This document shows positions 1-64,000 of a stretch of DNA of 64,000 bases, in pieces. Below the pieces are notes generated by a model. That model was not told where the DNA came from and ran no database searches. It saw only the letters and a program-made list of their open reading frames with translations. A program made the translations under genes and the position numbers. The stretch's first letter is position 1. Each line of letters starts with the position of its first letter. Origin of the DNA: Kibdelosporangium philippinense (lineage in GTDB: Bacteria > Actinomycetota > Actinomycetes > Mycobacteriales > Pseudonocardiaceae); assembly GCF_021390435.2 (NCBI RefSeq), contig NZ_JAJVCN010000003.1, forward strand, positions 1-64,000. The letters run 5' to 3'.

Positions 1-220
1 ATTCCAGCACACCGTGTCCACCATTCCAGCACACCGTGTCCACCATTCCAGCACACCGTGTCCACCATTCCAGCACACCGTGTCCACCATTCCAGCACAC
101 CGTGTCCACCATTCCAGCACACCGTGTCCACCATTCCAGCACACCGTGTTGACCGTTCCTGCAGGGTGTGTTGACCGTTCCAGCACACCGTGTCCACCGT
201 TCCGGCATGCCGTGTTTGGC
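1..220. repeat. 22-bp tandem repeat array (about 10 units)
   Basis: Ten head-to-tail units with a strict 22-bp period fill this stretch. Units 1-6 (1-132) are identical; units 7-10 (133-220) diverge, including a TTGACC variant and a unit with AGGGTGTG at 161-168. The shared core is ACACCGTGTCCACC. There is no variable spacer, so it is not a CRISPR. The array runs off the left edge. A related, inverted set lies at 35043-35143. Open reading through it on the + strand is a by-product of the missing stops in the unit. Confidence 0.9.
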
Positions 221-652
221 TTTGCTGCGTGGCTTGTTGACCTTCGGCGCGTCGGGATGCTGGGTCTAGCACCACTAAGTCTCCACCTCAGCCGTATGAA
301 GTTCCTGCTTTGGCGCCGTGTTGGTTTCTGTGGCTGGCAACCTTCGCTTTCAATGATGAAGAACCAAAGACAAAGAGGTCCTCGCCGGACGGCAGACCAC
401 CAAGAGTGAAGGGGAAAGCCGCCCTCCCTCCCGTCCGGCCTGCCCGATGGGAACCATGGGCGTCAAGGGAGTCGGTATGGCCTGGGTGCCTGGCTGGTCG
501 GCGTTGGCCGACCCTCTTGACACCCATGGTTTGCGGTGCACAGGCCAGACGGGAGGAAGGAGCACGAAGGAGGCTCTTGGCGCTGACGCGCCCGCCGTGT
601 GGCGGCGGTGATCCGTATTGCTGCCGCTGTGGCCTGCTTTTTCGTGGGCGGA
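221..652. other. non-coding stretch with long imperfect inverted repeat
   Basis: No credible gene. The notable content is a large inverted repeat: an arm at about 422-475 (CTCCCTCCCGTCCGGCCTG..., ending GTCGG) pairs imperfectly with an arm at about 508-560 (CCGACC... to GGGAGGAAGG). By eye the arms agree at roughly three quarters or more of 53 positions, with a loop of about 32 bases. Open frames on both strands here mirror each other because of the inverted repeat. It could be a structured RNA, a transcription-blocking stem, or the relic of a small palindromic element. Confidence 0.6.
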
Positions 653-709
653 TCACCGCCGCATCCGTGCCGTTGGCTTTCTTCTTGACCCGATGGTCAT
701 GGTCGCTAG
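653..709 (-). pseudogene. 3'-terminal fragment of the MFS transporter gene broken by two ISs
   Basis: Read on the minus strand from the CTAG at 706-709, this stretch gives CTA GCG ACC ATG ... CGG CGG TGA, a basic tail ending at a TGA at 655-653. It continues in frame from the fragment at 2431-2505 once the IS1380-type element and one CTAG copy are removed. It encodes the last 17 residues of the original transporter, a cytoplasmic tail rich in Arg and Lys. It is non-functional in the present arrangement. Confidence 0.8.
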
Positions 710-2430
710 CCCTGAGTATTCATGGCGATCTTGATTCGGGCGCCGTGTCGGAACAGGGAAAAGTGCTCCTGAGCTGGGAAGATGAGGTTGCTAATGCCTG
801 TTCTTACCCATGAAGCTCTGGAGCACTTTCGACGTGGATGTTACTGGGTGGTCGCGGGATCTGGCGGTAGAAGTCGGTGGGCGTGGCGTGGTCAGTCATG
901 CCGGGACCGCGGCGGTGCGGTTGCTGGCCGACCGCACCGGGTTGACGGAAGGCTTGTCGCGGGCGATGGCGCGGCGTGGGTTCATGCCGGTGCATGACCG
1001 TGGCCGGGTGTTCGCCGACACCGCGGTGTTGATCGCTGACGGCGGGCGGGTCCTGTCGGATCTGGCTGTCCTGCGCGATCAGGCCGAACTGTTCGGGCCG
1101 GTCGCCTCAGATCCGACGTTGTGGCGCACGTTGGACGCGGTCGGTCAGGTGCAGCGCAACAAGATCGCCCGTGTGCGTGCCCGGATCCGCGAGCATGTGT
1201 GGTCGTTGATCGAGCGACGGCACGGCCGGATTCCGCCGTCGCGGGTGGCCGACCGTGATCTGGGCACGACCGTGGTGGTCCGGTTGGATGGTTCGCTGGT
1301 GATCGCGCACTCGGACAAACAACTCGCCGCGGGAACCTACAAGGGCAGCTTCGGTCATCATCCGCTGCTGGCCATGTGTGACAACACCGGCGAATCGCTG
1401 GCCCTGTTGCTGCGCACAGGAAGCGCCGGATCCAACACGACAGCTGATCACCTCGAGGTCCTCGACGCCGCGATCGCCCAGATCCCGGCGAAACATCGAA
1501 GGAACCTTCTAGTCACCGTGGACGGCGCGGGCGCCTCCCACGGTCTCATCAAGTACATCACCGCGCTGAACGCCAAGCCAGGCAGGCAGGCGCACTACAG
1601 CGTCGGCTGGGAACTCGGTGCGCGGGAACGAGCCGCGATCGGCCGTGTCCCCGCGAAGGCATGGCAGGCAGTGCTCGATCACCACGGCGATCCTCGGCCG
1701 CTGGACAAAGCCGGCGTGGTGGAACTGACCGCGCTACTACGTCACCACCCCGACGGGGACCAACTGGAGAACTGGCCGGCCGATCTGCGGATCATCTGTC
1801 GTCGTGAGAAACCCCACCCCGGCGCACAGTTGTCCCTGTTCGAAGAAGCCGACGGCTGGCGCTACCAACTGGTGGCCACCAACACCCCGGGCAGCGGTTC
1901 GGGCGCCACCGTCCAGTTCCTGGAAGCCCGTCACCGCCCGCACGCCCGAGTCGAGGACCACGTCCGCTGCGGCAAGCAAACCGGCCTCGGTCACCTGCCC
2001 TCCACCAAGATCGAGATCAACCGGGCCTGGTGTCTGGCCGCCACCATCGCCATCGACCTGCTCGCCTGGCTGCGCCTGCTCTGCCTTGAGGGCACCCTCG
2101 CCAAAGCCGAACCCAAAACCCTGCGCTACCGGCTACTGCACACCGCCGCCCGCATCGTCCGCGGCCAACGCAAACGCAAGATCAAAATCCCGGAAACCTG
2201 GCCCTGGGCCGACCCTCTCGCCGCCTGCCTCCGGGCAGCGCTGGCCCTGCCACCACCAACTCGATGACCCCTGTCCCTGCCCCTCGACCTGAAAGGCCCG
2301 CCCCCCAACCCGGCGCCCAGCCAACACCGGCGGCCGGGCTCGAACCCTGACCATCACCACACAGCAACCAACTCAAGATCAACATCCGAACCGGCACAGG
2401 CGGACACGTCACCCACGTGAATGATCAAGG
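710..2430 (+). mobile_element. IS1380-family insertion sequence
   Basis: A 1721-bp element with terminal inverted repeats CCCTGAGTATTCATG at 710-724 and, read inward on the other strand, CCTTGATCATTCACG at 2416-2430 (11 of 15 identical). It is flanked by a 4-bp direct repeat CTAG at 706-709 and 2431-2434. Length, one transposase gene and the 4-bp duplication fit the IS1380 family. Removing the element plus one CTAG joins the MFS gene in frame, which independently supports the boundaries. Confidence 0.88.
810..2267 (+). CDS. IS1380-family transposase
   Basis: A 485-aa DDE-type transposase of the IS1380 group (transposase DDE group 1), which catalyses cut-and-paste movement of the surrounding element. 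Aspartates in the segments VVRLDGSLVIAHSDK (about residues 153-167) and LVTVDGAGASH (about 233-243) are the likely catalytic acids, and the C-terminal LAATIAIDLLAWLRLLCL segment is typical of the family. Length matches full-length relatives and no frameshift is seen, so it may be active. It is the only gene between the inverted repeats. Starts at the ATG at 810; no strong ribosome site precedes it. Confidence 0.9.
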   Translation: MKLWSTFDVDVTGWSRDLAVEVGGRGVVSHAGTAAVRLLADRTGLTEGLSRAMARRGFMPVHDRGRVFADTAVLIADGGRVLSDLAVLRDQAELFGPVASDPTLWRTLDAVGQVQRNKIARVRARIREHVWSLIERRHGRIPPSRVADRDLGTTVVVRLDGSLVIAHSDKQLAAGTYKGSFGHHPLLAMCDNTGESLALLLRTGSAGSNTTADHLEVLDAAIAQIPAKHRRNLLVTVDGAGASHGLIKYITALNAKPGRQAHYSVGWELGARERAAIGRVPAKAWQAVLDHHGDPRPLDKAGVVELTALLRHHPDGDQLENWPADLRIICRREKPHPGAQLSLFEEADGWRYQLVATNTPGSGSGATVQFLEARHRPHARVEDHVRCGKQTGLGHLPSTKIEINRAWCLAATIAIDLLAWLRLLCLEGTLAKAEPKTLRYRLLHTAARIVRGQRKRKIKIPETWPWADPLAACLRAALALPPPTR

Positions 2431-2505
2431 CTAGGGCTGCTGTCGTGGCCGCCAGGATCATCACAGCCGATGGGGACGTTTCGTCCACCACGAATCCTCC
2501 GGCTA
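2431..2505 (-). pseudogene. internal fragment of the disrupted MFS transporter gene
   Basis: This 75-bp island between the two ISs translates on the minus strand, from the TA at 2505-2504, as a hydrophobic stretch starting LAGGFVVDETSPSAVMILAA and ending in ..TTAAL. That is a typical last transmembrane helix of a 12-helix MFS protein. It fuses in frame with residue 346 of the main fragment (3688-4725) when the IS630 element is deleted, and with 653-709 when the IS1380 element is deleted. Confidence 0.85.
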
Positions 2506-2525
2506 CAGATCTTGAAAGGCCAGGA

Positions 2526-3131
2526 TTACGGCGGTTGTGGTTCGAGGTTCAGTCTGGTGTGGGCGAAGAACGCGTCGATCAGCCCGGGTCGGTACTGGAT
2601 GCGTTTGAGTCGGTTCTTCACGATGGCGGTGAGCTGGTCGATGCCGTGCACGATGAGGTTTCCGAGGTTGCGTTTGACGTGGGACCACACGTGCTCGGTC
2701 GGGTTGAGGTCCGGGGCGTAGGGCGGGAGTTGGATCACGTGTAGCCAGTCGCGGGCCGCGACCAGTTTGCGCATCGCGTGACTGGTGTGCGTGTTGAGGT
2801 TGTCCCAGATCAACACGATCGGGGCGCCGAGCTGCTGGTGTGCGGCGTCCAGCAGGGCGGCGTAGTCGGTTTCGGCGAAGCTGCGCCGTTCCCCCTTGCG
2901 GCCGCGGTGGGTCCGGACACGGTAGATCAACCGGGGCCGGTGTCCGGGCCGGACGCATACCAGCCCGGCGACCGATACCCGGCCCGAACCCTTGCCCGAC
3001 ACCGGGATCTGTGGTGTCTGGCCCCGGCGGCCCCAGGTGCGGGCTTTCGGCGGGCGCAGCGTTTGCCCGGCCTCGTCCTCGAAACACAGCCAAGCACCTT
3101 GCTGCGCCGCTACCGTTTTCCCGCCGGCCAT
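2526..3131 (-). CDS. IS630-family transposase, second frame (DDE catalytic half)
   Basis: This frame carries the DDE catalytic core: CFEDEAGQ (first Asp), VLIWDNLNTHTS (second Asp) and PPYAPDLNPTEHVWSHVKR (final Glu), all IS630 hallmarks. It lies -1 relative to the upstream frame (3110-3601), and the two overlap by 22 bp. The full protein is probably made by -1 slippage at the heptamer G GGA AAA (minus strand of 3116-3122). Its own ATG at 3131 lies inside the overlap and could also give an independent product. Confidence 0.85.
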   Translation of the reverse strand: MAGGKTVAAQQGAWLCFEDEAGQTLRPPKARTWGRRGQTPQIPVSGKGSGRVSVAGLVCVRPGHRPRLIYRVRTHRGRKGERRSFAETDYAALLDAAHQQLGAPIVLIWDNLNTHTSHAMRKLVAARDWLHVIQLPPYAPDLNPTEHVWSHVKRNLGNLIVHGIDQLTAIVKNRLKRIQYRPGLIDAFFAHTRLNLEPQPP

Positions 3132-3601
3132 ACCTCCCGCCGCCAGGTGGCGATCGCCTGCTCGTCGCGCTCGATCGCGCGGTGGGCGGGTACTTGTGGC
3201 GAGAACCCCATGCGGTGCAGCAGATACGACACCCCGCGCAGCGTGTAGCGGGTGTGAAACAGCCGGGCGATCAGATCGGCGACCCGAGCCAGGGTCCAGC
3301 GCTGATCCTCGCCGAACCCATGCACGGCTGGGCCTTGTTCCACAGCCTGGGCCAGCCTGTCCAGTCGTGGCTGGTCCAGCCGGCAGGACGATCCGCCCGG
3401 TCCCTTCGACGCCAGCCCTGCCTCACCCTCGGCACGCCATCGACGCCGCCAGGTATAGACCGCGTTGGTGGATACCCGCAGTCTGCGGGCGATCTCGGCG
3501 GCCGGCACGTCCTGGGCGAACCATTGGGCCGCCTGCAACCGGACAGCTTCGCGTGTGGCCCTGCCCCGCTCGGAAAGGCCACCTCCATCCGCGTACCTCA
3601 T
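3110..3601 (-). CDS. IS630-family transposase, first frame (DNA-binding half)
   Basis: 163 aa with a helix-turn-helix (AAEIARRLRVSTNAVYTWRRRW, about residues 34-55) that binds the element ends, followed by a second winged-helix-like part (VADLIARLFHTRYTLRGVSYLL). The frame ends at GCG GGA AAA CGG TAG; slipping back one base on G GGA AAA enters the frame of the catalytic half. A two-frame layout joined by slippage is known for several IS630 members. Confidence 0.85.
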   Translation of the reverse strand: MRYADGGGLSERGRATREAVRLQAAQWFAQDVPAAEIARRLRVSTNAVYTWRRRWRAEGEAGLASKGPGGSSCRLDQPRLDRLAQAVEQGPAVHGFGEDQRWTLARVADLIARLFHTRYTLRGVSYLLHRMGFSPQVPAHRAIERDEQAIATWRREVWPAGKR

Positions 3602-3687
3602 CCATCCCTGCGTAGATCATGAATCGATCAGGATCCGGGAGGACACGCCGCCCAAGGACAAGATCAACCCTGGCCTTTCATGATCTG

Positions 3688-4725
3688 TAATGCGCCGATA
3701 CCGATCGTCGCTTGGAATGATCCTGTGAACAGGACCGAGGCTGCCTCTGGTGCTTCGGGCGCGGACTTGGCGAACCATGTTTGTGAGCAGACTGGGACTG
3801 CGCCGTACGCCACGCCCCAGATCATCAGCAGGGCCGCCGCTCCTATGTCCCAGGAACCTAATGCTGGCAGCAGTATTGTTGCTCCGGCGATCATTGCTGT
3901 GCTGGTGGTGAATGTTGGTCGTAGCCGGTGCGCGATCATTGCTCCCGCTGCGAAGTTGCCGATGACGCCTGCGGCGCCGTATGCCAGTAGGAGGAGTGTG
4001 ATCATGCCTGCGTCTACCTGCGTCACTTGTTCGAGGAATGGACGGACGTAGGTGTAGGCACCAAAGTGGGCTAGGACAACGAGAAACGTCACCGACAGTG
4101 CTGTCCGGCTGCTTCCGAGTGCACCGCGTAGGACGCTGAGGCGGGTGACGTCGACTGGCGGTAGGGGCGGCAGGGCCACCATCAGGGCGACGAACACTCC
4201 GCCTGACAACACCGCCATGACAACGAATGCTGTCCTCCACCCCGTGAAGTCTCCGATGAACGTTCCCATTGGCACACCCAGTACAGAACCCAGTGGGACG
4301 GCGGCGAAGATCACCGAGGTGGCTCTGGGGACCGCTTCTGGTGGGACCAACCGGGCTGCTAGGCCTGCGCCGATTGACCAGAAACCGCCGATGGTGATTC
4401 CGACCAGCACTCGGGAGATCACCACGACCCAGTACGCCGGTGCCGCTGCCGCGAGGATGTTCGCCAGTGTCAGTAGGAGTACCAAGGCGCACAGCATCTT
4501 TCGGCGGTCTACCGCAGCTGTGGATACCGTGACCAGTGGTGCTGACACCGCCGCCAGGAGGCCGGGCATGGTCATTGTCAGGCCCGCTGTTCCTTCTGTA
4601 ATGGAGAAGTCTGCTGCTATTGAGGTCAGGAGACAGATGGGGAGTATTTCTGTTGTGACTATCGTGAAGATTCCTGTCATCACCGCAAGGACCGCGAACA
4701 CGCCATCTACTCCATCAGTCCACAT
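3688..4725 (-). pseudogene. MFS efflux transporter, truncated by IS630 insertion
   Basis: A 12-helix major facilitator (arabinose-efflux/drug-resistance type) whose sequence follows the family up to residue 346, with the cytoplasmic basic loop after helix 2 (VDRRKMLC) and the GVPMGTFIGDFTGWR motif. The transposon joins at a TTA leucine codon, and translation now ends after eight IS-encoded codons at 3664. Helix 12 and the tail lie in fragments 2431-2505 and 653-709. The reconstructed gene is 387 codons, a normal family length. Start ATG at 4725, weak ribosome site, 60 bp from the divergent NACHT gene. The residual protein could in principle be made but lacks the last helix. Confidence 0.88.
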
Positions 4726-4773
4726 CTCGGGTGGGCTGGCGGGTTTCCGACGACAACGTCACCTTCCACTCGG

Positions 4774-4779
4774 TAGGTT
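4774..4779 (+). promoter_or_regulatory. putative -10 box of a leaderless promoter for the NACHT gene
   Basis: TAGGTT (TANNNT) ends 6 nt before the ATG at 4786. No Shine-Dalgarno sequence is present, consistent with a leaderless mRNA starting at the initiation codon. No convincing -35 box. Confidence 0.4.
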
Positions 4780-4785
4780 CTTCCT

Positions 4786-7700
4786 ATGACCGATGTGTTG
4801 CGCTTGGCTCAGAGTCTCATCAAGCCTGTTGCTCAGGCTGTTATCTCTGATCGGCGGCAACGGGCTCATCGGTCGCTTTCGCTTTCCGAGCTTGTCAATG
4901 TCACCGTTCTCGATGACTTCAAGCGTCGTCGGTTGACGCGTGAGATTGAGGCTATGTGCGACTCCGTTGCTGAACGGTTGGAGGCGTTCTCGACAGGTGA
5001 ATGGCGCGGGCTTGAGGATGCCGAGCGGGCGTTGGCTGTTGAGGGGGTTGTTGCGGCTTTTGCGGCGGCTGATCTCTCTGATGACGCCTTCTTCACGGTG
5101 GACGCTGATCCTGCGAAACTCAACCGGCTTCTACAGAAGAAGATGGGCAGGCCTCCTCTGCTGAGTGAGGCTGGGTTGGCTTTGTACAACCGGCTGCTTG
5201 CGGAGAGCTGCACTATTTACGTGCAGGTCGCCATTCATCTTGCGTCGTTCACTCCGCGTGGGGTTTCCGAATCGCTCACACGCATGTCTGAGTTGCGGCA
5301 ACAGGTTGATCAGGTGATTGCGCGGCTACCTATGCGATCGCTTGACGCTCCGGCGGGCACTGATCAGGATGATGAGTTTGTTCAGCGGTACCTGAAGTAC
5401 GTCATCAGCACGTTCGATCACGTTGAGCTCTTCGGGGTTCATACTCGCAACTTTCGGCCACAGACTGCGTTGAGCGTCGCGTATGTCAGCTTGACTGTCG
5501 CCGTCGACAACCGTCATGAGGGTGAAAATCTTCCTGAGACCAGCACTGTGCGGGTTGAGCAGGCGCTTGCTGGGGCTGATCGGACGTTGCTCACTGGCGA
5601 GGCTGGGTCCGGCAAGACCACGTTGATGCAGTGGCTGGCTATCACCGCTGCTCGCGGGCGGTTTGAGGCTGATCTTGCGAGGTGGAACGGGCTGGTTCCG
5701 TTCTTTGTCAGGCTTCGCGGTTATACGGGTAGCAGGATGCCGAATCCTGAGCAGTTCTTGGACAACTGTCCGTTCGGCTCGCTCATGCCGCCAGGTTGGG
5801 TGCATCGGGTGCTCACCGACGGGCAGGCTTTGCTGCTTGTCGACGGCGTGGATGAACTACCTGTGGCAGAACGCAACAGCGTTCGTTCTTGGTTACGGAC
5901 TTTGCTGCAGACGTATCCGCAGAACAAGGTTGTGGTGACGGCGCGTCCAGGGGCCGCCGCGCCTGCTTGGCTTCAGCATGAGGGGTTTGCTCCTGCCGCA
6001 CTGGAACGGATGAGTCCGCGGGATGTTCGCGAGTTGATCGCCTACTGGCACAAGGCCATTCGGAAGGCTGGGCATCTGCCGTGCGCGGAGAATGAACTTC
6101 CTGGTTACGAGCGGGCTCTCGTGGCGAAGCTGGAAACCAGCGCGCCGCTGCAGACACTCGCGACGAACCCGCTTCTCTGCTCACTGCTCTGCGCCCTCAA
6201 CCTTGATCAGCACACCGCGCTTCCACCTGACCGGATGGGTATTTACGCCGCCACGCTGGACATGTTGCTCGAACGTCGGGACATTGAGCGGCGCATCGCC
6301 AGCGATGTCTCGCTCACCATCCGGAACAAGCTTCATCTGTTGCAGTACTTGGCTTGGCGGCTGTCTTTGAACAATCGGACCGAACTTACGAAGCAGGACG
6401 CCGTTCAGCGGATCACTGAACGGCTTGCGACCATGTCGATTCCGGTTGAGCAGGCTGGGTCTGTTGTGGACCATCTCGTGCAACGCAGTGGTGTGCTCAG
6501 GGAACCGGCTGTTGATCGGATCGACTTTGTTCACAGGAGCTTTCAGGAGTACCTGACCGCCAGCGAAGCTGCCGAGCATGGTGATGTCGGGCTGTTGATC
6601 GATCGCGCGCATCTGGATGCGTGGCGGGAAACCGTGATTCTCGCGGCTGGTCATGCCAACAAGCCCACGCGGCACGAGTTGCTGTCCGGCTTACTTGACC
6701 GCGCCGACGCGGAACCTCGGAATGCTCGTACGCTCAGGCTGCTCGCTGCCGCGTGCCTGGAGACGTCTGGTCCGCTCGATGTGGATCTGCGTTGGCGCAT
6801 TGACGAGTGTCTGGCCAAGTTGGTTCCGCCCAAGCGATTCGCTGAGGCTCAGTCGCTCGCTTCGATCGGTCAGCCGTTGCTGAACCACTTGCCCGGCAGC
6901 ATCTCCGGGATGACCAAGGCTCAGGCGAAGGCGCTGTTCGAGACGGTCGCGTTGATCGGCGGAGAACAGGCCCTTGACCTGTTGTCGACGTACGCCCGCT
7001 CTGCTCCGGGCGATCTGGAGCGGTTCTTGCTGGACAAATGCAGGTATTTCGATCCTGCCGCGTTTGGCGATCAGGTCGTTGTCCATCTCAGGGAATTCCT
7101 CGATGTGCCGTTCATCCTCGATGCCGCTCAGCTGGAAGCGTCTCGGCGGGTCGCGCTTGCCAAGATCGAGTATCTGGCTCTGCAAGGCGTGGCCGATTTG
7201 GCCATGCTTTCGGGGTCTGCCGCCGATCGACAACTTGTGGCTGTCAGGAAATCTGTCCGATCTGAGCCCGCTGGCACGACACGCGAAACTGACCAGCCTT
7301 GCCGTGTGGTCGGCGACCGCACTGACCGGGCTTGGGGTACTGGCCGAACTCCCCGCATTGACCATGCTGACCCTCGGCAGCAGCGGGTTCGAGGACATCG
7401 AGTTCGTTCGCTCAGCGCCCGGACTCACCTCGCTGCGGCTGCACGATCTGGATGCCGTCACGGACTTCAGCCCGCTGCGGACTCTGACAAGACTCAACCA
7501 CCTCAGCATCGAAACTCCGAAAACGCTGACCTCATTCGAGTCAGTGCGGAACATTCCCACCTTGCTTCGGCTGACCCTTCGCGGGCATACGTCGCCACCT
7601 GGCGGTCTGCCTCAACTGGCAGCCGAGCTACCGCGCCTCATCACACTGAACCTTTTCGAAGCTGACTGGCTGACCGACCTTGAGCCCATCGGACGTTTCG

Positions 7701-7993
7701 AGCACCTGGACCGGCTGACCTTGCGGTCTGGCCGCCTATCGAGCATCGCTGCCGTTGAGCAGGTCCCCAACCTGCAGTTTTTTGACCTTGACTGCCCTCA
7801 GGTGGACGACATCTCGGTCATCGGCAAGCTCACGAAACTGAAAACCCTGTACCTCCGGGAGCCTGCGGCCAGGGTCGATCCCGTTGCGCTGTCAATGAAG
7901 GACACCACCGTGCATGTTCCGGACCGGCCGACCGCGCAGCGGTGGCGGCGGGTGCCCGGTCAGGCCGCGAAGATCAAGGTGATCGACGACTAG
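4786..7993 (+). pseudogene. bacterial NACHT-LRR (NLR-like STAND NTPase), split by a one-base shift
   Basis: An N-terminal helical region (about residues 1-200) precedes a NACHT module with Walker A TGEAGSGKTTLMQW (about 269-282) and Walker B ALLLVDGVDELP (about 347-358), then the FVHRSFQEYLTA motif typical of NACHT C-terminal helices. The first frame stays family-like to residue 809 (7212), then turns to nonsense and ends at 7665. The next frame continues at once as leucine-rich repeats (GLPPIDNLWLSGNLSDLSPL ...) to 7993. The switch lies in the GGGG run 7212-7215; removing one G gives a 1068-aa protein. NACHT STAND proteins in bacteria are known anti-phage sensors whose C-terminal repeats recognise the trigger. 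Either a real inactivating mutation, a phase-variable tract or a sequencing error. Confidence 0.85.
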
Positions 7994-8006
7994 AACGTGT
8001 TACAGT
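7991..8006 (+). promoter_or_regulatory. leaderless promoter with KstR-type operator upstream of the SDR gene
   Basis: TAGAACGTGTTACA (7991-8004) fits TNNAACNNGTTNNA, the consensus I recall for KstR, the TetR-type repressor of sterol/lipid catabolism in mycolic actinobacteria. It overlaps TACAGT (8001-8006), a -10 box ending 7 nt before the ATG at 8014, so a bound repressor would cover the promoter. The site also contains the stop codon of the preceding LRR frame. No Shine-Dalgarno sequence is present. Confidence 0.5.
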
Positions 8007-8013
8007 TTTTCAC

Positions 8014-8802
8014 ATGATCCTTGATCGGTTTCGGGTTGACGGACTCGTCGCTGTGGTGACCGGGGCCGGGCGGGGAATCGGGGCCGCTACCGCCGTCGCA
8101 CTGGCCGAGGCCGGGGCTGATGTAGTCATCTCGTCGCGCACCGCCGAGCAGCTCAAAGACGTCGCCCAACGAGTCGAAGCCGCTGGCAGGCGGGCCAAGG
8201 TCGTCGAGGCTGACCTGAGCGACCTTGATGCCGTCACGCAGTTGGCAACGGCCGCGAACGAGGAGTTCGGGCGGCTCGACATCGTCGTCAACAATGTCGG
8301 CGGGTCGATGCCAGGTCCGTTCATGCGGACCTCGCCCAAAGCCTTGAAGGACGCGTTCCATTTCAATGTGGCGACCGCGCACGCGTTGAACCTCGCAGCC
8401 GTTCCGATCATGCTGGCGAACGACGGCGGGTCGATCGTGAACATCTCGTCGGCCATGGCACGGTTGACTGGCCGGGGTTTCATCGCTTACGGCACCGCCA
8501 AGGCCGCGCTTTCGCACTACACCAGGCTTGCCGCCACGGACCTTTCGCCGAAGATCAGGGTCAATGGGATCTGCGTTGGGTCCGTTGCCACGTCGGCGCT
8601 GGATATCGTGCTGCAGAACCAGGAAATCAAGTCCAAGATGGAACAGGCCACCCCGTTGAAGGTCATCGGGGAGCCCGCGGACATCGCGGCGTCCGTGCTC
8701 TATCTGGTGAGTGGCACAGGGAAGTTCGTGACCGGCAAAGTGCTCGAAGTGGACGGTGGCATCGAGCGGCCGACGCTCGATCTCGGCTTGGAGGATCTGT
8801 GA
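8014..8802 (+). CDS. SDR-family oxidoreductase
   Basis: 262-aa classical short-chain dehydrogenase/reductase, NAD(P)-dependent. It shows the cofactor motif TGAGRGIG (about residues 18-25), the NNVG motif, catalytic Ser in NISSAMA, the Y-x-x-x-K pair in AYGTAKAAL, and a C-terminal [15 protein letters not shown] 8014 is chosen because family homology starts there and a -10 box lies 7 nt upstream. The stop overlaps the GTG of the next gene (GTGA), so the two are translationally coupled. With the KstR-like site this suggests a lipid or sterol catabolic reductase; the substrate cannot be read from the sequence. Confidence 0.85.
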
Positions 8803-9869
8803 CGTATCGCGTTGTCGCGTGGAGCACCGGAAACGTTGGACGCCAAGCCATCGCGGGCATCGACGCCCGGCCCGACCTCGAACTCGCCGGGGTTTGGGTG
8901 TCCTCGGCCGAGAAGGTCGGCCGGGACGCCGGTGAGCTCGCTGGGCTTGGCCGGGAGCTGGGCGTCAAGGCCACCAATGACGCGGATGCCTTGCTGGCGT
9001 TGAAACCTGACTGTGTCGTGTACACCGCCATGGCTGACGACCGGTTGAGCGAAGCCATGGACGACCTGGCCAAGATCCTGCGTGCCGGGGTCAACGTGGT
9101 GTCCAGTTCGCCGGTGTTCCTGCAGTTCCCCGACGGTGTCGTGCCAGAGGAAGTCTCCGGCCCGATCAAAGCCGCGGCGCAGGAGGGCCAGGTTTCCCTG
9201 TGGGTCAACGGGATCGACCCCGGCTTCGCCAACGACACGCTCCCGCTGGCACTCACCGGGATCAGCGAACGGATCGACGAGGTCCGTTGCCAGGAAATCC
9301 TGGACTACTCGACGTACGACAACCACAAGGTCCTGTTCGAGATCATGGGCTTCGGCGCGAAACCCGGCGACACCCCGCTGCTGCTGCAGCCCGGCGTGCT
9401 CGAACTGGCCTGGGGCAGTGTTGTCCGGCAGATCGCCGCGGGCCTTGATGTCGAACTGGACGAGGTGACGGCCACGTTCGACACTGTGCCCGCGCCGGAA
9501 ACGTTTGAAATCAAGTCCGGTGTGATCGAGGCAGGGACCGCCGCCGCCCTCCGGTTCGAGGTTTTCGGGAAAGTCAACGGCAAAGCGGTGTGCGTGCTCG
9601 AGCACATCACGCGGCTACGTTCGGACCTCGCGCCGGAGTGGCCGCAGCCAGTTGGACAGGGCAGCTATCGCGTCATTGTCACTGGTGAGCCGACTATGAC
9701 CGTGGATCTGCAACTCCTGGCGACCGACGGCGACCACAACACCGCTGGCCTGAAAACCACCGCGATGCGGTTGGTGAACGCGATCCCCGCGGTCGTGACG
9801 GTCAAGCCAGGACTGCTGACTGTCCTTGACCTTCCGACGATCACCGGCCAAGGGCTTGTGGCACAGTGA
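8799..9869 (+). CDS. NAD(P)-binding dihydrodipicolinate-reductase-like protein
   Basis: 356 aa. An N-terminal Rossmann fold ([19 protein letters not shown], about residues 3-21) is followed by a dehydrogenase domain like that of the actinobacterial DapB-like/2,4-diaminopentanoate-dehydrogenase group. Proteins of this type commonly sit beside SDR and lipid-catabolism genes, but their substrates are mostly unknown. It starts with GTG overlapping the stop of the SDR gene by 4 bp. It is not the lysine-pathway DapB: it is about 100 residues longer and lacks that enzyme's signature. Confidence 0.75.
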
Positions 9870-9887
9870 GGACATGACTAGGGGGCA

Positions 9888-10085
9888 TTGGTTAGTCGGA
9901 TTAACGTCGACCTGCAGGCGATGAGGACCCGTGAGCCGAACGCGGTTCCGCCGCCGGGCGCCGCCTTCGGGTTCAGTGTCAAGGGCGGCTGCGTCACCGG
10001 CGCCGTCACGCCGGACGCGGTCAGCCTGAGCGCGACAGGACCGATCGCCGAAGTGGGCTGCAACTTGATGCCCTTCACGCACTGA
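9888..10085 (+). pseudogene. remnant paralogue of the downstream lipoprotein (C-terminal part only)
   Basis: The 65-aa frame has no signal peptide. Its last 45 residues align with the end of the next gene: PPPGAAFGFSVKGGCVTG against TPPGVMFGFSIRGGCIKG, with VTP, the second Cys and the final TH conserved. The bases after each stop (CTGACCGAGGAAC) are also shared. This is what a tandem duplication with loss of the 5' part of the first copy would leave. It may not be translated. Confidence 0.6.
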
Positions 10086-10098
10086 CCGAGGAACGTTT

Positions 10099-10599
10099 AT
10101 GTCCTTCCCTCGCTGGATTGTCATCGGCGCGTTGGTGTCACTTGTCGCGGCATGCGGGCAGAACGCACTCGGCAAATCCGATGGACCGCCGACGTACCCA
10201 CCGCAAAAGCCCAGTCTCCCAGCCGACATGCCGCTGAACCACGTGGACAACAACGCGTGGAAGGACCCGAAGGACATGACCGAGGACGACACGCGCGCTT
10301 GCGAGACCATCGCGGGCTGGCTACGTCCCAAGTTGGAAGCCTTGCACGCCAAGCAGGACTTCACGGTCGAGTCGACCCGCAAGGCCATCGCCGACTTCGG
10401 TTACCCGGACGCCGGTGTCTCCCAGCTGTACCCCCGGTACGACAACACCGGCACGCTCGTTACCCCGCCTGGTGTGATGTTCGGCTTCAGCATCCGCGGC
10501 GGCTGCATCAAGGGAGACGTCACGCCGCAGCGGGCCTTGGTGGTGGTCGAAGGCTCCATCGCGGACGCAGGCTGCATGCCGCCACCGCCGACTCACTGA
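10099..10599 (+). CDS. putative lipoprotein of unknown function
   Basis: 166 aa with a lipoprotein signal (SFPRWIVIGALVSLVAAC) whose lipobox LVAAC puts the lipidated Cys at about residue 19; the mature protein should be membrane-anchored on the outer face. A proline-rich linker leads to a domain with paired cysteines (ETIAGW region, GGCIKG, AGCMPP). No family recognised. GAGGAA precedes the ATG by 5 bases. The upstream fragment 9888-10085 is a decayed tandem copy. A strong terminator follows at 10665. Confidence 0.7.
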   Translation: MSFPRWIVIGALVSLVAACGQNALGKSDGPPTYPPQKPSLPADMPLNHVDNNAWKDPKDMTEDDTRACETIAGWLRPKLEALHAKQDFTVESTRKAIADFGYPDAGVSQLYPRYDNTGTLVTPPGVMFGFSIRGGCIKGDVTPQRALVVVEGSIADAGCMPPPPTH

Positions 10600-10664
10600 C
10601 CGAGGAACTTACGAGCGGCGTCCACCGCAGCCTCGGTGCAGCTGCACATCAACCACAGTAAAGC

Positions 10665-10694
10665 GACAAGCCCGGCACAAGTGCCGGGCTTGTC
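10665..10694. terminator. bidirectional terminator hairpin
   Basis: GACAAGCCCGGCAC (10665-10678) and its exact complement GTGCCGGGCTTGTC (10681-10694) are separated by AA. It lies between the convergent lipoprotein and lgt genes and can serve both strands. Confidence 0.85.
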
Positions 10695-10710
10695 CACTTC
10701 GTTGGCTGTC

Positions 10711-11826
10711 TCAGTCCTTCTTTGGCTCCGAGGCCTCGGACTCGTCCTTCTCGTCGTCCTTGGCTTCCGGTGCCGCCGGGACCTTCGCGGTCTCTTCGTC
10801 CTTGGCCTCGTCGTCCTTCTCCGAGGCGTCCGAGGCGTCTGCGGCGTCAGAGCCCGAGGGATCCTTCTTGTCCGCGGCGTCCTTGTCGTCGGAGTCCTCG
10901 TCCACAGCGTCGTCGGAGGCTTCGATCGGGGACGGGTCCTGTGGCGTGCCGTCGCCGCGCAACAACGCTAGGTCTTCGCGTTCGCCCTTGCTGCGGGCCA
11001 GGATGAAGTACACGACCGCGCCGATGAACACCAGGATCGAGACCCAGACGTTGATCCGGACGCCGAACACGAGCGTGGCGTCGTCCGTCCGCATCAGCTC
11101 GATCCATGTCCGGCCAAGGGTGTAACCGGCGACGTACAAGGCGAACGCGCGGCCGTGGCCGAGGCGCATCTTTTTGTCGACGTACACGACCAGCAGCGCG
11201 ACACCGAGGTTCCAGAGCAGCTCGTAGAGGAACGTCGGGTGCACGACGGCGATCGGTGTGTGGTCCACCGCGATGCCCGAGAGCTGGTCGGCGATGCCGG
11301 TCTCCGGGTTCACCCGCTGGTAGATCTCCAGGCCCCACGGCAGGGTCGTCGGACCGCCGTAGAGCTCCTGGTTGAAGTAGTTGCCGATCCGGCCGATCGC
11401 CTGCGCGACCACGATGCCGGGCGCGACCGCGTCGGCGAACACCGGCAGCGGGATGCCCTTGCGCTTGCAGCCGAGCCAGGCGCCGACGGCACCGAGCGCG
11501 ATCGCGCCCCAGATGCCGAGGCCGCCGTTCCAGATGTACAGCGCTTCGATCGGGTTCTTGCCCTCGCCGAAGTACCGGTGGTAGTCGGTGATCACGTGGT
11601 ACAACCGGCCACCGATCAGGCCGAACGGCACCGCGTACACCGCGATGTCGACCACTTCACCGGGGCGCCCGCCCCTGGCCTGCAGGCATTTCTCGCCCCA
11701 CCAGATCGCCACGATGATTCCGATGATGATGAACAGCGCGTACGCGCGGATCGGGATCGGGCCGATTTCCCACACGCCCCGGTCGGGGCTGGGGATGTTC
11801 GCCAGGAAGACTGTCGCTCCGGTCAC
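10711..11826 (-). CDS. lgt: prolipoprotein diacylglyceryl transferase
   Basis: Transfers diacylglycerol from phosphatidylglycerol to the lipobox cysteine of prolipoproteins, in the cytoplasmic membrane. The signature GRIGNYFNQELYGG (about residues 145-158) and a seven-helix layout are clear. Enzyme homology ends near residue 285; the remaining ~85 residues are a low-complexity tail dominated by Asp, Glu, Ala and Lys, predicted to be disordered and cytosolic. Long acidic tails occur on some actinobacterial Lgt proteins. It follows trpA by 62 bp on the same strand, as in mycobacteria. Confidence 0.95.
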   Translation of the reverse strand: MTGATVFLANIPSPDRGVWEIGPIPIRAYALFIIIGIIVAIWWGEKCLQARGGRPGEVVDIAVYAVPFGLIGGRLYHVITDYHRYFGEGKNPIEALYIWNGGLGIWGAIALGAVGAWLGCKRKGIPLPVFADAVAPGIVVAQAIGRIGNYFNQELYGGPTTLPWGLEIYQRVNPETGIADQLSGIAVDHTPIAVVHPTFLYELLWNLGVALLVVYVDKKMRLGHGRAFALYVAGYTLGRTWIELMRTDDATLVFGVRINVWVSILVFIGAVVYFILARSKGEREDLALLRGDGTPQDPSPIEASDDAVDEDSDDKDAADKKDPSGSDAADASDASEKDDEAKDEETAKVPAAPEAKDDEKDESEASEPKKD

Positions 11827-11887
11827 GAGGGCACACGTTAACGCCTTGCCTCACCCGGCCCGCATACCACCCTGCCGACTGGTTCGG

Positions 11888-12688
11888 TTAACCGGCCTGA
11901 CCTGCGACGACGCGTGAACGCACACCTTGCGCCAATTCGCCTGCCAACGTACGAACCTCGTCGGTGCCCGAGGCGGCCTTGGCCACGAACGCCGAGCCCA
12001 CGATCACCGCGTCGGCGTACGCCGCGATCTCCGCCGCCTGCGCGCCGGAGCGGACACCGAGACCCACACCGATCGGCAAGTCCGTGTGTACGCGGACGCG
12101 CTCAACCAGGTCCGGCGCAGCGTTGCTGACCGAGTCACGGGCGCCTGTCACGCCCATGACCGATGCGGCGTAGAGGAACCCGCTCGTCTTGGCGACCGTA
12201 CGGACGATCCGTTCCTCCGTGGACGCGGGCGCGACCAGGAAGATCCGGTCAAGGCCGTGGGCCTCGGACGCGGCGATCCACTCGTCGGCCTCGTCGACGA
12301 TCAGGTCCGGCGTGATGATGCCGAGTCCACCGGCCGCTGCGAGGTCACGGGCGAACGCGTCGACGCCGTAGCGGTACACCGGGTTCCAGTACGACATGAC
12401 CACGGCGTGGCCACCGGCCGCCGAGACGCGCTCGACGACCGAGAAGATGTCCTTCACGCGGAATCCGCCGCGCAGCGCCTCTTCGGCGGCGTGCTGGATC
12501 GTCGGGCCGTCGATCACCGGGTCGGAGAACGGCAGGCCCACCTCGACGATGTCGCAGCCGGATTCGATCATGGCCGTGAGCAGGTCGGCCGAGCCGTCCA
12601 CAGTGGGATACCCGGCGGGCAGGTAGCCGACGAGCGCGGCCCGGTTCTCCGCACGAGTGGCCGCGAAGAGCGTGTCCAAGCGACCCAT
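11888..12688 (-). CDS. trpA: tryptophan synthase alpha subunit
   Basis: 266 aa. Cleaves indole-3-glycerol phosphate to indole and glyceraldehyde 3-phosphate, and works in an alpha2-beta2 complex with TrpB. The substrate motif VEVGLPFSDPVIDGPTIQ contains the catalytic Glu, and the second catalytic acid is in the FSDP region. The ATG overlaps the trpB stop (ATGA), as expected for stoichiometric co-translation. Normal length; last trp gene of the block before lgt. Confidence 0.96.
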   Translation of the reverse strand: MGRLDTLFAATRAENRAALVGYLPAGYPTVDGSADLLTAMIESGCDIVEVGLPFSDPVIDGPTIQHAAEEALRGGFRVKDIFSVVERVSAAGGHAVVMSYWNPVYRYGVDAFARDLAAAGGLGIITPDLIVDEADEWIAASEAHGLDRIFLVAPASTEERIVRTVAKTSGFLYAASVMGVTGARDSVSNAAPDLVERVRVHTDLPIGVGLGVRSGAQAAEIAAYADAVIVGSAFVAKAASGTDEVRTLAGELAQGVRSRVVAGQAG

Positions 12689-13920
12689 CAGGAGTCCTTC
12701 CCCACAAGGCCGAAGTACTTGGCCGCGGTGTCCATGTCCTTGTCGCCCCGGCCGGACAGGCTGACCAGGATCACGCCGTCCGGCCCCAGCTCCTTGCCCA
12801 GCTTGAGGGCACCGGCCAGAGCGTGCGACGACTCGATCGCCGGGATGATGCCCTCGGTGCGCGACAGCAGCTGGAACGCGTCCATCGCCTCCGCGTCGGT
12901 CACCGGGTAGAACTCGGCGCGGCCGGAGTCCTTGAGGAACGAGTGCTCCGGGCCGACGCCCGGGTAGTCGAGGCCTGCGGAGATCGAGTACGCCTCGGTG
13001 ATCTGGCCGTCCTCGTCCTGCAGCAGGTACGACCGCGAGCCGTGCAGCAGGCCTGGGCTGCCCTCGGACAGCGTGGCGCCGTGTTCACCGGACTCGACGC
13101 CGTGCCCACCCGGCTCAAGGCCGACCAGACGGACGTCCTTGTCGTCGATGAAGCCGTGGAAGATGCCGATCGCGTTGGACCCACCGCCGACACACGCGGC
13201 GACGGCGTCGGGCAGCCGCCCGGCCTTCTCCAGCATCTGCGCGCGGGCCTCGATGCCGATGACCCGGTGGAAGTTACGCACCATCAGCGGGAACGGGTGC
13301 GAGGCCGCGGCCGTGCCGAGCAGGTAGTGCGTGGTCTCCACATTGGTGACCCAGTCGCGCAGCGCCTCGTTGATGGCGTCCTTCAACGTCCGCGAGCCGG
13401 TCGTGACCGGGATGACCTCGGCGCCGAGCAGCCGCATCCTGGCGACGTTCAGCGCCTGGCGCTCGGTGTCGACCTCGCCCATGTAGACCACGCAGTCGAG
13501 GTCGAGCAGGGCGCACGCGGTGGCCGTTGCCACGCCGTGCTGACCGGCCCCGGTCTCGGCGATGACCCGCTTCTTGCCCATCCGCTTGGTGAGCAGCGCC
13601 TGGCCAAGCACGTTGTTGATCTTGTGAGAGCCGGTGTGGTTGAGGTCTTCGCGCTTGAGCCAGATCTGCGCGCCACCGGCGTGCTCGGCGAAGCGCGGCG
13701 CCTCGGTCAGCATCGACGGACGGCCCGCGTAGTCACGCAGCAGGCGCAGCAGCTCGTTGACGAAGTCGGGGTCGAGCCGAGCCTTGTCGTACTCGGCCGC
13801 CAGCTCTTCCAGTGCCGGGACCAGGGCTTCCGGGATGAACCGGCCGCCGAAGGCCCCGAAGTAACCGCGCTCGTCCGGGTCGTGCGAGTCGTGCTCGTGC
13901 CCGGTCTTCTCATCGCTCAT
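12688..13920 (-). CDS. trpB: tryptophan synthase beta subunit
   Basis: 410 aa PLP enzyme joining indole and serine to form tryptophan. The PLP lysine lies in HTGSHKINN, and the phosphate-binding [10 protein letters not shown] is present. I choose ATG 13920 (start [11 protein letters not shown]) because it overlaps the trpC stop as ATGA; an in-frame ATG six codons upstream (13938) is possible. The N-terminal extension is rich in His and Asp, typical of actinobacterial TrpB. Coupled by overlap to trpC and trpA. Confidence 0.95.
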
Positions 13921-14726
13921 CGGGACGGCCTCGGGCATGCGGGGTGCGAACCGGCGGTGACCAGCTTGGTCAGCGCCGCCTTGGGATCGCCGCTGGCCAC
14001 AAGTCCCTCGCCGACCAGGATCGCGTCGGCACCGGCACCGGCGTACGCCATCAGGTCGCCGGGACCGCGGACACCGGACTCGGCGATCTTGATCGTCTCG
14101 AACGGCAACCCCGGGGCTATCCGGGTGAAGACCTCACGGTCGACCTCGAGCGTGTGCAGGTTGCGGGCGTTCACGCCGATCACCGACGCACCGGCCTCAA
14201 GGGCACGGTCGGCTTCCTCGGCCGAGTGCACCTCGACAAGGGCCGTCATCCCGAGCGACTCGACCCGGTCGAGCAGACCAACCAACGTGTTCTGCTCCAA
14301 CGCGGCCACGATCAGCAGCACGAGGTCCGCGCCATGCAGCCGCGCCTCGTGCACCTGGTACGGGCTGACTACGAAGTCCTTGCGCAGCAACGGAACACTC
14401 ACCGCAGCGCGGACCGCGTCGAAGTCAGCCAGCGATCCCCCGAAGCGCCGCTGCTCGGTCAGCACGCTGATCACCCGCGCGCCGGCCTCTTCGTAGTCCT
14501 TCGCCAGCACAGCCGGATCCGGGATGTCAGCCAGGTCACCCTTGGACGGACTGCGCCGCTTGACCTCCGCGATCACACCGACATCCGTGGAGCGCAGCGC
14601 GCTTCGCGCGTCCTTGGCCGGCGGCACCTTCGCCGCCTGCTCCTTGAGGACTTCGAATGGAAGCCTTGCTTCGCGGGCCGCGAGATCCTCGCGCACACCG
14701 TCGATTATCGACTCGAGAACGCTCAC
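13917..14726 (-). CDS. trpC: indole-3-glycerol phosphate synthase
   Basis: 269 aa TIM barrel closing the indole ring of tryptophan. The motif [13 protein letters not shown] (catalytic Lys) and the loop [17 protein letters not shown] are diagnostic. Start is GTG 14726 with AAGGGG just upstream; longer in-frame extension beyond it lacks homology. About 114 bp separate it from the upstream membrane gene and show no obvious attenuator. As in mycobacteria there is no trpF here: PriA (24349-25080) is expected to supply that step. Confidence 0.95.
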
Positions 14727-14840
14727 GCGTTTGCCCCTTCCCGCCGCACTGATGCTAACCCCGCGCCATTTCGCGGCAGGACGCCGGGTCGGCCGTGCAC
14801 AGTAAGCATGCGCCTGGCGACGCAACGATTGCGCGACGGG

Positions 14841-15341
14841 TCATACGGTCGGGTCCTTTCCCTCGGACAGGGCGTTCCAGAGCTCTTTCTCGCCTTCCGG
14901 CTCCTTCTCGGCGCCGGGGCGGTCGTACTTCGCACCAAGCCTTGGCATCTTGTGGCCGTAACGCACAAGCAGCACCCCGGCGACGACGACCGCGAGCCCG
15001 GCGAGCAACGCCACGCCACGGCCCCACAACACTTGTCCGGCCGCGAAGGCGCCGTTGGCAGCGAGCCAACAAGCCGTGAAACCGGTCAGCGCCAACAACA
15101 CCCCGACGATCCGGCGGGGCAGTCCGCTGGTCGCCAGCACACCGGCGATTCCGGCCAAGTAGATCAGCGCCAACGGGATCAAGGCGCTCACCTGTTCGGA
15201 ACCTGTCAGTTCAGCGGACCAATTCAGCCGCGACGAACCCCACAGCCCGGCTGAGGCGGCCAGCAGCAGGACCACCACGATCCATAGTGGACGCCGCTCG
15301 GCCATCGGATCCCGCGCAGCCATGGGACCTTGCTCAGCCAT
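14841..15341 (-). CDS. trp-operon-associated membrane protein (TIGR02234 type)
   Basis: 166 aa with four predicted membrane helices ([74 protein letters not shown]) and a charged cytoplasmic tail. It matches the conserved hypothetical membrane protein family found between trpE and trpC in actinobacteria. Function unknown. Start ATG 15341 overlaps the end of trpE by 8 bp; further upstream in-frame ATG codons lie within trpE. Confidence 0.8.
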
Positions 15342-16878
15342 CGGATGCCGACCTGATCGTCTCGGCCATGGCGATCGCGGCAAGCACCGCGCCAGCCTTG
15401 TTCTGGCACTCGTCGTCCTCGGCGCCAGGGTTCGAGTCGGCCACGATTCCCGCGCCAGCCTGCACGTACGCCACGCCTGCCTGCATCAACGCGGTCCGGA
15501 TGGCGATCGCGGTGTCCGCGTTGCCCGCGAAGTCGAGGTAGCCGACCACGCCGCCGTACAGGCCTCGCCTTGTCGGTTCGAGCTCCTCGATCAGCTCCAT
15601 CGCACGGGGTTTCGGCGCACCGGACAGCGTTCCGGCGGGGAAACACGCCGTCACGGCGTCGAAAGCGGTCTTTCCCTCGGCGAGCTTGCCGGTGACCGTC
15701 GACACGATGTGCATCACGTGGCTGTAGCGCTCGACCCGGAAGAAGTCGACGACGTGCACGGATCCGGGCTCGCAGACCCGGCCGAGGTCGTTGCGGCCGA
15801 GGTCGACGAGCATCACGTGCTCGGCGCGTTCCTTCTCGTCGGACAGCAGGTCCTTTTCCAGGATGGCGTCTTCGTCCGCGTCCACACCACGCCAGCGGGT
15901 ACCGGCGATCGGGTGCGTGGTCGCGATCCCGTCCCTGACCGTGACCAGGGATTCGGGGCTGGACCCGACGATGTCGAAGCCGTCCAGCCGCAGCAGGTAC
16001 ATGTACGGGCTCGGGTTGGTGGTCCGCAGGATTCGGTACACGTCCAGCGCGTCGGCCTGCGTCTGCATCTCGAACCGTTGGGACACCACGATCTGGAAGG
16101 CCTCACCGGCCCGGATCGCTTCCTTGGCCGTCTCGACCGCGGCACCGAACTCAGCACGGCTGCGACGGCGGGTGAACTGCGGTTTGGGCCGCTCGAACAC
16201 CATCGCGGTCGGCGGTGCCGTCGTCCACAGGTCCTCGGTCATCCTGCCGAGCCGTGCGACCGCGTCGTTGTACGCCTCGTCCACCCGCTCCGGGGTGTTG
16301 TCCCAGTTCACGGCGTTGGCGATGAGCGTGATCGTGCCTTCGTGGTGGTCGAGAGCGGCCAGGTCGGTCGCCATCATCATCACCAGCTCGGGGATCCCGA
16401 GGTCGTCTTCGGCCAGCTCAGGTAGTCGTTCAAGGCGCCGGACGGTGTCGTAGCCGATGTAGCCGACCATTCCGCCGGTCAGCGGCGGCAGGCCAGGCAG
16501 CGGCTCGGTGTGCAGCAGCCGGAACGTCTCCCGCAGGGCCTCAAGCGGGTCGCCGTTGCCGTGCAGGTCGTCCGGCACCTTGCCGGACCACGTGGCCTTG
16601 CCGTCCTTGGAGGTCAGCGACGCGGCACAGCGGGCGCCGACGAAGGACCATCGTGACCAGGACCGGCCGTTCTCCGCCGACTCGAACAGGAAGGTCCCGG
16701 TCCGGTCGCCGGCGAGCTTGCGGTAGACGCCGACGGGGGTCTCGGCGTCCGCGAGCAGCTTGCGGGTGACCGGGATCACCCTGCGTTCGCGGGCGAGAGC
16801 GTGGAACTCCTCACGGGTGGGGCTGATCGCGCCCATCCCGGTGTGCACGGGCAGGTCGGATCCGATCACGCTGGCCAT
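15334..16878 (-). CDS. trpE: anthranilate synthase component I
   Basis: 514 aa from ATG 16878. Converts chorismate plus ammonia (from the glutaminase subunit, not in this window) to anthranilate. Key motifs: [17 protein letters not shown], the feedback-binding and chorismate region [42 protein letters not shown]. Alternative starts are ATG 16836 ([11 protein letters not shown], closest to mycobacterial TrpE) and ATG 16908. First gene of the trp block, divergent from a TetR gene. The upstream spacer shows no Trp-rich leader peptide. Confidence 0.94.
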
Positions 16879-17001
16879 GCCGGCCATTCTGCCGGGACAC
16901 CACGACAACGCACGACCGGGTTGAGCGGCAGGTTAAAGTACCCAGTCGGACAAAATTCACCGCATGTTGAAAAGTTCGCCGTGGCGAGTGATGATGGTGA
17001 C

Positions 17002-17622
17002 GTGACAACAAGCGCGGAACAAGAAGGCAAGCGCCGCGGGCGGCGGCCCGCCGGTGCCGACACCAAGAACGCCCTGATCGAAGCAGCAAGAGCGGTCTTC
17101 ACCGAACAAGGCTACGAGGGCGCGACGGTCCGCGCGATCGCGAAACGGGCGGGCGTCGACCCTGCCATGGTCAACCACTGGTTCGGCGGAAAGGAAGGCC
17201 TGTTCGCCCAGTCGGTGCTGCAACTGCCGGTCGATCCGGCGGAGATCGCGAACGAGATCGCCAGCGGCGACGTCAACACCCTCGGCGACCGGGTCGTCCG
17301 GCGTTTTCTGACCGTCTGGGACAGCACCGGCGGCGGCCAGTTCGCGGCTCTCGTGCGTAGCGTCGCTGGCCACGAGATGGCCGTGCACGGGCTGCGGGAA
17401 ATCTTTCTCAAGCAGATTTTCGCGCGGGTGGCCGCGAAGACCGGAGCCGACAACGCGATGTTCCGGGCCACTCTGGTGGCCAGCCAGCTGATCGGGATGG
17501 GCATGGTTCGGTACGTCGCCAAGTTCGAACCGTTGGCAAGCAACGACATCGAGACCTTGGCCGCCGCGGTCGGGCCGACCGTGCAGCGCTACTTCACTGG
17601 CGAGATCGCTTCGCCTAGTTGA
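17002..17622 (+). CDS. TetR-family transcriptional regulator
   Basis: 206 aa from GTG 17002; an in-frame GTG at 16981 is an alternative. The N-terminal HTH (YEGATVRAIAKRAGVDPAMVNHWFGGKEGLF, about residues 38-68) is classical TetR, followed by a TetR_C-type ligand domain. It is divergent from trpE with about 120 bp between, so it may control itself or its neighbours, but nothing here identifies ligand or targets. Its end overlaps the convergent zinc-finger gene by 8 bp. Confidence 0.85.
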   Translation: MTTSAEQEGKRRGRRPAGADTKNALIEAARAVFTEQGYEGATVRAIAKRAGVDPAMVNHWFGGKEGLFAQSVLQLPVDPAEIANEIASGDVNTLGDRVVRRFLTVWDSTGGGQFAALVRSVAGHEMAVHGLREIFLKQIFARVAAKTGADNAMFRATLVASQLIGMGMVRYVAKFEPLASNDIETLAAAVGPTVQRYFTGEIASPS

Positions 17623-17809
17623 GGTGGGCCGAGCGGGCCGCGGTCCTGAGCGGCGCGAGAATCCGGGCCACCGGGGACAGTTCGACGACCTCACGCCTGC
17701 AGTCCACGCAGACCTCGACGTGGTCGTGAAAGTCCTTGTTCTCCCGCACAGTCAGCACTCCGAGCACATATCCGCCTGCCGTGACTGTGTACGAGCATGT
17801 CGACGTCAT
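17615..17809 (-). CDS. small zinc-finger anti-sigma-like protein
   Basis: 64 aa. The HDHVEVCVDCRREVVEL segment (about residues 28-44) matches the H-x3-C-x2-C zinc site of ZAS-type anti-sigma factors, but there is no membrane helix or sensor domain. A strong AAGGAG lies 6 bases before the ATG, so it is very likely translated. It sits downstream of an ECF sigma factor and a membrane protein on the same strand and may be a soluble regulator of that sigma factor (inference). Confidence 0.65.
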   Translation of the reverse strand: MTSTCSYTVTAGGYVLGVLTVRENKDFHDHVEVCVDCRREVVELSPVARILAPLRTAARSAHLN

Positions 17810-17917
17810 CGTGTCTCCTTAAGAGGGAAGGGCGAGCGGAGGCCCGGGGGGTGTGACCGCCGCCCGCCCCTGGGGAGTGGCGTCTGCTGGGAGCAAATGT
17901 CGCCACTCGCGCCGCGG

Positions 17918-18688
17918 TCAGTTCTCTGGGCGCGCTGACGGCGGCGTGCCTTTGTCCTTGCCTGGCTGCTCGTCGTTCCCACGTTCCCCAGGTTGCGCCG
18001 GGCTGTTGCCGTGCTCCCCCGGTTGCGTCGGCTTGCCTGGCTCGGTTGGCTTGTGCTCGTTGGTCTTCTGTTCGTTTGGCTGCTGCACGGTTGCGCAGAA
18101 CCCTGGCACCTTGTCCCGGCCGCCAGCGGCGTCGATCAGCGCGCCGAAAGCCGGATTCTCAAGGCGTTTGCCGTGTTCGGCCGCCGGTCCCGCGCTGTAG
18201 GCCTGGCAAAGACCGTGCAGCGAAGGCGACGGGTTGTTCGCGTTGTTGTCCTTATCGGACTTGTCGCTGCCCGGCTTAAGGCTGTTATCCGGCTTGTTCG
18301 GCAAGTTCTTGTCAGGGTTTTCACCTGGCGCGGTGGTGGAACCGCTGGTCGTGGCAGGCACAACCGGGCTGTCCTGTGAAGGCAGGTTTCCTGTCGCAGC
18401 AGCGAAAGCGACGCCGCCAGCGGCCATCGCGCCAATGGCGACGGCTGCCGCCTTCACCGTGACAAGCTTGGTAAGTCTGTGCATCGACCATCTCCGAGGC
18501 TGTGTGGTTTCGGCGAGACGAGCCGTTCGAAACGCGGCCACCGCGGCCTCCTCGCCAGCGAGTTCGCTGGCATGGGCCGGTGCGGACGCGTCGGCGAGCA
18601 ACTGCTCCAACGCCTGGTCCGGCGTACCGCCAAGCCCCTGCTGCCGGGCGGTACGCCGGTCCACCCGGCGGAAACGTCTCGTGCTCAT
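17918..18688 (-). CDS. single-pass membrane protein, putative sigma-factor partner
   Basis: 256 aa. A cytoplasmic N-terminus (about 1-75), one membrane helix (TVKAAAVAIGAMAAGGVAFAA, about 77-97), then a Thr/Ser/Pro-rich extracellular part with a short structured piece (LHGLCQAYSAGPAAEHG ... PGFCATV, two Cys) and a low-complexity tail of Pro, Gly, Glu and Lys repeats. The gene follows the ECF sigma gene by 34 bp, the position and topology of an anti-sigma or sensor protein, though no zinc motif is present. Function inferred from context only. Confidence 0.7.
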   Translation of the reverse strand: MSTRRFRRVDRRTARQQGLGGTPDQALEQLLADASAPAHASELAGEEAAVAAFRTARLAETTQPRRWSMHRLTKLVTVKAAAVAIGAMAAGGVAFAAATGNLPSQDSPVVPATTSGSTTAPGENPDKNLPNKPDNSLKPGSDKSDKDNNANNPSPSLHGLCQAYSAGPAAEHGKRLENPAFGALIDAAGGRDKVPGFCATVQQPNEQKTNEHKPTEPGKPTQPGEHGNSPAQPGERGNDEQPGKDKGTPPSARPEN

Positions 18689-18722
18689 CTCGGATACCTC
18701 AGCGTCGTGGTCGTCAAAAGTG

Positions 18723-19346
18723 TCACTCTGCCTGGTCAGCGGCCTGTTCGAGGAGCTCGGCCAGCTTGCGCAGACCTCGGTAGGCCGACGTGCGCACGGC
18801 GCCTGGCCGCTTGCCGAGCACCTTGCCGGAAGCCTTCGCGTCGAGCCCGACGACCACGCGTAACAGGACCGCTTCGGCCTGGTCCTGCGGCAGTTTCGCG
18901 ATCATCGCCAGTGCGGCGCCGGTGGCCAGTGAGTCCACAGCGGACTCCGCGGTGTCCGTTGTGGCCGGGCGATCGACGACTTCCTCGACCGGTTCGACCG
19001 GGCGTCTGCGTTGGCTCCGAAGGTGATCCATTGCCCGGTTACGCGCGATCGTTGTTGCCCAGCCACGGAAACCGTCCGCATCACCACGAAAAGACGGCAG
19101 GTCACGCGCGATTTGCAGCCATGCATCGGAAGCAACGTCCTCGGCATCCTGCCCGACCAATACCCGCAGGTAACGCAACAATGCGGGTTGGACGGATCGG
19201 TACACCACCCGGAACGCGTTCTCGTTGCCGCCCTTGGCCTGCGTGATGGCCGTGGCCAGCGCGGCATCCGGTGCTGCGTCTACTGTGGACTCAATTCGCC
19301 TTATCGGCCGGTCACCGAAAGCCGCCGCAGTCTGCACGCGCGACAT
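18723..19346 (-). CDS. ECF-type RNA polymerase sigma factor
   Basis: 207 aa with sigma region 2 (FRVVYRSVQPALLRYLRVLVGQ ... DAEDVASDAWLQIARDL ... GFRGWATTIARNRAMDHLR) and region 4 (AMIAKLPQDQAEAVLLRVVVGLDAKASGKVLGKRPGAVRTSAYRGL). It directs core polymerase to a specific promoter set. The membrane protein downstream and the small zinc-finger protein further on are candidate regulators. It lies between hisI and trpE, where mycobacteria have other genes, so it is an inserted module. Confidence 0.9.
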   Translation of the reverse strand: MSRVQTAAAFGDRPIRRIESTVDAAPDAALATAITQAKGGNENAFRVVYRSVQPALLRYLRVLVGQDAEDVASDAWLQIARDLPSFRGDADGFRGWATTIARNRAMDHLRSQRRRPVEPVEEVVDRPATTDTAESAVDSLATGAALAMIAKLPQDQAEAVLLRVVVGLDAKASGKVLGKRPGAVRTSAYRGLRKLAELLEQAADQAE

Positions 19347-19392
19347 CTTGAGCCATCCCGGCGCCGAAAGAAAGCCCTACGGGTCAAAGAAC

Positions 19393-19734
19393 TCAGTCGG
19401 TCAACAACACGTCAGCGTCGAAACACGTGTGGTCACCGGTGTGACACGCTGCACCTTCCTGGTCGACGATCAGCAGCACGGTGTCGCCGTCACAGTCAAG
19501 CCGGACTTCATGTACGTGCTGAATGTGACCGGAAGTCTCGCCCTTGACCCAGAGTCGCTGACGGCTGCGCGAGAAGTACGTGCCCTTGCGCGTCGTGAGA
19601 GTGAGATCGAGCGCCTCGTCGTTCATCCACGCGACCATCAGCACCTCGCCGGTGCCGCGTTGCTGGGCGACCGCGCACACCAGCCCGTCGGAGTTGCGCT
19701 TGAGACGTGCGGCGATCTTCGGGTCGAGGCTCAT
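19393..19734 (-). CDS. hisI: phosphoribosyl-AMP cyclohydrolase
   Basis: 113 aa. Opens the adenine ring of phosphoribosyl-AMP, third step of histidine synthesis; zinc- and magnesium-dependent. Motifs: [31 protein letters not shown], and the metal-binding [18 protein letters not shown] 19734 overlaps the stop of the upstream membrane gene (ATGA). This is the monofunctional form; hisE is not in the window. Last gene of the hisF-orf-hisI set. Confidence 0.95.
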
Positions 19735-20078
19735 TTCGGCTCCAGGTAGTGCCGTGCGGGCTCGGTGTTGACCAGCACGGCGGTGAAGAGATATCCGGCG
19801 GTGAACAGGCCGGACACCACGCGCACCCACCAAGGTGGCATATCGGACAACGCGATCAGCAGGTGGATGAGGGCAAGCAAACTGGTCACGACCATCGCCG
19901 CGATGCGGGCGAAACGCAGCCGCAAGATCAGGCCGACACACACGGCCACGGCCACAATGCCCGCGCCGACAGGCAAGCGCAGGTTGCTCGAATCCCACGC
20001 CATGGCCACGATCACGAACAACACGGCGCCGAGACCGATCACGCCAAGCGAGATCTTGATCTCGGCGGGCGTGGTCAC
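19731..20078 (-). CDS. small membrane protein between hisF and hisI
   Basis: 115 aa, four hydrophobic helices ([73 protein letters not shown]). GTG start overlaps the hisF stop (GTGA), and its own stop overlaps hisI, so it is translated as part of the operon. No family recognised. It is at the right place to be an operon passenger unrelated to histidine chemistry. Confidence 0.75.
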
Positions 20079-20827
20079 CGGATCTCGATTCCCGAGGCCC
20101 GCATGGCGTCCTTGACCTCACCGATCCGCAACTGTCCGAAGTGGAAGACACTGGCGGCGAGCACGGCGTCCGCACCGGCCTCGACCGCGGGCGCGAAATG
20201 CTCGACGGCACCGGCGCCGCCACTGGCGATCAGCGGCACGTCGACGACCGCGCGCACCCGCTTGATCAACTCGATGTCGAACCCGGCCTTGGTGCCGTCC
20301 GCGTCCATCGAGTTCAGCAGGATCTCGCCGACCCCGAGCTCCTGGCCCCGCGCGGCCCACTCGATCGCGTCGATGTCGGTGCCGCGCTTGCCGCCGTGGG
20401 TCGTGACCTCGAAGCCGTCGCCTTTTCGCCGCGCGTCCACGGACAGCACGATGCACTGTGCGCCGAACCACTGAGACGCCTCTTTCAGCAGCTCAGGGCG
20501 CAGAATGGCGGCGGTGTTGATGCTGACCTTGTCCGCGCCCGCCCGCAGCAGCTTGTCGATGTCCTCGACCGCGCGCACGCCGCCGCCGACCGTCAATGGG
20601 ATGAAGACCTGCTCGGCTGTGCGCCTGACCACGTCGAACGTGGTTTCCCGGTCCGAAGAGGACGCCGTGACATCCAGGAAGGTCAGCTCGTCCGCGCCTT
20701 CCGCGTCGTACGCGGCGGCCAGCTCGACCGGGTCACCGGCATCCACCAGGTCCGTGAAGTTGACGCCCTTGACCACTCGACCAGCATCGACGTCAAGACA
20801 GGGGATCACACGCACCGCGACAGCCAT
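20075..20827 (-). CDS. hisF: imidazole glycerol phosphate synthase, cyclase subunit
   Basis: 250 aa TIM barrel that, with ammonia from HisH, converts PRFAR to imidazole glycerol phosphate and AICAR. Opening motif [20 protein letters not shown] includes the catalytic Asp, and the second Asp is in [18 protein letters not shown] 20827 is preferred over a TTG two codons upstream. Its partner hisH is 7 kb away (27623-28255), separated by inserted genes. Confidence 0.95.
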
Positions 20828-20836
20828 GCGCAAAGC

Positions 20837-21217
20837 CTACGTGGACGTGACCGCGTAACAGATGGTGGCGTCGCTGCCCCGCAACAGCCTGCTGCCGTAG
20901 ATCACGAACACTCCGCTGAGGCCGTACTTGCGGACCATCACCTTGCGCAGCCGCGCGGTCTCGGCCGCGTCGAGTTCGCGTGCCACGCCCGTGATGGGCT
21001 CGCTCTTCGGCTTGCCGCGGATGTCGGCCTCGCCGATCTCCACGTTCGGGTTGCGGCGCAAACGTTTCACCTTGCCGACGTCGACCCGGGTCCAGAAGAT
21101 CAACTCGTCCCCGTCGCGCGCGCACCACACGACGGTCGGCACCTTCCGCCCGTCCTTGCGGAAGGTCGTGACCAGCACGTACTGGGCGTCGGCCAGCCTG
21201 GCCAGCTCGGCATTCAT
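20837..21217 (-). CDS. PPOX-class (F420-dependent type) oxidoreductase
   Basis: 126 aa split-barrel flavin/F420-binding protein: [20 protein letters not shown] at the N-terminus, [20 protein letters not shown] in the middle. Mycobacterial relatives use F420H2, but cofactor cannot be proven from sequence. ATG 21217 lies 2 bp from the end of the MOSC gene upstream, so the two are probably co-transcribed. It ends 9 bp before hisF. Confidence 0.78.
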
Positions 21218-21219
21218 GC

Positions 21220-21762
21220 TCAGACCGGCTGCAGCGGCTGGTGGGGCTGGGCAGGCAGCTCGACCCGGATCTGATCGCCGGTGTGAACGATCCCGCCGAT
21301 GAGCACGACCGACATGATCCCGGCCTTGCGGATCACGTTGCCCGCGTCGTCCTTGCCGAGGACCTGCTTGAGCAGCCCGGTGGCGAAGTTGTCGATCTGC
21401 GCGCACGGGTTGCGCAGGCCGGTCACCTCGACGACGGCTTCGGCGCCGAGGTGCAGCAGGGTGCCGGTGGGCAGGCCGAGCAGGTCGATGCCGCTCGTGG
21501 TCACGTTCTCGCCGATCTGGCCGGGCCCGACCGTGAACCCGGCTGCCCGGAAGTCGTCGAACAGCTCCTGGTGGATGAGGTGGACCTGCCGAAGGTTCGG
21601 CTGGCTCGGATCACGCCGCACCCTTGATCGGTGTTTCACGGTCACGCCTTGGTGGATGTCATCTTCCACGCCGAGCCCGGCGAGCAACGTGATGCTGTCC
21701 ACGGTGGGTTTGGTGAACGTGTACTCCTCGCTGCGGCTCACGGCCGCCACTACCCCAGACAT
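21220..21762 (-). CDS. MOSC domain-containing protein
   Basis: 180 aa. MOSC domains handle sulfur carriers for molybdenum-cofactor enzymes. Recognisable features are VKHRSRVRRDPSQPNLRQVHLIH, FDDFRAAGFTVGPGQIGENVTTSGIDLLGLPTG and the conserved Cys in GLRNPCAQID. The protein is a stand-alone YiiM-like type without an N-terminal beta-barrel. ATG 21762 is 2 bp downstream of the MFS stop. Confidence 0.82.
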   Translation of the reverse strand: MSGVVAAVSRSEEYTFTKPTVDSITLLAGLGVEDDIHQGVTVKHRSRVRRDPSQPNLRQVHLIHQELFDDFRAAGFTVGPGQIGENVTTSGIDLLGLPTGTLLHLGAEAVVEVTGLRNPCAQIDNFATGLLKQVLGKDDAGNVIRKAGIMSVVLIGGIVHTGDQIRVELPAQPHQPLQPV

Positions 21763-21764
21763 GA

Positions 21765-22892
21765 TTACGACTGTACTTCGGCAGCACGCGGCTCCCGTAC
21801 GCCTTTTGTCGCCACCACGAACACGGGCACAAGCAGCGCCACGACGACCCACGGGAACGACTGGGGTCCGAAGGAGTCGAGGAAGACACCGCCAACAATG
21901 CCGCCACCGGCCATCGAGCCGTTCCATGACGTCACGAGCATGGCCTGGGCGGTGTCACCGCCGTGTGCGATCGCGGTCTGCAGCAACGTCGGGATGCCTC
22001 CCCAGCCCAACCCCCAGAGCACTGCGGCGACGTACGGACTTCCAGTCAGGCCAGCGGCGGCAACAGCGACGAGAACCGTGCTCACGATCAGCAGGATTCT
22101 CAGGTGTCGGTCGATGTACACGCCGACGATCCAGATGCCCGCCATTGAGGCGGCCCCAAGCAGCAACAGCACGAGGTCCACGTCACCGCCCGCGTAGTTC
22201 AGGAAGGGCGCGATGTAGGTGTAGAGCACGTTGTGCGCCAAGACAAACGCGATCACTACAAACAAACCCGCCACGACACCAGGGATCCTGAGCGTCTGCC
22301 CGAACGAAACCCGCTCCCCTGTTTGCTGTCCGGGATAGTCGGGCACCATCGCGGCGATCCAGACGATCAGCACGACCGCGAGTGCTGAGACAACAGCGAA
22401 CGTCACCCGCCACCCGACGAGCCCGCCAAGGAACGTGCCTGCGGGAATGCCGAGGGAAAGCGCGATCGGGATACCGGCCATGACGATCGCCATCGCCTTG
22501 CCCTGCAACCCTTCCGGCGCCATCCGCCGGGCGTATCCGGCCAGCAGCGACCACACGACGCCAGCGGCTACTCCAGCGACGAACCTCCCACCCATGGTCA
22601 GGACGTAGCTCGACGAGACCACAGTGACCGTGTTGGCCACCGCGAATCCGACAATGGCTACCAGTAACAGCTTCTTACGCCGCCACCTCGACGTGACAGC
22701 TGACAAAGGGATCGCCGCGATGGCGGTTGCCAGGGCGTAGATCGTCACCGATTGCCCCATCGCGGACTCGCTCACGCGCAGATCGGCGCTCATCCCGGTG
22801 AGCAGCCCAGCGGGCAGGGCTTCGGTGAGTATCGTGATAAAAGCGGCTGTGGCCAGGGCAATGAGCGCTCGCAGCGGCAGTTTCCGGTCCAT
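21765..22892 (-). CDS. MFS transporter, drug-efflux type
   Basis: 375 aa, 12 predicted helices, DHA1-like. Motif A-like loop VTSRWRRKKLLLVAIVGFA and motif C-like GIPIALSLGIPAGTFLGGLVGW are present. ATG 22892 is preferred over a TTG five codons upstream. It is divergent from a MerR regulator with a palindrome in the shared promoter, the usual arrangement for inducible efflux. It is related in type to the IS-broken MFS gene at 3688-4725. Confidence 0.85.
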   Translation of the reverse strand: MDRKLPLRALIALATAAFITILTEALPAGLLTGMSADLRVSESAMGQSVTIYALATAIAAIPLSAVTSRWRRKKLLLVAIVGFAVANTVTVVSSSYVLTMGGRFVAGVAAGVVWSLLAGYARRMAPEGLQGKAMAIVMAGIPIALSLGIPAGTFLGGLVGWRVTFAVVSALAVVLIVWIAAMVPDYPGQQTGERVSFGQTLRIPGVVAGLFVVIAFVLAHNVLYTYIAPFLNYAGGDVDLVLLLLGAASMAGIWIVGVYIDRHLRILLIVSTVLVAVAAAGLTGSPYVAAVLWGLGWGGIPTLLQTAIAHGGDTAQAMLVTSWNGSMAGGGIVGGVFLDSFGPQSFPWVVVALLVPVFVVATKGVREPRAAEVQS

Positions 22893-22908
22893 GTCCGGTA
22901 TGCTCAAA

Positions 22909-22934
22909 CCTTGACATCGATGTGAAGGTCAAGG
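22909..22934. promoter_or_regulatory. MerR-type dyad between the MFS and merR genes
   Basis: CCTTGAC (22909-22915) and GTCAAGG (22928-22934) form an inverted pair 12 bp apart, each containing a TTGAC-like -35 element, one per direction. MerR proteins bind dyads within over-long promoter spacers and twist them, so this is the likely operator of 22955-23326. Confidence 0.55.
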
Positions 22935-22954
22935 CGGCGTGAGGGGGACCACAG

Positions 22955-23326
22955 ATGCGGATCGGCGAGCTTGCTGACCGGACCGGAACACCGCCGAGGT
23001 TACTGCGCTACTACGAGGAACAAGGCCTGATCAAAGCCAACCGCCTGGCCAACGGCTACCGTGACTACGAAGAGGCCTATGTGGACAGAGTGCTGCAGAT
23101 CCGCGGCCTGCTCGACACCGGGTTGCCGACGCGGATCATCAAGCAGATCCTGCCGTGCCTGAACAATCCCCGCGAGATCCACTTCGATGACGCGACCCCG
23201 GAAACACTGGAATTGCTTGCCGCCGAACGTGACCGGATGACCGCCCGGATCTCGTGCCTGACCCGCAACCGCGACGCGATCGCCGAGTACTTGAGGGCGG
23301 TCGCTACCTCACAGCGCGCGACCTGA
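22955..23326 (+). CDS. MerR-family transcriptional regulator
   Basis: 123 aa. The N-terminal winged helix MRIGELADRTGTPPRLLRYY is canonical MerR, followed by the dimerisation coiled coil (ATPETLELLAAERDRMTARISCL). It lacks a metal-site cysteine pattern, so an organic ligand is more likely. A GAGGGGG ribosome site precedes the ATG. Divergent from the MFS pump; presumed activator of it. Confidence 0.87.
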   Translation: MRIGELADRTGTPPRLLRYYEEQGLIKANRLANGYRDYEEAYVDRVLQIRGLLDTGLPTRIIKQILPCLNNPREIHFDDATPETLELLAAERDRMTARISCLTRNRDAIAEYLRAVATSQRAT

Positions 23327-23623
23327 ACTGGCTTCAATGCCGCGAAGGCCACCCTCGCGGCGTTAGACGCGCGAGGGCCTCCCTTGACGCGTTAGAGGCC
23401 AATGCCAGGAACCTAAGACTGGGCTCTGGTCGAGACTTGACCGGACTCAGGCTGTTGACCTGTGAATATCATGCGCCTGGTGTGGGTCGTCGGGCGCTGG
23501 GACCAGCCGTTCGGGCGGGGTTGCGGGGATTGCGTGGTTCCCGGGGTTGCGAGGGCCGAGTTAGGTGCGTTGAGTCCAATCAAGGCGGCCTTCACGGCGT
23601 TGTATCCCGCGTTTCACGTCCAT
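23327..23623. other. non-coding spacer with a terminator-like stem
   Basis: No gene supported. CCCTCGCG (about 23351-23358) pairs with CGCGAGGG (about 23369-23376) across a 10-base loop and may end merR transcription. The rest contains degenerate short repeats around GCGAAGGCC and AAGGCGGCCTTCACGGCG, common in intergenic DNA of this group. Confidence 0.45.
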
Positions 23624-23671
23624 CGTCAACTTAGAGTTGACGTTTTCCGGATCGTCAACCTACAGTTGACG
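23624..23671 (+). promoter_or_regulatory. promoter overlaid by two matching palindromes (probable auto-operator)
   Basis: Two 19-bp palindromes, CGTCAACTTAGAGTTGACG (23624-23642) and CGTCAACCTACAGTTGACG (23653-23671), are centred 29 bp apart. The first supplies the -35 TTGACG (23637-23642) and the second the -10 TACAGT (23661-23666), 18 bp between. The -10 ends 6 nt before the ATG at 23673, so the mRNA is probably leaderless. A repressor on both sites would block the promoter completely. Confidence 0.75.
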
Positions 23672-23672
23672 C

Positions 23673-24383
23673 ATGACGAACACGCCAACCCTCGGTGACC
23701 TGATCAACGCGGTGGAGCAACTGCACACCGAGCCCCTGAAACAACTGACCGACGCGGTGCTCATCGCACAGCACCTCAACGAAGTGGCCGACCACCTGAT
23801 CGGCCACTTCGTTGACCGCGCAAGACATTCCGGCGCCTCGTGGACCGAGATCGGGCAGAGCATGGGCGTGACGAAGCAGGCCGCTCAGAAACGGTTCACT
23901 TCCAACGCCCCCGAGCAGCTGGATGTCTCCCAGTTCGCCCGGTTCACCGACAAGGCCCGCATCACGATCGTGGCCTCGGAGAAGGAAGCCGAGCGCCTCA
24001 AGCACGCCGAGATCACCCCTGGCCACATCCTGCTCGGCCTGTTCGCTCCGCCGGACGCCTTGGCCATCAGGGCTCTCACGTCACTCGGTGGGAAACCAGA
24101 GACCATCATCGCCGCAGTGACCCCGAAACTAGGCCCGGCCGTCGAGAATCCGCCGAGCCCGCACACCCCGTTCTCCGGTCAGTCCAAGAAGGTTCTCGAA
24201 CTGACCGTGCGGGAAGCCCTTCGGCTCGGCCACAACTATGTTGGCACCGAACACATCCTGCTCGGCCTCGTGGCACTGGACGACACCGTCATCAAGGACA
24301 CGTTCAGCGAGTCAGGAGTACCGGTCGACCGGATCGAGGCCGCGGTCGTCAGCGTGTTGCCGCCAGAGCCTCAGGCAACGTGA
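23673..24383 (+). CDS. HTH plus double Clp N-domain protein (no ATPase)
   Basis: 236 aa. An N-terminal helix-turn-helix ([20 protein letters not shown], about residues 53-72) is followed by two Clp-N repeats ([21 protein letters not shown], and [21 protein letters not shown]), the substrate/adaptor-docking fold of ClpA/ClpC, but with no AAA+ modules. This is a known actinobacterial architecture annotated as Clp protease N-terminal domain protein. The twin palindromes in its promoter suggest it represses itself. The last 35 bp overlap the convergent priA gene. Confidence 0.8.
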
Positions 24384-25080
24384 AAGCGCCCGCGTACAAC
24401 GCTTTTCCGATGATCACACCCTCGACGCCATCGGCTTCGAGAGTGGCCAAGGCGCGCAGGTCGTCCACACTGGACACACCACCGGATGCGACGATCGGCG
24501 CGTCGGTCCTTGCGCAGATCTCGCCGAGCAGGTCGAGGTTCGGACCCTTCAGCGTGCCGTCCTTGCTGACATCGGTGACCACGTAACGGCAGCAGCCGTC
24601 GCGGTCCAACCGGTCGAGCACGTCCCAGAGGTCGCCGCCGTCCTTGGTCCAGCCGCGGGTCTTGAGCCGGTGGCCTTCCTCAGTGATCCGCACATCAAGG
24701 CCAACCGCGATCTTGTCGCCGTACTCGGCGATCGCCTTCGCGCACCACTCCGGGTCCTCGAGGGCCGCGGTGCCAAGGTTCACCCGGCGGCAGCCAGTCG
24801 CCAGCGCGGCCTTCAGTGACTCGTCATCCCTGATCCCACCGGACAGTTCGACCTGGATGCCGAGCTCACCGACGACACGAGCAACGAGACCCCGGTTGGA
24901 GCCGCGGCCGAACGCGGCGTCGAGGTCGACGAGATGGATCCACTCGGCGCCGTCACGTTGCCAGGCCAGAGCGGCCTCCAGCGGGTCACCGTACGCGGTC
25001 TCGGTGCCAGCCTCGCCCTGGACAAGGCGCACGGCCTTGCCATCGGCCACATCAACGGCTGGGAGCAACGTCAGAGTCAC
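24349..25080 (-). CDS. priA: bifunctional HisA/TrpF isomerase PriA
   Basis: 243 aa TIM barrel of the actinobacterial PriA type, isomerising both ProFAR (histidine) and phosphoribosyl anthranilate (tryptophan). Motifs: [19 protein letters not shown] with catalytic Asp, [13 protein letters not shown], the PriA-type loop [13 protein letters not shown], and [20 protein letters not shown]. No separate trpF exists in the window, consistent with dual function. GTG start 25080. Separated from hisH by a protease gene and from hisF by five genes. Confidence 0.93.
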
Positions 25081-25092
25081 GGCGGAGACTCT

Positions 25093-25128
25093 ACTTGGCG
25101 TAGCGGCTACACTTGGCGTAGCGGCTAC
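25093..25128. repeat. perfect 18-bp tandem duplication
   Basis: ACTTGGCGTAGCGGCTAC occurs twice head to tail (25093-25110, 25111-25128) in the spacer between divergent priA and the protease gene. It could be a regulatory site pair or a recent replication slippage. The rest of the 175-bp spacer shows nothing clear. Confidence 0.8.
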
Positions 25129-25255
25129 CCCCGAGGCTGCGTCGCCGACCGGCGAACAAGAATTTGTTGCGTGTGAATTTTAACCGCTAGCCAAACTCAT
25201 GTTCGACACGCCATGATGGTAAACGTATGCGCAACGTAACCAGGGGTGGAGATTA

Positions 25256-27628
25256 ATGCGTTTACCCGTTTCTCTTAGTCCTTCCAGAGTATTGACAGCC
25301 GCTGTTGTGTCAGCGGCCGCGGCTGTCACTTTCGTCGCACCGACGGCTTTTGCCCAGACTGGAACTGTTCAACGCGTTTCCGACGCAATTCCCGACAGCT
25401 ACATCGTCGTACTGAAGGATCGCCAGGCCAACATCGCAAGCGCGCTTACCGCAAGGTACGGGGGCAACGTCACGTCGACGTGGAGCGCTGCGCTGAACGG
25501 ATTCGCGGCGAAAATGACCGCCAAGGAGGCGGCCAGTCTTGCCGCCGATCCGAGCGTTTCCTACGTTCAGGAAAATGGGTGGGTAACAAAGCAGGACTCG
25601 CAGTCGAACCCGCCATCATGGGGCCTCGACCGGGTTGACCAGCGGCAGGTCGGACGCGACGGAAGGTACGTATTCGACGGATCAGCTTCGAATGTCACGG
25701 CCTATGTACTCGACAGCGGAATCAGGATTTCTCACGCCACATTCGGCGGCCGTGCGCGCTGGGGTGTGAACACGGTTGGCGACGGCATCGACACCGACTG
25801 CAATGGGCACGGCACGCACGTCGCCGGAACCATCGGGGGCGCGGAGTTCGGTGTGGCCAAGAGCGTCAACCTGGTCGCAGTGAAGGTACTGGGCTGCAAC
25901 GGCCGCGGTACGTTTGCAGGCATCATCTCCGGCATCGACTGGGTGACGCGCAACGCCGCACGGCCAGCCGTCGCCAACATGAGCCTCGGCGGCGACCCGA
26001 ACCCCGCGGCAGACGAGGCTGTTCGTAACTCGATCGCGTCGGGCATCACGTACGCCATCGCATCGGGTAACGCCAGCGCGAACGCGTGCAACGTCTCCCC
26101 TGCTCGGGTCGCCGAGGCGATCACGGTCAACGCGACAGACGCCAACGACCGCAGGGCCGATTTCTCCAACTGGGGTTCGTGCACCGACATCTTCGCGCCG
26201 GGCGTGGACATCGTGTCGTCCTTCCACACGTCGGACAATGCGACGGCCACCGGGGAAGGCACTTCGATGGCCAGCCCACACGTAGCGGGCGCCGCAGCAC
26301 TGTGGTTGGCCGAACATCCTTACGACACACCGCAGCAGGTGACCAACGCGATTCTGACTGACGCGACACGGGACAGGGTCGGCGACACGGTTGGTTCACC
26401 AAACCTGTTGGTACACACCCGTATCCCCAATGGCGTCACGGATCACGACGCGGACTACAACAACGACAACCGTGACGACATCGCGATGAACGGCGCCCAG
26501 AACTGGAGCACCGTCCCCATCGCGGCCTCGGACGGCAACGGCGGATTCAACGTCACCAACTCGCCCGTGTCGAACTTCGCGGGCTGGGCAGGGTCGCCGG
26601 GTGTGTACTTCCTCCCGGGTGACTTCAACGGTGACGGCCGGACTGACCAGGCGATGACCGGCGTGAAGGGCTGGAGCACGATCCCCATCGCGTTCTCCAA
26701 CGGCAACGGCACGTTCAACGTCACCAACAACAGCGTGCCGAACTTCCCGGACTGGGCGACAACCCCAGGTGCGAAGATCGTCACCGGTGACTTCAACGCG
26801 GACGGCCGGACGGACATCGCGATGACCGGCGGCTACGGCTGGAGCACGATTCCCATCGCGTTCTCCACCGGTAACGGCGGATTCAACGTCACCAACAACA
26901 GCGCGCCGGGCTTCACGGACTGGGCACGCAGCGGAAACGTGAAGGTCGTCGCGAAGGACTTCAACGGGGACAAGCGGGCCGACCTGTCCATGACCGGCGT
27001 GGGCGGCTGGAGCACGATCCCGATCGCGTTCTCCAACGGCTCCGGCGGATTCAACGTCACCAACAACAGCGTGCCCGACTTCCCGGGCTTGGCCGCGACA
27101 CCGAACGCGAAGCTGCTCCCCGGCGACTACAACGCCGACGGCCGGACCGACTATTCGCTCACCGGAGTGAAGGGCTGGAGCACGATCCCGATCGCGTTCT
27201 CGACCGGAACCGGCGCGTTCAATGTCACCAACACGAGCGCATCCGATTTTGCGAACTTGGCAACCACCCCAGGCGTGAAGATCATCGCCCGGGACCTGGG
27301 AGGTACCGCAGCTGGCACGGACATCGTGCTGACCGGCGGCGCCGGCTGGGGCACGATCCCAGTGGCCTTCTCGGAAGGAACCGGCACGTTCACCTTCACC
27401 AACGCGAGCGTGTCGGGCTTCCCGGCCTTCGCGTCGGCACCCGGCGCCGAGGTCGTCGCGCGGGACTTCAACGGCGACAACCGCGTTGACCTGGCAGTGA
27501 CCGCCGCGAACGGCTTGACCAGCATCCCGGTGGCGTTCTCGAACGGTGACGGCACATTCAACGAGACCAACAACAATGTGCCGAACTTCCCGGACTGGGC
27601 GACGACACCGGGAGCACTGGTCCTATAG
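25256..27628 (+). CDS. secreted subtilisin-like (S8) serine protease with seven FG-GAP/VCBS-type repeats
   Basis: 790 aa. A Sec signal peptide ends at about residue 33 (TAFA), followed by an I9 propeptide/inhibitor domain (about 46-115, ending [11 protein letters not shown]) and a proteinase-K-like S8 domain with triad Asp153 (YVLDSGI), His185 (GHGTHVAGT) and Ser337 ([15 protein letters not shown]). From about 398 to the end come seven repeats of 55-58 residues, each starting with a calcium-type loop (DFNGDGRTD) and containing WSTIPIAFS and FNVTNNS. Seven units suggest a closed beta-propeller. GGTGGAG precedes the ATG. Its stop overlaps hisH by 6 bp in convergence. Confidence 0.92.
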
Positions 27629-28255
27629 GGACTTGAGCCAGTTCTGAAGTAGATGCGCGCCGGCGTCGCCGGACTTCTCTGGGTGGAACTGCGTCGCGGA
27701 CAACGCGGTGTTCTCCACGGCGGCGACGAAATCGCAGCCATGGTTCGCCCAGGTGACCAGCGGCGCCGGCAGCGTGTCAGACGGCTCAAGCTCCCACTTG
27801 CGCACGCCGAAAGAGTGCACGAAGTAGAACCTCGTGTCAGCGTCGAGACCATCGAAGAGAACCGAGCCCTCTGGGGCCTTTACCCGGTTCCAGCCCATGT
27901 GCGGGACAACGTCAGCCTCAAGCCGCTCGACCGTGCCAGGCCACTCGTTGCAACCCTCAGTCTCCTCGCCGTGCTCGATGCCCCGCTCGAAGAGAATCTG
28001 CATGCCAACGCAGATGCCGAGCACAGGCCGCCCACCAGCAAGCCGCGTACCCACTGTCCGATGGCCCTGGATGGACTTGAAGCCCTTCATGCAGGCAGCG
28101 AAGGCGCCCACGCCAGGAACCACGAGCCCGTCCGCGTTGAGCGCCGCATGGCTGTCGGCCGTCACCTCGACGTCGGCGCCAACGCGCTGAAGTGCACGTT
28201 CGACGGAACGAAGGTTCCCCGACCCATAGTCCAAAACGACAACTCGCACGGCCAT
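27623..28255 (-). CDS. hisH: imidazole glycerol phosphate synthase, glutaminase subunit
   Basis: 210 aa class I glutamine amidotransferase that feeds ammonia to HisF. Nucleophile Cys is in [13 protein letters not shown]; the His-Glu pair is in [17 protein letters not shown] is also present. Normal length. It should be in one transcript with hisB and priA in related genomes, but here it is isolated between relic genes on one side and the S8 protease on the other, so it needs its own promoter. Confidence 0.95.
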
Positions 28256-28289
28256 AGCCTACCTGCTGCTCCGAACAGGTCACGGCGAC

Positions 28290-28430
28290 CGAAACGAGAC
28301 GCTGAAGGTGTCGACGAGGCCCACCGCCGGATCGACGAAGCCCGCGACACCGACGTCCTCAACTTGGATGGTCACGACCTGGCGAGCCTGCCACCGGAAC
28401 CCTTCGAGCTCACGCGTCAGCAAGGGACTC
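28290..28430 (+). pseudogene. relic of a leucine-rich-repeat protein N-terminus
   Basis: One frame reads AHRRIDEARDTDVLNLDGH, then DLASLPPEPFELT, like the start of bacterial LRR proteins (an xxRRIxEAR helix, then LxLxxxxLxxLPPExFxLT). No good start codon and no continuing repeats. The rest of the 28256-28577 spacer contains another short plausible frame ending at about 28564 (ENDADFRAFEAMLALYLCSE) but no complete gene. Weak. Confidence 0.3.
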
Positions 28431-28577
28431 GGACGGCTTCAAGACATACACGAGGGCGACCACATGCCTTCGCTGCGGGCGGAGAACGATGCCGATTTCC
28501 GCGCATTCGAGGCGATGCTGGCGCTGTACCTGTGTTCAGAGCACCGGCAGGCTTACCAAGGCTGACACAATCCTCCT

Positions 28578-29153
28578 GTGTTGTTGATCGGTGACCCACT
28601 CGGCTCCGAGGCCGCGCGACGGCTCGAGCGCGTGGGCTGTGTCGACATTCAGCCGGGTCTGACGGACGCCGAGTTCGCGACCATCGAACGACGCTACGGC
28701 TTCGAGTTCGCCAGCGATCATCGCGCCTTTCTGGCCGAGGGGTTGCCGGTGCGGACCGTCGGCGACGACGCCCGAGAGCATGCGGGTTGGGGCTGGCCGG
28801 ACTGGCGCGACGGCGACCCGGAAACCTTGTGGCAACAGCTTGATCACCCCGTGGACGTGGTTCTCGACGCTGTCCGCGACGGCTCCTAGTGGCCAACTGA
28901 ATGGCGCAAGCGTCCTGCCGATCCCGAGCACGCGGTGGCCAAAGCGCAGGCACAACTCGCGGACCTGCCACGCATGGTTCCCGTGTACTCCCACCGCTAT
29001 CTACCGGCTGGCCGCGACACCTCAGCACATCCCGTGCTGTCCATTCATTCCCTTCATGACACGGTCATTTACGGGTTGGACCTCGCGGACTACGTCGATC
29101 GAGAGTTCCGGACAGCCGATGTCACCGCGGTCATCTGGCGTGACGTCGTCTAG
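28578..29153 (+). pseudogene. SMI1/KNR4-like conserved protein interrupted by an in-frame TAG
   Basis: The frame from 28578 gives a 103-aa N-terminal part (LTDAEFATIERRYGFEFASD, FLAEGLPV, WPDWRDGDPETL) and stops at TAG 28887-28889. The same frame continues without shift for 87 codons (WPTEWRKRP ... MVPVYSHRYLPAG ... LADYVDREF ... IWRDVV) to 29153. Both halves match one actinobacterial protein family of about 190 residues related to SMI1/KNR4 proteins. A single substitution in a codon such as TGG, CAG or TAC would create the stop. Confidence 0.7.
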
Positions 29154-29157
29154 CTCG

Positions 29158-30209
29158 TCAGCTGAGGACGACTGGGAGCTCCTTCAGGCGGCTGCCGCCT
29201 ATGCCGCCGAACACGATCTGCTCGAGCTCCTCGTACGGCATGGCGAGGCGTGCGGATGGGAAGTCGCGGGCCAGGACCGTTTGCACTGCGCGGAGTTCGG
29301 CTTGGGCTAGTTGGGCGCCGATGCAGAAGTGTGGACCTGCGCCGAAGGTCAGGCCTAAACCGCCGATATCCACGAGTACCGGTGCGCGTTCGGGGAGCTC
29401 AACACCGGCGAGCTCCAGTGGTTCTGTAGTGAAGCGCCAGAGGCTGAGGGGTGCAGGTGGGTTGTGCCGTAACGTCTCTTCTACCGGGTCGTCTGCCGAT
29501 GTTCCGAGGGTGCGGGCAATGAGGAAGCCTAGTGCAGCGTCCGTTGTTACTTGGCTGGCGAAGATCAGGCCGAATAGGTGGTAGCGGATTTCTTCCTCTG
29601 GTGTCTCCGGTGGGAGGCGCTGCCTGAGTTCCGCTGCCAAGCCTCCTTCTCGGCCGGTTGCCGCGATGTCCATCAGTGTTTGGGTTGCGTCGGGTTGGTC
29701 TCCGGTGAGCATTTGCCTGCAGGCTTCCATCGCTTTGTCCACGTTTCCGGTGGGATCGCCATCATGTCCAGCAGGACCGTTAGGGGGTAGCGGGTTGTGA
29801 AGTCTGCCATCAGGTCTACGACGCCTGAATAGGACGAGAGTACGTCACGGGCGAGCTCTTCGATTCTGGCTTGCTGGTCACGGATTCGTTTGCCGGTAAG
29901 CAAAGGGGCTTGCGCTCGGCGCAGCGCCGTGTGCGCTGGTCCGTCCATTGTGGTCAGTGAGGGGCGCTGGGTGGCCGTTGGTTCCAGGCCCGCTCTCACC
30001 GGGTCCCAGTTCAGCGGCGCCATCGCTGGGTCTTTCACTATTCGCGGATCGGACAGGACCTGTTTGGCCAGGTCAGCGTCGGTCACGAGCCAGACGTTCC
30101 CGCCCGCTGGCGCGGCTGCGACGACCACGGGGCCCGCTTCGCGCAGGGCGGCTGGGACCAGGTTGGGCTCGGTCATGTTTCGCACTGTTGAGGCAAAGGG
30201 ATCGAACAT
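29158..30209 (-). pseudogene. cytochrome P450, frameshifted and internally deleted
   Basis: The 5' frame (30209 to about 29753) carries the N-terminal P450 part (WLVTDADLAKQVLSDPRIVK, the C-helix-like DGPAHTALRRAQAPLLTG). Near 29752-29755 a C run on the minus strand appears one base short, and the protein continues in another frame (GNVDKAMEACRQML) to 29158. That half has the ETLR (ExxR) motif and the heme loop LTFGAGPHFCIGAQLAQAEL. About 20 residues normally between the K-helix strand (APVLVDIGG) and the heme loop, including the NRDP/meander segment, are missing. Two independent lesions make this a true pseudogene. Divergent from marR. Confidence 0.85.
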
Positions 30210-30234
30210 TCGTTGTACCTTCCCCAGAAAGTTT

Positions 30235-30247
30235 CTTCACTGTGAAG
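30235..30247. promoter_or_regulatory. palindrome upstream of marR and the P450 relic
   Basis: CTTCAC-T-GTGAAG, a perfect 13-bp palindrome within the 108-bp divergent spacer. It is the best candidate operator for the MarR protein encoded at 30318. Confidence 0.5.
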
Positions 30248-30317
30248 TTACCAGTGGGGTTGGGTAGGTTGTCAATGCAGCAAGTGCTTGGTTGATTGGT
30301 GGAGGTAGGGCAGCCAA

Positions 30318-30818
30318 GTGGCGACGACGCATGCCGAGAACCGGGAGCCGATCCGGCCGCACGCGGCGGATCCGGAGTTCAATGCGCACGCGCTCAGAAT
30401 CCTCGACGCGTTACGGGGGTTCGGGGCGGACTACACCGAGATCACGCGTCAGTTCGCCGCCCACCTCGGGCTGCATTCCACAGACGCCGCCGCGATCGTC
30501 GAGATCCTCTATGCCGAGGACAACGGGCAGCTGCTGTCCCCAAAGGAGCTCGGTGAACGCTTGGGGCTGACATCAGGGGCGACCACAAACCTGCTGAACA
30601 GGCTTGAGCGGCAAGGTCACATCGAGCGGTTACGGATACACGTCGACCGGCGCAAGGTGACCATCCGGATGAGCGACGCGATCGAGGAACCGGCGCGCGA
30701 GTTCTTCGGCGCGTTTAGCTCCCAGATGGAAGAGTTGGTCAGCGTGTACGAGCCGGAAGAACTCGAGCGCTTCGAGGGGTTCCTGCTGGGTCTACGGCGT
30801 ATCCTGCACGGGCTCTAG
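30318..30818 (+). CDS. MarR-family transcriptional regulator
   Basis: 166 aa with a winged helix (LLSPKELGERLGLTSGATTNLLNRLERQGHIERLRIHVDRRKVTIRMSD, about residues 75-123), the wing DRRK being typical of MarR. GTG start; GGAGG lies about 13 bases upstream. Divergent from a dead cytochrome P450, its probable former target. Its stop overlaps the stop of the small his-operon peptide on the other strand by 4 bp. Confidence 0.85.
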   Translation: MATTHAENREPIRPHAADPEFNAHALRILDALRGFGADYTEITRQFAAHLGLHSTDAAAIVEILYAEDNGQLLSPKELGERLGLTSGATTNLLNRLERQGHIERLRIHVDRRKVTIRMSDAIEEPAREFFGAFSSQMEELVSVYEPEELERFEGFLLGLRRILHGL

Positions 30819-30969
30819 AGCAGCCACGCGACGGCGCCGCCGACCGCCAGCACTGCCAGCGCGCCAAGCAGGATCGCGAAAACCTTGGCCGTCTTCCACG
30901 CCGCGTACACGCCGCCGACGAGGAACCCGGCCAGGATCATCAGGCCGATGATCGGCACTTCCTTCGGCA

Positions 30970-30970
<1 letters not shown>
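30815..30970 (-). CDS. 51-aa membrane peptide downstream of hisB
   Basis: Too short for routine calling but well supported. GTG 30970 overlaps the hisB stop in TAGTG, giving MPKEVPIIGLMILAGFLVG, then a short cytoplasmic turn (YAAWKTAKV) and a second helix (FAILLGALAVLAVGGAVAWL). Two transmembrane helices with a positively charged turn. Coupled to hisB; function unknown. Confidence 0.7.
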
Positions 30971-33982
<3,012 letters not shown>

Positions 33983-33985
33983 GGC

Positions 33986-34897
33986 TCAAGGGTAAAGGTC
34001 GGCTGTTGGCGTGCCGAATGTGGCGTGCATCAGATCGAGGCCGAGGCCGCCGGTGAGCAGCCGCTCCTTGGCGTTGCCGAGCAACTGGCGTGTCCACGTG
34101 GTGAAACCACCGTCCGCCAACGACATGTCCCCGGCTTTGAGCTCGAAACAGGCGTCCGTGTAATAGCCGCGGCCCTTCTGCCTTTCATCATCGAAACCCA
34201 CCTTGACATGGGGAAATGCTGCTTTCAGCGGCCCAAGGACGCGGTCTTTGAGGACTGTCCTGCGCGTCTCGTCGAGCACGGTGACGCCTGCTTGCAGGTC
34301 GGTCAGGTGGCCGATCAGTGTGATCATGGCGCTGAGCTGGGCGAACAGGCTTTCGGTTTCGAACCTGAAGGAGCCTTCGTCGCGGCCCGCGATGGTCAAC
34401 GCGAGCAGCCGGAAATGTGACGACCATCCCTCGGGGAACGGCTGGGCTCGGACCATTCTTTGGGACGCGCAGAGCTTCACCCGGTCCGTTCTGTGCCTGT
34501 GGACCGCCGATTCCATGGCGAGGACGTTGGTCGCGTCGGCCATCACTTCGGTTCCTCGGGCCGTGGCGATCACGCGGTTCTGGCCCATTCCGGAGAGCAC
34601 GCTGACCGTGCCAAGTGGACTGACCGGAGACAGCTCGATTGGAGTGTATCCCTTGGCTTTCAGGATTTCGAAGGCATAGCGGTCGTAGTTCGCGTGGGTT
34701 TGTGGGTCCACTGTGGCTGGTTGGGTGAAACGGTCTTGCTTGTACTGCTTGAGAATGTGGGCTGGCTTCAGCTTGCCCGCTTGGCGGCGGTGGACTTCGA
34801 GCAGGAGGGAACGCAGGTCCGCCGCTGGCAGGTCGCCCAGCAGCGCGGCGAGGCCGGGCACTCCGGCGGCCCGTTCAATCCGGTCGATGAGTGTCAC
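33986..34897 (-). CDS. class II aminoacyl-tRNA-synthetase-like protein of unknown function, upstream of hisD
   Basis: 303 aa. After about 45 helical residues comes a region resembling the HisRS/HisZ catalytic fold: TPIELSPVSPLGT, NRVIATARGTEVMADATNVLAME, then a motif-2-like CASQRMVRAQPFPEGWSSHF, and RGYYTDACFELKAG, LADGGFTTWTRQLL near the end. No tRNA-binding domain is visible. Relatives seem to be unannotated actinobacterial proteins. Position 3 bp before hisD recalls HisZ, the regulatory subunit of short HisG, but the sequence is not a clear HisZ. GTG start 34897. Confidence 0.6.
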   Translation of the reverse strand: MTLIDRIERAAGVPGLAALLGDLPAADLRSLLLEVHRRQAGKLKPAHILKQYKQDRFTQPATVDPQTHANYDRYAFEILKAKGYTPIELSPVSPLGTVSVLSGMGQNRVIATARGTEVMADATNVLAMESAVHRHRTDRVKLCASQRMVRAQPFPEGWSSHFRLLALTIAGRDEGSFRFETESLFAQLSAMITLIGHLTDLQAGVTVLDETRRTVLKDRVLGPLKAAFPHVKVGFDDERQKGRGYYTDACFELKAGDMSLADGGFTTWTRQLLGNAKERLLTGGLGLDLMHATFGTPTADLYP

Positions 34898-35042
34898 CAG
34901 GCCGACGGTGCCACATCAAGCCACCGCCCGCTCCCCATTTTCGTGTCCACCATTGCGACACCATGAAGTACACGTTCCGGCACCGTGAAACGCACAGTCC
35001 GCGCGGGCACGAAGTTGACTCAGGTGATGGTGTGCTCGTGCA
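34898..35042. other. spacer with degenerate copies of the 22-bp repeat motif
   Basis: No gene. TTCGTGTCCACCATTGCGAC (about 34939-34958) and GTTCCGGCACCGTGAAACG (about 34973-34991) resemble diverged copies of the repeat at 1-220 in the same orientation, facing the better-preserved inverted copies that follow. Confidence 0.4.
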
Positions 35043-35143
35043 GGGAATTTCGGTGTGCCGGAAAGGTCAACACACCCTGCCGGAATGGTGGACACGGTGT
35101 TCTGGAATGGTGGACACGGTGTTCTGGAACGGTGGACACGGCG
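35043..35143. repeat. 22-bp repeat array, inverted relative to 1-220
   Basis: Units at 35043-35064, 35065-35086, 35087-35108, 35109-35130 and a partial from 35131 contain GGTGGACACGGTGT, the reverse complement of the core ACACCGTGTCC of the left-edge array. The unit 35065-35086 (GGTCAACACACCCTGC) is the complement of the variant unit at 155-176 (20 of 22 positions). So both unit types recur in both arrays. It ends at the stop codon of the SRPBCC gene. Confidence 0.85.
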
Positions 35144-35145
35144 AT

Positions 35146-35646
35146 TTAGCGACTGGCGAGCAGGGTGTCGTAGTACCCCTGCTGGGCCGGGTAGTAGTCG
35201 TTGAAGTCCGGGGTCGGCGTGCCGTCGCGCGAGGCGATCAACATGTCCAGGTAGTACTCCCAGCCTGGGCCGATGCTGCCAACGCCGTCAGCCTTCTCGA
35301 TGTGCTGCACCAGGTTGAGTTCCGTCGTCCCGGCCGTCTCCGAAAGCAGCGCTTCCAGGCGCCACACCCCGTGGTCGTCCACGCTCGTCACGGCAAGACG
35401 GCTGGGTGCCTCACACGCGTCGATGTGCATCTCCATCCACGGCTGGCCTTCCTCGTGGACCATCTGGACCTTGATCGTGCTGCCCGCGCCCGCCGAACCC
35501 TCCCATGGTCCGAACCAGCGACTGGTGCGCGACGACTCCGTCAGGCTTGCCCAGACGTCCTCGATCGGCGCGCATAATGTCCTGGTCAGGACCAGGTCGT
35601 AGCCGTTATCCGTCGGAACCAGTTTTCCGGTTGGGATGGGCTTCAT
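35146..35646 (-). CDS. SRPBCC (AHSA1-like) domain protein
   Basis: 166 aa START-fold protein of the AHSA1/ActivatorHsp90 type: LTRTLCAPIEDVWASLTESSRTSRWFGPW at the N-terminus and LNLVQHIEKADGVGSIGPGWEYYLDMLIA later. Such proteins are often paired with an ArsR regulator; their ligands are generally unknown. ATG 35646 lies within the end of the arsR-like gene (41-bp overlap, different frame). The stop abuts the repeat array. Confidence 0.82.
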   Translation of the reverse strand: MKPIPTGKLVPTDNGYDLVLTRTLCAPIEDVWASLTESSRTSRWFGPWEGSAGAGSTIKVQMVHEEGQPWMEMHIDACEAPSRLAVTSVDDHGVWRLEALLSETAGTTELNLVQHIEKADGVGSIGPGWEYYLDMLIASRDGTPTPDFNDYYPAQQGYYDTLLASR

Positions 35647-35977
35647 GCTGTTCTCTCCGTTCGCGTCGGGTTCGGTAGACCTCTGTTTCCAGCGCGTCGA
35701 GGCGCTGCTCCCATACAGGGGCCGCCACCATCGAGGCGATCCATGCCGCGAGTTCGCCCAGCGCCGCCGGTTCAAGTGCGTACATCCGTTGTCTGCCAAC
35801 GGTTTCGTCACGCACTAGGCCGCTTTCCCGCAACACGCGCAGGTGGCGGCTGATCGCCGGGCGGGTGATCGTGAACCGGCCAGCGATCTCACCGGCCGGT
35901 AGTGGCCCCGCGCGCAGCAACTCCAGGATTTCTCTGCGTACGGGGTCAGCGATCGCGCCGGCCACGAGGTCAACCAC
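35606..35977 (-). CDS. ArsR-family transcriptional regulator
   Basis: 123 aa winged helix: ADPVRREILELLRAGPLPAGEIAGRFTITRPAISRHLRVLRESGLVRDE spans most of the domain. No cysteine metal site, so it belongs to the non-metal group paired with SRPBCC proteins. GTG start 35977 lies 7 nt after TACGCT (35990-35985), a -10 box inside a palindrome, which points to a leaderless, self-repressed transcript. Confidence 0.87.
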   Translation of the reverse strand: MVDLVAGAIADPVRREILELLRAGPLPAGEIAGRFTITRPAISRHLRVLRESGLVRDETVGRQRMYALEPAALGELAAWIASMVAAPVWEQRLDALETEVYRTRRERREQHEAHPNRKTGSDG

Positions 35978-35987
35978 AGACGGAAGC

Positions 35988-36003
35988 GTAACCAGTGGGT
36001 TAC
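35988..36003. promoter_or_regulatory. ArsR operator palindrome over the promoter
   Basis: GTAACC-AGTG-GGTTAC, perfect 6-bp arms. It covers the -10 TACGCT of the arsR gene and also contains the TAA stop of the class V enzyme gene upstream. Confidence 0.65.
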
Positions 36004-37151
36004 ACGTCAGTCAAGGCCGATGCGAAGGCCGAGATCTCCTCAGCGGACACGAAGTAGTGCGGCGAGGCCCGGACCAGTGACGTCAGGCCTCGGCGGGTCA
36101 TGTCGTACTGGGTCGAGGTCGAGTACGTCACCGAAGTGGCAATCCCCTTGTCCCACAACCGGTCCCGGACTTCCTCGGCGGAGACACCAGCCTTGGCGAA
36201 GCTCACGATCCCGCTCTGCTCCCTGCCGAGATCGTGCACCGAAACACCCGGGATCTCCCGCAAAGCACCCCTGATCAAAGCCGAATTCGACGACACGGCC
36301 GAAGCGATCGACGACATCCCCAGCCCCAAGGCGTACTTGGCGGCCGCGATCAGCCCGAGACGCTCGGCCACGCCGTACTCCCACAACTCGAACCCGCGCG
36401 CCCCGGCAGCCACAGTGAACCGGTCGGGAAACTCCCACACGGCAGCCTTGCCATCGATCAGACGCGGCCGCAGCCCGGACTGGTCACGCACCACCAGCAC
36501 ACCAGTGCCACGTGGCCCGCGGAGCCACTTCCGCCCAGTTCCCGTGATCACGTCCACGCCCAAAGCAGCCGCGTCAACCGGCAGTTGCCCGATGGACTGG
36601 CACGCGTCGAGCAGCACCAACGCGCCCACCGAATGCGCGGCCTCGACCACTGGCTTGACCGGGTTCACCAAGCCGCCATTCGTCGGCACGTGCACCAGCG
36701 ACACCAGCTTGACCCTGGAATCGAGCATGTTCCGCAAGGCGTTGACGTCCACAGCGCCCGAAGCGTCCGACGGGATCGGTTCCAGCTTGAGACCCAGGTT
36801 GAGCAGGCCCAAGGCGTTGCTGTGGTACTCAACCTCCGTCACCAGCACACGGTCGTCAGGCGTCAGGCCCATGGCGTCGACGGCGGCTAGCCACGACCGT
36901 GTCGCGCTGTCGGTGAACGCGACCTCGTGCGGCTCGCACCCAAGTAAGGAGGCGACCACCGAGTAGCCCTCTTCAAGGGAGTCCGCGCGCTCGGCGGCGG
37001 CACGGTAGCCGCCAATCTGAGCCTCACGGCGTAAGTGCGACAAGACCTCGTCGAGCACCGGTGTCGGCGGCAACGACGAGCCTGCGTTGTCGAGGAAGAT
37101 CAGGTCATGGCAGCCAGGCGTGTCTGCGCGTACCGCGCCAAGATCGATCAC
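36000..37151 (-). CDS. class V PLP-dependent aminotransferase/lyase
   Basis: 383 aa NifS/CsdA-like fold-type I enzyme. FLDNAGSSLPPTPVL, a TEVEYHSNALGLLNL motif, VLLDACQSIGQLPVD and the PLP lysine in GTGRKWLRGPRGTG. No obvious catalytic cysteine loop of a true desulfurase, so it may be a sulfoxide lyase such as EgtE or another lyase. GTG 37151 is the best start; no ATG is available. It lies 10 bp after the substrate-binding-protein gene and is probably in the nad operon transcript. Confidence 0.75.
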   Translation of the reverse strand: MIDLGAVRADTPGCHDLIFLDNAGSSLPPTPVLDEVLSHLRREAQIGGYRAAAERADSLEEGYSVVASLLGCEPHEVAFTDSATRSWLAAVDAMGLTPDDRVLVTEVEYHSNALGLLNLGLKLEPIPSDASGAVDVNALRNMLDSRVKLVSLVHVPTNGGLVNPVKPVVEAAHSVGALVLLDACQSIGQLPVDAAALGVDVITGTGRKWLRGPRGTGVLVVRDQSGLRPRLIDGKAAVWEFPDRFTVAAGARGFELWEYGVAERLGLIAAAKYALGLGMSSIASAVSSNSALIRGALREIPGVSVHDLGREQSGIVSFAKAGVSAEEVRDRLWDKGIATSVTYSTSTQYDMTRRGLTSLVRASPHYFVSAEEISAFASALTDV

Positions 37152-37161
37152 ATACCTGACG

Positions 37162-38769
37162 CTACCTCGGTTGCCACCGGGAGAGGTTCCACCAAGCGCC
37201 CCACGTTGCGTCCTGGCTGTCCGCGTCGACGACCGCTTGGTAGCCCGTCCAGTTCCGACGCAACACGTATGTGTGCTCCAGGCCGACGAGCGCGACCATG
37301 CTCGGCGCCTCAATGTACGTACGCTGCATCTTTCGGTACTCGGCGACGCGCTGCGCCGGGTCGGACATGCTGCGAGCCGCGTCCAGCGATGAGGTGATCT
37401 TGCTGTCGCTCCCACGCAGCAACGGGTACAACGCCAGGTCGGGGTCGAACGGGTCACCCGCACCGACAACCGACGCCTCACCCGCGTTGGGAGTGCCCGC
37501 GCGCGTCTGGACCTTCACGCCAACCGCGTCCGCGTCGGCCGCGAAAGCCGTTGCCAAGTCACGTGCGACGTTGTCGCCAACCGGGTACGCGAGCACGAAC
37601 TGAGCGGCAACACCGTTCTTGGTACGGATGCCGTTCGATCCAGCGACCCAACCGCCGGTGTCGAGGAACGACTTCGCGGTCGGCACGTCATGTGAGAACT
37701 TCGCCGTCGGTTCGTAGAACTCGGCCAGGACCGGCGACAGCGGTGTGAACGCTTCGGTGCCGTGGCCCGCGAGCGGACCGTCGATCATCGCGCGACGATT
37801 TACCGCGTAGTTCAGCGAGAGACGGATAGCGGGATCGGCCGTCACGGGGTTGTCCGTGGGCATTCCGATGGCACGCACGGCCGCGCTGCGTTGACGCAGC
37901 ACCTGGAACACGTCGGATTGCTCGAACGCCTGCGCCTGCGCGGGCGGCAAGGCCGCGCTGTCCAGCTTGCCGTCACGAATCCGCTGCACCCGTGCGTCGT
38001 CGTCGGGCACGAAGTCGACCGTCACCCGCGCGACCGAGGGCGCGCCGAGGTAGTAGGAAGTGTTGGCACGCAACGTCATGCTCGTGCCGTGCTGCCAGGA
38101 CTCCAGCTGGTACGGGCCGGTGCCGACTGATTTGAGGCCGGTGAACGGTCCCGGGGTTGACAGCGTTTCGCTAGGAACGATTCCGAGCACCAGCAGGTCC
38201 AGGAAAGGCGCGTACGGCTGGGACAAGTCGAACCGCACGGTGCTGCCGACCGGAACCGTCCGCGGCGGTGGCGCGACACGGCTGGACGAAGTCGGCGGAG
38301 CCGTCGTCGCGGTCGTGGTGGTCGGCGGCGGTGTCACGTCGGTGACGCCCGTGATCATGCTGTAGCGGTCACGCAGCGGCGAACCGAACTCTGGGTTCAG
38401 CAGCGCCTGGTACGTCGCCACGACGTCCTTGCCGTCGAACGCGCTGCCGTCGTGAAACCGCACGTCACCGCGCAGTTTCACGGTCCATGACTTGCCGTCG
38501 GCTGACGGCGTCGGCATCTCCGCGGCCAACGCCGTCCGCAACGCCGAGTCCGCTTGGTGCTCCAGCAGCCCGTCGAAGACCTGGGCCGAGCCGTGCGTCC
38601 CGTATCCCGCCAACGGGTGCACGTTGGCGGGCTCGGACGGCACAGCCAGCACAAGGGCAGTGCTGTCCGTGCTGCCGGAGGCGGTCGGCGTCGGCGCCGC
38701 CGTGCACCCGACCAGGCCAAGGCCTGAGCAGAGCGCGACTGAGCTCAACAGGATTCGACGACTGGGCAC
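37162..38769 (-). CDS. ABC transporter substrate-binding lipoprotein, family 5 (peptide/nickel type)
   Basis: 535 aa. A lipoprotein signal with lipobox LVGC (Cys at about residue 22) is followed by a family 5 binding fold: VHPLAGYGTHGSAQVFDGLL, WTVKLRGDVRFHDGSAFDGKDVVATYQALL, and YAVNRRAMIDGPLAGHGTEAFTPLSP. A Thr/Pro-rich insertion (about 155-170) is low complexity. No permease or ATPase genes are adjacent, so it is an orphan binding protein. It follows nadC by 9 bp. Confidence 0.87.
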   Translation of the reverse strand: MPSRRILLSSVALCSGLGLVGCTAAPTPTASGSTDSTALVLAVPSEPANVHPLAGYGTHGSAQVFDGLLEHQADSALRTALAAEMPTPSADGKSWTVKLRGDVRFHDGSAFDGKDVVATYQALLNPEFGSPLRDRYSMITGVTDVTPPPTTTTATTAPPTSSSRVAPPPRTVPVGSTVRFDLSQPYAPFLDLLVLGIVPSETLSTPGPFTGLKSVGTGPYQLESWQHGTSMTLRANTSYYLGAPSVARVTVDFVPDDDARVQRIRDGKLDSAALPPAQAQAFEQSDVFQVLRQRSAAVRAIGMPTDNPVTADPAIRLSLNYAVNRRAMIDGPLAGHGTEAFTPLSPVLAEFYEPTAKFSHDVPTAKSFLDTGGWVAGSNGIRTKNGVAAQFVLAYPVGDNVARDLATAFAADADAVGVKVQTRAGTPNAGEASVVGAGDPFDPDLALYPLLRGSDSKITSSLDAARSMSDPAQRVAEYRKMQRTYIEAPSMVALVGLEHTYVLRRNWTGYQAVVDADSQDATWGAWWNLSRWQPR

Positions 38770-38778
38770 ACCCGCACC

Positions 38779-39645
38779 CTAGCGTCCCGCTGAAACAGCC
38801 GCCGGTGTTTCCACCGGAGCAAGATCCATCCCGATGTCCACGATCGGCGCGGAGTGCGTCAATGCACCCACTGCCAGGTAATGCACGCCCGTTTCGGCGT
38901 ATGCCCGTGCGACATCCAGCGTCAACCCGCCGGACGCCTCCAGTTCGGTCCGCGTACCCGCGGCGCGCCGGACCGCCTCCACGCACTGCTCGGGCGTGAA
39001 GTTGTCCAGCAGCACCAGTTCCACGCCAAGGCCGAGTGCCTCATCGAGCTGGTCGAGGGTGTCGACTTCGACCTCGCACGGCAGCTGTGGCGCGTGCTGC
39101 CGGGCGGCGGTGAAAGCGGCCGTGATCGACCCGGCGGCCAGCACGTGGTTGTCCTTGATCAGCACGGCATCGCCGAGGCCGAGCCGGTGGTTCTGGCCGC
39201 CGCCCATCCGCACCGCGTGCTTTTCCAGCAGCCGCATGCCTGGCGTGGTCTTTCGGGTGTCCCGGATCACGCATCCGGTGCCCTCGATCGCGTCCACCCA
39301 GGCCCGGGTCAGTGTCGCGACACCGGACAGGTGCGAGACCAGGTTCAACGCCGTGCGCTCGGCAGTGAGCAGGCCACGCAACGAGCCACGGACCACCAGG
39401 ACAGCCTCGCCCGGCACCATGAAAACGCCGTCCTGCGTCCGGGTCAGGACCTCAAGGTTGTCCACCCGGCGGCGGAAAACAGCCAACGCGGCCTCGTTGC
39501 CCGCGAGCACACCCGTCTTGCGCGGGGTGATCGCGGCGGTGCCGATCGCGTCGGCCGGGACCGTGGCTTCGGTCGTGACGTCGGGGCCGTACCGGAGGTC
39601 TTCGGCGAGTGCCCAGTCGACGACGGCCAGTGCCTCCTCGTTCAT
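38779..39645 (-). CDS. nadC: nicotinate-nucleotide pyrophosphorylase (carboxylating)
   Basis: 288 aa quinolinate phosphoribosyltransferase, making nicotinate mononucleotide from quinolinate. Signature RDTRKTTPGMRLLEKHAV plus RMGGGQNHRLGLGDAVLIKDNH. ATG 39645 overlaps the nadB stop as ATGA; the longer open frame upstream lies in nadB. Third gene of nadA-nadB-nadC. Confidence 0.96.
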   Translation of the reverse strand: MNEEALAVVDWALAEDLRYGPDVTTEATVPADAIGTAAITPRKTGVLAGNEAALAVFRRRVDNLEVLTRTQDGVFMVPGEAVLVVRGSLRGLLTAERTALNLVSHLSGVATLTRAWVDAIEGTGCVIRDTRKTTPGMRLLEKHAVRMGGGQNHRLGLGDAVLIKDNHVLAAGSITAAFTAARQHAPQLPCEVEVDTLDQLDEALGLGVELVLLDNFTPEQCVEAVRRAAGTRTELEASGGLTLDVARAYAETGVHYLAVGALTHSAPIVDIGMDLAPVETPAAVSAGR

Positions 39646-41264
39646 GCCGCGCTCCTCAGCAAAGTGTTGGCCGCCAGCACGGGCTGGCCGGACGGGTTGA
39701 GCCGGACCGCGAGGCTGTGCTGCCACGCGGGATCCGTGTCGGGGAAGTCGGTCCGCACGTGACAGCCACGGCTTTCCGTGCGTGCCGCGGCGGCCGCGAT
39801 GAGCGCGCGGGCCACCAACGTCAACGCCGCGTCCTCGACCCGTTGGCTGGTCTTCAGCACAGTGTCCACTGCGGACACATCGAGCACCGAGCCGATCACG
39901 GCAAGGCCTTCGGAATCACGGCCGATCCCGGCGTAACGGCTCATCACGCGCTGCAGGACGTCCCTGTCCGCGACCGGCGCCGTCGGCAACGGCGCCTTCA
40001 CAGCCGCGCGCGGATCCGCCAGTACGCAGGCCGCGAGGTCTTCCGCGATCGCTTGTGCCGCGCGGGATCCGACCACGAGGCCTTCGAGCAAGCTGTTGGA
40101 CGCCAACCGGTTCGCGCCATGCAGGCCGGTGCGGGCGACTTCACCGACCGCGTAGAGACCGGTCACGCCGGTCCGCCCGTCCACAGTGGCCGCCACGCCG
40201 CCACACGCGAAGTGTGCGGCTGGAGACACCGGAATCGGGTCCTTGGCCGGGTCCACGCCGACCGAGTTGCAGGCCGCGAGCACAGTCGGGAAACGACGGC
40301 GGAACTCCGCCGCGTCCAGGTGGGTCGCGTCAAGGAAGACGTGATCGTCGATGCCGCCAGGCTCCGACGCCATCCGGCGCGTGATCGCGGCCGAGACGAC
40401 GTCACGCGGCGCGAGATCTTCCAGCGGGTGCACGCCTTTCATCACACGCTCGCCAAGAGGGTCGATGAGCACGGCACCTTCACCTCGAACAGCCTCGGTC
40501 ACCAGCGGGCAGCGGCCACGCGCGCCCGGGCCCGTGTACAGCACGGTCGGATGGAATTGCACGAACTCGACATCCGCCGCGGGCGCACCGGCACGCAGGG
40601 CCAACGCGAGCCCGTCTGCCGTCGCCACTTCGGGGTTGGAGGTCGCCTGGAACAACTGTCCTAAGCCACCCGTGGCCAGCAACACGGCTGGCGCGCTCAC
40701 CACGCCGGGAACACCATTCGGGTCCAGCACAAGCAAACCGACAACCGCACCCGTCGCCGTCCGTACGGTGTCGACAGCAATGTGGTTGTCCAGCAACGGA
40801 ACGCGCCCGTCCTGCGTCGCCGCCAACAGCGCGCGCTCGATCTCCGCGCCCGTGGCGTCGCCGCCCGCGTGCACGACACGGAACGCGCTGTGCCCGCCTT
40901 CCCTGGTCCTGGCCAGCTTTCCATCCCCGGCAGGGTCGAAAACCGCGCCCAGCTTGCGCAGTCGTGTCACGGCTGTCGCGCCGTCCGCCAGGATCGCGCC
41001 GACCGCGTCGTTGTCGCAGAGGCCGACGCCCGCCACCAGCGTGTCCTCAACGTGCGCGGCGACCGAGTCGCCTTCGTCGTGCTCACCAGGCAGGACAACA
41101 GCGACACCACCTTGCGCCCAGCGTGTGTTGCCTGAGCTCGCCGACGCCTTGGTGATCACCAGGACTCTCAGGCCACGCTCACGGGCCTCCAACGCGGCTG
41201 TGAGGCCAGCGACGCCGGTACCGACGACGATCACGTCGGCACGGGCCTCCCATTGCGGGCTCAC
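39642..41264 (-). CDS. nadB: L-aspartate oxidase
   Basis: 540 aa FAD enzyme oxidising aspartate to iminoaspartate for NadA. The FAD motif [21 protein letters not shown] is at the N-terminus, [13 protein letters not shown] follows, and [30 protein letters not shown] holds active-site residues. The fumarate-reductase-type C-terminal helical domain is complete. GTG start overlaps the nadA stop (GTGA). Confidence 0.95.
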
Positions 41265-42259
41265 TCCCCACCGCCGGGCTGGCCGATCTCGATCATCCGC
41301 TGCACCGAGGCACGCGCGCGGGCCGCGGTCTCGAGGTCGACGTGCACCTCGTCCTTGTTCTCCCGCAGGCTACGCAGCAACGCGGCCGGTGTGATCATCT
41401 TCATGTACCGGCACGAGGCGCGGTCGTTCACCGCCCGGAAGTCGATCTCCGGCGCCGCCTTGCGCAGCTGGTGCAGCATGCCGATCTCGGTCGCCACGAG
41501 CACCGAGGTCGCATTGGTCGCCTTGGCCTCCTTGACCATGTCGCCGGTCGACAAGATCTTCACCTTCTCCGGCGGCACGATCCCCTCACCTGCCAGGTAG
41601 AGCGCCGAGGTCGCGCAGCCGCACTCCGGGTGCACGAACAGATCCGCCGACGGGTCCTGCGAGGCGCGTTCGGCCAGCTCAGGACCGTTGATCGCGGCGT
41701 GGACGTGGCACTCGCCCGCCCAGATGTGGATGTTGTCCCGGCCGGTCACGCGCTTGACGTGCGCGCCGAGGAACTGGTCCGGGCAGAACAGCACCTCACG
41801 GTCCGCGGGAATCGAGGCGACCACGTCGACCGCGTTCGACGAGGTGCAGCAGATGTCCGTCTCCGCCTTCACCTCGGCCGTGGTGTTCACATAGGACACG
41901 ACCACCGCGCCAGGGTGCTGCGCCTTCCACTCCCGCAGATCCGCCGCGGTGATCGAGTCGGCGAGCGAACACCCGGCCCGCTCGTCGGGGATCAGCACGG
42001 TCTTGTCCGGCGACAGGATCTTGGCGGTCTCGGCCATGAAGTGCACGCCGCAGAACACGATCGTGGACGCGCTGCTTTCGGCGGCGATCCGCGACAGCGC
42101 CAGCGAGTCACCAGTAAAGTCCGCGATGTCCTGGATCTCGGGAAGCTGGTAGTTGTGCGCGAGCAGGACGGCGTCGCGCTGATCGACCAGGCGCCGTACC
42201 TCGTCCCGCCAAGCCGCGTCCGGCTCGACCCCGCTATAAGGAGTCAATGTTGCCGTCAT
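41261..42259 (-). CDS. nadA: quinolinate synthase
   Basis: 332 aa [4Fe-4S] enzyme condensing iminoaspartate and dihydroxyacetone phosphate to quinolinate. Conserved cysteines in [26 protein letters not shown] region and [15 protein letters not shown], and the substrate motif [22 protein letters not shown]. Excellent ribosome site AGGAGG 6 bases before the ATG. First gene of the nad operon, divergent from nrtR. Confidence 0.96.
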
Positions 42260-42293
42260 CAGGTCCTCCTAGCTCCGGGTTTCCCATCCCGAG

Positions 42294-42316
42294 GTTTTCG
42301 CCTAAGGATCGAAAAC
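42294..42316. promoter_or_regulatory. probable NrtR operator in the nadA/nrtR spacer
   Basis: Perfect arms GTTTTCG (42294-42300) and CGAAAAC (42310-42316) around 9 bp. It sits directly before the nrtR ATG and 35 bp upstream of nadA. NrtR proteins are known to bind palindromes of about 21 bp upstream of NAD genes. Confidence 0.65.
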
Positions 42317-43021
42317 ATGCTTGATGCTACCACCGAGCCCCCCGTCCTCGGCCATGAGGTTTTGGCCGCGGTACTGCAAGTGAGAGCGGGATCACTCCAG
42401 GTCCTGCTCTGGGAACGGGCGAAGGAGCCGCACCTTGGCCGGTGGTCTCTGCCCGGTGGCAGGCTGCGACTGGACGAGGACGTCGAGCATTCGATCCGCC
42501 GTCAGCTGAAGGAAAAAGTCGACGTCCGGCAGCTCGCGCATGTCGAGCAGCTGGCCGTGTTCAGCGCGCCCGACCGCGTCCCAGGGCCACGTCTGATCGC
42601 CTCGGCTTTCCTCGGGCTCGTGCCGTCCGACAACGACCCCGAAGTACCGCCGGACACCTGCTGGCACCCGGTGAACGCCCTGCCAACGACCGCTTTCGAC
42701 CATGAGGCGATCGTCCGGCGGGCCCAGCACCGGCTGCGCTCGAAGCTCTCGTACACCAACATCGGCTTCGCACTGGCACCACCGACGTTCACGATGTCCG
42801 AATTGCGGGAAATCTATTCGGCTGCGTTGGGTTACAGCGTGTCGTCCACGAACCTGCAGCGCGTGCTGTCCAGGCGTGGGCTACTGGAGCCAACTGGGGA
42901 AACCACCAAGCCAGGACGGGCAGGCGGGCGGCCGGCGGCACTGTTCAGGTTCACTGTCCGTGGCATGCAGGTGACCGACGAGTTCGCGGTATTGCGCCCG
43001 CCCGCTGCGAAAACGCGGTGA
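42317..43021 (+). CDS. nrtR: NrtR-type Nudix/winged-helix regulator of NAD synthesis
   Basis: 234 aa. An N-terminal Nudix domain (HEVLAAVLQVRAGSLQVLLWER, LPGGRLRLDEDVEHSIRRQLKEK, about residues 10-60) with the Nudix box degenerate, then a C-terminal winged helix (TFTMSELREIYSAALGYSVSSTNLQRVLSRRG). NrtR senses ADP-ribose-type NAD metabolites through the inactive Nudix fold and represses NAD genes. Placement opposite nadABC with a palindrome between them supports the call. Confidence 0.88.
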   Translation: MLDATTEPPVLGHEVLAAVLQVRAGSLQVLLWERAKEPHLGRWSLPGGRLRLDEDVEHSIRRQLKEKVDVRQLAHVEQLAVFSAPDRVPGPRLIASAFLGLVPSDNDPEVPPDTCWHPVNALPTTAFDHEAIVRRAQHRLRSKLSYTNIGFALAPPTFTMSELREIYSAALGYSVSSTNLQRVLSRRGLLEPTGETTKPGRAGGRPAALFRFTVRGMQVTDEFAVLRPPAAKTR

Positions 43022-43040
43022 TGCCCGTACTTTTAGTGTT

Positions 43041-43721
43041 GTGCCCGAGACGCTTCCGCTGTTTCCTCTGCAGACAGTGCTGCTGCCGGGCGCGAACCTG
43101 CCCTTGCACATCTTCGAGCCGCGCTACCGGCAGCTGACCGTCGACCTGGTCACCGGGACAGTGCCGGAGAAACGCTTCGGTGTGGTCGCGATGAAGGCAC
43201 CCGTCAGCGAGGAAGTCGACAAGGTCGACCAGGTGCTGGCGGTCGGCTGCTCGGCGCTGCTGCGTCAGGCAACCCGCCTCGGCGATGGGCGCTACGACAT
43301 CATCACCACGGGTGAGCGGCGGTTCCGGCTGCTCGACCTCGACGCGACCAGCGCGCCTTACCTCGTCGGGACCGTCGAGTGGATCCCGGACGACGAGATC
43401 CCCGCCGCCGGTGCGGACCGGATCGACTCGCTGGCCGAGTCGGCTCGGGCGGCGTATCGCCGGTACTGCGAGACCGCTTGGGAACGCGAGGACTGGGACG
43501 AGCCAGCGGACGACACGGACCCTGCGGCGCTCGCGCATCTGCTGGCCGCGGATGCCTTGCTGCCGATGGAGGACCGTCAGGCCTTGCTGGAGGAGACGCG
43601 GCCGCTGCACCGGCTGCGGATGGTCTACTCCCTGCTCACACGAGAAGCGGGGATCATCGCGGCACTCCACGCTGTCCCCGCTCCCGCGTCGTCCTTCTCG
43701 GCCCCGATGAACCTCAACTAA
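43041..43721 (+). CDS. LON peptidase substrate-binding domain protein
   Basis: 226 aa. The opening ETLPLFPLQTVLLPGANLPL and HIFEPRYRQL are typical of the Lon N-terminal (PUA-like) domain without the ATPase and protease parts. Such stand-alone proteins are common in actinobacteria, role uncertain. GTG start 19 bp after nrtR, same strand, so possibly co-transcribed. Its 3' end overlaps the convergent MFS gene by 8 bp. Confidence 0.85.
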   Translation: MPETLPLFPLQTVLLPGANLPLHIFEPRYRQLTVDLVTGTVPEKRFGVVAMKAPVSEEVDKVDQVLAVGCSALLRQATRLGDGRYDIITTGERRFRLLDLDATSAPYLVGTVEWIPDDEIPAAGADRIDSLAESARAAYRRYCETAWEREDWDEPADDTDPAALAHLLAADALLPMEDRQALLEETRPLHRLRMVYSLLTREAGIIAALHAVPAPASSFSAPMNLN

Positions 43722-45216
43722 AAGCTCGTGAGTGGTTATCCGTGCTAGAACACGGATAACCACTCACGACAGGCTCTACACTCACCTTTCTGTTGTCCCT
43801 CATGACAATCAGCGCGATCGCAGCCGCCACGAGCACACCGATCCCGCTGATCACGAACGTCGTGGACATCGCGTCGGTGAACGCGATCTTCGCGGTCTCG
43901 GCAAGGCCGGGCACCTGAATGGACTCACCGATCGAGATCGGCGAACCGGCGGGCATCTCAGCCGTGAACGCGCCACTCAGAATGCTGCCCAAGGCGGCGA
44001 CGCCAAGCGCGGCACCCAACTGCTGAATGGTGTCGTTCAACGCGGAACCGACGCCTGCCTGCTCCGGCGGGACCGTGCCCATCAAAGCCGCGATCGCCGC
44101 CGGCACCGCAAGACCGCCACCACAACCCAGCACCAACAGTGCGGCGCCGATCGGCAGGAAACCCGCGCCCGACGAAAGCGTTGACATCCAGAAGAAGGCG
44201 ACCGCGTACAGCGCCAGTCCGATCGCGGCCATCAGGCGGTTGCCGATCTTCTGGCCGAGCGTGGCGCCAACACCGTTGCACACCAACGAACCCACGGCCA
44301 TCGGCAGGAACGCCAACCCGGCCGCGGTCGGCGTGAACCCGAGGACGAACTGCAGGTACTGGGTGACCACGATCATCAGGCCGCCGTTGCCGATCTGCGA
44401 CAGCGTCAACGCCAGGCTGCCACCGCTGAAGTTGCGGGCCTTGAACAACTTGAGCGGCACCATCGGCGACGGCGTGTACTTCTCCCATGCCACGAACGCG
44501 ACCAAGCTCGCGACCGCAACACCCAGCGGCACAAGGACATTCGGGTCAGAGAACGCGTACTTCGGCAGTTCGATGATCGTCCACACGACAGCGGTCATGC
44601 CCAGCGCGGACAGCACGGCACCCAGCGGATCCGGCTTCTGCCACGGGCCCTTGGACTCCGGCATCAAAGCGACAGCGGCGATGATGGCCAACACAGCGAC
44701 CGGCACGTTGATCAAGAACACCGCACCCCACCAGAACCACGCGATCAGCGCACCACCCAACACCGGACCACCAACGAACCCGACGGTCGCGGCGGCACTC
44801 CACACGGCCATGGCCTTGGGGCGCTCGTTGTCGTCGAAGACCGTGATCAGGATGGACAGCGTGCTCGGCATGATCAGCGCGCCGCCGATGCCCATCACTG
44901 TCCTGGCGATGATCAGCTGCGCCGGATCCGACGCGAACGCGGCGAGCAAGGACGAAGCGCCGAAGAGCGCCAGCCCGATGATCATGACCTTCCGGCGGCC
45001 GAACCGGTCACCGAGGCTGCCCGAAGTCAGCAACAGGCCAGCGAAAACCAGGATGTAGGAGTCCAGGATCCACTGGATGTCCTGCGGGCTCGCGGCCAGG
45101 TCCTCGGACAGCGGCGGCACCGCCACGGTCAGCACCATGTTGTCGATGACCAGCACCAACGTGCTGAGCACCAACACCACCAAGATCCACCAGCGGCGTG
45201 GGTTCCGCTCTTGCAT
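43714..45216 (-). CDS. MFS transporter, DHA2 (EmrB/QacA, 14-helix) type
   Basis: 500 aa from ATG 45216. Motifs: WILVVLVLSTLVLVIDNMVL in helix 1, GSLGDRFGRRKVMIIGLALF (motif A), TVMGIGGALIMPSTLSIL (motif B) and GFVGGPVLGGAL (motif C). Expected drug/proton antiporter. The last ~20 residues (VVSGYPCSSTDNHSRAFS) are encoded by the terminator hairpin and are unlikely to be conserved. Divergent from a TetR gene that probably represses it. Confidence 0.88.
   Translation of the reverse strand: MQERNPRRWWILVVLVLSTLVLVIDNMVLTVAVPPLSEDLAASPQDIQWILDSYILVFAGLLLTSGSLGDRFGRRKVMIIGLALFGASSLLAAFASDPAQLIIARTVMGIGGALIMPSTLSILITVFDDNERPKAMAVWSAAATVGFVGGPVLGGALIAWFWWGAVFLINVPVAVLAIIAAVALMPESKGPWQKPDPLGAVLSALGMTAVVWTIIELPKYAFSDPNVLVPLGVAVASLVAFVAWEKYTPSPMVPLKLFKARNFSGGSLALTLSQIGNGGLMIVVTQYLQFVLGFTPTAAGLAFLPMAVGSLVCNGVGATLGQKIGNRLMAAIGLALYAVAFFWMSTLSSGAGFLPIGAALLVLGCGGGLAVPAAIAALMGTVPPEQAGVGSALNDTIQQLGAALGVAALGSILSGAFTAEMPAGSPISIGESIQVPGLAETAKIAFTDAMSTTFVISGIGVLVAAAIALIVMRDNRKVSVEPVVSGYPCSSTDNHSRAFS
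43727..43768. terminator. 18-bp perfect hairpin, bidirectional terminator lying inside the MFS coding end
   Basis: CGTGAGTGGTTATCCGTG (43727-43744), loop CTAGAA, then the exact complement to 43768. It is placed between the convergent LON and MFS genes, but the MFS frame reads through it and stops at 43714. Confidence 0.8.
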
Positions 45217-45294
45217 CGGGCTCACTCCCCAGATTCTGCGAACGTTGTTCGGTCGATGCGCACACTGTACGCACACTGCGAACAGTGATGCAAG

Positions 45295-45316
45295 AGCGCA
45301 CATCGTGCGCTACTGT
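45295..45316 (+). promoter_or_regulatory. operator palindrome and leaderless -10 of the TetR gene
   Basis: AGCGCAC-ATC-GTGCGCT (45295-45311) is a perfect 17-bp palindrome touching TACTGT (45311-45316), a -10 box ending 6 nt before the ATG at 45323. Repeats of GCACACTG just upstream toward the MFS start may be further sites. Confidence 0.55.
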
Positions 45317-45322
45317 GAACGC

Positions 45323-46009
45323 ATGACGAGAGAGATTCCGTCCGTGTGGGCCCGTCCCAAGAAGGGGCGCGAGCAGCCCGCGCTGAGCCGCGAGCAGATC
45401 GTCAGCGAGGCGATCAAGCTGCTGGACACCGACGGCCTTGACGCGCTGAGCATGCGTAACCTGGGCAAACGCCTGTACGCGGGCGCGACCTCGCTCTACC
45501 GGCACGTGGTCAACAAGGACGAGCTGATCGAGCTGGCGATCGACGAGGTCTACGGCGAGATCGAGGTTCCGTCAGGAGACGACTGGCGTGCTGGTGTGAT
45601 CAGCACCGCGCAGAGCGTCCGGGCGATGATCACCCGGCATCCGTGGGTCGGCTCGGTTCTCGGCCAGGTCGGCCTGTCCTACCTGGGGCCGAACGTGATC
45701 CGGATGAGCGACAAGATGCTCGCGCTGTTCGAGCAAGGCGGCTTCGGCCTTGTCGACGGCAACCGCGCGATGCGGCTCGTGCTGAGTTATGTGATCGGCG
45801 CCGGGATCGGCGAGGCCGCGTGGCTCACGTCGCTCGCACGCAGTGGCCTGAGCGACGCGGAATGGGCCGAACAGGTGCTGCCCCTGGCCAAACAGGCTGC
45901 GGCGCCGTACCCACGACTGCTCGCGGCGCTCGACACCCCGGACACCGAGGACCTGTTCGCTTACGGCCTCGACGCGCTGCTCGACGGCCTGGTGGCCAAG
46001 CGGCCCTAA
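45323..46009 (+). CDS. TetR-family regulator (TetR_C type)
   Basis: 228 aa. Basic leader, then HTH ALSREQIVSEAIKLLDTDGLDALSMRNLGKRLYAGATSLYRHVVNKDEL, where the SLYRHV ending is typical of the TetR/TetR_C subgroup that governs drug efflux. It is divergent from the DHA2 pump, so it likely represses that pump and itself. The stop overlaps the DUF2567 gene by 4 bp in convergence. Confidence 0.87.
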   Translation: MTREIPSVWARPKKGREQPALSREQIVSEAIKLLDTDGLDALSMRNLGKRLYAGATSLYRHVVNKDELIELAIDEVYGEIEVPSGDDWRAGVISTAQSVRAMITRHPWVGSVLGQVGLSYLGPNVIRMSDKMLALFEQGGFGLVDGNRAMRLVLSYVIGAGIGEAAWLTSLARSGLSDAEWAEQVLPLAKQAAAPYPRLLAALDTPDTEDLFAYGLDALLDGLVAKRP

Positions 46010-46620
46010 CCCAGACGGCGGCCCAGGTCGTCCATGCCGTTCCAGGCAGCGAGGACGCCGTAGGCCAACGCTGTGGCCAGTGGTTGCGCCAGGATCACCC
46101 AGATCGATTCGAGGGTCGGCGCGATCGTCAGGGTGTCTCCGATGTTGGTTGTCGACGGGACCTCGTACATCCAGCCGGTGAACATGCCGGTCATCAGCGT
46201 GCCGAGATACGCGGCACCCAACGAACCCAGCACGGCGGCGACCATCGTGACCGGGCCACGGCGTTCGCGCAGGAACCACACGGCGACACCGACGATCAGC
46301 CCGGCACCGAAGCCGAGCAGCACGAACACCGCGATCGAGTCGAACCGGTGGTAGCTCTCGGCGGTCAACGGGATCAGGCCGCGCGTCGTCACCGACTTGA
46401 GCTGGCTCGGCGCCAGCAGCGACCACAGGTACGCGAGCGGAATGCCGACCAGCGTGATCAACGACAACACGCTGACCGCGGGTAGCAGATCCGCCTTGAT
46501 CACTACGCGTGAGCGCGGCGGCTGCGGGAGGTAGTAATGGGCGCCGTAAAGCGGATACAGCGGAACCTCCGCTGGCGCATCCCGTTGCTGCGCCTCGACG
46601 GGCTGTTCCGCCACAGCCAA
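46006..46620 (-). CDS. DUF2567-type membrane protein
   Basis: 204 aa. A Pro/Tyr-rich cytoplasmic start (EVPLYPLYGAHYYLPQPP), then four to five helices (AVSVLSLITLVGIPLAYLWSLL; IAVFVLLGFGAGLIVGVAVWF; VTMVAAVLGSLGAAYLGTLM; ILAQPLATALAYGVLAAW). It matches the position of the mycobacterial gene after bioB and bsaP. Function unknown. Confidence 0.75.
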   Translation of the reverse strand: MAVAEQPVEAQQRDAPAEVPLYPLYGAHYYLPQPPRSRVVIKADLLPAVSVLSLITLVGIPLAYLWSLLAPSQLKSVTTRGLIPLTAESYHRFDSIAVFVLLGFGAGLIVGVAVWFLRERRGPVTMVAAVLGSLGAAYLGTLMTGMFTGWMYEVPSTTNIGDTLTIAPTLESIWVILAQPLATALAYGVLAAWNGMDDLGRRLG

Positions 46621-46654
46621 AACCTCCCCTGGTCGACTACCCAGGGAACCGAGC

Positions 46655-46852
46655 TTAACTTGTGGACTGCGCCGAAGTTGACTCGCCGTGCCGACTGCAC
46701 TTGGCCGTCCACCCGGTCGGGGTCACCTGAACGACCATCCGCCGCGCGCACTGCGGGCAGAACCGCGGCGGGTCGATCAGAGCCAGCCGTTTCTGGCAGT
46801 ACGCGTGGTCGGCTTCGGTCTCCGGCTTACCGCACCAGCTGCAATACGTCAC
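46655..46852 (-). CDS. bsaP: biotin synthase auxiliary protein
   Basis: 65 aa with three cysteine motifs: YCSWCG at the N-terminus, HAYCQKR, and FCPQCARR, plus a late KCSRH. This fits BsaP, the small protein mycobacteria need for active BioB (Rv1590 type), thought to carry a metal centre. ATG 46852 overlaps the bioB stop as ATGA, so it is translated with BioB. The gene is easily missed because of its size. Confidence 0.85.
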
Positions 46853-47865
46853 AACGTCTCGTTCAACGCTTTGATCGGCATCTTCAGGTCCGCGAGCATC
46901 TCGAGGTCCTGGCTGGCTGGGCGGCCGAGGTTGGTCAGGTAGTTGCCGACGATGATCGCGTTGATCCCGCCGAGCATGCCCTGCTCCGCACCAAGGTCAC
47001 CCAGGGTGAGCTCACGGCCGCCTGCGAACCGCAGCATCGTGCGCGGCATGGCCAGCCGGAACGCGGCCACCGTGCGCAACGCTTCGGCGCCTTCGACGAT
47101 CGGGTAGTTCTCGTAGGGCGTGCCGGGGTTGGGGATGAGGAAGTTCATCGGCACCTCGTCCGGCTGCAGCTCGGCGAGCTGGACCGCGAACTCGGCGCGC
47201 TGCTCGATCGACTCACCCATTCCGATGATGCCGCCGGAGCACACCTCCATGCCCGCCTCACGGACCATCCGCAGCGTCTCCCAGCGCTCCTCCCACGCGT
47301 GCGTGGTGACCACGTTCGGGAAGTGCGAGCGCGCGGTTTCGAGGTTGTGGTTGTAGCGGTGGCAGCCCATGTCGACGAGCTCGTCCACCTGCTCCTGCGT
47401 CAGCATGCCCAGTGAGCAGGCGATCTGGATGTCGTTGCCGTCGTCCCTGATCGCCTTGATGCCGTCCCGCACCTGGCTGAGCAAACGCTTGTCCGGGCCA
47501 CGGACCGCGGCCACGACGCAGAACTCGGTCGCGCCGGCATCCCTGGTCTGCCGAGCGGCCTTGACCAGGCCGGGGATGTCCAGCCAGGCCGAGCGCACCG
47601 GTGTGGGGAAGCGGCCGGACTGCGAACAGAAGTGGCAGTCCTCCGGGCAGCCGCCGGTCTTCAGGCTGACGATGCCCTCGACCTCGACCTCAGGGCCGCA
47701 CCAGCGCATCCGGACCTCGTGGGCGAGGCCGAGCAGCTCCTCGAGCCGGTCGTCGTCGAGCGTGAGCACCTGGACAAGCTGCTCCTGGGACAGCCCGACC
47801 CCGCGCTGGAGCACCTGCTCACGCGCGATCTTCAAGATGTCGGTCTTCTCAGCTGCGGCCGTCAA
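46849..47865 (-). CDS. bioB: biotin synthase
   Basis: 338 aa radical-SAM enzyme inserting sulfur into dethiobiotin. The radical-SAM cluster is in [20 protein letters not shown] (CxxxCxxC); the auxiliary-cluster region [32 protein letters not shown] and the [15 protein letters not shown] motif are intact. Translation appears to start at TTG 47865, 5 bases after GGGAGG, since no ATG or GTG is suitably placed. Co-translated with bsaP. Confidence 0.95.
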
Positions 47866-47954
47866 TGGTCCTCCCTCAAGCCCGGGGCTGGTTCCGGTCG
47901 CTCAGTCTGCCTTAGAACAAGCCCTGCGGTGAGGGACGTATCTCACGCAGATGG

Positions 47955-48674
47955 TCACGAGGATTTGTAGGTCATCGCGAACTGCTCGGGGTCGAACTCG
48001 CCGCCGAACCACGGCGACAGCCCGCCGCGCGCGATTTCCAGGAAACGCTGGCGATCCAGCGCGCCCGCGCCTTCCGGCAGGGCTCCGAGCAGCGGCGCGC
48101 CCGCGGCGACCGGGAGATCTTCGAGGTTGCACCGGGCGGCGAGATCGGGTTCGGCTGGCCAACTGCCGACCACCACACCCAGCGATTCGATGCCTCGGCG
48201 CAGCAGTGCCTCGGCGGTCAGCGCGGTCGCGTTGAGGGTGCCGAGGCCGGCCTGTGCCACGACGATCACTGGCACGCCCATGGCCCACGCGGCGTCCGCG
48301 ATCGTCGAGCCGTTGCTGTCGAACCGGACCAGCAGGCCGCCCGCGCCTTCGACGATGACGACGTCGTGGTCCTCGTCCAGCATGGAGGTCTCTTGGGCGA
48401 TGTCGGCTGGCCCGATCGTAGCCATGCCGCTGCGTCTCGCCGCGGTCTCCGGAGCGAGCGGGTCGATGTATCGGGCCAGCTCACGAGTGGTCACGTCGCC
48501 AGCGAGCCTGCGGACGGTGTCCACGTCGCCGGTGCCGTCCTCATTGAGTCCGGCCTGTGCGGCCTTGAGCACCGCGACTCGCCTGCCGTCGGCTTGGGCC
48601 AGCGCGGCGATCGCTGCGGTGACGATCGTCTTGCCCACACCGGTCCCGGTACCGGTGACCACGATCACGCTCAC
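47955..48674 (-). CDS. bioD: dethiobiotin synthetase
   Basis: 239 aa P-loop ATPase closing the ureido ring of biotin. P-loop GTGTGVGKT (about residues 8-16), the acid VIVEGAGGLLVRFD, and APETAARRSG are recognisable. About 90 bp before bioB on the same strand. bioF, normally directly upstream, is replaced by a lacI gene. Confidence 0.93.
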   Translation of the reverse strand: MSVIVVTGTGTGVGKTIVTAAIAALAQADGRRVAVLKAAQAGLNEDGTGDVDTVRRLAGDVTTRELARYIDPLAPETAARRSGMATIGPADIAQETSMLDEDHDVVIVEGAGGLLVRFDSNGSTIADAAWAMGVPVIVVAQAGLGTLNATALTAEALLRRGIESLGVVVGSWPAEPDLAARCNLEDLPVAAGAPLLGALPEGAGALDRQRFLEIARGGLSPWFGGEFDPEQFAMTYKSS

Positions 48675-48724
48675 GTCGAACCAGACTACGAGCCGTACTC
48701 ACGGTACGACACGCCGGGGGTTAT

Positions 48725-48736
48725 GAAAGCGCTTAC
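48725..48736. promoter_or_regulatory. LacI-type operator copy at the 3' end of lacI
   Basis: GAAAGCGCTTAC, the reverse complement of the operator at 49814-49825, ends immediately beside the lacI stop codon. LacI/GalR proteins favour sites with a central CG such as AAGCGCTT. Two copies 1.08 kb apart could allow looping. Confidence 0.65.
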
Positions 48737-49750
48737 TCAGCGGGGTGGAGTCACTGATTCCCTGACCATCAACTCGGCGGGCATCCAGAGCTTCGTCGGG
48801 CCCGTGACGACCTCCACGCCGCTCGCGATCCGTCCCGCACGCCTCGCTCCCTGGTCCAAAGGGAGCCGCACGGTCGTGAGCGCTGGGACGACGTCCACCG
48901 CGGCAGGCAGGTCGTCGAAACCCGCGACCGAGATGTCGTCAGGCACTCGGATTCCACGCTGCCGCAACGCAGCGATGACACCGAGCGCCATCAGGTCGTT
49001 GCCCGCGATGATCGCCGTGTACCCGGCGTCGGCCAGTTCCATCCCCGCGTCGAACCCCGACGCACGGGAGAAATCGCCGTGCAGGACCACGGATTTCTCG
49101 ATGGTCTGCTCTTCCAGGGCCTTGAGATGGCCGTTCAGCCGTGCGGTCGTCGTGCTGTTGCCAGGTGGACCCGCCACGTACGCGATCCGCTTGTGTCCCA
49201 TCGTGATCACGTGCCTGGTCAGCGCGCGCGAACCGCCTTCGTTGTCGAACGCCACGCACGGCACGTCGACATCCGGCGGTGCGGGGCGTCCACACATCAC
49301 GACCGTCGTGCCCGCAGAGAGCGCTTGGCCAATGAGTTTCGTAATCGCCGTCAGGTGCTCGGGCTCCTCACGGCTACCGCCGGTCAGCACGACGCCTCGG
49401 ACGCGTTGACGCAACAGCATGCTGATGTACTTCAGCTCGTCCGATGGCGAGCCCGCGGTGTTGCAGATGACAGCGAGCAGGTCCGCGCTCGCGGCCTCCC
49501 ACTGTGTCCCGCTTGCCTGGATTGAGAAGAACGGGTCGGACACGTCGTTGACGATCACGCCGATCACTTCCGACGTTGCCGCGGCCAGTGCTCGTGCCGG
49601 TCCATTGACGACGTAGTCAAGCTCACCAAGCGCCCGGTGGACGCGCTCACGCGTCACGGCGGAGACCGGGTAATTGCCGTTGAGCACTCGCGACACCGTC
49701 GCGGTGGACACTCCCGCGCGTGCCGCGACGTCCGCCAATGTCGCCGCCAT
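48737..49750 (-). CDS. LacI-family transcriptional regulator
   Basis: 337 aa. N-terminal HTH ATLADVAARAGVSTATVSRVLNG is textbook LacI/GalR, followed by a sugar-binding periplasmic-like fold (VIGVIVNDVSDPFFS, GHKRIAYVAGPPGNSTT, AIIAGNDLMALGVIAALR, VAGFDDLPAA). ATG 49750 follows GGGAGG. It is divergent from the sugar cassette 49966-53032 and flanked by two identical operator sequences, so it most likely represses the cassette until a sugar ligand appears. Confidence 0.92.
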   Translation of the reverse strand: MAATLADVAARAGVSTATVSRVLNGNYPVSAVTRERVHRALGELDYVVNGPARALAAATSEVIGVIVNDVSDPFFSIQASGTQWEAASADLLAVICNTAGSPSDELKYISMLLRQRVRGVVLTGGSREEPEHLTAITKLIGQALSAGTTVVMCGRPAPPDVDVPCVAFDNEGGSRALTRHVITMGHKRIAYVAGPPGNSTTTARLNGHLKALEEQTIEKSVVLHGDFSRASGFDAGMELADAGYTAIIAGNDLMALGVIAALRQRGIRVPDDISVAGFDDLPAAVDVVPALTTVRLPLDQGARRAGRIASGVEVVTGPTKLWMPAELMVRESVTPPR

Positions 49751-49774
49751 CCGGTTACCTCCCAGCACAGCCTA

Positions 49775-49825
49775 TTGACACCCGGTCCGGTGCCTGCCTA
49801 GCTTACGCTGATAGTAAGCGCTTTC
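49775..49825 (+). promoter_or_regulatory. promoter and LacI operator of the sugar cassette
   Basis: TTGACA (49775-49780) and TAGCTT (49799-49804) are 18 bp apart, a near-ideal housekeeping promoter. The operator GTAAGCGCTTTC (49814-49825) lies across the expected start of transcription, so a bound LacI protein would block initiation. Confidence 0.75.
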
Positions 49826-49838
49826 TACGGAGGTGGAC

Positions 49839-49979
49839 GTGACGCGTGTGCCTCCATGCGGGTGGCTCGCCGGTCTCGGTCCGCGAACGGTCGTTGTGCA
49901 GGGCAGCGCCTGGTCGCGGCCGAGGCCGGTTTCCGTGAGCCTTTTCAGAAGGGGAAGGGGAGACGATGGCGGATCGTAG
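49839..49979 (+). CDS. possible 46-aa upstream ORF in the sugar cassette leader
   Basis: A strong GGAGG lies 7 bases before GTG 49839, and the frame runs 46 codons to TAG 49977-49979, ending inside the first codons of the next gene. The product (start MTRVPPCGWLAGLG) is Arg/Trp-rich and resembles no family. It could couple translation to the dehydrogenase gene or be chance. Confidence 0.3.
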   Translation: MTRVPPCGWLAGLGPRTVVVQGSAWSRPRPVSVSLFRRGRGDDGGS

Positions 49980-51117
49980 GCCGGTCGGCATCGCGATGAA
50001 CGGCATCACCGGGCGGATGGGCCTGCGGCAGCACCTGCTGCGGTCGATTCTGGCCATCAGGGAGCAAGGCGGGATCCCGGTCGGCGACGGCAGCGTGATC
50101 TGGCCGGAGCCGGTGCTGATCGGCCGCAGCGAGCACAAGGTCAAAGCGATCGCCGATGAGCACGACCTGCCGTGGACGACGAACCTGACCGAGGCGCTCG
50201 CGGATCCGGGCGTGCAGGTGTACTTCGACTCGCTGGTGACCGGCGAGCGACAGAAGACGCTGCGCCAGGCGATCGAGGCAGGCAAGCACATCTACTGCGA
50301 GAAACCGACGGCATCGGACCTCAACACAGCTCTGGAGCTCGCGCGTTTGGCGCGGTCCGCTGGCGTGAAGAACGGTGTCGTGCAGGACAAGATCTTCCTT
50401 CCCGGCCTGCTGAAGCTCAAGCGCCTGGTGGACGGCGGATTCTTCGGCCGGATCCTGTCGGTGCGCGGCGAGTTCGGCTACTGGGTCTTCGAAGGCGACT
50501 GGCAGCCGATCAACCGGCCGTCGTGGAACTACCGCGCGGAAGACGACGGCGGAATCATCCTGGACATGTTCTGCCACTGGCAGTACGTGCTCAACCACAT
50601 CTTCGGCAAACCGCGGACCGTGCAAGCCCTTGCCGCCACCCACATCCCGACCCGCTGGGACGAGCAAGGCGCGGCGTACAAGGCGACCGCGGACGACGCG
50701 GCCTACGGGATTTTCGAACTCGAAGGCGGAATCGTCGCGCAGATCAACTCCTCGTGGACAACGCGAGTGTTCCGCGACGAGCTCGTCGAGTTCCAAGTGG
50801 ACGGTACGGAAGGCAGCGCGGTCGCGGGATTGCGGCGATGCCGCGTGCAGCACCGCTCGCAGACGCCGATGCCCGTATGGAACCCGGACCTCCCGCCGAC
50901 CGAGGACTTCCGTTCGCAGTGGCAGGAAGTCCCGGACAACGCGGTGTTCGACAACGGCTTCAAGACCCAGTGGGAACTGTTCCTCAAGCACGTCGTGCTG
51001 GACACGCCTTGGCACTGGGACCTACTGGCCGGTGCGCGTGGCGTGCAGCTGGCGGAGCTCGGTCTGCGGTCCGCGCGTGAAGGCCGTCGGCTGTCGATCC
51101 CGGAGTTGGACCTGTGA
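49966..51117 (+). CDS. Gfo/Idh/MocA-family oxidoreductase
   Basis: 383 aa. N-terminal NAD(P)-binding domain (GIAMNGITGRMGLRQHLLRS, then VYFDSLVTGERQKTLRQAIEAGKHIYCEKP with the family EKP motif at about residues 109-111), and C-terminal sugar-binding sheet with DDGGIILDMFCHWQYVLNH. Such enzymes oxidise sugar hydroxyls, often at C3. GGGGAAGGGGAGA precedes the ATG. First gene of a three-gene set with 4-bp overlaps, under LacI control. Confidence 0.87.
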   Translation: MADRRPVGIAMNGITGRMGLRQHLLRSILAIREQGGIPVGDGSVIWPEPVLIGRSEHKVKAIADEHDLPWTTNLTEALADPGVQVYFDSLVTGERQKTLRQAIEAGKHIYCEKPTASDLNTALELARLARSAGVKNGVVQDKIFLPGLLKLKRLVDGGFFGRILSVRGEFGYWVFEGDWQPINRPSWNYRAEDDGGIILDMFCHWQYVLNHIFGKPRTVQALAATHIPTRWDEQGAAYKATADDAAYGIFELEGGIVAQINSSWTTRVFRDELVEFQVDGTEGSAVAGLRRCRVQHRSQTPMPVWNPDLPPTEDFRSQWQEVPDNAVFDNGFKTQWELFLKHVVLDTPWHWDLLAGARGVQLAELGLRSAREGRRLSIPELDL

Positions 51118-52235
51118 TCATCGAACTGCCTTCCGGGCCGTACACGGTCGTTTCGTCTGGCGGGTATGACCCTGGCCCGGCTCCGGTCAGCCGTCGGCTG
51201 TTCGCAGCGGCGCACGTGGTCGCGGATCCGTTGGGTGACAACACACCTGGCAGTCCCGCTGCTGTCGACTGGGACGCGACCCTGGCCTATCGGAACCATT
51301 TGTGGTCGCACGGTTTCGGTGTCGCCGAAGCTATGGACACCGCGCAGCGTGGGATGGGCTTGGATTGGACCGCTACCCAGGAGTTGATTCGCCGCACTGG
51401 AGCCAATGCGGCTGGGCCGTTGGCTTGCGGCGCCGGGACAGACCAATTGGCGCCGGGTCCGCATTCGGTTTCCGAGGTGATCGATGCGTACCTTGAGCAG
51501 ATCGCCGTGATCGAGGAGACCGGCGGCCAGGTGATCCTGATGGCCAGTCGTGCGTTGGCCGCCGCCGCTTCCGGACCCGATGACTACCACCGGGTGTACG
51601 GACAGTTGCTGTCCCAGACGTCCAAGCCGGTGATCCTGCACTGGCTTGGGCCGATGTTCGATCCTTTGCTGGAAGGTTATTGGGGTTCGCCGGATCTGGA
51701 CGTGGCAACGGATGTGTTCCTGGAGATCATCAAGGCCAATGCGTCCGCTGTGGACGGCGTGAAGATCTCGCTTCTGGACGCGTCCCGCGAAGTGGCGATG
51801 CGTCTGCGACTGCCTGCCGGTGTGCGGTGCTACACGGGCGATGACTTCCATTACCCAGAGCTGATCCTGGGTGATGAGTCAGGGCACAGCGACGCGCTAC
51901 TGGGAATTTTCGACGCCATCGCCCCGGCCGCGGCAGCGGCTGTCCGGGCTTTGGACACCGGGGATGTGTCGGCCTACTCGTCGATCTTCGCGCCGACCGT
52001 GCCGCTGTCCCGGCACATTTTTGGAGCGCCGACGTACTACTACAAGACCGGGATCGTGTTCCTGGCTTGGCTTGCCGGGCACCAGTCGCACTTCAAGATG
52101 GTCGGCGGGCTGGAGAGCGCCCGGTCCGTGCCGCACCTGGTGACGTTGTTCAAACTGGCCGACGCCGCCGGTTTGCTGCCCGACCCGGCGCTGGCCGTGC
52201 ACAGGATGCGTGCGTTCTTGGAGGTTTCCACGTGA
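51114..52235 (+). CDS. DUF993 (dihydrodipicolinate-synthase-like) protein
   Basis: 373 aa TIM-barrel protein of the DUF993 family, related to class I aldolases such as DapA. Recognisable parts are DWDATLAYRNHLWSHGFGVAEAMDTAQRG, CGAGTDQL, VILHWLGPMFDPLLEGYWG, and the Schiff-base-type lysine in VDGVKISLLD. Likely an aldol cleavage of a keto-sugar acid, but no member is characterised to my knowledge. GTG start overlaps the preceding stop (GTGATC/TGA). Confidence 0.8.
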   Translation: MIIELPSGPYTVVSSGGYDPGPAPVSRRLFAAAHVVADPLGDNTPGSPAAVDWDATLAYRNHLWSHGFGVAEAMDTAQRGMGLDWTATQELIRRTGANAAGPLACGAGTDQLAPGPHSVSEVIDAYLEQIAVIEETGGQVILMASRALAAAASGPDDYHRVYGQLLSQTSKPVILHWLGPMFDPLLEGYWGSPDLDVATDVFLEIIKANASAVDGVKISLLDASREVAMRLRLPAGVRCYTGDDFHYPELILGDESGHSDALLGIFDAIAPAAAAAVRALDTGDVSAYSSIFAPTVPLSRHIFGAPTYYYKTGIVFLAWLAGHQSHFKMVGGLESARSVPHLVTLFKLADAAGLLPDPALAVHRMRAFLEVST

Positions 52236-53032
52236 GCTCGCGGTTGAGCCTCAACCAGGCCACCACCACCCAATGGGACATGCCTACTTTTGTCGACGGT
52301 TGTGCCCGTGCGGGGATTACCCAGGTTGGCTTGTGGCGCGGTCCCGTGGCGGAGTACGGACTTGAACGGTCGGCGAAGCTTGTCCGTGACGCTGGCCTGA
52401 CCGTGACTTCGCTGTGCCGTGGCGGTTTCTTCGCTTCCGATGACGCGATCGCCGACAACCGCCGCGCTATCGACGAGGCCGCCGCCTTGGGCACGTCGAT
52501 CCTGATCCTGGTGTCCGGTGGGCTTGCTGCGGGCAGCTCGGATATCGATGGGGCTCGGCAGAACGTGATCGACTCGATCGCCGAGCTTGCTCCTTATGCC
52601 GCGGAGCAGGGTGTTCAGCTTTCCATCGAGCCACTGCACCCGATGTTCGCTTCGGACCGCTGCGTCGTGTCTACTTTGGATCAGGCATTGGACATGGCAT
52701 TCCTGTTCCCAGCCAACCAGGTTGGCGTCTGTGTGGACACGTATCACATCTGGTGGGACCCGGGGGTGTACCAGGCGATCGCCCGTGCGGCCGGGCGAAT
52801 CTCGATTTTCCAGGTCTGCGACTGGATCACGCCGTTGCCGGAAGGCGTGCTGCTCGGCCGCGGCATGATGGGCGACGGATGCATCGAACTGCGGCGGTTG
52901 CGGCAAGCCGTGGACGCCACGGGTTATGCGGGCCCGATCGAAGTAGAGATCTTCAACCAGTCGATCTGGGACAGCCCAGGGGACGAGGTAGTGGACCGAG
53001 TGGTTGCCACCTACGCCGAACACGTCATCTAG
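52232..53032 (+). CDS. sugar phosphate isomerase/epimerase (TIM-barrel) protein
   Basis: 266 aa xylose-isomerase-like TIM barrel (AP-endonuclease family 2). Metal ligands are probably Glu in LSIEPLHPMF, Asp/His in VGVCVDTYHIWWD, and Glu in PIEVEIFNQ. GTG start 52232 overlaps the DUF993 stop. With the dehydrogenase and aldolase-like protein it forms a complete-looking keto-sugar pathway, but without a transporter; the sugar ABC importer at 60743-64000 is the nearest candidate. Confidence 0.82.
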   Translation: MSSRLSLNQATTTQWDMPTFVDGCARAGITQVGLWRGPVAEYGLERSAKLVRDAGLTVTSLCRGGFFASDDAIADNRRAIDEAAALGTSILILVSGGLAAGSSDIDGARQNVIDSIAELAPYAAEQGVQLSIEPLHPMFASDRCVVSTLDQALDMAFLFPANQVGVCVDTYHIWWDPGVYQAIARAAGRISIFQVCDWITPLPEGVLLGRGMMGDGCIELRRLRQAVDATGYAGPIEVEIFNQSIWDSPGDEVVDRVVATYAEHVI

Positions 53033-53083
53033 AGCACACAGCCCAGTACCTGAGCATCACCTCGCAGCCCACAGAGCCCTGTA

Positions 53084-53151
53084 CCCAGCATCACCTCGCA
53101 CCCAGCATCACCTCGCACCCAACACCACCTCGCACCCAACACCACCTCGTG
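53084..53151. repeat. 17-bp tandem repeat, four units
   Basis: CCCAGCATCACCTCGCA occurs at 53084-53100 and 53101-53117; CCCAACACCACCTCGCA at 53118-53134 and a variant at 53135-53151. Weaker copies extend both ways (from about 53055 to about 53220). The spacer is C-rich on the + strand, nearly free of G runs, and codes for nothing recognisable. Confidence 0.8.
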
Positions 53152-53392
53152 CCCCACTCCACTTCGTGCCCTGCAACCGCCGCGCACTCCGCACCTCACA
53201 CCCGCACCACCCCACCTCGCGCCCTGCACTCTGAATATAGAGCACAACATGCTGTGCCCTACATGCTGTGCTTTGCGTTCAAAGTTCAGCATTCTGAATT
53301 CAGAGTGCAAGGTGCGCGGGTAGGCGCTGTGCAGGTTGTGCTTTACATGCTGTGCTCTGTATTCAGAATTTAGAGTTCAAAGTTCAGAGTTC
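53152..53392. other. AT-richer non-coding stretch with dispersed and inverted repeats
   Basis: GCACTCTGAAT (53226-53236) and its complement ATTCAGAGTGC (53298-53308) bracket two copies of ACATGCTGTG. A second block to 53392 repeats TACATGCTGTGCT and GTTCAAAGTTCAG. Composition is clearly lower in GC than anything else in the window. No gene seen. Confidence 0.6.
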
Positions 53393-54328
53393 ATGCCACG
53401 GCGGGAGCAAGATCCCTCTGCGGCATGGGCCGTCCAGCCAGGACACTGCGGAAATCTGTCCGTGTGCGCAAGACGAACTGGCTGGCCGGTGCAGCCGCTG
53501 CCTGGGCCGCGATGTCCGCAGTGTTCGGGTTTCGCGCCGAACTGGCCGATGGTCGCCATAGGCCTCGTCGGAACGATCGCAGCACTCTTCTGTACCCGCG
53601 AAAAGCCGCATGTCACAGCATGGCTAGGAGCATCCGCGGTAGCCGCGATCGCGCTTGCGGGCGGAGTGTTCACGATGATCACGGTCGTAGCCTTCGTACT
53701 GACCGGAAAGGTCGACAGCTGGTCACAAGCGATCGCCCAGACGGTCTCGCTCATCGGAGCGGCGATGTTCGCTGCCACAGCAGTCACGGCAAGGCGTCGC
53801 GCAAACGGACGGTGCCCGCGTTGCGGGAGAACGCACGACTCCCCCGCACCTCCAACGAAGCCAGTAACGAAAGCACTGCGTTGGACAGCGGCTGCGGGAG
53901 CAATCGCATTCGTGCCCTACGTCCTCATGAAGGTGCTATGGGCAATCGGTCTGCCCATCAACGGTATGGAAGGCCCCGACCTGACGAACAGCAACGGATT
54001 GTACGGATTCCTAGCAAGACATGGAATCGATGGCACGTCGCTCGCAGCGTTAGCAGGCATAGCCCTGCTGTGGGCGCTAATAAGCAAATGGGGCGAAGCG
54101 TTGCCGCGTTGGACGCTGCTAACGCCCGCATGGTTGGCAGCGTTGCTCGGACCGTACGGCGTGCTCGCGCTGGGTTGGGTCGTACTCGCTCTCGCGGGCG
54201 TCGTGGACACCGACATCCCAGTGTGGGTGGCCGCCGTCGGCGCGCTCGGGTTTGGTGGGTTCGGGATAGCAGCCGCCGTGACGGCACTGTCGTACCAGCG
54301 TCGGACCAAGCCGCGCTGTCAGCACTAG
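53393..54328 (+). CDS. multi-pass membrane protein of unknown function, possibly frameshifted
   Basis: 311 aa from ATG 53393. From about residue 50 there are six or seven helices ([139 protein letters not shown]) with a CPRCGRTH knuckle in a loop. The first 45 residues look unlike a membrane protein, whereas the +1 frame from 53425 gives [18 protein letters not shown]; a base shift near 53530-53545 may have split the first helix. Stop overlaps bioA by 4 bp. Confidence 0.55.
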
Positions 54329-55605
54329 CCTGCCGCGACCGCCGCGCACAGCGCCTTGGTGATCTGTGCGAGGTCCTCGTCTGAGGTGATGTACGGCGGC
54401 ATCGTGTAGATCAAGTCACGGAACGGCCGGAGCCAGACACCGGCATCCACTGTGGCCTTGGTGGCCTCGGTGACGTCGACCTGGTGATCGAGCTGCACCA
54501 CCCCGATTGCGCCAAGAACCCGCACATCGAGCACGCCAGGCAAGTCGAGTGCGGGTTCAAGACCGGTGATCAGCCCGTGCTCGATCCGTCTGACCTCACC
54601 GGCCCAGTCGCTCTCCAACAGCAGGTCGATTGAGGCGTTCGCGACAGCCGCGGAAAGCGGGTTGCCCATGAAAGTCGGCCCGTGGGCCAGCACCGGCAGC
54701 TCGCCCTGGGAAATCCCGTTAGCCACCTCGGACGTGCACAGCGTCGCGGCCATCGACATGTAGCCGCCGGTCAGCGCTTTACCCAGGCACATGACGTCCG
54801 GACTCACCGCAGCATGGTCGGCGGCGAACAACGTCCCCGTCCGGCCGAACCCTGTGGCGATCTCGTCGAAAATCAGCAGCACATCGTTGGTCAGTGTCAG
54901 TTCACGCAGTACGTGCAGATACCGCGGATCGTGGAACCGCATGCCGCCCGCGCCCTGAACCAAGGGTTCGATGATCACGGCGGCCAGTTCGTCGGCGTTC
55001 TGCTCGATCATGTCGGCGAGGGTCGCGACGTACTCGTGGTCGACGCCCGCGTCGAACCCCGCTGGCGGGGTCGGCGCGAAAAGCTGCTCTGGCAAGACAC
55101 CGCGCCACAGCGAGTGCATTCCGCCGTCCGGATCGCAGACGCTCATCGGGTGGAACGTGTCGCCGTGATAGCCGCCGCGCCATGTCATCAAGCGGCGTTT
55201 CTCCGGGCGCCCGGTTGAGCGCCAGTACTGCAGGCACATCTTCACGGCGACTTCGACCGAGACCGAACCTGAGTCGCAGAGGAACACGTGCCGCAGGGGC
55301 GTCGGCGTGATTTGGACCAAGCGCGACGCGAGTTGTACGGCGGGCTCGTGTGTCAGGCCGCCGAACATTACGTGGCTCATGCGGCCTGCTTGGTCGGCCA
55401 TGGCTTTGTCGAGCCGTGGGTTGCGGTACCCATGGATCGCCGCCCACCAGGACGACATGCCGTCCACCAGGTCACGCCCGTCGGCTAGGTGCAGTCGTAC
55501 CCCCGACGCGGATTCGACGACGTACGGATCCCTCGTGCCCGGCATCGGCCCATACGGATGCCAGACGTGCGCGCGGTCCAACGCGATCAACTCGGCGACG
55601 TCCAC
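54325..55605 (-). CDS. bioA: adenosylmethionine-8-amino-7-oxononanoate aminotransferase
   Basis: 426 aa class III PLP aminotransferase that makes DAPA from KAPA using S-adenosylmethionine as amino donor. [11 protein letters not shown] at the N-terminus, [40 protein letters not shown], and the PLP lysine in [18 protein letters not shown] identify it. GTG start 55605. Alone on the minus strand here, 5.6 kb from bioD; bioF is not in the window. Confidence 0.94.
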
Positions 55606-55712
55606 GGATCGACATTAGTGCCAATTGGTCGCATTTAGGGCCGAATTTCGACACATCGGCGGTATCCAGCCCGGCCATCAGCTGGATGGTCGGCAGGCTA
55701 ACGTCGTATTCC

Positions 55713-56525
55713 ATGACTGACTGGACCGTTCTGCACCCGTTCATCGACGGCGGGGACCCGGACAACGTCGCACGTCAGGTCCGTCAGTTGGACGCGGGCG
55801 TCCGTAAGAAACTGGCTGAATCGCTCCGCGCTTATGAAAAAGAACAACGAACCGGCGCATTCGTCAGCAAGCGGTTCTGGGCGCCCAGAATGTGTGCGAT
55901 GACCGTCGCGGGCGCGGCATTGTTGCCATCCGCGTCCAGTGTCGCGGTATGGATCGCACGAAACGGCATGCGGGAGGACGAGACCGGCACCGACGTGATC
56001 GACTTGGTCATCGAGGTGTTGCTGGACCGCCGGGTGACGTGGCTGCCGGACCTGGTTGACCGCCTCGCCCTCCGGCTGCCGTCGGACCGCCTCGACCCGG
56101 ACATGCAGCAGTTGGTCACAGGCCTGGCCGCGCACACCGGCATCGCGCCGCTGGCCACCGACGGCCTCGTCTATGCCTGGATCGCCACCGGCCACGCCGA
56201 CACGAGCCGTTCGTCACTGGCCCGTCGACTGTTCGAAGTGGACGGCCTGGGCCCGTTGCTCGAAGCAGGCGACTGGCCGCGCAAACTCGCCGACGACCAG
56301 TCCCTCGACCGGGCAATGCTGCTCGAAGGCTGCCTCTACCGCCTGCGCCGGGGCGGCAAAGCGGCAGACCTCAACGGCTTCCTCTTGCTGCACAAGGCAC
56401 TCGCGCCCACCCGCGAGGAAGTCGCCAAGCTCGCCGAGGACTACGAGGCGCTGCTTGCAGGCGCACACGCCCCGACCGCAGCCATGGCCCGCCACGAACT
56501 GCTGCTCGCCTCGCAGAACGCTTAG
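55713..56525 (+). CDS. DUF6493-like protein
   Basis: 270 aa. [31 protein letters not shown] followed by [22 protein letters not shown] and [15 protein letters not shown] resembles the N-terminal domain of DUF6493 proteins, which are much longer (I recall 800-900 residues), so this is a short version. Alpha-helical and soluble. Its stop overlaps dnaE by 4 bp in convergence. Role unknown. Confidence 0.55.
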
Positions 56526-59500
56526 GCCAGGCAGCCCGGCCCGAGCAGCGCCTTCAAGTCGCCCATCAGCGCCGGGTTCGGCGTCACGCGCAGCGCGTCG
56601 TCGAGCCGCAGCAAAGTCTTGCGCTGCCCGTTGATCAGGCGCAGATGCACCTCGGTCGTGCCGGGATGCGTCGACAACGCGTCCTTCAACTGGGCGACCA
56701 CGGTCGGCGTGCACTTCGACGCGGGCATGCTGACCCGGAACGGCTGGCTGCCTGCCAGCGATTCGAGGTCGGGCACCACGAGGTCGTTGGCGATCAGCGA
56801 GATCCGGTCGTCACGTTTCGCCACCCTGGCCTTCACCAGGACGATCGCGTCCTCGACCACGCTCATCCCGACCACCGAGTACGTCTTCGGGAAGAACAGC
56901 GCTTCGATCCCACCGGCGAGGTCTTCGAGCTGGGCGGAGGCCCACGGCTCACCGTTCTTGTTCACCCGCCGGGTCACTGAGGCGAGGATGCCGCCGATGA
57001 CCACTTGGGCGCCGTCGGCGATGCCGCCTTCGAGGATCGCCGCGATCGGGGTGTCGGACTGGGCGGACAGGATGTGCTCGACGCCGTCCAACGGATGCCC
57101 GGAGACGTACAGACCCAGCATTTCCCGCTCAAGCGCGAGCTGGTGCTTGGTCTCCCACGCGTCGTCGGGGACCTTCACGTCGAACACACCACCGGCGTCG
57201 TCACCGCCGGAGTCGCCGCCGCCGAACAGGTCGAACTGGCCGACCGCCTCGGCGCGCTTGGTGTCCATGACCGCGTCGATCGCGTCGGTGTGCACGAGGA
57301 ACAGGCCCTTGCGCGGGTGCTTGAGCGAGTCGAACGCGCCTGCCTTGATCAGCGATTCGACGACCTTCTTGTTGCACGCCTGCGCGTCGACCTTGCGCAG
57401 GAAGTCGGAGAAGTCGACGAACGCGCCCTTCTCGTTTCGCGCTCGGATGATCGAGTCGACCACGTTCGCGCCGACGTTGCGGATCGCGCCGAGGCCGAAG
57501 CGGATGTCGTCGCCGACCGGCGCGAAGTCGCGGTCCGACTCGTTGACGTCCGGCGGCAGGACCGTGATGCCCATCTTGCGGCACTCGGCCAGGTAGATCG
57601 CGGCCTTGTCCTTGTCGTCACGCACCGACGTGAGCAGGCCGGCCATGTACTCAGCTGGGTAGTTCGCCTTGAGGTACGCCGTCCAGTACGACACCAGGCC
57701 GTACGCGGCGGAGTGCGCTTTGTTGAACGCGTAGTCCGCGAACGGGACCAGGATCTCCCAGAGGGTCTTGACCGCGTCCTTCGGGTAGCCGTTGTCCAGC
57801 ATGCCCTTCTCGAACCCGGCGAACTCCTTGTCCAGGATCTCCTTCTTCTTCTTACCCATCGCGCGGCGCAGCAGATCTGCTTGGCCGAGCGTGTACCCGG
57901 CCAGCTTCTGCGCGATCGCCATAACCTGCTCCTGATACACGATCAGGCCGTAGGTCGTGCCGAGGATGTCCTCGAGCGGTTCGGCAAGCGCCGGGTGGAT
58001 CGGCGTGATCTCCTGCTGCTTGTTCTTACGCAGCGCGTAGTTCGTGTGCGACTTCGCACCCATCGGGCCCGGCCGGTAGAGCGCGCCGACCGCGGAGATG
58101 TCTTCGAAGTTGTCGGGGCGCATCAGGCGCAGCAGGTCACGCATGGGCCCGCCATCGAGCTGGAACACGCCCAACGTGTCGCCACGCGACAGCAGCTCGT
58201 ATGTCGCCTTGTCGTCCAGCGCCACGGTCTGCAGGTCGACCGGCTGTTTGCCGTTGCGCTCCATGTTGCGCAGGCAGTCGTCGATCACCGTCAGGTTGCG
58301 CAGGCCGAGGAAGTCCATCTTCAGCAGGCCAAGCGACTCACACGTGGGGTAGTCGAACTGGGTGATGATCGACCCGTCCTGCGGGCGCTTCCACAGCGGG
58401 ATCACGTCAAGCAGCGGCTCAGCTGAGAGAATCACGGCACAGGCGTGCACACCGGCGTTGCGGATCAGGCCCTCGAGGCCGCGGCCGGTGTCGATGATCT
58501 GCTTGACCTGCGGATCCTGGTCGTAGAGCGCGCGGATCTCGGTGGCTTCCTTGTACCGCTTGTGGTTCGGGTCGTGGATGCCCGACAGCGGGATGTCCTT
58601 GGCCATCACGGCTGGCGGGTACGCCTTGGCGATCCGGTCGGCCACCGCGTAGCCGGGCTGGCCGAACAGCACGCGGGCGGCGTCCTTGATCGCGGCCTTC
58701 GCCTTGATCGTGCCGAACGTGATCACCTGGGCGACCTTGTCCTCGCCCCACTTCTCGGTCACGTAGCGGATGACGTCACCGCGACGGCGCTCGTCGAAGT
58801 CGATATCGATATCAGGCGGGGAGACACGGTCCGGGTTGAGGAACCGCTCGAAGATCAGCCCGTGCGCGAGCGGGTCGAGGTCCGTGATGCCCATGGCGTA
58901 CGCGATCAGCGCGCCTGCGGCCGAACCACGGCCGGGGCCAACGCGGATGCCGTTGGACTTCGCCCAGTTGATCAGGTCGGCGACCACGAGGAAGTACGCG
59001 GGGAAGCCCATCTGCAGGATGACGCCGATCTCGAACTCGACCTGCTGGCGGTGGACCTCGTCGACGCCGTCGGGGAAGCGGCGGTTCATGCCTTCCCAGA
59101 CCTTCTGCTTGAAGTACTCGCCCTCGGTCATCCCCTCCGGGATGGGGAAGTTCGGCATCAGGTTGCGGAACTTGAACATCCCTTCCGTGCTGACCTTCTC
59201 GGCGATCAGCAGGGTGTTGCGGCAACCTTCCTGCCAGGCGTCGGACGAGTCGATCGCGCGCATCTCGTCCGGCGACTTCAGGTAGTAGCCGCTGCCGTCG
59301 AACTTGAACCTGGTCGGGTCCTGCATGGTCTTGCCGGTCTGCACGCACAGCAGCGCGTCGTGGGCGTCGCGCTCGTGCTCGTACGTGTAGTGCGAGTCGT
59401 TCGTGACCACGAACGGGATGCCGACCTTCTTGGCCAGGTCGAGCAGCTCGTTGCGGACCTTCAGCTCGATGTCGATGCCGTGGTTCATCAGCTCGACGTA

Positions 59501-60061
59501 GAAGTGCTCTTTGCCGTAGATGTCCTGCCACTCGCCCGCGGCCTTCACGGCCTCGTCGAACTGGCCGAGCCGCAACCGGGTCTGTACCTCACCCGAGGGG
59601 CACCCGGTGGTGGCCATCAGGCCCTCGGAGTTCTCGGCGAGCAGCTCTCGGTCCATCCGCGGCCACTTGCCCAGCTGGCCTTCCATCGAGGCGAGGCTGG
59701 CGGCGCGCATCAGGTTGCGCAGGCCGGTGTCGTTGCGTGCCCAGATCGTCTGGTGCGTGTACGCACCGCTACCGGAGACGTCGTCCGATTTCTGCGACGG
59801 GTCGCCCCAGCGAACGCGGTCCTTGACGTGCCGTGAGCCGGGCGCGACGTATGCCTCGATGCCGAGGATCGGCTTGATGCCCGCGCCGGTGGCCTGCTTG
59901 AAGAAGTCGTAGACACCGTTCATGTGACCGTGGTCGGTGATCGCGACGGAGGTCATGCCCAGTTTCTCGCACTGGGCGAACATGTCTTTCAGCTTCGCCG
60001 CTCCGTCGAGCATCGAGTACTCGGTGTGCACATGCAGGTGTGTGAAGGAGTCCGCGGCCAC
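56522..60061 (-). CDS. dnaE: DNA polymerase III alpha subunit (DnaE1 type)
   Basis: 1179 aa replicative polymerase. N-terminal PHP domain ([21 protein letters not shown]) which in actinobacteria can provide 3'-5' proofreading; palm with the catalytic aspartates in [19 protein letters not shown]; fingers, beta-clamp-binding region and OB fold ([21 protein letters not shown] near residue 1020) follow. Length matches mycobacterial DnaE1 (about 1180), and SRPBCC-type ImuB/DnaE2 features are absent. ATG 60061; divergent neighbour 56 bp away. Confidence 0.97.
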
Positions 60062-60116
60062 AACTCACCACCCTAAACGTCCACCGCCCAGTCCGTGGGC
60101 GCCACCCCGATTGAAC

Positions 60117-60746
60117 ATGACAGGTCTGACATTCTTGGGTGTCGTGCGCTTCCAACCTGTGTCCTTCGCCGCACTGACCGAGCACGTCGTGTCATGCATA
60201 ACCGCTGTGCCCGGCCAGATCCGGGTCGTTGTGGACGGTGCGCCGGCGGCCAGACCGCACGAGCTGGCCGACGCCCTGATCGACCCGCTGCGGGTGCTGG
60301 GCAGGCAGGTGATCAGGGTGCGTGCCGATGACTTCCTTCGGCCCGCGTCACTGCGGTTCGAGCAGGGCAAGACCGACCAGGAAATTCGGTATTCGTCCTG
60401 GCTGGACGAAGGCGCGCTGCGGCGCGAGGTGCTCACCGGTGACAAGGTTCTGCCATCGCTGTGGAACGCCGAGACCGACCGGGCCACCCGAGCCGATTAC
60501 GTCCCGCTACCGGCCAACGGCGTGGTCGTGGTGGACGGGGAATTGTTGCTGGGCCGGGGATTGCCGTTCGACCTCGCGGTCCATCTCTGGCTTTCCCCGG
60601 CCGCGCTCGCCCGCCGGACCCCGGCGGACGACGCGTGGAGTTTGCCCGTTTTCGCCCGTTACGACGCCGAAGTGGACCCGTTGACCACGGCCGACGTGGC
60701 CGTTCGCTACGACGACCCACAGCATCCGGCGATGCGGGTCGGCTAG
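60117..60746 (+). CDS. uridine-kinase-like P-loop-type protein
   Basis: 209 aa from ATG 60117; GTG 60144 (start VRFQPVSFAALTE) fits relatives equally well. The pattern RVVVDGAPAARPHELADALIDPLR, VIRVRADDFLRPASLRFEQG and VVVVDGELLLGRGLPFDLAVHLWLS matches actinobacterial proteins annotated as uridine kinase, in which the P-loop is degenerate (DGAPAARPHE lacks GKT). Real catalytic activity is therefore doubtful. Overlaps the ABC ATPase gene by 4 bp in convergence. Confidence 0.7.
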   Translation: MTGLTFLGVVRFQPVSFAALTEHVVSCITAVPGQIRVVVDGAPAARPHELADALIDPLRVLGRQVIRVRADDFLRPASLRFEQGKTDQEIRYSSWLDEGALRREVLTGDKVLPSLWNAETDRATRADYVPLPANGVVVVDGELLLGRGLPFDLAVHLWLSPAALARRTPADDAWSLPVFARYDAEVDPLTTADVAVRYDDPQHPAMRVG

Positions 60747-61801
60747 CCGAGAATCGTGCCGTCCTCCTTGCTGTACAGCAAAAGGCGCCCTTCCTCCGGC
60801 GCCGCCGTGACCGTCGAGCCGATCGCCGGTTCGTGCTGCTCGCGGACCGTGAGGCCGACCAGGCTGCCGTCCGGGCACTCCAGTGTCACGAGTGAACTCA
60901 CGCCGAGGTTCTCGATCGTGGACACGGTCCCGGTGATTCCCGGTCCTTCAGCACCGAGCGCCAGGTACTCCGGTCGGACACCGACCGTCACCTTTGTCTC
61001 GTCCGGCAGGTCCACAGGCGAGGGCAGGGTGGCCCCGGCCACCGCCAGTTCGCCGTTCTCGATGGTGCCGTCGAGCAGGTTCATCGGGGTCGAGCCGATG
61101 AAGTTGGCGACGAACGTGTCCGCTGGGCGGCCGAACACCTCGCGCGGGCTGCCCAACTGGCGGATCTTGCCGGACTCCATGACCGCGATCCGGTCGGCGA
61201 GGGCGAGCGCTTCGGCTTGGTCGTGCGTGACGAACACCGTCGTCACACCGATTTCCTTCTGCAGTCGCTTCAGGAATGTCCTTGCTTCAAGGCGTAGCCG
61301 TGCGTCCAAGTTGGACAGTGGCTCGTCCAGCAACAGTACTTCGGCGTCGATCGCGACGGCACGCGCCAGCGCCACACGCTGCTGCTGACCGCCCGACAGC
61401 TGGCCTGGCCTGCGCTCGAGCAAGCCGCCGAGGCTCAGGCTGTTGGCTGTCCGTTCGGCCACTTCTCGTTGCTGTGGCTTGGGTTGACGCCTGACCTTCA
61501 ACGGGTAGGAGATGTTCTCCGACACCGTCATGTGCGGGAACAGGGCGTAGTCCTGGAAGACCATCGCGACCTGGCGCTTGCCAGGTTCGACCGAGGTGAC
61601 GTCCCGTTCGCCGATCGTCACCGTGCCGTCGGTGGCCTGTTCGAGCCCGGCGATGGTGCGCAGCAACGTCGTCTTGCCACAGCCGGACGGCCCGAGCAGG
61701 GCGAAGAACTCTCCGTCGGCGATCTCCAGGTCGAGCTCGTCCACCGCACGTACCCCGTTCGGATACACAGTGGACAGTTCGTCGATCTTGATCCGGGCCA
61801 T
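60743..61801 (-). CDS. sugar ABC transporter ATP-binding protein (MalK/MsmX/UgpC type)
   Basis: 352 aa. Walker A LGPSGCGKTTLLR (about residues 35-47), Q-loop VFQDYALFPHM, signature LSGGQQQRVALARA, Walker B EVLLLDEPLSNLD, switch His in VFVTHDQAEA, and a C-terminal TOBE/MalK regulatory domain (VTVGVRPEYLALG). ATG 61801 overlaps the upstream permease stop by one base (TGATG). Many actinobacteria use one shared MsmK ATPase, so a dedicated copy in the operon is informative. Confidence 0.92.
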   Translation of the reverse strand: MARIKIDELSTVYPNGVRAVDELDLEIADGEFFALLGPSGCGKTTLLRTIAGLEQATDGTVTIGERDVTSVEPGKRQVAMVFQDYALFPHMTVSENISYPLKVRRQPKPQQREVAERTANSLSLGGLLERRPGQLSGGQQQRVALARAVAIDAEVLLLDEPLSNLDARLRLEARTFLKRLQKEIGVTTVFVTHDQAEALALADRIAVMESGKIRQLGSPREVFGRPADTFVANFIGSTPMNLLDGTIENGELAVAGATLPSPVDLPDETKVTVGVRPEYLALGAEGPGITGTVSTIENLGVSSLVTLECPDGSLVGLTVREQHEPAIGSTVTAAPEEGRLLLYSKEDGTILG

Positions 61802-62619
61802 CAGCTCTTGATCCCCCCGTGGAAACGGAAGCCATAACGCTTGCTCACGAACAGGTACAGCACGACCACCGGGATCGAGTACAGCAACGAGAACACCGGG
61901 ATCACGGTCAGGTTGGCACTGCCGCCCTCGTCGTAGAGGGTGCGCATCAGCACGGCGGCAGGCTGGCTGTCGACGTCCCGCAACAGCAGGAACGGCAGTA
62001 GGAAGTTGCCCCAGGCCTGGACGAACGACCACACCACGATGGTCGCGATGCCTGGGCGGGCGATCGGCAGCACGACGTGCCGCAGGATCTGCCACGGGGA
62101 CGCGCCGAACACTCGCGCCGACTCCTCGTAGGACCGCGGCACCGCGTCGACGAAGTCCTTGAGGATGAAGATCGCGGCTGGTAGCATGCCGCCCGCGATC
62201 ACCAGTGCAGTGCCGTACTGCGAGTTGATCAGGCCGAGCTGGTACATCATCACGAAGATCGGCACCATCGCGGCCGTCCCGGTGACCACACTGGACAGCA
62301 GCAGCAGGACGTACAGCAGGATGTCCCGGCCGGGAATTCGCACGCGGGACAGGGCGTAGGCGGAGACCGCGGCGAGAGCGGTCGTGACGATCATCGCCAA
62401 ACCACACAGCACCAACGAGTTCAGCAATGAGCCCAGTGCGTACGGATGCTCGAACGTCGCCGTGACGTTGTCGAACGTCCAGTCCGGCCAGCGCAGCCCG
62501 AGACCTGGCCTGCTGTCGAACGGCGCACTGGCCAGCCACAGCATCGGGACGGCGAAGAACGCGAGGATCACCGCGAAGAAGACCGTGTACGCGATCCGGC
62601 GCAATACCAGGGAAGTCAT
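61801..62619 (-). CDS. sugar ABC transporter permease (MalG type)
   Basis: 272 aa, six helices. The coupling-helix motif EESARVFGASPWQILRHVVLPIARPGI is the EAA loop that contacts the ATPase. The final KRYGFRFHGGIKS is typical of MalG-like permeases. Overlaps both neighbours (4 bp with the MalF-like gene, 1 bp with the ATPase), so the three are translated in line. Confidence 0.92.
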   Translation of the reverse strand: MTSLVLRRIAYTVFFAVILAFFAVPMLWLASAPFDSRPGLGLRWPDWTFDNVTATFEHPYALGSLLNSLVLCGLAMIVTTALAAVSAYALSRVRIPGRDILLYVLLLLSSVVTGTAAMVPIFVMMYQLGLINSQYGTALVIAGGMLPAAIFILKDFVDAVPRSYEESARVFGASPWQILRHVVLPIARPGIATIVVWSFVQAWGNFLLPFLLLRDVDSQPAAVLMRTLYDEGGSANLTVIPVFSLLYSIPVVVLYLFVSKRYGFRFHGGIKS

Positions 62620-63551
62620 CCGCGCCTCCGCAGCAACCTGAGGTACACCAACGCGATCACCAAGTTCACCAGCAACAGCAGGAACGAGATCGCCGACGCG
62701 TAGCCGAGCGCGCCCGAGCCAAGCGCTTGCTGGTAAATGAACACCGGCAACGTCTCCGACCGGTGGTCAGGGCCGCCCGCGGTCAGCAGGAACGGCGTGA
62801 AGTCGTTGGCCGTCCACAAGGTGATCAGCAAGGTGTTGGTCAGCACATGCCCACGGATGTGCGGGAACACGACGTCCCTGAGCGTGCTCAGCTTGCCCGC
62901 GCCGACCATCCGCGCGGTCTCCAACTGGGACGGTGGCACGACATCCAGCGCCGAGCTGTACAGCAGCATCGAGAATGCCGTGCCACGCCAGACGTTGAAC
63001 ACGATCAGACTGATCATCGGATACTCGACGAGCCAAGCAGTGCCCGGCGTGCTCAGCAACGCGTTGAGCGTGCCGCCATCCCTGTCCAGCACGGCGACCC
63101 ACAGGTACGCGACCACCGTGCTCGGCAAGATCCACGCCAGCAACACCATGCCCTCGACCAGGCGCCGCAGCCAACGCCGCGCGCTGCGCAGCATCCATGC
63201 CAGCGCGAACCCGAGGATGTTCTGGCCGATCAAGGCTGACCCGAACACGAAGACCAAGGTCAGCCACAGCGAGTTGCCGAACAGCGGGTCGCTCAGCGCG
63301 TCGGTGATGTTGTCGACGCCAACGATGTCAGGACGGACCGACGTCGGCCCGGTCAACGTGTAGTTGGTCAGTCCGATGTAGATGCTCCACAGCGCGGGGA
63401 AGACCAGGAAAACCCCGATCAGCACCAGCGCGGGTGCCACGAACAGCAGCGCGCGACCACGGCCGAGACCGGCCGAGTCGGTCGCGAGCGCTGAGTTCTT
63501 GGTCCTTTTCTTCGCGGTTACCGGCGCAGTCGCGACGTCAGCCGGTGGCAA
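62616..63551 (-). CDS. sugar ABC transporter permease (MalF type)
   Basis: 311 aa. A basic cytoplasmic start, then ALLFVAPALVLIGVFLVFPALWSIYIGL (helix 1) and about five further helices. EAA loop ETARMVGAGKLSTLRDVVFPHIRGHV and the final NLVIALVYLRLLRRRG. Overlaps the binding-protein gene by 14 bp at the 5' end. Confidence 0.92.
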   Translation of the reverse strand: MPPADVATAPVTAKKRTKNSALATDSAGLGRGRALLFVAPALVLIGVFLVFPALWSIYIGLTNYTLTGPTSVRPDIVGVDNITDALSDPLFGNSLWLTLVFVFGSALIGQNILGFALAWMLRSARRWLRRLVEGMVLLAWILPSTVVAYLWVAVLDRDGGTLNALLSTPGTAWLVEYPMISLIVFNVWRGTAFSMLLYSSALDVVPPSQLETARMVGAGKLSTLRDVVFPHIRGHVLTNTLLITLWTANDFTPFLLTAGGPDHRSETLPVFIYQQALGSGALGYASAISFLLLLVNLVIALVYLRLLRRRG

Positions 63552-64000
63552 CGTTGCCCTCGCCGACCGCCTTCACCACGGCTTGCTGGTACGTCGCCGC
63601 GGCCTCGTCCACGCTCTTGCCCGCGACCACATCGGCCGTCGCCTGCTGCAACGCCGAGGAGACCTGCGTGTACTGAGCAAGGCCGGGACGGTAGCGGGTG
63701 ATCGGCAGGACCTCTTTGGACACGTACGTGAGCATCGGGTCGCCCTTGAGCACGTCATCGTTGACATCGCTGCGCACAGTGATCTGCGGCGTCGCGGACA
63801 CACGTGCCTTGGTGGCGTCGAACGAGTTCATGAACTGCAGCAGTTCCCATGCCTGCTGCGGGAACTTGGAGTTCGGGTTGACGATCCGGATCCCGCCGCC
63901 GGACATGCTGACGAAGTCCTGGCCGCCGACACCGGAACCGGCCCGCTCAGCCGGGATCTTGGCCCAGCCGACGGCAGTGTCCCGGTCGGCCATCTTGGCA
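63538..64000 (-). CDS. sugar ABC transporter substrate-binding protein, C-terminal part (runs off the edge)
   Basis: The frame is open to the right edge (first residues AKMADRDTAVGWAKIPAE), so the signal peptide and N-terminal lobe lie outside. The C-terminal lobe is family 1 (MalE-like): GGGIRIVNPNSKFPQQAWELLQFMNS, then YQQAVVKAVGEGNVATG at the end. Normally the first gene of such an operon. The ligand cannot be judged without the rest of the protein. Confidence 0.88.
   Translation of the reverse strand, partial: AKMADRDTAVGWAKIPAERAGSGVGGQDFVSMSGGGIRIVNPNSKFPQQAWELLQFMNSFDATKARVSATPQITVRSDVNDDVLKGDPMLTYVSKEVLPITRYRPGLAQYTQVSSALQQATADVVAGKSVDEAAATYQQAVVKAVGEGNVATG

Follow-up and report, generated by a model that had tools for sequence, protein, structure and literature searches.

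A single-base frame change where the leucine-rich repeats begin probably marks the recent inactivation of an NNH1-NACHT-LRR receptor gene in Kibdelosporangium philippinense

The start of contig 5 of the 12.05-Mb genome of Kibdelosporangium philippinense (64,000 nucleotides, here called the window) carries a gene in which a NACHT NTPase and a leucine-rich repeat (LRR) sensor are encoded in two different reading frames, raising the question of whether these parts belong to a native split arrangement, a switchable receptor or a receptor gene that has been broken. The NACHT-encoding ORF extends from 4786 to 7665 on the plus strand (959 aa) and overlaps an ORF at 6974-7993 in the next frame, with the one-base change of frame located at a GGGG run (7212-7215, plus strand). 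Frame 0 yields an NNH1-NACHT-helical region of 809 codons up to the break (4786-7212, plus strand; protein ending ...LAMLS), while the other frame, read from 7214, starts with GLPPIDNLWLSG and continues for 259 residues to a stop codon at 7991-7993. Removal of a single G joins the 809 and 259 residues into a product of 1068 residues, exactly as an earlier note on this DNA had calculated.

The same note had named the gene an NLR-like NACHT-LRR gene, a description that domain searches bear out. NNH1 (PF22733, NACHT N-terminal helical domain 1), a putative effector or adaptor, covers 4795-5322 on the plus strand (residues 4-179, Pfam E 1.7e-40) and scores 139.5 bits against a curated cut-off of 27. 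It is followed by the NACHT NTPase domain (PF05729; 5581-6054, plus strand; residues 266-423, E 1.3e-22), an order that places the gene in the NNH1-NACHT family. The NACHT domain contains GEAGSGKTT and LLLVDGVDE, which we take to be its Walker A and Walker B motifs; the key G, K and D motif residues are invariant across an alignment of 51 homologues and are all present here, leaving the nucleotide-binding motifs intact. The LRR sensor domain (LRR_4, E 1.2e-12) occupies the other frame (7214-7993, plus strand) and is 55-56% identical to the corresponding part of the orthologues L039 and L040.

Relatives within the genus speak directly to the native layout. A same-genus search covered seven genomes besides the source genome, and four of these harbor close orthologues (78, 78, 74 and 69% identity), all of them uninterrupted single ORFs of 1075-1083 aa from ATG; the best matches in the remaining three reach 33, 34 and 44% identity. 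For the frame-0 part, identity is 79, 78 and 74% to three intact orthologues and 69-78% to the four. The LRRs share an ORF with NACHT in 4/4 close orthologues and are one base out of frame in the window. Aligned to the orthologues, the gene follows frame 0 to about residue 817 and the other frame thereafter, all within one unbroken orthologous ORF, and conversely an intact orthologue used as query returns two abutting window matches in two frames, which upholds the earlier view that the frame is broken between NTPase and sensor. Because the orthologues carry both parts in one uninterrupted ORF, the frame change is, on this comparison, a lesion rather than the native layout. The 150 codons and stop that complete the 959-aa ORF (7213-7665, plus strand) have no in-frame homology: frame-0 homology to the orthologues runs out at residue 806-817, beyond which the only matches are to stop-containing frames of G005, G004 and G039. 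Wrong frames entered by an insertion at 76% of the length stay open for at least 148 codons in 18 of the 51 intact homologues, so that the open tail, judged from these sequences, is without meaning.

By record, the gene relatives are Kibdelosporangium aridum DSM 43828 (G005), Rhodococcus rhodnii NRRL B-16535 (G004) and Actinosynnema sp. ALI-1.44 (G003). The species names of the latter two records, whose loci are L040 and L041, look misassigned on sequence grounds, since both group in the genus of the window and are syntenic with it.

The surroundings of the gene are shared with these relatives. It is followed by an SDR-family dehydrogenase gene (Pfam; 8014-8802, plus strand), the first syntenic downstream neighbor and 92% identical to the L040 copy, then by a further gene that gives no Pfam match at the strict limit and is presumably dehydrogenase-like, and then by lgt, trpA, trpB, trpC and trpE (Pfam; 10711-16908, minus strand; 87-90% nucleotide identity to relatives). 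This downstream neighborhood of SDR, lgt and trp genes is common to the three orthologues with flanks read, and collinearity begins at about 4.7 kb, continuing over most of the window for K. aridum and over the sequence compared for G004 and a third relative. A search of family and defence-system databases, as the earlier note had advised, recovered the NACHT family PF05729 for the gene itself and gave no PADLOC match better than E 0.016; among nine neighbors, 0/9 matched PADLOC at E 0.001. The NNH1-NACHT part was without a match among 50,697 phage records; 72 of the 72,556 plasmid records contained matches to it, at less than 60% identity. Given the lack of PADLOC matches among the nine neighbors, the lgt/trp synteny and the absence of a phage-record match, our reading of the sequence is of a chromosomal, vertically kept setting and not a defence island; neither known defence genes nor a mobile setting were found nearby, although insertion sequences lie upstream. 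The earlier note had seen in these insertion sequences the sign of a defence-type accessory locus. That interpretation is at odds with the synteny and the PADLOC result, and also with the nature of the IS630-type element upstream of the NACHT gene (2504-3689, 24-nt inverted repeats), which the genome carries in 14 near-identical copies, which is probably recently active and which appears to lie in a gene for an MFS transporter. The transporter gene (2357-2503 and 3690-4725) is apparently split by the element, and its likely 3' part is open beyond the insertion. The transposase of the element lies in two frames on the minus strand (3110-3601 and 2526-3131), and a DDE transposase gene is also present upstream. 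The contig itself starts with a 22-base tandem repeat of 9.8 copies (1-215).

How old the break might be was assessed from the remainder of the gene. Apart from the single frame change, both halves are open and the C-terminal end resembles those of the orthologues; a second lesion in the window gene was looked for and none was seen. Excess amino-acid change in its LRR was tested by dN to two outgroups, and none was seen there either: dN to L041 was 0.526, against 0.522 and 0.515 for intact copies, and dN to L012 was 0.518, against 0.509 and 0.516. A single lesion together with an LRR dN equal to that of intact copies points to a very recent break, or to an error, and indeed both features are equally expected if only the consensus is wrong.

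An assembly or base-calling error, in which the gene is intact and the consensus miscounts the bases of the G run, therefore has to be weighed alongside a true lesion. The break falls at a homopolymer in a gene otherwise free of lesions, with its LRR half under unchanged constraint. However, the run is only four bases long and is in itself unremarkable, as mononucleotide runs of at least four number 16 in the gene and 336 across the window. Error rates nearby were gauged by a frame-break scan that took ORFs of at least 150 aa whose best match reached 70% identity or more, and that can detect a break only if a second match of at least 20 residues is left behind. It compared 161 K. aridum genes (173,820 aligned coding bases) with the first 264 kb of the contig. 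Seven of the 161 genes were flagged, and two interior breaks remained after inspection; the other five were dropped by eye with the break upstream of the likely start (trpC and four genes that we take to be aminotransferase-like, ACT-like, truB and DHH-like). The reverse scan flagged 1 of 154 before inspection, and a scan of the window only gave one more split, in an ORF judged non-coding. In addition, 13 further IS630 copies (15,418 bases) are equal in length to the window copy and differ from it by 1-5 substitutions, with no indel. With 2/161 interior breaks and no indel in 13 IS copies, consensus quality looks good. The other interior break lies near 29745 in a presumably cytochrome P450-like gene (29164-30209) whose orthologues in K. 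aridum and G004 are unbroken, and its location, like that of the NACHT gene, within the first 31 kb of the contig adds to the case for error. The suggestion of assembly error made in the earlier note is thus disfavored by the scan and the IS copies, yet we retain it as a minor possibility of some weight.

The same GGGG run had suggested phase variation, whereby slippage would toggle the receptor on and off. The homopolymer does sit exactly at the frame change, but it comprises four G only among the 16 comparable runs of the gene, and no G run is present at the aligned site of the K. aridum orthologue. The long unstable simple repeat that marks the switch point of a phase-variable gene is not found here, and we consider such switching extremely unlikely.

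To place the break in a wider context, we turned to NNH1 genes at large. NNH1 was present in 45 of 150 genomes sampled in the bacterial family and 34 of 394 in the class, with 0/14 in controls. A set of 61 loci with NNH1 of at least 100 bits, the window included, was assembled; Pfam matched both NNH1 and NACHT in 47/47 scanned homologues and LRR_4 in 16/47. Counting LRR-like motifs by a simple pattern is weak per locus (in 26 of 51 loci the observed count is equalled or exceeded by 5 or more of 100 shuffles), which is why C-terminal tails were instead compared with a profile of the other tails, with the result that 51/51 intact homologues match and 0/51 shuffled tails do. Genes judged intact, with NACHT and tail in one ORF, account for 51 of the 61 loci. 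The earlier note had held that homologues ending naturally after the helical domain, with a separate LRR gene, would undermine its account, and the profile-matching tails of the 51 intact homologues contradict that arrangement. One locus, L154 (an 840-aa ORF with one LRR-like motif), was left uncalled and could be a natural LRR-less member.

The remaining nine loci (window, L102, L122, L123, L124, L144, L148, L150 and L151) are broken, by lesions at differing places that include frame shifts of one base or two, an in-frame stop and internal deletions. Because these lesions differ in type and place, the sequences speak for independent decay of family copies. The broken fraction exceeds that of the syntenic background (9/61 against 2/161, Fisher P 1.9e-4), in a comparison where the family genes have about threefold the length and were drawn from many assemblies, and where the per-base excess is about fourfold and weak.

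The family also bears on two readings in which the window gene would still work. In the first, NNH1-NACHT and LRR proteins would be made separately and act together, as might be suspected from the two open parts and from the LRR-like stretch that follows the NACHT half in another frame in 4/61 loci (window, L122, L124 and L148). Against this, the parts are fused in 51/61 loci, the lesions vary in size and place, and L124 carries more than one break, making a split working system highly unlikely. In the second, programmed +1 frameshifting would restore the full receptor from a downstream frame that is open and constrained, but the four close orthologues need no such event, the other broken copies break elsewhere and otherwise, and in place of a conserved slippery site with a two-frame layout we found no shared slippery site and a single frame through the LRR in 51/61 loci; we regard this reading as scarcely credible. 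Breaks seemed to cluster at the NACHT-LRR junction (in the window, in L122 and L148, and in L124 with its multiple breaks), but this was set aside, as lesion size and context differ and the count is post hoc, and no mechanism is claimed for it.

Four intact orthologues, three of them syntenic, a single lesion with no other found, a good consensus and independent breaks elsewhere in the family together favor a real and recent inactivation, the interpretation that also fares best among those offered by the earlier note. We consider it probable that this is an NNH1-NACHT-LRR receptor gene of the bNACHT kind with a conserved chromosomal location across the Kibdelosporangium group, and that a shift of one base where the LRR begins has recently inactivated it here. 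NNH1-NACHT-LRR is a known architecture, and the window gene is an ordinary member, broken.

The consequences of the break can be envisaged from a structure predicted for the intact orthologue L040 with a four-row alignment. The model has a mean pLDDT of 52.5 and is usable in the LRR part only, so NNH1 and NACHT were left uninterpreted. L040 residues ~800-1075 are predicted to form an alternating strand-helix, LRR-like array (pLDDT mostly 74-91), and the window break would map to the first repeats of this array, near L040 residue 817. In the best 60 of 272 matches to PDB sequences, the best stretch falls in the LRR region. The predicted L040 array is of the kind seen in SDS22- and internalin-type LRR folds, a likeness of general LRR fold that is silent on function. 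NACHT proteins are described in the excerpted text of PMC12169576 as connecting infection detection to an antimicrobial response. By analogy, the LRR of intact copies may sense an infection cue, upon which the resting NACHT module would become active and oligomeric and the NNH1 helical domain would execute or recruit a response that disables the cell. With its frame broken, the window copy would yield a receptor that lacks its sensor, a product that is most likely non-functional.

Bacterial NLR and NLR-related (bNACHT) proteins were reportedly characterized by Kibby et al. in 2023. These proteins have a central NACHT, as do the intact orthologues of the window gene with their LRRs in one ORF, whereas the window copy is frame-broken. 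Likewise, the NACHT proteins of actinomycetes with Pfam NNH1 (PF22733) share NNH1 and NACHT with the window gene, whose LRR lies in the other frame. The protective bNACHT02, 12, 25 and 32 carry SNaCT or NCH1 C-terminal domains in the excerpt of PMC12169576, unlike the LRR of the window family, and that excerpt makes no mention of NNH1-NACHT-LRR. Along the NACHT helical region there is a weak match to the EruA NACHT antiphage protein (NCBIfam NF058535), a match rejected as evidence of membership, its 25.5 bits being far under the cut-off of 1000 bits. An anti-phage function for the gene may be carried over, by analogy, from the bacterial NLR class.

Across the family, the two halves of the gene evolve at different rates, with amino-acid change about fivefold faster in the LRR than in the NTPase half. 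LRR dN exceeded N-part dN in 25 of 26 pairs with at least 75% N-part identity (median ratio 5.0) and, in a second set of 23 orthologues from genus g89, which we infer to be Streptomyces, in all 24 pairs that reach 80% identity (median 4.6), the pairs sharing sequences and hence not being independent. Under GY+F3X4, maximum-likelihood dN/dS in the group of the window was 0.068 (N-part) and 0.231 (LRR), and in another group 0.050 and 0.406. Four pairs of one group, compared by a simple NG86 count at concave-face positions, gave dN/dS of 2.99 (CI 1.60-7.97), 1.44, 2.05 and 0.73, the interval lying above 1 in the first pair alone; two pairs from the group of the window gave 0.25 and 0.50. For the concave positions of the former group, maximum likelihood returned 0.36 (GY+F3X4), 0.79 (MG+F3X4), 1.02 (F1X4) and 1.63 (equal frequencies). 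The claim of dN/dS above 1 on the LRR was dropped, as GY+F3X4 and MG+F3X4 are the two models with better likelihood; we attribute the discrepancy with NG86 to GC-rich third positions. Plain residue differences in the window's group were about as frequent at concave positions as in the rest of the LRR, or moderately more so. What can safely be said from these sequences is that the LRR appears to be a fast-changing sensor, with positive selection possible only. Rapidly evolving LRRs are remarked on qualitatively for another bacterial NTPase family in the excerpt of PMC8195603, and among the matches listed in our literature search none concerned NNH1-NACHT-LRR proteins or selection on bacterial NLR LRRs.

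Taken more broadly, and tentatively, NNH1-NACHT-LRR may represent a large actinomycete immune-receptor family with a slow NTPase half and a several-fold faster sensor, whose copies are repeatedly disabled by independent mutations, the window copy having just been inactivated. Copies of plant NLR genes are likewise repeatedly switched off. Orthologues that combine conserved NTPase halves with fast LRRs make it testable whether bacterial LRR sensors set phage specificity, with the natural broken copies serving as ready-made nulls. The group of L111, L112, L113 and L115 suits a proper selection test; in this group dS is similar along the gene and dN climbs steeply at the NACHT-LRR border.
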